Below, piece after piece: positions 1 through 20,525 of a stretch of 20,525 bases of DNA. Source of the DNA: a virus; the IMG/VR virus record IMGVR_UViG_3300021961_000791, positions 1-20,525 of that record, one strand, 5' to 3'. The position numbers were made by a program, and so were the translations under genes. Under the pieces are notes generated by a model. That model was not told where the DNA came from. It made no database searches and saw only the letters and a program-made list of their open reading frames with translations. Positions within the stretch are counted from its first letter, which is position 1. Each line of letters begins with the position of its first letter.

Positions 1-449
1 ATAGGATTGTTTCTTAGTATAGTTTCTTTTGCACCTTTAAGTACAGGTAGTTCGTGTCCTTCAGTATCTATTTTAATAAACCATATATCTTTATAATTAT
101 ATTCATCCAATTTTCGACATTTAACATGTCTGATTTCTAAATCACTTTTGCCGTTGTGTGTAAATGAAGAATGGCCATAATGTTTTCTATCTACAATAAA
201 TCTTCTTCCGTCTTCATTTACATCAGAAAGTGCTACATTGTGCAATTCTGATTTTTTATAAAACCTAGATAAGTCTTTTACAAATTTTGAGATGGCTTCA
301 AACATAATCCAGTTTTCTTCAGGTATTGTATCTTTCAACATAAGTGACCATTTACCAGACTTACAACCAACATCAATAATTTTGCCGGTTGTGTATAAAC
401 TTTTTATGTAAGGAAAAATAATTGCGTCTTCTTTACTTGCGTAATCCAT
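1..449 (-). CDS. FkbM-family methyltransferase (C-terminus cut by window edge)
   Basis: Translating the minus strand from the ATG at 449 gives 149 residues with no stop before the window edge. The fold is a SAM-dependent methyltransferase of the FkbM type: a glycine-rich SAM loop IIDVGCKSGKW at residues 24-34, and the family signature IKIDTEGHELPVLKGA at about 125-140, which normally ends the core domain. The family usually methylates hydroxyl groups of sugars or small molecules. In phages it is often linked to glycan modification, but the substrate cannot be told here. The start overlaps the end of the RuvC-like gene by 17 bases, so it is probably the next gene of the same operon. The family call is firm; the role is open. 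Confidence 0.85.
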   Translation of the reverse strand, partial: MDYASKEDAIIFPYIKSLYTTGKIIDVGCKSGKWSLMLKDTIPEENWIMFEAISKFVKDLSRFYKKSELHNVALSDVNEDGRRFIVDRKHYGHSSFTHNGKSDLEIRHVKCRKLDEYNYKDIWFIKIDTEGHELPVLKGAKETILRNNP

Positions 450-1005
450 AACCAACCTTTTGTATAAAATAACTATCTGCAATATCTGATATAGGGTTAC
501 CTACTTTTTCTGTATCAAATATTTGTTTCAAATCAATGTTAGTTTCTTTTACAAATGCCTCGTACATCATGTCTTTGTCTGCGTTACCTTTGCCTGTAGC
601 ACCTTTTTTAACAACGCTTGGTACAACGGTATTATATGTTAAGCCTTTTTCAAGAAGTCTATATTTGAGTATGCCACAATTTTCAGCGATTTGAAAAAGA
701 CCTTGGCCTTTAGAACCAAAAGAATAACCCTCAATGTAAATTTCAGGATTAACAAGCGAGCCGATAATATCAAAAACAAAATCAGATATATAAGTAAATC
801 TTTGTATAGGGTCAGTCCACTCTTTATGTTCGTAACCAATTATATCTTCACTCATTTTACCAATCCATTTTTTCTTATTTGTCAGATAATAAAACATCAA
901 GTTTCCATCATCTAAGCATACAGCTGGACTTGTTAAACTATAATCAATCCCAATTGTCGTCTTCGTCTTCGTTAGTCCAGACTTCTTCTGGTTGGTCTTC
1001 CTCAT
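433..1005 (-). CDS. RuvC-like Holliday-junction resolvase / crossover junction endonuclease
   Basis: This 190-residue protein has the RNase H-like fold of RuvC. The four acidic catalytic positions are visible: D21 in TIGIDYSLTS, E92 in EIYIEGYS, and D174 and D177 in ISDIADSY, with a basic stretch (KKGATGKGNADKD, about 133-145) before the last pair. RuvC enzymes cut branched DNA symmetrically. In a T4-like phage this would resolve recombination and replication intermediates before packaging, a job done by endonuclease VII in T4 itself. It starts inside the zinc-ribbon gene, with a GAGG ribosome site 6 bases upstream of ATG, and its end overlaps the methyltransferase start. Family assignment is strong; the role is inferred from the fold. 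Confidence 0.85.
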   Translation of the reverse strand: MRKTNQKKSGLTKTKTTIGIDYSLTSPAVCLDDGNLMFYYLTNKKKWIGKMSEDIIGYEHKEWTDPIQRFTYISDFVFDIIGSLVNPEIYIEGYSFGSKGQGLFQIAENCGILKYRLLEKGLTYNTVVPSVVKKGATGKGNADKDMMYEAFVKETNIDLKQIFDTEKVGNPISDIADSYFIQKVGYGLRK

Positions 1006-1123
1006 TTTCTACCTCAAATCCACAAAATGGGCATGTAAGAGGTTCTAAATCTTGTTCCTCAATATCCCATTGTACGGTATATTTAGTCTCACATGAGGAA
1101 CACTTTTTAATTGCTTTTTCCAT
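944..1123 (-). CDS. Small zinc-ribbon protein (59 aa)
   Basis: A short gene of 59 codons whose ATG overlaps the nrdB stop as TAATG and which ends 62 bases inside the RuvC-like gene in another frame. It has two Cys pairs, CSSC at residues 8-11 and CPFC at 31-34, spaced as in a rubredoxin-like zinc ribbon, followed by a very acidic tail (about 38-59, rich in E and D). The precise coupling to nrdB and the intact Cys pairs argue that it is real. Zinc ribbons of this size commonly bind nucleic acid or other proteins. No function can be assigned, though its place between nrdB and a resolvase suggests nucleotide or DNA metabolism. Confidence 0.8.
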   Translation of the reverse strand: MEKAIKKCSSCETKYTVQWDIEEQDLEPLTCPFCGFEVENEEDQPEEVWTNEDEDDNWD

Positions 1124-2226
1124 TATAGTTTAAATGCTTTGAATTGGTCCTTTTTAACATCTTGTTTAATACCACCAATAACATAGGACTCAATTTCTGT
1201 TTCTTGTGGTGCGTTTTGTGTACCCTTTGAATTCAACCAATGGTCTACCCATGGTAAAGGGTTTGATTTTTGTTCGTATCTTGGCTCTAGTCCGATACTT
1301 TTCATTCGTCTGTTCGCCATGTATTCTACAAATTGGTGTAACAGTTTTTCTGATAATCCAATCATACTTCCTTGAGAAAATAGATGTGTCGCCCAACGCT
1401 TTTCCTCCTGTAATGCGTCATCATACATTTTGTAAACTTCTTGTTCTACTTCTTTTCTAATCTTTAACATATCTTTGTCATCATTACGGTCATGCCAGTT
1501 ATTAATAACTGTTTGTGACATTGCAAGGTGTTGACTTTCATCTCTTGCAATAAAAGAAATAATCTTTGCACTACCTTCAAGTAATTTAAGTTCACCAAAT
1601 GCAAATGAACAAGCAAACGATACATAGAATCTAAGGCCTTCTAAAATGTTTACAGTTACCATTGCAAGATACATTTTCTTTTTAAGTTCGTAAAGGTCAA
1701 CTTTACTCTTATCTAAATGCCATCTATAACCTAAGTCAATCAATTCATCATAAGTTTGTGTAACTGATTTACTTCTATTTGCAATTTTTTCATCTTCAAT
1801 AATAGTGTCAAATACTTCACTAGGTTGTGAATATAGATTTTTAATAATGTATGTATAACTTCTACTGTGAATTGTTTCCATGAAATCCCATGTGACAATA
1901 CAGCCTTCTAATTCAGGATTAGATACAAATGGTAAAAAGGCCAAACATGGACCTCTACCTTGTACACTATCTAACATAGTTTGATACTTCAAGTTAGAAG
2001 TAAAAATAAACTTTTGTTGAGGAGATAGTTCTTGATAATCGTTTCTATCTTTCTGTAAAGAAACTTCCTCTGGTCTCCAAAAATAACCTAATTGTTGTTG
2101 GTTTAATTTATCAAATATAGGATATTTCATATCACTATATTGTTGTACTTGTAAGTCCTCACCAAAAAACATAGGTTGTTTTGTGAAGTCTAGTCCTTTT
2201 TCTTTACTGAATACGCTTTTAGCCAT
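1123..2226 (-). CDS. nrdB: Ribonucleoside-diphosphate reductase class Ia, beta subunit
   Basis: This 367-residue protein is the small, radical-carrying subunit of class Ia ribonucleotide reductase. By comparison with E. coli NrdB, the di-iron ligands are all present: D86 (in LDSVQ), E117 and H120 (in METIHS), E196 (in LEGLRF), E230 and H233 (in ARDESQH). The radical tyrosine is Y124 in SRSYT. The C-terminal tail (QFKAFKL) is the part expected to dock on NrdA. With NrdA it makes deoxynucleotides for phage replication in the cytoplasm. The start codon overlaps the stop of the upstream 214-residue gene (TAATG), so translation is probably coupled. The length is normal for the family and nothing is missing. 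Confidence 0.97.
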   Translation of the reverse strand: MAKSVFSKEKGLDFTKQPMFFGEDLQVQQYSDMKYPIFDKLNQQQLGYFWRPEEVSLQKDRNDYQELSPQQKFIFTSNLKYQTMLDSVQGRGPCLAFLPFVSNPELEGCIVTWDFMETIHSRSYTYIIKNLYSQPSEVFDTIIEDEKIANRSKSVTQTYDELIDLGYRWHLDKSKVDLYELKKKMYLAMVTVNILEGLRFYVSFACSFAFGELKLLEGSAKIISFIARDESQHLAMSQTVINNWHDRNDDKDMLKIRKEVEQEVYKMYDDALQEEKRWATHLFSQGSMIGLSEKLLHQFVEYMANRRMKSIGLEPRYEQKSNPLPWVDHWLNSKGTQNAPQETEIESYVIGGIKQDVKKDQFKAFKL

Positions 2227-2870
2227 TACTCTTTTCTCTCCTCTAAATCATAAAAAAATTTGTCGTCATCACCTGCTGTCCATTTTTGTTCACATTCTAC
2301 ACTATACTCTTTAGTGGACACATTGAAGTCTGGAAACTTCAACTCGCTAGGAGTATAACTCTTATCATAGAATATTACTCTGTTGTTAGGTTGAGCTGCA
2401 AAATAGCCGTTCTCTAACTTTAAAATATTAAATGACTTATGTTGTGACGGTACTTCACTATAAGTTACATTTCTTTCTAAATTTGTTGAATTAGCATTGT
2501 CTAGTGTAAACATGTACCAACCCTTATACCATTTTTTACTTGATGACAAATATTTACATTGATTGCCACTAAGCATTTGTTTTTCAATAATTGCAATATC
2601 ATAACTAAAACAGTCCCATAACTGTAATTCTGTTAAAGGCACTTCTCCTTCATAATCTTTTTTCCATACAAATGCACTAATCGGTAACTTATCATACAAA
2701 GCACCATATTCTGGAATATATGTTTCAAAATATAATGCTCTACCTTGAATAGACTTAGCCGTTACCCATACACCCTCAACTAATTCACCGTGTCCTCTAT
2801 TACCATCATATAGATACTCTTTCTTAACATACACATCAACATGAGGTGTATTGACACACAAATATGCCAT
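2226..2870 (-). CDS. Conserved hypothetical protein between nrdA and nrdB
   Basis: A 214-residue soluble protein with no signal peptide or membrane segment. It is rich in aromatic residues and has scattered motifs such as GVWVTAKSIQGRALYFETY near residues 33-51. I do not recognise a domain. It sits 18 bases after nrdA with a good ribosome site (AGGAAAGGG before ATG) and overlaps nrdB by one base, so it is made together with both reductase subunits. I recall hypothetical genes at this place in cyanophage genomes, but cannot confirm homology here. A reductase accessory role is only a guess from position. Confidence 0.8.
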   Translation of the reverse strand: MAYLCVNTPHVDVYVKKEYLYDGNRGHGELVEGVWVTAKSIQGRALYFETYIPEYGALYDKLPISAFVWKKDYEGEVPLTELQLWDCFSYDIAIIEKQMLSGNQCKYLSSSKKWYKGWYMFTLDNANSTNLERNVTYSEVPSQHKSFNILKLENGYFAAQPNNRVIFYDKSYTPSELKFPDFNVSTKEYSVECEQKWTAGDDDKFFYDLEERKE

Positions 2871-2888
2871 AAAGCCCTTTCCTGTACT

Positions 2889-5210
2889 CTATATAGTACA
2901 ACTTTCACAAGCTTCATCATCTTCCACTTGCAAAGTAGTTGGTTTAGTTTCTTCTACATTATCTGTCCAACCAACCGGATGTGTTGGTTCGTCAAGGTCT
3001 TTCTTAGCGTCATATGTATTTTGATAATAAGAAGTCTTCCAACCGTATTTGTATGTTGACAGCAGGTCTTGAGCCATAACTGAAACTGGCACCTGATTGT
3101 CTTCATAATTTTCTGGATTGTAAGACCAATTACCACTAATAGCTTGGTCAAAATACTTTTGCATTACTGCAACGATATTTATATATCCTTCATTCCCTTT
3201 CATATCCCATAAAAGAGTATAATGGTTCTTCAATCTATTATAATCTGGCACAACTTGTTTTAAAGTACCCTTTTTAGATTTTTTAATACTTAAATAATCT
3301 CTAGGTGGTTCAATGCCGTTTGTAGCATTTGAAACCACACTAGAAGATTCAGACGGCATTTGAGCTGATAAGGTGCTATGTCTTAGCCCATGTTCTTTGA
3401 TATCCTTACGGAGTTGTTCCCATTTCATAGACAGTTTTCTGCCTGAAAGTTCATCAACTTCCTTTTTGTAAGTATCAATTGGTAGGATGCCGTCTGAATA
3501 CTTTGTACGGTGGAAATAATCACATTGACCCTTTTCTTTTGCAATTTCATTACTTGCTTTTAATAGATAGAATTGAAATGCCTCTGTTAATTCGTCAACT
3601 TCTTTCCACGCCTGTTTATCACTATATTTTAATTTTAGTTTTGCTAGATAATGTGCAAGACCAATATAACCAATTCCTAAACTTCTTCTTGCCTTTGTAG
3701 ATACTTCGGCAGCCTTGACAGGATATCTTTGATGGTCAATAATTTCATCTAAAGCTCTTACTGCAAGGTCACAAAGACTTTCTAAGTCTTCAAGGTAATT
3801 TAATTTACCAACATTGATAGCACTTAAAATACATAATGCAATCTCACCTTCTCCATCAATGTGTTGAATAGGGTCTGTAGGTAATGTAATCTCTTGACAT
3901 AAGTTTGACATGTAAACTCTATCTTTAAAACTAGAATGAGTATTACAATGGTCAATATTCATAATATAAATTCTTCCGGTCTCTGCTCTTTCTTTAAGCA
4001 TGTCGAACAACAACGATTGTGCTGACACTTTCTTTTTACTGACGCTGGTTTTTCTTTCAGCTGTTTTATAAAGTTCATCAAATTCAGGCGAGCCCCAAGC
4101 CTCGTAGAGTTCAGGTACTTCGTGTGGAGAAAATAATGTAATATCTTCATCATTTATAAACCTCTCATAAAATATTTTAGACAACTGAATTGAATAATCT
4201 AATTTTCTAACTCTGTTATCCTCTGTCCCTTTATTGTTCTTTAAAACAATAATGTCTTCTATTTCTTTGTGCCAAATAGGGAAGTGAACCGTTGCACTGC
4301 CACCTCTAACACCGTTTTGAGTACAGCACTTAACTGTTGACTCAAACTTTTTGAGGAAAGGTATAACTCCTGTGTGTTGGACTTCACCGCCTCTAATCCT
4401 CGAATTGATACCTCTGATTCTCCCAGCGTTAATACCGATACCAGCCCTTTGTGCAACATAATTGCCAATAGCCATATCACTACTGAAAATACTAGGCAGA
4501 GTATCATCAACATCAACCAACACACAACTAGCATATTGGCGAATAGGTGTTCTAACACCCGCCATAACGGGAGTAGGAATGTTGATTTTAAATTTTGAAA
4601 TTGCGTCATAATATTTTTTAACATAACTCATCCTTTTATTATTTGGATATTTGGCAAATAAAGTAGCTGCAATCATCATGTACATGAATTGTGGTGTTTC
4701 AAATACTTGACCTGTGCTTCTATCTTGCACCAAATATTTGTCAATGACCTGTCTTAGGCCTGCATATGTGAAATCATAGTCTCTTTCATGTGTAATCCAG
4801 TTTTCCATTCTATCAAAATCTTTTTTGTCATACCAATTTAAGATTTCGTTATCATAAACTCCGATATCTACACATTTTTTCACATGTTCATAAATGTGTG
4901 GGTGGTCCCACAATTTACGAAAAATTTGTTTTCTCAAACTATAAAGAAGTAATCTAGCCGCTACATATTGATAATTAGGATTTTCTAATGAGATAAGGTC
5001 TGAAGCTGATTTAATTAAAATTTGTTGAATTTCATCTGTGGTCATACCATCATAAAATTGTAGGCCACTTGACATCTCAACCTGAGATGATGATACACCT
5101 GAAATATCTTCACATGCATATTCCACCATTTCGTGTATCTTTTCAATGTTAAGAGGTTCAGTACCTCTTCCGTTTCTTTTCTGTACATTTAATATTTCTT
5201 TATTTACCAT
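2889..5210 (-). CDS. nrdA: Ribonucleoside-diphosphate reductase class Ia, alpha subunit
   Basis: This 773-residue protein is the catalytic subunit of class Ia ribonucleotide reductase. An N-terminal ATP-cone lies at about 5-95 (starting ILNVQKRNGRGTEP). The active site is complete by alignment to E. coli NrdA: the redox pair C229 (ASCVLVD) and C460 (GEIALC), thiyl-radical C438 with N436 and E440 (NLCQE), the radical-transfer tyrosines Y728-Y729 (TSYYQNT), and the C-terminal shuttle cysteines C768 and C771 (ACESCTI). It reduces ribonucleoside diphosphates to feed phage DNA synthesis. The start has a strong AGGAGAG site 4 bases upstream. It follows the primase by 9 bases, so it shares that operon and probably its promoter. 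Confidence 0.98.
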   Translation of the reverse strand: MVNKEILNVQKRNGRGTEPLNIEKIHEMVEYACEDISGVSSSQVEMSSGLQFYDGMTTDEIQQILIKSASDLISLENPNYQYVAARLLLYSLRKQIFRKLWDHPHIYEHVKKCVDIGVYDNEILNWYDKKDFDRMENWITHERDYDFTYAGLRQVIDKYLVQDRSTGQVFETPQFMYMMIAATLFAKYPNNKRMSYVKKYYDAISKFKINIPTPVMAGVRTPIRQYASCVLVDVDDTLPSIFSSDMAIGNYVAQRAGIGINAGRIRGINSRIRGGEVQHTGVIPFLKKFESTVKCCTQNGVRGGSATVHFPIWHKEIEDIIVLKNNKGTEDNRVRKLDYSIQLSKIFYERFINDEDITLFSPHEVPELYEAWGSPEFDELYKTAERKTSVSKKKVSAQSLLFDMLKERAETGRIYIMNIDHCNTHSSFKDRVYMSNLCQEITLPTDPIQHIDGEGEIALCILSAINVGKLNYLEDLESLCDLAVRALDEIIDHQRYPVKAAEVSTKARRSLGIGYIGLAHYLAKLKLKYSDKQAWKEVDELTEAFQFYLLKASNEIAKEKGQCDYFHRTKYSDGILPIDTYKKEVDELSGRKLSMKWEQLRKDIKEHGLRHSTLSAQMPSESSSVVSNATNGIEPPRDYLSIKKSKKGTLKQVVPDYNRLKNHYTLLWDMKGNEGYINIVAVMQKYFDQAISGNWSYNPENYEDNQVPVSVMAQDLLSTYKYGWKTSYYQNTYDAKKDLDEPTHPVGWTDNVEETKPTTLQVEDDEACESCTI

Positions 5211-5219
5211 TAATCTCTC

Positions 5220-6218
5220 CTAACATTTCTTATAATAACTCATTTTAGTTAACGCTTCTAATTTTGAAAAGGTGTTGCTACTTATAATACTTTGTACCTC
5301 TGCCTTTGTCATACCATTCATAATCATATCATTTACATCTTTCAGTTGTACATCATCTGGCCAGATGACCACATTATAATCCTTTTCAATCACATCATAC
5401 ATTCTTTTTATAATTTCTTTGTTTCTTGGCTCGTTATCAAATATGTATGTTACATTATCAGGTTCTACCTTTATTGTCAAGTCTGCACCGGCGGCCGCCA
5501 AACAATTATTTAAAAACATACTATCTATAGGTCCTTCGACTATAGTAATATGTTCTTGTAGGTTAACAGTATCTAAACCGTAAACCTTTTGTTTATTCTC
5601 GTCTAACTTAATAGTTAGATATTTTGGTTGTTCTTTGCCGAAAGCTCGGCCTTGAAAAGCAAACACTTTACCGTCTGTGTCATAAAAAGGTATAATCAAT
5701 CTTGGATGTTCACCTTTTGTATGAGTAAAAGTATTTGGCTTTGCTTTGTTCACAAATGCCATAAACTTATCACATAAAAATAATTTTGAATGATATGATT
5801 CGGGTATCATTCTTTTTAAAACATACTGTTTTACTGGATGGTCTTCTTTCAAATCAGAAACAGATTGAAGACCATCTAATATTTTTACTTCTTTAAAATT
5901 AGGTTTAAAGTCAGTAAACTTCGGCTGAGGCGTGGAGGGTGCCGACCCTTTATATCTTTCTAATAAGTATTGTTCGTATTTCTTATTATCTAAAAATTTT
6001 AGTAAATTTCCAAAACTCTGTCCTTCACCACAGTTATGACATTTAAAAAACATGTCATTTTTTACTCTATAGAGATAGGCTCTTGCCTTGGTTTTGTTCT
6101 TTTTAGAGTCACCACAATGTGGACATCTAAAGTTGAACAAATAGTCGCCTTTCTTTTTAAACTGCGACAATCTGGCACTTAACTCATTAATAAATTTTAA
6201 ATCAATATAACTCGACAT
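5220..6218 (-). CDS. DNA primase, T4 gp61-like (zinc finger plus Toprim)
   Basis: This 332-residue protein matches the T4-type primase layout and length (T4 gp61 is about 340). An N-terminal zinc finger uses C32, C35, C60 and C63 (CPHC and CHNC). A Toprim core follows, with E228 in TIVEGPIDS, D261 in IFDNEPRN and an acidic DVND at 294-297. It lays RNA primers for lagging-strand synthesis with the replicative helicase. It is the first gene after a near-perfect sigma70 promoter whose predicted start point is only about four bases before the ATG. No in-frame start lies upstream, because a TAG blocks the frame five codons before the ATG. It leads the operon with nrdA and nrdB. Confidence 0.9.
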   Translation of the reverse strand: MSSYIDLKFINELSARLSQFKKKGDYLFNFRCPHCGDSKKNKTKARAYLYRVKNDMFFKCHNCGEGQSFGNLLKFLDNKKYEQYLLERYKGSAPSTPQPKFTDFKPNFKEVKILDGLQSVSDLKEDHPVKQYVLKRMIPESYHSKLFLCDKFMAFVNKAKPNTFTHTKGEHPRLIIPFYDTDGKVFAFQGRAFGKEQPKYLTIKLDENKQKVYGLDTVNLQEHITIVEGPIDSMFLNNCLAAAGADLTIKVEPDNVTYIFDNEPRNKEIIKRMYDVIEKDYNVVIWPDDVQLKDVNDMIMNGMTKAEVQSIISSNTFSKLEALTKMSYYKKC

Positions 6219-6228
6219 AGCAAACTCT

Positions 6229-6257
6229 AATATACACTAAACACATAATATTGTCAA
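6229..6257 (-). promoter_or_regulatory. Near-consensus sigma70 promoter for the primase/RNR operon
   Basis: On the minus strand a perfect -35 box TTGACA (6257-6252) is followed by exactly 17 bases and a -10 box TATATT (6234-6229). The predicted start point is near 6222, only about 4 bases before the primase ATG at 6218, so the transcript would be almost leaderless. It lies in the one clear gap ahead of the replication genes. This is what is expected of an early or middle phage promoter read by host RNA polymerase. Activity is inferred from sequence. Confidence 0.75.
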
Positions 6258-6301
6258 TGGTGGAAAAACTTCCAGCATAAAAAAATACCAGAGAATTTTT
6301 A

Positions 6302-6326
6302 AGCGCTTTTTTTGATTAAAAGCACT
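6302..6326 (-). terminator. Possible stem-loop terminator before the replication operon
   Basis: AGTGCTTTT pairs with AAAAGCGCT across a 7-base loop (9 pairs, one G-T). It lies 8-32 bases after the stop of the coiled-coil membrane gene and ahead of the sigma70 promoter. The sequence after the stem on the minus strand (TAAAAATT) is not a good U-tract. It could be a weak terminator or an RNA-stabilising 3' hairpin. The position makes sense as an insulator between the upstream transcript and the replication operon. Confidence 0.35.
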
Positions 6327-6333
6327 CCAGTTC

Positions 6334-6753
6334 CTATGACATCATTTCTATAATGGTTTTGAAATTTGTCGAGAAGACCCAACCTAAGACTATAGCACCA
6401 CCTAATACCAACCATTTATACTTCTCTAGTATACCAACTCTTCCGCCAATGTCAAGCTTCATTTGACGAATCTCAATTAATAATCTTTTTTCTACTTGTT
6501 GAATTTCTTTACTTAGTTCTCTATGGACAGTATCAATTTCACCAGCTCGTTCTTTTAATTTATCAAAAATAATTTCATCTATTTGTTCTTGTCTGGATAT
6601 TTTTTCCTCGTGTACAGCTAACATCTGTTTAATGGATGTAGATACATCTGTTAACTTTTCAATTGCTGTGTCTAATCTTCCATTGAGATGACTGATATTC
6701 TCAATATCTTTTTTTAGACCCTCTAATTGTATTTTTATGTCTGTTGTTTCCAT
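6334..6753 (-). CDS. Coiled-coil protein with C-terminal membrane anchor
   Basis: A 139-residue protein. About residues 5-105 are charged and predicted to form a long coiled coil, with heptad-like spacing of I, L and V. One hydrophobic segment near 113-129 (WLVLGGAIVLGWVF) is followed by a short tail. This is a tail-anchored, cytoplasm-facing arrangement, and the same general shape as XhlA-type haemolysin or holin-associated proteins, though I see no firm homology. It has an AAGGAT ribosome site 11 bases before ATG. It lies between the cyclase block and the replication operon. Function unknown. Confidence 0.75.
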   Translation of the reverse strand: METTDIKIQLEGLKKDIENISHLNGRLDTAIEKLTDVSTSIKQMLAVHEEKISRQEQIDEIIFDKLKERAGEIDTVHRELSKEIQQVEKRLLIEIRQMKLDIGGRVGILEKYKWLVLGGAIVLGWVFSTNFKTIIEMMS

Positions 6754-6861
6754 TAAACTATCTATCCTTTTGGACGCTGAAATAGGACTTTAAACATAAC
6801 TTTGAATTGCTGTGTAAACAGGCACCTTTTTTAGATTGTCCTATATTTCATATTTATGATT
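6754..6861 (-). other. Structured non-coding leader
   Basis: A 108-base gap with no convincing gene. It holds a 7-base inverted repeat (ATAGGAC at 6844-6838 with GTCCTAT at 6788-6782) enclosing a second hairpin at 6808-6824 (TGCTGT with ACA-GCA, one bulged base, 4-base loop). A near-match to the T4 late octamer, CATAAATA, lies at 6858-6851 at its upstream edge. If this is transcribed from there, the whole structure would be the 5' leader of the coiled-coil gene. This is inference from sequence alone. Confidence 0.35.
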
Positions 6862-7068
6862 TTAGGCTGCCAAAGGAATACCTCCGTTTTTCAGTTGTCT
6901 TAATCTATCTTCTTTCCAAAGTTTTTTTAAAGTTCTTCTTCTCCTTCTATCTTTTTGTTTTCTAATTAAAACCCAACTATAAAAAATTAAATATAATCGT
7001 GTTCTATGGTCGGCTCTTACTCTCTTCTTAATTACTTTATGTAGTTTTCTCTGTCGTAATCTAGTCAA
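6862..7068 (-). CDS. Small arginine/lysine-rich protein (68 aa, TTG start)
   Basis: A 68-residue, strongly basic protein: about a third of the residues are R or K, with a run of five arginines near 42-46, interrupted by a short hydrophobic patch LYLIFYSWVLI at 25-35. The start is TTG at 7068; there is no ATG in frame, but a textbook AGGAGG stands 4 bases upstream. That ribosome site is the main evidence that the gene is real. Such charge suggests nucleic-acid, ribosome or membrane-surface binding. No family is recognised. It lies 34 bases after the cyclase gene, so it may be the last member of that transcript. Confidence 0.65.
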   Translation of the reverse strand: MTRLRQRKLHKVIKKRVRADHRTRLYLIFYSWVLIRKQKDRRRRRTLKKLWKEDRLRQLKNGGIPLAA

Positions 7069-7072
7069 AAGA

Positions 7073-7078
7073 CCTCCT
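7073..7078 (-). promoter_or_regulatory. Perfect Shine-Dalgarno deciding a TTG start
   Basis: AGGAGG on the minus strand, 4 bases before TTG at 7068. It is the strongest ribosome site in this stretch and supports the TTG-started basic protein, which has no ATG. Confidence 0.7.
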
Positions 7079-7102
7079 TTTATTTTAGAAAATTATATGA
7101 TA

Positions 7103-8968
7103 TTAAGCATCCTCCTTTTCCATCACAGGTTTATAAATTGTAATTAGTTCTTCTTTACCTTTCACCTTAATTTTGTCAACTTCTATAGATTTAATATCTT
7201 TAAGTTGGTCCATTGTATAAGATGAATATAATGTAGTCACGACATTACCTTTTTTGTCTTTGTAATTTCGTGTTGCAGCCTCTAGTCTAGCAGCTAAGTT
7301 AACTGCGTCACCAATGACTGAATAGTCAAACCTCATATCACTACCCATATTACCTACGATACAAGTACCTGTGTTTACACCTGAACCTATGTTTATGTCT
7401 GGTAGTCCTTTATCTTTAAATTCTTTCTTTAATCTTGCCGTTTCTTTAGCACATTCTATACTTGTCTTAACAGCCATTTCCGCATGATTAGGACAGTCTA
7501 GGGGTGCGTTCCAGAAGGCCATTATGCAATCACCCATGTACTTGTCAATTGTACCACCGTTGTCTAATACTATCTTACTCATTCTATTTAAGTAATCATT
7601 TATAACTTGTACAAGTCCTTCGGGGTCATCATTATTTTTATAGTATTCGGAGATAGGTGTAAATCCTACAATGTCCATGAATAAGAAAGACATTTCTCTT
7701 CGTTCACCACCTAATTTTAATTTACTAGGGTCTTTTTGTAATATGGCAACTTGTCGAGGGTCAAGGTAAGATTCAAACTGTTTTCTAATTTGTTGTTTTA
7801 GTTTAAATTCTAAGATAAATCTATTAAATATACTATGCAATCCTACAAATAATATTGTTACTAAAATCCAAGTAACATCTACTAATTGATTTTTACCAAA
7901 GAAATAAATTGTACCATATACAGCCGCTGTTGAAAAGGCAACCATTATTCCACCAACCACATAATATGGTGTAAATCTTGTGAGTATTATTATAGCACTT
8001 CCTACTAAAAAGGCAACAACTAATTCTATAATAAATGATAAATCAGGTCTTTCAATATTGACACCATCTATAACAGTTTGTAAAGTTGAAGCAACTGCTA
8101 TGTAATCATAATTACTTCCATTAGGTGTAGCAATCACACCACCAAGTCCCTCTGCTTTCATTCCTATAATAACTGTTTTATTTGCGAGTCTAAATTCGTT
8201 TGTACCTAAATCTGCTATTGATATAGAAGGATATGCTTTGTTCCAAGTCAACCATATTCTTGCGTTTGCATCCGTTTTTATTGTTGCAAAACCTGGTACT
8301 CTCATGGCAATTATGCCTGCGTCACCTGATTTAACTTGATAACTAGGGTCACCTGTAGCAGTTCTAATTACTTCGATTGCAATATTAGGATAAACATCAT
8401 TACCTATTTTCATAAGTAAAGGCATTCTTCTTACAACACCGTCTATTTCAGGAGATACATTTGTTGTACCTACACCAGCTGCATTATCTCCTATTTCAGG
8501 TATAGGACCTACCATGCCTGGCCATTCAAATAACCACTCTAAGGGATTACCTATCTTTGCAACACCTCTAGGGTAACCGTTTTGTTGTGTTTGATGTGAA
8601 CCTGTTTGTGCAATTACTACAAAATTGTCATTTAAAACTTGGCCAAAATATTCATCTCCACCTAATCTATCTGGTTCTGAAAATAAAATAGGTAATACAA
8701 TTACACCAGCACCTTGTTTTCTTAATTCTAATATTACATCAGCAAGCACATCTCTTTTCCATGGCCATTGACCATATTTTTCAATAGCCTTTTCATCTAT
8801 TGTAACAATAGCAATGTCTTGTGATATTTCTGGATTTTGATTTTGAAAATGTAAGTCAAAAGATTTCAACCTCAATATCTCTTTGATTTGAGGGTCTTGT
8901 AAACCTACCCATGTGAGAGCAAATAATGTAACAAAGGCAAATGCCCAATGAGTAAAAATCTTTTTCAT
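7103..8968 (-). CDS. CHASE2-domain membrane adenylate cyclase (class III)
   Basis: This 621-residue protein has the standard order of a CHASE2 cyclase. There is a signal-anchor helix at about 8-22, a periplasmic CHASE2 sensor (about 28-305, with AIVTIDEKAIEKYGQWPW at 53-70), three membrane helices (about 312-330, 335-357, 364-382), then a class III cyclase domain (about 424-600). Catalytic residues are present: metal-binding D432 (FMDIVGFT) and D480 (YMGD), purine-recognising K476 with S550 (FDYSVIGD), ribose-positioning N557 and transition-state R561 (VNLAARLE). Serine at 550 is a substitution for the more usual Thr/Asp and is seen in bacterial cyclases. It should make cAMP in the cytoplasm in response to a periplasmic cue. 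It closes the curli-like block. Such an enzyme is very unusual in a phage. Confidence 0.95.
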   Translation of the reverse strand: MKKIFTHWAFAFVTLFALTWVGLQDPQIKEILRLKSFDLHFQNQNPEISQDIAIVTIDEKAIEKYGQWPWKRDVLADVILELRKQGAGVIVLPILFSEPDRLGGDEYFGQVLNDNFVVIAQTGSHQTQQNGYPRGVAKIGNPLEWLFEWPGMVGPIPEIGDNAAGVGTTNVSPEIDGVVRRMPLLMKIGNDVYPNIAIEVIRTATGDPSYQVKSGDAGIIAMRVPGFATIKTDANARIWLTWNKAYPSISIADLGTNEFRLANKTVIIGMKAEGLGGVIATPNGSNYDYIAVASTLQTVIDGVNIERPDLSFIIELVVAFLVGSAIIILTRFTPYYVVGGIMVAFSTAAVYGTIYFFGKNQLVDVTWILVTILFVGLHSIFNRFILEFKLKQQIRKQFESYLDPRQVAILQKDPSKLKLGGERREMSFLFMDIVGFTPISEYYKNNDDPEGLVQVINDYLNRMSKIVLDNGGTIDKYMGDCIMAFWNAPLDCPNHAEMAVKTSIECAKETARLKKEFKDKGLPDINIGSGVNTGTCIVGNMGSDMRFDYSVIGDAVNLAARLEAATRNYKDKKGNVVTTLYSSYTMDQLKDIKSIEVDKIKVKGKEELITIYKPVMEKEDA

Positions 8969-8980
8969 ATTAATATATAT

Positions 8981-9166
8981 CTATCCTTTAATACCCCTTG
9001 GCACTTTACTCCAAAATTCTTTTGGTGTAGTAAATTCCTGGTCCCATTGTTGATTAATAACTCTATATTCCCAAGCAATGTGTGTTACCCATACGACACA
9101 TCCCACGATAATTAGTCCACATAATAAAAAATAAAGTTTTTCTTTTAGGCTATAAAGTTCATACAT
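8981..9166 (-). CDS. Small single-pass membrane protein (61 aa)
   Basis: The best start is ATG at 9166, because AGGAGAG stands 5 bases before it. The frame stays open further upstream to 9211, but that start lies inside the previous gene and lacks a site. The 61-residue product has a short N-terminal region, one membrane helix (about 11-29, LYFLLCGLIIVGCVVWVTH) and an acidic/aromatic tail ending in KVPRGIKG. No family is recognised. It sits between the PA14-curlin gene (17 bases away) and the CHASE2 cyclase (12 bases away) and is therefore co-transcribed. A role as a connector or small regulator of the membrane cyclase is possible but unproven. Confidence 0.7.
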   Translation of the reverse strand: MYELYSLKEKLYFLLCGLIIVGCVVWVTHIAWEYRVINQQWDQEFTTPKEFWSKVPRGIKG

Positions 9167-9183
9167 TGTTTCTCTCCTGTATG

Positions 9184-10461
9184 TTAATTCTGTGTCACAG
9201 TTGCTGAGCAACTTGCCTGTGTACAGTTTTGATATAGATAATAGTTTTGTGAGGTACTACTATCTTGCGTCAATGTTACACTAGAAGTATTACCACTTAA
9301 ATTAATTGTTGCATTATGGTCACCACTTCCGTCTTGTGTTACATCTACATTATGACTATCAGTCAAGGTTATTTCTGCATAATGATTACCTGTACCTTTT
9401 TGGTCTACTGCGACATTATTTGAACCGTCTATGTCTAAAAATAGTTTCTTATTACCTGTTTCTGTCTGGTCTACATCAACATTATTACTATTGCCTGCTA
9501 TAATGACCGACATATAATGCTCACCAACATAATTGATTGCTGATTGGTCTAAATCTACATTGTTTGATGAACCTGTTATATCTAACTTTGCCCTTTGGTC
9601 TTGGTTTTGTGTGACTGCCACATTGTTTGATGAACCAACAATATCTAAACCTAAAACATTATCATTACCAAGTTGGTCTATATCTAAAGCATTGTTATCA
9701 CCAGTTATTACAGCTGATGATGTTAAGTCTGTGCCTATGATTAAGTTATCATCACCGTCTTGTAGAATATTTAAAGTATTGCCATCACCTGTTTGTGTAA
9801 CATAAATTTGGTTACCATTTACAGATTTATTTCTAAATGTATTAAATTCTGTTGTTTGAGTTGAAGTTATACCGGCAGTAGGTGTGGGTTCTGTGGTTGA
9901 ATATGCTGAGCTTGGTACCAAGGCTACTGAACCAGATTGGTCCCAATACAACGCAAAAGCGGCACCGCCACCATTCTCATACCACCAAGCGTCTATGTAA
10001 TATGTTTGTCCACCTGTGAGTGTTTGGTCTGTTGAAACATAATTCCAAGTACCAGCAGCTTGTTCTTGCCAGTCGTTGATAACAACTGTGTTGTCTATCT
10101 TCATGTAAACGCCGTCATCAGCATACAGATAGAATTGTATGTCCTGTGAACCTGTGTCTGGTATGGTGATGTAGCCATAGAAGTTAACGATTACTTGTTC
10201 ATTCCTTCCTGAATCTAATACATAACCACTACCCCAATTGTAATTCAAACTGGTCACCGTGCCTGTACTTAATACTGTGCCGTAATACAAACTACCACCG
10301 TTGCCTGGGAAACTTGGATAAGAACCAGTTCCTTGGTAAGTTTTGTAGTTCAAATCCGCCATTGCTTTAGTACATAAGGTTAAAAAACATAAAAATACAC
10401 CAAACCATAAAACAATCATCAGCCAATTTTCTTTATTGGTTTTGTTGTATATAGATTTCAT
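9184..10461 (-). CDS. Secreted PA14-domain protein with C-terminal curlin-type repeats
   Basis: I place the start at 10461, after GAGGGAAG, giving 425 residues; an upstream ATG at 10515 has no such site. A signal peptide runs to about residue 35 (KAMA before DLNYK). A PA14/GLEYA-like beta-barrel domain covers about 70-188, with DDGVYMKIDNTVVINDW around 115-131, the DDG loop typical of calcium- and sugar-binding members. From about 215 to the end there are roughly ten units ending in Q (Q223, 234, 263, 285, 306, 332, 354, 376, 399, 424), mostly of the form NNVxVxQ spaced 21-26 residues. This is the rung pattern of curlin repeats. It would be exported through CsgG and polymerise or adhere at the cell surface. 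Overlap with the FecR gene is 29 bases. Confidence 0.85.
   Translation of the reverse strand: MKSIYNKTNKENWLMIVLWFGVFLCFLTLCTKAMADLNYKTYQGTGSYPSFPGNGGSLYYGTVLSTGTVTSLNYNWGSGYVLDSGRNEQVIVNFYGYITIPDTGSQDIQFYLYADDGVYMKIDNTVVINDWQEQAAGTWNYVSTDQTLTGGQTYYIDAWWYENGGGAAFALYWDQSGSVALVPSSAYSTTEPTPTAGITSTQTTEFNTFRNKSVNGNQIYVTQTGDGNTLNILQDGDDNLIIGTDLTSSAVITGDNNALDIDQLGNDNVLGLDIVGSSNNVAVTQNQDQRAKLDITGSSNNVDLDQSAINYVGEHYMSVIIAGNSNNVDVDQTETGNKKLFLDIDGSNNVAVDQKGTGNHYAEITLTDSHNVDVTQDGSGDHNATINLSGNTSSVTLTQDSSTSQNYYLYQNCTQASCSATVTQN
9557..9636 (-). repeat. Direct DNA repeat inside the curlin-repeat region
   Basis: The 17-base string acattgtttgatgaacc occurs at 9557-9573 and again at 9620-9636, 63 bases apart, which is exactly 21 codons or one repeat unit. 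A shorter relative (tttgatgaacc) lies in the other curlin-repeat gene near 11918-11928. This points to recent unit duplication and possible length variation by recombination. Confidence 0.8.
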
Positions 10462-11548
10462 TACTTCCCTCGCCGAGAGTATAATCTCTGATTTCAGTAT
10501 CTTGTTGTACCACATTTATATTGTACCCTTGTTCTTGGTCTAATCTTAAAACTATATTGTTACCTGCTTCATCTGTTCTCATCCAAACCCATTCAGGTGC
10601 TTCGTCTAATAATATAACTCCAAATTCATCTTTTCCTGTTTTTCTTGTGTCTTTAGCTTTATCAAACTCACTTCTCATTTGTAATGCAAGTTGTTTATTT
10701 AATTGTTCTAATATATCCACTAAAAAATTTTGTTCTAAAAAATCAATATCAAGTGCTGTAGCATATTCATCTTCTTTAGTTTCTAATAAATCAACTTCTA
10801 AATCATCAAATTTTAAAAAATCAATATCTAAAGCATTAGCAACAATTTTTAAATTTTTTTCATACTGTATTTGGTCTTCTAGTTCAGGTGGTCTTCTTAC
10901 TATTAACAAGTTGTTAATAAGTGATTCATCTAAATCTAAAATTACAGGATTGATAGGTCTACTTTCAGGCGTATCTACTTGTGTAGCTTGAAATGCCTGA
11001 TTTAATATTACCTGACCTGCGTCACTTTCTACAGATATTTCACCGACAAAACAATTACCATTTGTATCACAACTTGGTAATAATATAATTGTAGATGACC
11101 CTATCTCATCTATAGTCATTGCAAAGTCCGTACCTCTAACTGATACTGTAGCAGTCGGAGTTTTTATACTAATATTTTGTGCCGAGTTTTTTGCAATTTG
11201 ACCACTAGCATATCTAACTGTACCTAAAGCTGCCTTTAAAGACAACTTTCCAGTTTTTTGATTAGGGTCAAATACAAACTCATCTATAATTAATTTAGAG
11301 TGTGATGTTACATCTACTCTAGTTTCATCTAAAAATTCAATAGCAACTTTACCTTTACCGGTCTTGACGGTATCATAGGTAAAGACATCTAAATCTTTTT
11401 CTACTATGATACCTTTGTTGCCATCTTTTCGGTCAATTACAGATTTACCTTCACTTAAACTTACATTACCAATAGTCGCTAAACTATTTGTTGGTAAAGT
11501 TGTAAGGGTTAAGAGTATGCACCCAATTATAAAATTTGTAAACCACAT
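10433..11548 (-). CDS. Periplasmic FecR-domain protein with curlin-like tail
   Basis: This 371-residue exported protein has a signal peptide ending near NSLA (residue 24). A FecR domain follows at about 55-150, recognisable by FLDETRVDVTSHSKLIIDEF and SIKTPTATVSVRGTDF. A middle region has two copies of ALDIDFL (239 and 265) in an acidic setting and is probably helical. The last 40 residues turn into curlin-like strands (NNIVLRLDQEQ, GYNINVVQQD, GSNEIYIQQNQ). FecR domains in some systems relay signals through the periplasm; others act as surface or assembly proteins. There is no transmembrane anti-sigma partner here. Lying beside a CHASE2 cyclase, it could sense or control fibre assembly. It starts with AGGA ahead of ATG after a 44-base gap. 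Confidence 0.85.
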   Translation of the reverse strand: MWFTNFIIGCILLTLTTLPTNSLATIGNVSLSEGKSVIDRKDGNKGIIVEKDLDVFTYDTVKTGKGKVAIEFLDETRVDVTSHSKLIIDEFVFDPNQKTGKLSLKAALGTVRYASGQIAKNSAQNISIKTPTATVSVRGTDFAMTIDEIGSSTIILLPSCDTNGNCFVGEISVESDAGQVILNQAFQATQVDTPESRPINPVILDLDESLINNLLIVRRPPELEDQIQYEKNLKIVANALDIDFLKFDDLEVDLLETKEDEYATALDIDFLEQNFLVDILEQLNKQLALQMRSEFDKAKDTRKTGKDEFGVILLDEAPEWVWMRTDEAGNNIVLRLDQEQGYNINVVQQDTEIRDYTLGEGSNEIYIQQNQ

Positions 11549-11592
11549 ATATTATTAATCCTGTATATAGTAAAAGTGTTATATTTTCCATG

Positions 11593-12282
11593 TTAATCCG
11601 TTTGTGATATATCAATGTCAGCGTTGTCACCACTTGTAGTTAATGAAATGTAGTTATCATTAACACCTGATTGTGTAATATCTACATCTCCAATACCACC
11701 TGTGTGTGAGTGAATTAATGTATGACCATTAACATCACCGTCACCGTCTATATCAATTAAGTAATTGTTAGTATCACCGTTTACTGTTAAAGTTAAAACG
11801 GCACTTGTACCATCAACTGTTGCAGCTATAATATTTGAATCTGAACCAGATTGTCCTGTTATAGTTACAGTTGAGTTTGAAGCGTCACTTGTTTCACCAA
11901 TATCTAAATCAATGTCATTTGATGAACCGGCCATAGTAATAGAAGCAGTTACAGTTCCACATGAGCTGTTTGATCCTCCACTATCACAATTTAAATCGAC
12001 ATCATTTGAGTCACCTGTTAAACTTATGGTACCTGTGTATGTTGCACCATTTACCTGATATGTAATGACATTTGAGTTACCTACTTGGTCAATATCTAAC
12101 ACAGTTGTTGCACCTGTTGAAGCAGATGATGTTTGAGCATTACCTACTGTGTTATTTTGGCCATCTTGTGTTATATCTAAATCTAAGTTAGCACCAGATT
12201 GTGTCACATAAATGTCATTCGCAAACGATGGACCAGCCATTACAAACATAACAAACATAATATAGCTTATTATCCTTTTCAT
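11593..12282 (-). CDS. Secreted curlin-repeat protein (putative amyloid subunit)
   Basis: This 229-residue protein has a clear signal peptide (MKRIISYIMFVMFVMAGPSFA, cut before NDIYVTQSG). The mature part is made of beta-strand repeats rich in N, D, S, T, G and Q. Good curlin-type units occur at both ends (IYVTQSGAN, LDITQDGQNN, LDIDQVGNSN, VDITQSGVNDN, IDISQTD), with more degenerate units in the middle where Q is often lost. There are two cysteines (C99, C108). It lacks any other domain and is the best candidate for the main fibre subunit exported by CsgG/CsgF, like CsgA, though sequence identity with enteric CsgA is probably low. It follows csgG by 17 bases, with AAGGGA as the ribosome site. 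Confidence 0.85.
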   Translation of the reverse strand: MKRIISYIMFVMFVMAGPSFANDIYVTQSGANLDLDITQDGQNNTVGNAQTSSASTGATTVLDIDQVGNSNVITYQVNGATYTGTISLTGDSNDVDLNCDSGGSNSSCGTVTASITMAGSSNDIDLDIGETSDASNSTVTITGQSGSDSNIIAATVDGTSAVLTLTVNGDTNNYLIDIDGDGDVNGHTLIHSHTGGIGDVDITQSGVNDNYISLTTSGDNADIDISQTD

Positions 12283-12299
12283 AGCTTATTTGTCCCTTC

Positions 12300-13136
12300 T
12301 TATTTTCTATCCTCATGGATAGTTTTTATTTTTTCTTTTTTAAACTTCCAAAAACCTTGTTTTTCGCCAGCGTAAATCATGTCTAAAACTGCAAACTCGA
12401 TAGCAGTCCGTATTGCATAATTCACAGGTTCGTTTACAGCCACACCTGTTTCTAATTCTAAGGCCTTTGTGCCCATGTCTAAAAATCTGAACACATCTCC
12501 ACCACTACTGTGACTTGCAATGGTCTTAGTCACATTAGTGGATAGTAAAATTTCTCCTGATTGTACTGACACAATTCTCATTGATACAGTAACTTGGTCT
12601 ACTCTATATTGTTCATTTAAGCCTATGCCAAAATATCTAGCACCTGCACCTCCTGATTGTATATTACTATCGTAACCTACAATACCACCCTCAATAAGTA
12701 AACCTGCAAACAATAATGGTTTTAATACATTTTGTATTACTTGTTCGCCATCATATAAATCTCTCGTACTTCTAATCAATTGTCTCTCTTTGACAAGATT
12801 ATCTAATCCATTTCTTTCAACAACTTGAAACCAGTCACCATCCGATACTGCTCTCAAAGCAGATATAACAAATGCGTCACTCCCTTGTGTGACAGCTGTT
12901 GATAACTGAGAAAACTTTGTACTAGGTTTTCTCTGTCCTGTTTGGTCGGTAAATTTATATACTGCAATAGTAATCTTTGGTTGACCATCCAAATCAGGAA
13001 TTGATTTCAGTTGTTCTAGTGTAGGCGTACCCTCAACATATGGCATACTGCCTTGAAATGTTTTAACATCCTTTGCCGTGTTGGCGCAACCTGTCACTAT
13101 CAATCCCACTAAGACCACCTGCAAAAATTTTAGCAT
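12300..13136 (-). CDS. csgG: Curli secretion channel, outer-membrane lipoprotein CsgG
   Basis: This 278-residue protein is almost the same length as E. coli CsgG (277). A lipoprotein signal ends in VTGC with the lipidated cysteine C17 and Ala at +2, fitting outer-membrane sorting. Strongly conserved stretches are VERNGLDNLVKER (107-119), IEGGIVGYDSNIQSGGAGARYFGIG (148-172), VSVQSGEILLSTNVTKTI (189-206) and VFRFLD (215-220). CsgG forms the nonameric pore that exports curlin subunits. In the constriction loop the E. coli residues Y51, N55 and F56 align with T73, Q77 and L78 here, by anchoring on STAV, so the gate differs. The start overlaps the preceding membrane gene's stop (TAATG). Confidence 0.97.
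   Translation of the reverse strand: MLKFLQVVLVGLIVTGCANTAKDVKTFQGSMPYVEGTPTLEQLKSIPDLDGQPKITIAVYKFTDQTGQRKPSTKFSQLSTAVTQGSDAFVISALRAVSDGDWFQVVERNGLDNLVKERQLIRSTRDLYDGEQVIQNVLKPLLFAGLLIEGGIVGYDSNIQSGGAGARYFGIGLNEQYRVDQVTVSMRIVSVQSGEILLSTNVTKTIASHSSGGDVFRFLDMGTKALELETGVAVNEPVNYAIRTAIEFAVLDMIYAGEKQGFWKFKKEKIKTIHEDRK
12307..12322 (-). other. Stem-loop at the csgG/curlin gene junction
   Basis: A perfect 6-base stem (CTATCC / GGATAG) with a 4-base loop covers the last codons of csgG, 25 bases before the curlin-repeat gene's ATG. On the minus-strand RNA it could act as a processing or stability hairpin that raises the level of the fibre-subunit message relative to csgG. On the plus strand it is followed by a T-rich run and looks like a terminator, but no plus-strand gene is known here. 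Confidence 0.4.
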
Positions 13137-13417
13137 TAATCTCTCCTTGCGTCTTCTTTTCCATCGGCTCTACTAATTCTTTCTTCATCTTGTCTCAAAT
13201 TTAATGCGTCTGAAATTTGTATGTCTAATTTAATCATATCGTTATTCATATTCTTAACTCTATTTTCCAAACTCATTATAATTCCATGCATTCCTGAAAC
13301 TTGTCCTACAACAGAGTCTAAGATATATTTTATTACCAAAAATATAAAAAACCCCATAACAACAGCAGCTGCTACAGGTAAACCAAACTTGCCTAATATT
13401 GTTAGAAACATCTCCAT
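13136..13417 (-). CDS. Small membrane/coiled-coil protein, paralogue A
   Basis: A 93-residue protein with one membrane helix (about 11-33) followed by a charged helix, probably coiled coil (about 42-80), and a hydrophilic tail. It aligns without gaps over about 75 residues with the protein at 13924-14184: both share IL, an aromatic-G pair, AA, MG-aromatic-FI, YI, M(H/N)G, R(V/I), ND(M/L)I(K/R)L and a final LxxR. It is wedged exactly between csgF (adjacent, no gap) and csgG (one-base overlap), which suggests it works with the secretion pore. Its N-terminal shape recalls small phage holin-like or YvrJ-like proteins, but I cannot assign a family. Confidence 0.8.
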   Translation of the reverse strand: MEMFLTILGKFGLPVAAAVVMGFFIFLVIKYILDSVVGQVSGMHGIIMSLENRVKNMNNDMIKLDIQISDALNLRQDEERISRADGKEDARRD

Positions 13418-13906
13418 TTAAAATTGAAAATCTCCTATCGGCACAGATATTGTAGTTACAGTACCATCATCAGCGGTTACTGTTAAAGTAATTACTTCAG
13501 TAGTTGCGTCTTTTACCCAATAGATACTTGCACCCTCAATCTCGGCAGTTCCACTTGTAGGACATGTTGTCGTACTACTATCGCAACTTGTTCCAAACAT
13601 GTTATCTACTAACTGTTTAGATAAGTTGGCATAAATTCTGGATTCCACATTAGCAATAAATTTGTTTACTGTCTTATTTTTCTCATCTCTTTCAGCGGCT
13701 GCGGCTGCTGATTTAGCCTCATCTTCATTGGCTTTCTTTCTCTGTGACTGTAATTGGTCTACAGATAAGACATGTTGAGAATATCCATTACCACTAAAGA
13801 CTGGATTGCTAAATTCATGGACTAACTCCGATGCTAGTATTAATGAATTCGATTGTAATAATGATAAGATTGACACTACTAACATCATTTTTAATGATGT
13901 TTTCAT
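13418..13906 (-). CDS. csgF: Curli assembly/secretion accessory protein CsgF
   Basis: This 162-residue exported protein has a signal peptide ending near LILA (residue 25). The mature N-terminus, SELVHEFSNPVFSGNG, keeps the NPxF(G)G pattern with which E. coli CsgF plugs into the CsgG barrel. Next come a Q/A/K-rich helical linker (about 50-80, with AAAAAE), a helical part with NKFIANVESRIYANLSKQL, and a C-terminal beta region ending in ISVPIGDFQF. Like E. coli CsgF (138 residues), it should lie on the outer face of the CsgG pore and help hand subunits to the fibre. A Cys pair (C107, C114) sits in an added loop. There is no ribosome site, but an exact late promoter abuts the ATG. Confidence 0.88.
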   Translation of the reverse strand: MKTSLKMMLVVSILSLLQSNSLILASELVHEFSNPVFSGNGYSQHVLSVDQLQSQRKKANEDEAKSAAAAAERDEKNKTVNKFIANVESRIYANLSKQLVDNMFGTSCDSSTTTCPTSGTAEIEGASIYWVKDATTEVITLTVTADDGTVTTISVPIGDFQF

Positions 13907-13911
13907 ACTGG

Positions 13912-13919
13912 TATTTATA
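13912..13919 (-). promoter_or_regulatory. T4-type late promoter TATAAATA directly before csgF
   Basis: An exact TATAAATA octamer (13919-13912). By T4 spacing (octamer at -13 to -6) the start point would be the A of the csgF ATG at 13906, so the message would be leaderless. That would explain why csgF lacks a Shine-Dalgarno site. Alternatively the octamer is a chance match, or it serves the genes downstream while csgF is read from a longer transcript. Confidence 0.5.
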
Positions 13920-13923
13920 CGAA

Positions 13924-14184
13924 TCAGCTCTTGCTGTCGTCTTGTTTTGTCTTAGAATTTTCTCTGATAGTGAGAATTGTGTTCAGTTTAGTTCTTAATC
14001 TAATTAAGTCGTTATCTAGCATACGAATTCTGTCTATAAGACCTATTAGAACACCATTCATCTCACCTAATTTTACTTTAATTTGCGTTGTGATATAAAC
14101 ATATATGAAATATATAAACCAACCCATACCTATTGCAGCTAAGGTGGCAAATCCATATCTATTTAATATATCAACAATGTCCAT
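13924..14184 (-). CDS. Small membrane/coiled-coil protein, paralogue B
   Basis: An 86-residue protein with one membrane helix (about 13-33, ATLAAIGMGWFIYFIYVYI), a helical segment with alternating charges (about 38-72, including RIRMLDNDLIRLRTKL) and a hydrophilic tail. It is colinear with paralogue A on the other side of csgF, so the pair arose by duplication. It is the last gene before the csg block and follows the two-helix holin-like gene by 6 bases, so it could belong to either the lysis or the secretion set. Function unknown. Confidence 0.75.
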   Translation of the reverse strand: MDIVDILNRYGFATLAAIGMGWFIYFIYVYITTQIKVKLGEMNGVLIGLIDRIRMLDNDLIRLRTKLNTILTIRENSKTKQDDSKS

Positions 14185-14190
14185 TATTTT

Positions 14191-14391
14191 TTATTTACTT
14201 CCACCAATGTATCCACCAATGACACCAATTAGTCCTGTAACTGACATCTTCATTAATGTAATTACGCTTTCATCTACTGGTCTATTTTCTTCTAGTGCTA
14301 CCACATAGTCACCTATAATAATAACTCCAAGGAGTAATAGTACACCACTTGTTATTAATAAGACCACTATATCTTTAAAATTTTTAATCAT
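14191..14391 (-). CDS. Two-helix small membrane protein, candidate holin
   Basis: A 66-residue protein with two membrane helices (about 8-30 and 48-63) joined by a short acidic loop (EENRPVDES). The second helix is glycine-rich (GLIGVIGGYIGG), as in hairpin-type holins. It begins with AAGGAG ahead of ATG and overlaps the lipoprotein gene's stop by 8 bases. Placement directly after a spanin-like pair supports a lysis role. Other small two-helix phage proteins exist, so this is a candidate only. Confidence 0.6.
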   Translation of the reverse strand: MIKNFKDIVVLLITSGVLLLLGVIIIGDYVVALEENRPVDESVITLMKMSVTGLIGVIGGYIGGSK

Positions 14392-14764
14392 TATTTTTCT
14401 CCTTTGGTTCGTAATACTCTTTATACTTTTCTAATAAAGCATTTGTTTCAACTAATTTATTTCTAATCTGAGCAAAGTTCTTTGCTAATAGTTCAAAATC
14501 TTTATCTGTCAAACCCCATAGTACGGGGTCGATACCATCGGCCTCTAATTTAGCAAACACTTCAGCTGCATTTTCACTGGTAATAATATGCCAATGAAGT
14601 TGTTCCATTTGTAATGGAGTTGGTTTTTCTAAATTAAGTTTAGCTCTAGGTACTTCTTCTTTAAATATACTTAACTCTTTTACTCCAGCACAACTAGTAA
14701 GGAATATAGTTAGGGTTAGCAATAGAAGGACACTCTGTATTGATTTCAGACTTCTTCGTAGCAT
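14384..14764 (-). CDS. Lipoprotein, candidate o-spanin (Rz1-like)
   Basis: A 126-residue protein with a lipoprotein signal peptide: hydrophobic stretch 12-22, lipobox LTSC, lipidated C25, then AGVKEL. The mature part is helical and charged (ELLAKNFAQIRNKLVETNALLEKYKEYY near the end). Its first 71 bases overlap the end of the single-pass membrane gene in another frame, which is the classic overlapping arrangement of Rz/Rz1 spanins that fuse the inner and outer membranes at lysis. It is longer than lambda Rz1 and is not proline-rich, so the assignment rests on architecture and context. Confidence 0.6.
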   Translation of the reverse strand: MLRRSLKSIQSVLLLLTLTIFLTSCAGVKELSIFKEEVPRAKLNLEKPTPLQMEQLHWHIITSENAAEVFAKLEADGIDPVLWGLTDKDFELLAKNFAQIRNKLVETNALLEKYKEYYEPKEKNND

Positions 14765-15158
14765 TAATCTCTTTCTCCGTCAATGGTGAACCACTTGCGA
14801 TTTCTATACATCTGTTAGCCTTATCACTAGCAGAGTTAGTAATTCTTTCAATTGTTTTTGGTTTTTCAATTGCAAGTAAACCAACATCTCTGTTTTTCTT
14901 ATTAAATCGTTTATCTAAATCGGCAAAATCTGTTTTTAGTTTACCAATTAGTTCGTTCATTTCTTTGTTAGCCACAAGTATGGCCTCAAAATCTTTTTTT
15001 TGATTTTCAATTAGTGTTTTTTGGTCAGCGATTGCTGATTCCATTTTGATAGCGTTTGCTTTTAAAATTGCATTATCTTTTTGCAACTTCAAAACATAGA
15101 AGCCACCGCCGGCTAAGGCGGTGACTATAAGTCCTATAAAAAATAATCTAATTCCCAT
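14694..15158 (-). CDS. Single-pass coiled-coil protein, candidate i-spanin (Rz-like)
   Basis: A 154-residue protein with an N-terminal membrane anchor (about 4-22, RLFFIGLIVTALAGGGFYVL), a long coiled coil (about 24-95, KLQKDNAILKANAIKMESA onward) and a C-terminal part with two cysteines (C117 in NRCIEIASG and C143 in NTECPS). Anchor plus periplasmic coiled coil plus C-terminal cysteines is the pattern of an inner-membrane spanin. The lipoprotein gene starts inside its 3' end. No clear enzymatic motif is present. The call depends on the pair arrangement. Confidence 0.6.
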   Translation of the reverse strand: MGIRLFFIGLIVTALAGGGFYVLKLQKDNAILKANAIKMESAIADQKTLIENQKKDFEAILVANKEMNELIGKLKTDFADLDKRFNKKNRDVGLLAIEKPKTIERITNSASDKANRCIEIASGSPLTEKEINATKKSEINTECPSIANPNYIPY

Positions 15159-15162
15159 TCAT

Positions 15163-15321
15163 TCAGTCCTTTTTTACTATGGATATAATTCCCCATATCA
15201 CAGCTGCCCATGCCAACATGTTGACAAATGGACCTCCTAATATAATCATTGCACCTAGTCCAATCAAAGCAGCGCCTGACCAGCTAGACATTTCTTTTAC
15301 TCTTCCTTTTATCCAGTTCAT
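15163..15321 (-). CDS. 52-residue two-helix membrane protein
   Basis: A short gene with an excellent ribosome site (AAAGGAGGTTCAAGT before ATG at 15321). The product starts MNWIKGRVKEMSSWSG and has two hydrophobic segments (about 15-29 and 33-49) separated by GGPFVN, ending in KKD. It fills a gap that would otherwise be empty, and the candidate i-spanin starts 4 bases after its stop. It could be a second holin-like or antiholin-like protein of the lysis block. I recall similar short proteins in cyanophages but cannot confirm it here. Confidence 0.75.
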   Translation of the reverse strand: MNWIKGRVKEMSSWSGAALIGLGAMIILGGPFVNMLAWAAVIWGIISIVKKD

Positions 15322-15336
15322 ACTTGAACCTCCTTT

Positions 15337-15918
15337 TTATCTTATCTTAGCGTTGACTTTTCTGTGACCGTTCCAGGCCACAAAGCCACCTAGTCTTAAT
15401 GACCAGTATGCTAAGTAGTTCATAAGATAGAAACCATTTACGCCGATATTAATATCTCTAAAGATTTCGTCTGCTCTTTTTTGAGATATAGTACCTAAGG
15501 TATCTTTCTTATTTTTCTTTAATAGTGTAGCGTACTTGTAACCATAGTCGTGTACAAGACCACCTATTAAAAGCACACCAACTGGCGATAAAAATGGATG
15601 CAAGAATTTTGGTATACTTGCACCATCAAATTTAAAACCTGCTGGTATTACAAAATCTTCTCCGTTTAATTTATAATGAAAGTCTTTTGCGATTTCCCAA
15701 TGTCTAACACCGAGTATCCACATTTTAATCATTGTAAAGAAACCTTTACCTTTTGTGGCAATTCTTATAGGTTTCATTAACGGGTAATCTATAAATTCAA
15801 ATGTATAACATTTTGGTTTCTTTTTATCAAATAAATTAATAATAAAACCTATAATAATTAATGCAATTAAAACAGTCCACATCCAAAATTTAATAGCTAA
15901 TGTTACTAATAATTCCAT
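15337..15918 (-). CDS. DUF1353-family phage protein with N-terminal membrane helix
   Basis: A 193-residue protein with one N-terminal membrane helix (about 9-29) and a DUF1353-like domain. The hallmark runs from FVIPAGFKFDGASIPKFL (about 89-106) to GGLVHDYGYKY (about 118-128), with a conserved His-Asp pair (HD at 122-123) and a possible metal-site look. DUF1353 proteins are common in tailed phages and often sit near lysis genes; their function is not settled. Here it precedes the two-helix and spanin-like genes by 15 bases, which fits that pattern. It has a good AAGGAC site before ATG. Confidence 0.8.
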   Translation of the reverse strand: MELLVTLAIKFWMWTVLIALIIIGFIINLFDKKKPKCYTFEFIDYPLMKPIRIATKGKGFFTMIKMWILGVRHWEIAKDFHYKLNGEDFVIPAGFKFDGASIPKFLHPFLSPVGVLLIGGLVHDYGYKYATLLKKNKKDTLGTISQKRADEIFRDINIGVNGFYLMNYLAYWSLRLGGFVAWNGHRKVNAKIR

Positions 15919-15919
15919 T

Positions 15920-16384
15920 TTAGTCCTTACTTTTTTTATTTTGATTTATATATTGTTGATAGACTCTATGAGCTGCAGCTAGGTCTTTTTTCTTTTCTGG
16001 ATCCTTTGCTCTTTCACTTGCAACTTTGGCTCTTTGTGACATTGCAATGGCAGCCTGCATTTTATGAGCATGTGTTTTACCAGAACCTTTTATTTTATTT
16101 ATAGATTGTTTGGCCTTAGCGGCATCTGTAAAACCTAGACCGTGAATAGTACCTTTTGGATTTTCATCTGTATATAAATCTGAATGTTTATCTGAACCTG
16201 CTTTTTGACCAGGTTTTCTTGCAATTCTAGGATTTTTTTGTGCGTGTACCAGGCCTACAGCTCTATCATGCCTACTACCTTTTCCTTTAGGTGGTCTATC
16301 ACCTAAACTAGCAATAGGGTGTACACTATCTAAGCCACCAATTCTTACGCCTGTGACACCTGTATATTCTTTAAATGTCTTCAC
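15920..16384 (-). CDS. Basic conserved phage protein with MKTFKEYT leader
   Basis: I place the start at GTG 16384 (AAGGA 7 bases upstream), one codon inside a TTG-started reading. This makes the protein begin MKTFKEYTGV, matching two nearby genes. The 154-residue product is basic and rich in G, K, A and H. A distinctive stretch, KGTIHGLGFTDAAKAKQSI (about 77-95), is followed by KGSGKTHAHKMQAAIAMSQRA (about 99-119) and a charged helical tail. I do not recognise a named family. A positively charged protein with this leader could be an internal capsid protein. It overlaps the previous gene by 14 bases. Confidence 0.75.
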   Translation of the reverse strand: MKTFKEYTGVTGVRIGGLDSVHPIASLGDRPPKGKGSRHDRAVGLVHAQKNPRIARKPGQKAGSDKHSDLYTDENPKGTIHGLGFTDAAKAKQSINKIKGSGKTHAHKMQAAIAMSQRAKVASERAKDPEKKKDLAAAHRVYQQYINQNKKSKD

Positions 16385-16751
16385 CAAACTGTCCTTCGTG
16401 AGGAGTATTGTCTGCTAAGTCTTTAATAAATTTATCGTGAAAGGTTTTTTTCTCTTTTACTATTTTGATTTCTTCTTTGACAATACCACTTTTCTCATCA
16501 ATCTTATCTTCAAGTTTATTTAAAGTTTCATTGATACCTCTTAAAACAACATTATTGTTATCGGTATTTTCTTTAACAGATTGCCCCATTTTTTTCATAA
16601 TCATTCTTCTTAATACATCTTCGGCGTCATCTTTTTTCTTTTTACCTGTTGGATTCATATCAACACCACCATGAGCAACAGCATTTGCCGGTGCGTCTTC
16701 ATCCATTTTGTTAATGATTTCATCAATCATTTCTTTATAATGTTTTGGCAT
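16371..16751 (-). CDS. Small helical phage protein (126 aa)
   Basis: The start is ATG 16751, because GGAGG stands 6 bases before it; a longer reading to 16802 lacks a site. The protein begins MPKHYKEMIDEIINKMDED, then has a low-complexity A/N/G stretch with GGVDMNPTGKKKKDD (about 28-42), and two charged helices likely to form coiled coil (about 66-110, NETLNKLEDKIDEKSGIVKEE). It is acidic to neutral, with no signal or membrane segment. It is unrecognised but has the look of a small scaffold or head-assembly protein. It overlaps the upstream gene by 17 bases and the downstream one by 14. Confidence 0.7.
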   Translation of the reverse strand: MPKHYKEMIDEIINKMDEDAPANAVAHGGVDMNPTGKKKKDDAEDVLRRMIMKKMGQSVKENTDNNNVVLRGINETLNKLEDKIDEKSGIVKEEIKIVKEKKTFHDKFIKDLADNTPHEGQFGEDI

Positions 16752-17208
16752 AATTGTCCTCCGATACCAGTTCGCCATTCTTTTCATATACACCCATACC
16801 AAAGCATGTCATGTATGGTTCTTCTTCAATTTCTGGCATTTCTCTAACTTCATTTAACAACATGTTATATAAATTTTCTTCTTTTAAATATGTTATTAAT
16901 GCTGATTCAATTGCGTCTTTGTGTTCAGCATATGATTTATCTTCTTTAATTAGTAAAGCTAAAGCAACGGCAAATGAACCTAATCTACTACCTAATCCTA
17001 CTTTCTGTAGTATTCTTTTTAAATTGAATACAAATCTGTGTAGCATAGTATAGTGTTTACGGTCACTACCTTTTACTTCTTTCATTTTCTTTAATGACTT
17101 ACCTTTTTCATCAATAATACCTAAATCATAAGCCTTAAACTTATTAAAAGGTGTTACTAACATCTTTACCACTCGGTAAGTAATAATTAAATCAATTGCT
17201 CTACTCAT
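16735..17208 (-). CDS. Conserved phage protein of unknown function (157 aa)
   Basis: A 157-residue soluble protein beginning MSRAIDLIITYRVVKMLVTPF, with a middle segment HRFVFNLKRILQKVGLGSRLGSFAVALALLIKED (about 57-90) and an acidic C-terminus. I recall this N-terminus and the RFVFNLKR segment from conserved structural-region proteins of marine T4-like phages, but cannot name a role. It shares an ATGA overlap with the gene before it and overlaps the next gene by 17 bases, so it is translated in a tight chain. Confidence 0.75.
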   Translation of the reverse strand: MSRAIDLIITYRVVKMLVTPFNKFKAYDLGIIDEKGKSLKKMKEVKGSDRKHYTMLHRFVFNLKRILQKVGLGSRLGSFAVALALLIKEDKSYAEHKDAIESALITYLKEENLYNMLLNEVREMPEIEEEPYMTCFGMGVYEKNGELVSEDNYAKTL

Positions 17209-17567
17209 AGTTCTTTTAACATTTCCTCTATGTTCTTATCTGTTTTCACATTATCCAATTCGTGTGGATATAGGTACTCCAGATAGTTCAAACATGTTTT
17301 TAATACTGACCAATATTTCTTATCAATCTTATATAACAATAATGTTATTGCCACTTCAGCACCGAAAACATTTTGCAATACGATTAAGTGGTTTAAGATT
17401 AATCTTATCTTAATTTCACCTGTAATATCGTATTTACGAAATAACCTTTTAAGATATTTAAATCGCTTTATATCATCATAAAACTCTATCTCTGTTTCAA
17501 GAGTAGGGTTATCATAGTTTTGTTGTGCGAACAACAACCAATTATCTTTGGTTATTTCCTTGAACAT
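17205..17567 (-). CDS. Conserved phage protein of unknown function (120 aa)
   Basis: A 120-residue helical protein with no signal peptide. The recognisable part is DDIKRFKYLKRLFRKYDITGEIKIRLILNHLIVLQNVFG (about 31-69), a basic helix-turn-helix-like pair followed by hydrophobic helices. I recall this pattern from widespread T4-like phage proteins of unknown function. It has no clear Shine-Dalgarno before ATG and lies 7 bases after the previous gene, so it may depend on coupled translation. It ends in a 4-base ATGA overlap with the next gene. Confidence 0.75.
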   Translation of the reverse strand: MFKEITKDNWLLFAQQNYDNPTLETEIEFYDDIKRFKYLKRLFRKYDITGEIKIRLILNHLIVLQNVFGAEVAITLLLYKIDKKYWSVLKTCLNYLEYLYPHELDNVKTDKNIEEMLKEL

Positions 17568-17574
17568 AAAAAGT

Positions 17575-18018
17575 CTATACTAATTTAGCAAAGACTTTTG
17601 ACGAACCGTTTTCTAAGGTTTCGTACTTAACATTAAGTTTCAGACCACCCTCTTTTTTGTGAGATATGCCATCATCATTAATATCGGAACCGTCAATATC
17701 TTTACCAAATCTTCCGCCGAATTGTGTCACTTCAAGATTAGCAGAACCATTACCTGACATTTCAGGAATGACCATGTCCAAACCAATCGTTTTTAATTTA
17801 TTTGCAAGTTGTTCCATAGCAGCTTTCGGATTTAAATACTCCTGACCTGCGATAGAGCCTACAAATGCATTTACTCTCTCAAGGATTTTAGGGTCGTGAA
17901 TGTTATGAGCACCAATGTTACCATCTTCTACAGAGTTAACTTCTGGTGTACCAACATTACCGGCACCATACTTACCTTGTTTGTAGCCTTCTTTTACATG
18001 TTGTTTAAAAGTTTTCAT
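17575..18018 (-). CDS. Conserved virion-type protein with capsid-targeting-like leader
   Basis: A 147-residue protein beginning MKTFKQHVKEGYKQG. Aligned with the T4 internal-protein leader MKTYQEFIAEA, it keeps MKT at 1-3 and Glu at position 10, where the T4 prohead protease cuts. The body has LERVNAFVGSIAG (about 46-58), QLANKLKTIGL (70-80) and a conserved-looking TQFGGRFGKDIDGSDINDDG (98-117) before beta-rich GGLKLNVKYE. A structural role in or around the head is plausible but inferred. It has a good AGGAG site 5 bases before ATG. Confidence 0.75.
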   Translation of the reverse strand: MKTFKQHVKEGYKQGKYGAGNVGTPEVNSVEDGNIGAHNIHDPKILERVNAFVGSIAGQEYLNPKAAMEQLANKLKTIGLDMVIPEMSGNGSANLEVTQFGGRFGKDIDGSDINDDGISHKKEGGLKLNVKYETLENGSSKVFAKLV

Positions 18019-18026
18019 TTCTTCTC

Positions 18027-18233
18027 CTACTTATACTTGTCTGATTTTCGCTTCTCGCCATCACTTCTAGCAATCAGACCTTTTGCTTTTAAATGAGCCT
18101 TGTCTGTAAATCCAGCCTTACCTGCTTTATAACGCTTCATTGCGTCAGCAGTATTAGGTGGACTTTCAGCCATTAAGTCTTCTTCAAAGTCCTCTAAATC
18201 TTTATCTTTAATATATTGTTTTAGAGTTTTCAT
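18027..18233 (-). CDS. Small basic protein with MKTLKQYI leader
   Basis: A 68-residue protein beginning MKTLKQYIKDKDLEDFEEDL. The first 24 residues are amphipathic and acidic; the rest is basic (AMKRYKAGKAGFTDKAHLKAKGLIA and a KRKSDKYK end). This two-part structure, a targeting-like leader plus a basic DNA-friendly body, is what small phage internal head proteins look like. It shares an ATGA overlap with the coiled-coil gene before it and lies 8 bases ahead of the related-leader gene. Function inferred only. Confidence 0.7.
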   Translation of the reverse strand: MKTLKQYIKDKDLEDFEEDLMAESPPNTADAMKRYKAGKAGFTDKAHLKAKGLIARSDGEKRKSDKYK

Positions 18234-18424
18234 TTCTTCTTTTTACTTTCTCCTGCCATATCAATCAGTTTGTTTGTCTGTTGAATGGCACCGTTGATAG
18301 CATTCATATTTGCTTTCATTTGTGCAACTTCAGTTTCAACTTGTCTTACTTTTCTACCCAACTCATCAAAGTCTTTTTGTAGTAAAGTTTTTTCTTCTAT
18401 TAATTTATCAATACTAATATTCAT
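18230..18424 (-). CDS. Small coiled-coil protein (64 aa)
   Basis: A 64-residue protein that is almost entirely one predicted coiled coil (residues 3-55, IDKLIEEKTLLQKDFDEL and VRQVETEVAQMKANM), ending in KKKK. It has a good GAGG site 7 bases before ATG and ATGA coupling to the next gene. Likely a small assembly or scaffold-type protein of the late region, but no family is recognised. Confidence 0.7.
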   Translation of the reverse strand: MNISIDKLIEEKTLLQKDFDELGRKVRQVETEVAQMKANMNAINGAIQQTNKLIDMAGESKKKK

Positions 18425-18439
18425 TATAATACCTCAATA

Positions 18440-18904
18440 TTAAGCAAATGAAATATCGGGGTGTCCCGCTAACACATTCCAATTTGAATTTTTAAACATT
18501 AATGTTACTGTTTCACCTGGTGCATTTAGAATAACTGATGTGTGACCTCTAAAATTAGTAGGTGTAATTGTAACAGCGTTTGTACCTGCTGTTGAAACAT
18601 TAATGATTGTTTTAATTTGTCCATTTGCACCATCAGCTAATGTACAAGGTGCAGCTGCTGAAGTAGCGTTTACTTCGGTAACTGGATTTGTAATTTCAAT
18701 TGCTGTTGATGTTGAACCATCACCTGTTATTGCTTGTGATGTAGAATTCAAACCTAACCATGTAGGTATGTTATTGAATACATCTTCAGCTGTGATTTTT
18801 TTATTGATTGGTGTTCCACTTGGGTCATCTACTACATGAAACAAGTCAACACTTGCTAGACCGTCACCAAGGTCGGTCAATTGTGTGATTTTTTTATCTG
18901 CCAT
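18440..18904 (-). CDS. Virion structural-type protein
   Basis: A 154-residue protein. Its N-terminus, MADKKITQLTDL followed by DLFHVVDDPSGTPINKKIT (about 20-38), is a motif common to phage tail-fibre and other virion proteins. The rest is S/T/A/N/G-rich and beta-structured (ITGDGSTSTAIEI, TAGTNAVTITP), ending in a hydrophobic strand, as in fibre or appendage domains. Its own exact late promoter and terminator-bounded start fit high late expression. An AGGAGA site precedes ATG. The part of the virion it belongs to cannot be told. Confidence 0.75.
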   Translation of the reverse strand: MADKKITQLTDLGDGLASVDLFHVVDDPSGTPINKKITAEDVFNNIPTWLGLNSTSQAITGDGSTSTAIEITNPVTEVNATSAAAPCTLADGANGQIKTIINVSTAGTNAVTITPTNFRGHTSVILNAPGETVTLMFKNSNWNVLAGHPDISFA

Positions 18905-18972
18905 TTTTATCTCCTGTTAACCTCTTTCGAGGAATGCTACTGTAGGTATTTTCCTACATCACTTTGTTTATA

Positions 18973-18980
18973 TATTTATA
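18973..18980 (-). promoter_or_regulatory. T4-type late promoter TATAAATA for the structural gene
   Basis: An exact octamer 69-76 bases before the ATG at 18904; the predicted start point near 18967 gives a leader of about 63 bases. It directly follows the terminator hairpin and shares its T-tail. Confidence 0.75.
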
Positions 18981-19000
18981 AAGGGGGCCGAAGCCCCCTC
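18973..19000 (-). terminator. UUCG-loop rho-independent terminator
   Basis: On the minus strand GGGGGC, loop TTCG, GCCCCC (18998-18983) forms a very stable 6-7 pair hairpin with the classic C(UUCG)G tetraloop, followed by TTTATAAATA. It lies 14 bases after the stop of the 93-residue gene. It would end that transcript just before the next late promoter. Confidence 0.85.
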
Positions 19001-19013
19001 TAATTAGTTGTTA

Positions 19014-19295
19014 TTAAGCAGCGTTAGTTAATACTGATAAAGTTTCGTGTTGTACTCTACCAGCTCTACCGCCTGAACCTGTAATTTTCAAGTTCCAACC
19101 TGCATGAGCAGCTCCGTCTGCGACTTCGCCATCTGCATAGTTGAAAAGACCAATAGTTTGGCCTGTTACAAAGTTATCTGCTACAGCGTCCTCAAATAAA
19201 TTAGTTCTATTTGAATCCGTTGGTGCTAATTTTACCATAGCACACGCCCATAACGGAGCGCCAGCAGCTGAATCTGCGCTAGTTTGCATAGACAT
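19014..19295 (-). CDS. Small late structural-type protein, single-gene transcript
   Basis: A 93-residue, Ala/Gly/Asn-rich soluble protein (MSMQTSADSAAGAPLWACAMVKLAP at the start, then NLFEDAVADNFVTGQTIGLFNYADGE and a C-terminal strand GRAGRVQHETLSVLTNAA). It is enclosed between its own exact late promoter (19352-19359) and a very strong terminator, with a strong AAGGGAGAG site. That is the setting of a highly made, single-gene late message, as for a capsid decoration or other abundant virion protein. I recall similar small proteins in marine T4-like phages. Its exact role is not known. Confidence 0.75.
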   Translation of the reverse strand: MSMQTSADSAAGAPLWACAMVKLAPTDSNRTNLFEDAVADNFVTGQTIGLFNYADGEVADGAAHAGWNLKITGSGGRAGRVQHETLSVLTNAA

Positions 19296-19351
19296 AGTAT
19301 TCTCTCCCTTTTAAATAGTTAATTGGTACTCACTTACAAATTATGTACCAC

Positions 19352-19359
19352 TATTTATA
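19352..19359 (-). promoter_or_regulatory. T4-type late promoter TATAAATA for the 93-residue gene
   Basis: An exact octamer on the minus strand in a 74-base gap. The predicted start point near 19346 gives a leader of about 50 bases before ATG at 19295. Confidence 0.8.
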
Positions 19360-19369
19360 ATAGGAGAGA

Positions 19370-19867
19370 TTAGTAGCCTAGTTTTTTAAGCTGTCTAAGA
19401 GTATTGGAAGTTGATGTATGATGAATACCTATACCACCTCTAGCGGTAAACTCTTTTGTATTCTTCTCATAATCATCAATAAGAATGGCAGGACTTTTAT
19501 ATCCTGTTTGTGCGTAGTCTTTTTTTTGAAATCGTCTGACTAAGTTGATACGATTGTTAGGTATACCTAAGTTTCTTTTAGCCCACAATGTTTTACCTGG
19601 AATACAAGTCGGGTCTCTAACTTCTTCTACATGAGCAGAAAGAATATCAGGATTGTACTGCTTAATAAAGTTCCAAAGTTCTTTACCGCCTGGCATCCAA
19701 GGCATTGTAGACCAAAAATCACCTTTGTCAACAATAGGTTTCCACTTATCTACTTTAGACAGTTTCATCCATTGATTGATTGGAACACCTACTGTTTGTT
19801 CAGCATACTTTTTAAAGTCACAAAGTACACCGTCCATATCACAATATATTTTAGGTAAGTTATTCAT
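19370..19867 (-). CDS. HAD-type 5'-nucleotidase (NT5C-like)
   Basis: A 165-residue HAD-fold phosphatase. Motif I is YCDMDGVLCDF with nucleophile D10 and acid/base D12, motif II is S78 in LSAHV, the motif III lysine is K92 or K97 (GKTLWAKRN), and motif IV is D131-D132 in LIDDYEKNTKEF. Length and motifs match 5'(3')-deoxyribonucleotidase-like enzymes of phages, which remove phosphate from nucleoside monophosphates. It could trim the nucleotide pool during replication; the exact substrate is not visible. It lies next to virion genes but has its own upstream gap with a possible promoter. Confidence 0.88.
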   Translation of the reverse strand: MNNLPKIYCDMDGVLCDFKKYAEQTVGVPINQWMKLSKVDKWKPIVDKGDFWSTMPWMPGGKELWNFIKQYNPDILSAHVEEVRDPTCIPGKTLWAKRNLGIPNNRINLVRRFQKKDYAQTGYKSPAILIDDYEKNTKEFTARGGIGIHHTSTSNTLRQLKKLGY

Positions 19868-19885
19868 AGTGTTTTTTGTCCTTTC

Positions 19886-19915
19886 ATAATACTACTATAC
19901 CAGATGTATATACAA
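19886..19915 (-). promoter_or_regulatory. Possible sigma70 promoter for the nucleotidase gene
   Basis: TTGTAT (19915-19910), an 18-base spacer and TATTAT (19891-19886) on the minus strand. The predicted start point is close to the AAGGA ribosome site at 19879-19883, so the leader would be very short. This is a weaker match than the promoter at 6229-6257. Confidence 0.35.
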
Positions 19916-19945
19916 AAGGCAACAGCTATTTTGTCGCAGCTATGA

Positions 19946-20525
19946 TTATTTGTTGTAATCTACTTTAGGTTTTGTATCAACTTTTGTAGGTTTTTCGCCT
20001 GTCATGGTAACTTTTCTGTTCATGTCTTTTTCATCATCTTTTTTAGTAGGCACCATAGTTTCCATGCCTTCGGTAATCACACGATTTTTAGCAGCTGTTT
20101 GCAAAATTGTCATTTGAGCTGACCTTTCATCATTAAAAGTATCTGATTGTGTGAAATCATCTTCATCATCAGAATTATCATGGTAAGCTACAAACTTACT
20201 TCCTTGTTTATGATAATAACCTATTTGTTTATTATTACCATATTTTGTTCTACCTCTATAAAAAACTTCTACATCTCCATTAGACGCTTTCTTAGTGTAC
20301 ATTTTAGCCATACTGGCCTTTTCATTAAGTTCAACTTCTTCATTTTTTGCTGTATATTTTTTATCAATCTTGTTAAAAAATGCTTTCTTTTCAGCAGGTG
20401 ACATTGAACCGATACCTTTGCCGGCTTTATCTAGTTCTTTTTTAAACATTGCTTGGTAACCTGAATCTTCTCTGTAACTACCTTGTTTAGCTACAAGTTC
20501 TTCAATACTACCTGGTTTGTGTTTT
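19946..20525 (-). CDS. Conserved phage protein, N-terminus beyond window
   Basis: The frame is open through the right edge, so the true start lies beyond 20525; the ATG at 20449 is internal. The 192 visible full codons include KPGSIEELVAKQGSYRED before YQAMFKKELDKAGKGIGSMSPAEKKAFFNKID, a compact helical motif I recall from T4-like marine phages. A region SNGDVEVFYRGRTKYGNNKQIGYY follows, then an acidic stretch (DNSDDEDDFTQSD) and a lysine-rich end. A scaffold or virion role is possible. There is no signal peptide or membrane segment in the visible part. Confidence 0.8.
   Translation of the reverse strand, partial: KHKPGSIEELVAKQGSYREDSGYQAMFKKELDKAGKGIGSMSPAEKKAFFNKIDKKYTAKNEEVELNEKASMAKMYTKKASNGDVEVFYRGRTKYGNNKQIGYYHKQGSKFVAYHDNSDDEDDFTQSDTFNDERSAQMTILQTAAKNRVITEGMETMVPTKKDDEKDMNRKVTMTGEKPTKVDTKPKVDYNK

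Follow-up and report, generated by a model that had tools for sequence, protein, structure and literature searches.

T4-type capsid-targeting leaders predicted on unrelated proteins of a pelagimyophage and its marine relatives

Leader-bearing genes in a pelagimyophage fragment

The window, that is, the whole 20,525-nucleotide stretch of DNA analysed here (IMG/VR record IMGVR_UViG_3300021961_000791), is itself a fragment, coextensive with the entire record, and contains neither gp21 nor gp22. HTVC008M, a Pelagibacter phage and T4-like member of the Kyanoviridae, emerged as its neighbour in both DNA and protein searches, and its gene content comprises nrdA, nrdB, a T4-type primase and a curli cluster of the kind described for pelagimyophages (PMC7029224). 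The curli-type cluster spans positions 7103-13136, includes genes of FecR-like, cyclase and CsgG-like type and matches the published pelagimyophage cluster. Judging from its sequence, the window is a fragment of an HTVC008M-like pelagimyophage. In HTVC008M and in Melnitz, the interval bounded by the genes for gp41 helicase and gp61 primase holds relatives of the three genes considered here, denoted A, B and S, and a corresponding block lies at the same gp41-gp61 place in S-SM1 and S-SCSM1.

Gene A (17575..18018, minus strand) encodes 147 amino acids with the N-terminus MKTFKQHVKE/G (here and below, the stroke marks a predicted cut), comprising the leader, a variable linker and an alpha/beta body (VNAFVGSIA ... 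FGGRFGKDIDGSDINDDGISHK). Its leader, residues 1-10 (17989..18018, minus strand), carries F4, H7, V8 and E10 and is a predicted capsid-targeting propeptide that would be cut after E10. Gene S (18027..18233, minus strand; 68 amino acids, MKTLKQYIKDKDLEDFEEDLMAE/SPPNTADAMKRYKAGKAGFTDKAHLKAKGL...) begins with MKTLKQYIKDK, and its leader, residues 1-23 (18165..18233, minus strand), combines L4, Y7, I8 and D10 with a later LMAE23 in front of the conserved body, leaving a predicted mature part of 45 amino acids with a pI of 10.1. Gene B (15920..16384, minus strand; 154 amino acids, MKTFKEYTGVTGV; MKTFKEYTGV...) starts with GTG, is basic (pI 10.2) and has a leader, residues 1-10 (16355..16384, minus strand), with the F4/Y7 targeting half only. 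A TTG one codon upstream provides an alternative start that would give MVKTFKEY, and close relatives have ATG at the position of MKTFKEY. The earlier note had described a leader common to three proteins with differing bodies, and this description is borne out: the frames were confirmed on the minus strand, and the bodies of A, B and S fall into separate clusters. Gene C (16371..16754, minus strand; 127 amino acids, MPKHYKEMIDEIINKMDE/DAPANAV...) is a possible fourth cargo gene, some relatives of which begin with MKTFKEV or MKSFKEL; glutamate precedes DAPANAV in 25/25 relatives and hydrophobic-x-E does so in 21/25, with an anchor pattern picked after the motif had been seen.

Searches of Pfam and PHROGs assigned no function to any of A, B and S, returning named families of unknown function or weak matches. 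The structure predicted for A includes a short helix (residues 5-9) and a linker (about 9-42) with pLDDT below 50; confidence is low overall, and the model, with a pLDDT of 51, is too poor to support a fold search. For B, a C-terminal three-helix bundle is predicted (helices within 88-149, block pLDDT of at least 80). The mature part of S and the entire B share a strongly basic character with T4 internal proteins, but A does not. A scan for the late-promoter sequence TATAAATA was uninformative, with 5 sites against 4.1 expected. A 167-amino-acid protein at 19946-20449 contains an internal EEVELNE/KASMAK, a possible prohead protease site deep inside the protein; the pattern used recovered no relatives of it.

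The T4 residue rule and its conservation in relatives

In T4, mutagenesis assigned targeting mainly to leader residues 4 and 7, and processing to residues 8 and 10 (Mullaney and Black 1996, via the review PMC9026906); aspartate at position 10 stops processing while still permitting targeting, and gp21 cuts after L/I-x-E (PMC9026906). In the T4 genome, ipII and ipIII both start with MKTYQEFIAEA, whereas ipI starts with MKTFKEF (MKTFKEFTSTTTPVSTITEA), and among 50 kb of T4 examined a leader pattern matches 4 starts, 3 of which are those of internal proteins. The alignment with MKTYQEFIAEA proposed in the earlier note is correct for IPII and IPIII, but IPI differs (MKTFKEFTSTTTPVSTITE/A) and matches better; given that ipI starts with MKTFKEF, it is the nearest T4 counterpart of B and A.

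All three proteins of the window carry residues of the targeting kind (B, F4/Y7; A, F4/H7; S, L4/Y7), although L4 and H7 depart from those of T4, F/Y and F, respectively. The processing residues are V8 and E10 in A; S has I8 but D10, and B has neither. Thus, an acidic residue does occupy the presumed cleavage position in two of the proteins, as the earlier note stated, but one of the two, D10, is the residue that blocks processing in T4. By the T4 rule, A would be expected to be targeted and cut; S to be targeted and left uncut at position 10, with a second site, LMAE23, following; and B to be targeted and left uncut. The sequences before the predicted cuts in the window are near-matches to the gp21 motif, V-K-E in A and M-A-E in S, with V and M rather than L/I three residues before the cut, whereas the motif in relatives mostly has I/L at the first position. 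The residue after the predicted cut is unlike that of T4, being G, D, H or V besides A.

Starts of the form MK[TS][FYL]K are rare, with 1 among 3198 start candidates preceded by a ribosome-binding site in related and reference genome stretches, a background that excludes the HTVC008M stretch holding its own leaders. The window has 3 among 92 candidates, compared to 0.029 expected (Poisson P ~4e-6). Across 157 loci, a comparison of 24 arrangements of these residue classes gave 129-130 distinct proteins for the arrangement observed and for its near-duplicate, and at most 10 for any other; the count is inflated because these loci were fetched using two of the very proteins in question. The leader is kept at the protein level while its codons change synonymously. 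Other MKN/MKT starts, namely those of NT5C-like enzymes and of signal-peptide-bearing curli proteins, were judged not to be leaders; among in-block NT5C-like genes beginning with MKNLPRIYCDMD, a junction was found in 0/65.

In relatives, the leaders are found on about eight families unrelated to one another. Family A includes 92 unique relatives, and 80 of the 89 leader-bearing ones have [ILVM]xE at positions 8-10; in 8 of the 9 exceptions the motif stands two residues further on (INIKE, NVNE), which brings the count, shifts included, to 88/89. Position 7 in this family is H in 66 members, Y in 14, M in 7 and F in 2, and the linker that follows the motif varies in both length and sequence. The orthologues in HTVC008M and Melnitz lie at 113582-113995 and 21306-21701, respectively; the former has its glutamate at position 12, and HTVC008M has no match to the strict T4 rule. 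In family S, about 40 of 41 distinct relatives have glutamate immediately before the conserved body, and about 38 of 41 have hydrophobic-x-E there. Family B has invariant E6 and Y7 in 25 relatives, and a scan for [ILVM]xE in residues 7-30 found it in only 3/50 sequences, two of which belong to another family.

A hydrophobic-x-E junction abuts the conserved body in five families, in 89-100% of members against a background of about 2% per position, and it is kept while the leader itself varies; the anchors of these junctions were picked by eye, and the counts therefore measure conservation and do not amount to a blind test. Besides family S, these are families encoded in the same gp41-gp61 block: the junction is present in 15/15 members of a P-loop kinase family, whose leaders range from MKTFAELQE to MKNFDDIRYQDLQE, in 14/14 members of a two-domain nucleotidyltransferase/cytidylyltransferase family, in 23/23 members of the family of a 115-amino-acid protein (E115) and in about 17/19 of that of a 103-amino-acid protein (T103). 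Furthermore, an S-family leader, MKTLKQHIKEK.LEDFEEDLTGEE, runs in frame into the leader of gene A in 11 fetched loci (L005, L006, L007, L013-L016, L019-L021 and L085), some of which come from identical or nearly identical phages; no S body was seen within these loci. This fusion, as read from the sequences, would be a naturally occurring case of tag mobility.

The B body also occurs without the leader, in homologues from HTVC033P, a pelagiphage that is not classed with T4-like phages, and from S-SM2. The homologue in the T4-like phage P-TIM68 (L254:1261-2382) lies two genes after the major capsid gene and starts with MMKSFIDFSENLE (MKSFIDF); it also contains an internal NMKNFTSFMEA. In HTVC008M, the S body (APNTADAMKRHKAGKAGFTDKAHLKAKGL) forms the C-terminus of a 170-amino-acid protein (106050-106562; L004:6050-6562), where it follows FKEFIMKYLEQ.

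A candidate protease for the junctions is encoded by relatives. The gp21 of HTVC008M matches Peptidase_S77 (PF03420, E 5.7e-33), gp21 is annotated in Melnitz, Mosig, S-SM1, S-CREM2 and S-SCSM1, and it is present in 3/16 relative contigs, including the two longest.

Leader-bearing proteins in cyanophage virions

Our search found no virion proteome for any pelagimyophage; the virion tests cover the leader proteins of cyanophages. For S-CREM2, 52 virion proteins have been listed (PMC10665884). The leader pattern applied to T4, here with I also allowed at position 7 and fixed before any S-CREM2 sequence had been read, matches six proteins, namely gp6 (SAM hydrolase), gp13, gp14 (kinase), gp136, gp154 (cytidylyltransferase) and gp51; 5/6 of these were detected in virions, compared to 47/213 of the other proteins (p=0.003), and the association persists when named structural genes are set aside (5/6 vs 21/187, p=0.0002). 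The predicted cuts in these proteins include MKDFDSFLEE/F in gp6, MKRFDAFLTE/E in gp14 and MKNFSSFLTE/A in gp154. The strict T4 rule, the residue classes of which were partly set after the pelagiphage families had been seen, selects 4 S-CREM2 proteins, 4/4 of them detected in virions. By contrast, a generic [ILVMF]xE[ASG] site near the N-terminus, scored over all S-CREM2 genes, does not predict virion presence (p=0.09). S-CREM2 gp12 (L170:7704-10313), a Cas9-like nuclease in the virion list, has RFASFMAE/A about 25 residues in, resembling a leader behind an extension.

For S-SCSM1, virion status was taken from the labels in the GenBank record, in which we counted 48 labelled proteins vs 45 in the paper. 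Here, 1/2 proteins selected by the strict rule were detected (the NMNAT gp91, with MKSFLQFLKEA and a predicted cut before the final A, but not gp30), which is not significant alone. The gp30 protein (L257:4215-4535), with the leader MKTFKQFMSES and no virion label, lies between two labelled virion proteins, and in gp84-gp98, the block of this phage that corresponds to the gp41-gp61 interval, 7/15 genes are labelled as encoding virion proteins. Pooling the two phages (501 annotated proteins) gives 5/6 vs 95/495 detected (stratified exact p=0.002; p=7e-5 without named structural genes), an association that is carried by S-CREM2, one of the two phages, and rests on small numbers. The cytidylyltransferase family has MK.F.AFL.EA in 29/29 unique cyanophage variants, all of them close relatives of one query, and the S-SM1 study reports this enzyme in virions (PMC3037559). 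The authors of the proteome reports allow that lists from CsCl-purified virions may contain carry-over.

Proposed head loading, alternatives and known systems

We consider it very likely, on the basis of sequence comparison, that the MKT(F/L)K leaders are capsid-targeting sequences of the T4 type that load cargo into the phage head. The suggestion of the earlier note that the leader is a reusable address tag gains support from the retention of the residues critical in T4, the many unrelated bodies behind the leader, the five conserved junctions, the cyanophage virion lists and the presence of gp21 in relatives. By analogy with T4, A, B and S probably travel within the virion and enter the host on infection; we infer their packaging, cleavage and injection, with delivery suggested by the T4 precedent and by the enzymatic nature of related cargo.

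In the proposed scheme, leader residues 4 and 7 would dock newly made proteins on a gp22-type scaffold core of the prohead, and the shell would close round this core, enclosing the tagged proteins. A gp21-type S77 protease would then cut after hydrophobic-x-E, that is, after E10 in A and after E23 in S, freeing the mature proteins in the head, while B, having no site, would keep its tag. The head would then hold, alongside the DNA, the small basic S, the basic B, the mixed alpha/beta A and possibly C, and these proteins would probably leave together with the DNA at ejection.

The leaders could instead dock scaffold-side proteins of the core that aid prohead assembly and are then largely destroyed or expelled, like gp67 and gp68 of T4, in which case no cargo would be delivered. 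The targeting logic would be identical, S and C are small, and the position of the P-TIM68 homologue close to the major capsid gene would fit; yet the leader-bearing enzymes (cytidylyltransferase, SAM lyase, kinases, nucleotidyltransferase) are implausible as scaffold, several of them are found in virions, and the bodies of A and S are conserved behind the predicted cut, which makes this account unlikely. Very improbable, in our view, is a common N-terminus that carries no address and has arisen by chance or through a preference in translation initiation (an AAA second codon and an A-rich start). Lysine-rich starts are indeed frequent in these AT-rich phages, and curli and NT5C-like proteins share MKT/MKN starts, but a single residue order is enriched, with an excess in the window far above expectation, and the synonymous codon variation, the conserved glutamate junctions, the lack of any junction in the in-block NT5C-like genes and the link between the T4 rule and detection in virions all argue against it. 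Finally, the leader might direct proteins to another phage structure, such as the tail or baseplate, or be a host-directed localisation signal, given that head and tail are not separated in the virion lists and that a leader-bearing kinase of Melnitz (65855) is encoded near baseplate genes. However, the likeness to T4 is to a head-core signal, the hydrophobic-x-E junctions suit a prohead protease and the leader lacks the hydrophobicity of a membrane signal, so that we give this possibility next to no credence.

Returning to head loading, we see about even chances that a single code is common to the marine T4-like phages that infect SAR11, methylotrophs and cyanobacteria, such that a leader of the form MK.F..F/Y/H followed by hydrophobic-x-E would place unrelated proteins (nucleotidyltransferases, P-loop kinases, SAM lyase, a Cas9-like nuclease) in the capsid for delivery at infection, and injected effectors would be readable from genome sequence. 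Most marine myovirus proteins are without a known role, and a leader rule measured in T4, and associated here with the cyanophage virion lists, could predict which of them enter the host, so that candidates for host takeover and counter-defence in some of the most abundant phages of the sea could be listed and tested. The rule also bears on two virion proteomics papers, in which the cytidylyltransferase, kinase and SAM hydrolase could be either cargo or carry-over.

Capsid-targeting sequences are known in T4 and have been inferred in T-even relatives (PMC9026906). The leaders described here resemble those of T4 IPI, IPII and IPIII in the MKTF/Y start, in the targeting residues 4 and 7 and, in A, in the hydrophobic residue 8 and E10, as well as in the use of one tag on diverse bodies, two of the three basic, and in the S77 prohead protease of relatives. 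They differ in belonging to marine Kyanoviridae, in being about 9-23 residues long, in a residue after the cut that is not mainly A, in the lack of a site in B and the combination of D10 with a later site in S, and, in relatives, in being attached to large enzymes and occurring in tandem in the 11 fetched loci. T4 Alt is likewise a head-packaged enzyme with a short N-terminal propeptide, 7 residues long and cut by gp21 (PMC9026906), whereas those tagged here include nucleotidyltransferases and P-loop kinases. Long propeptides on head proteins of the giant phage SPN3US were deduced to guide ejection proteins to the prohead, and a related prohead protease removes them (PMC5694885), but unlike the leaders of A, B and S, these are mostly more than 100 residues long and have another motif.

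Further counterparts are the NMNAT/cytidylyltransferase, SAM hydrolase and APH-like kinase of cyanophage virions, with leaders such as MKKFSAFLNEA, MKNFSSFLTEA and MKDFDSFLEE; their bodies are unlike those of A, B and S, and the cytidylyltransferase gene lies within the corresponding gp41-gp61 block of S-SM1 and S-SCSM1. The accessible parts of the reports on these enzymes treat their packaging as uncertain and do not mention a targeting leader (PMC3037559, PMC10665884, PMC9602691), and the open literature that we searched, including the pelagimyophage and Melnitz papers, contains no mention of such a leader in marine Kyanoviridae. The MKT(F/L)K leaders, seemingly undescribed in these very abundant marine phages, would be a further instance of a mechanism already known, serving a broader range of cargo.
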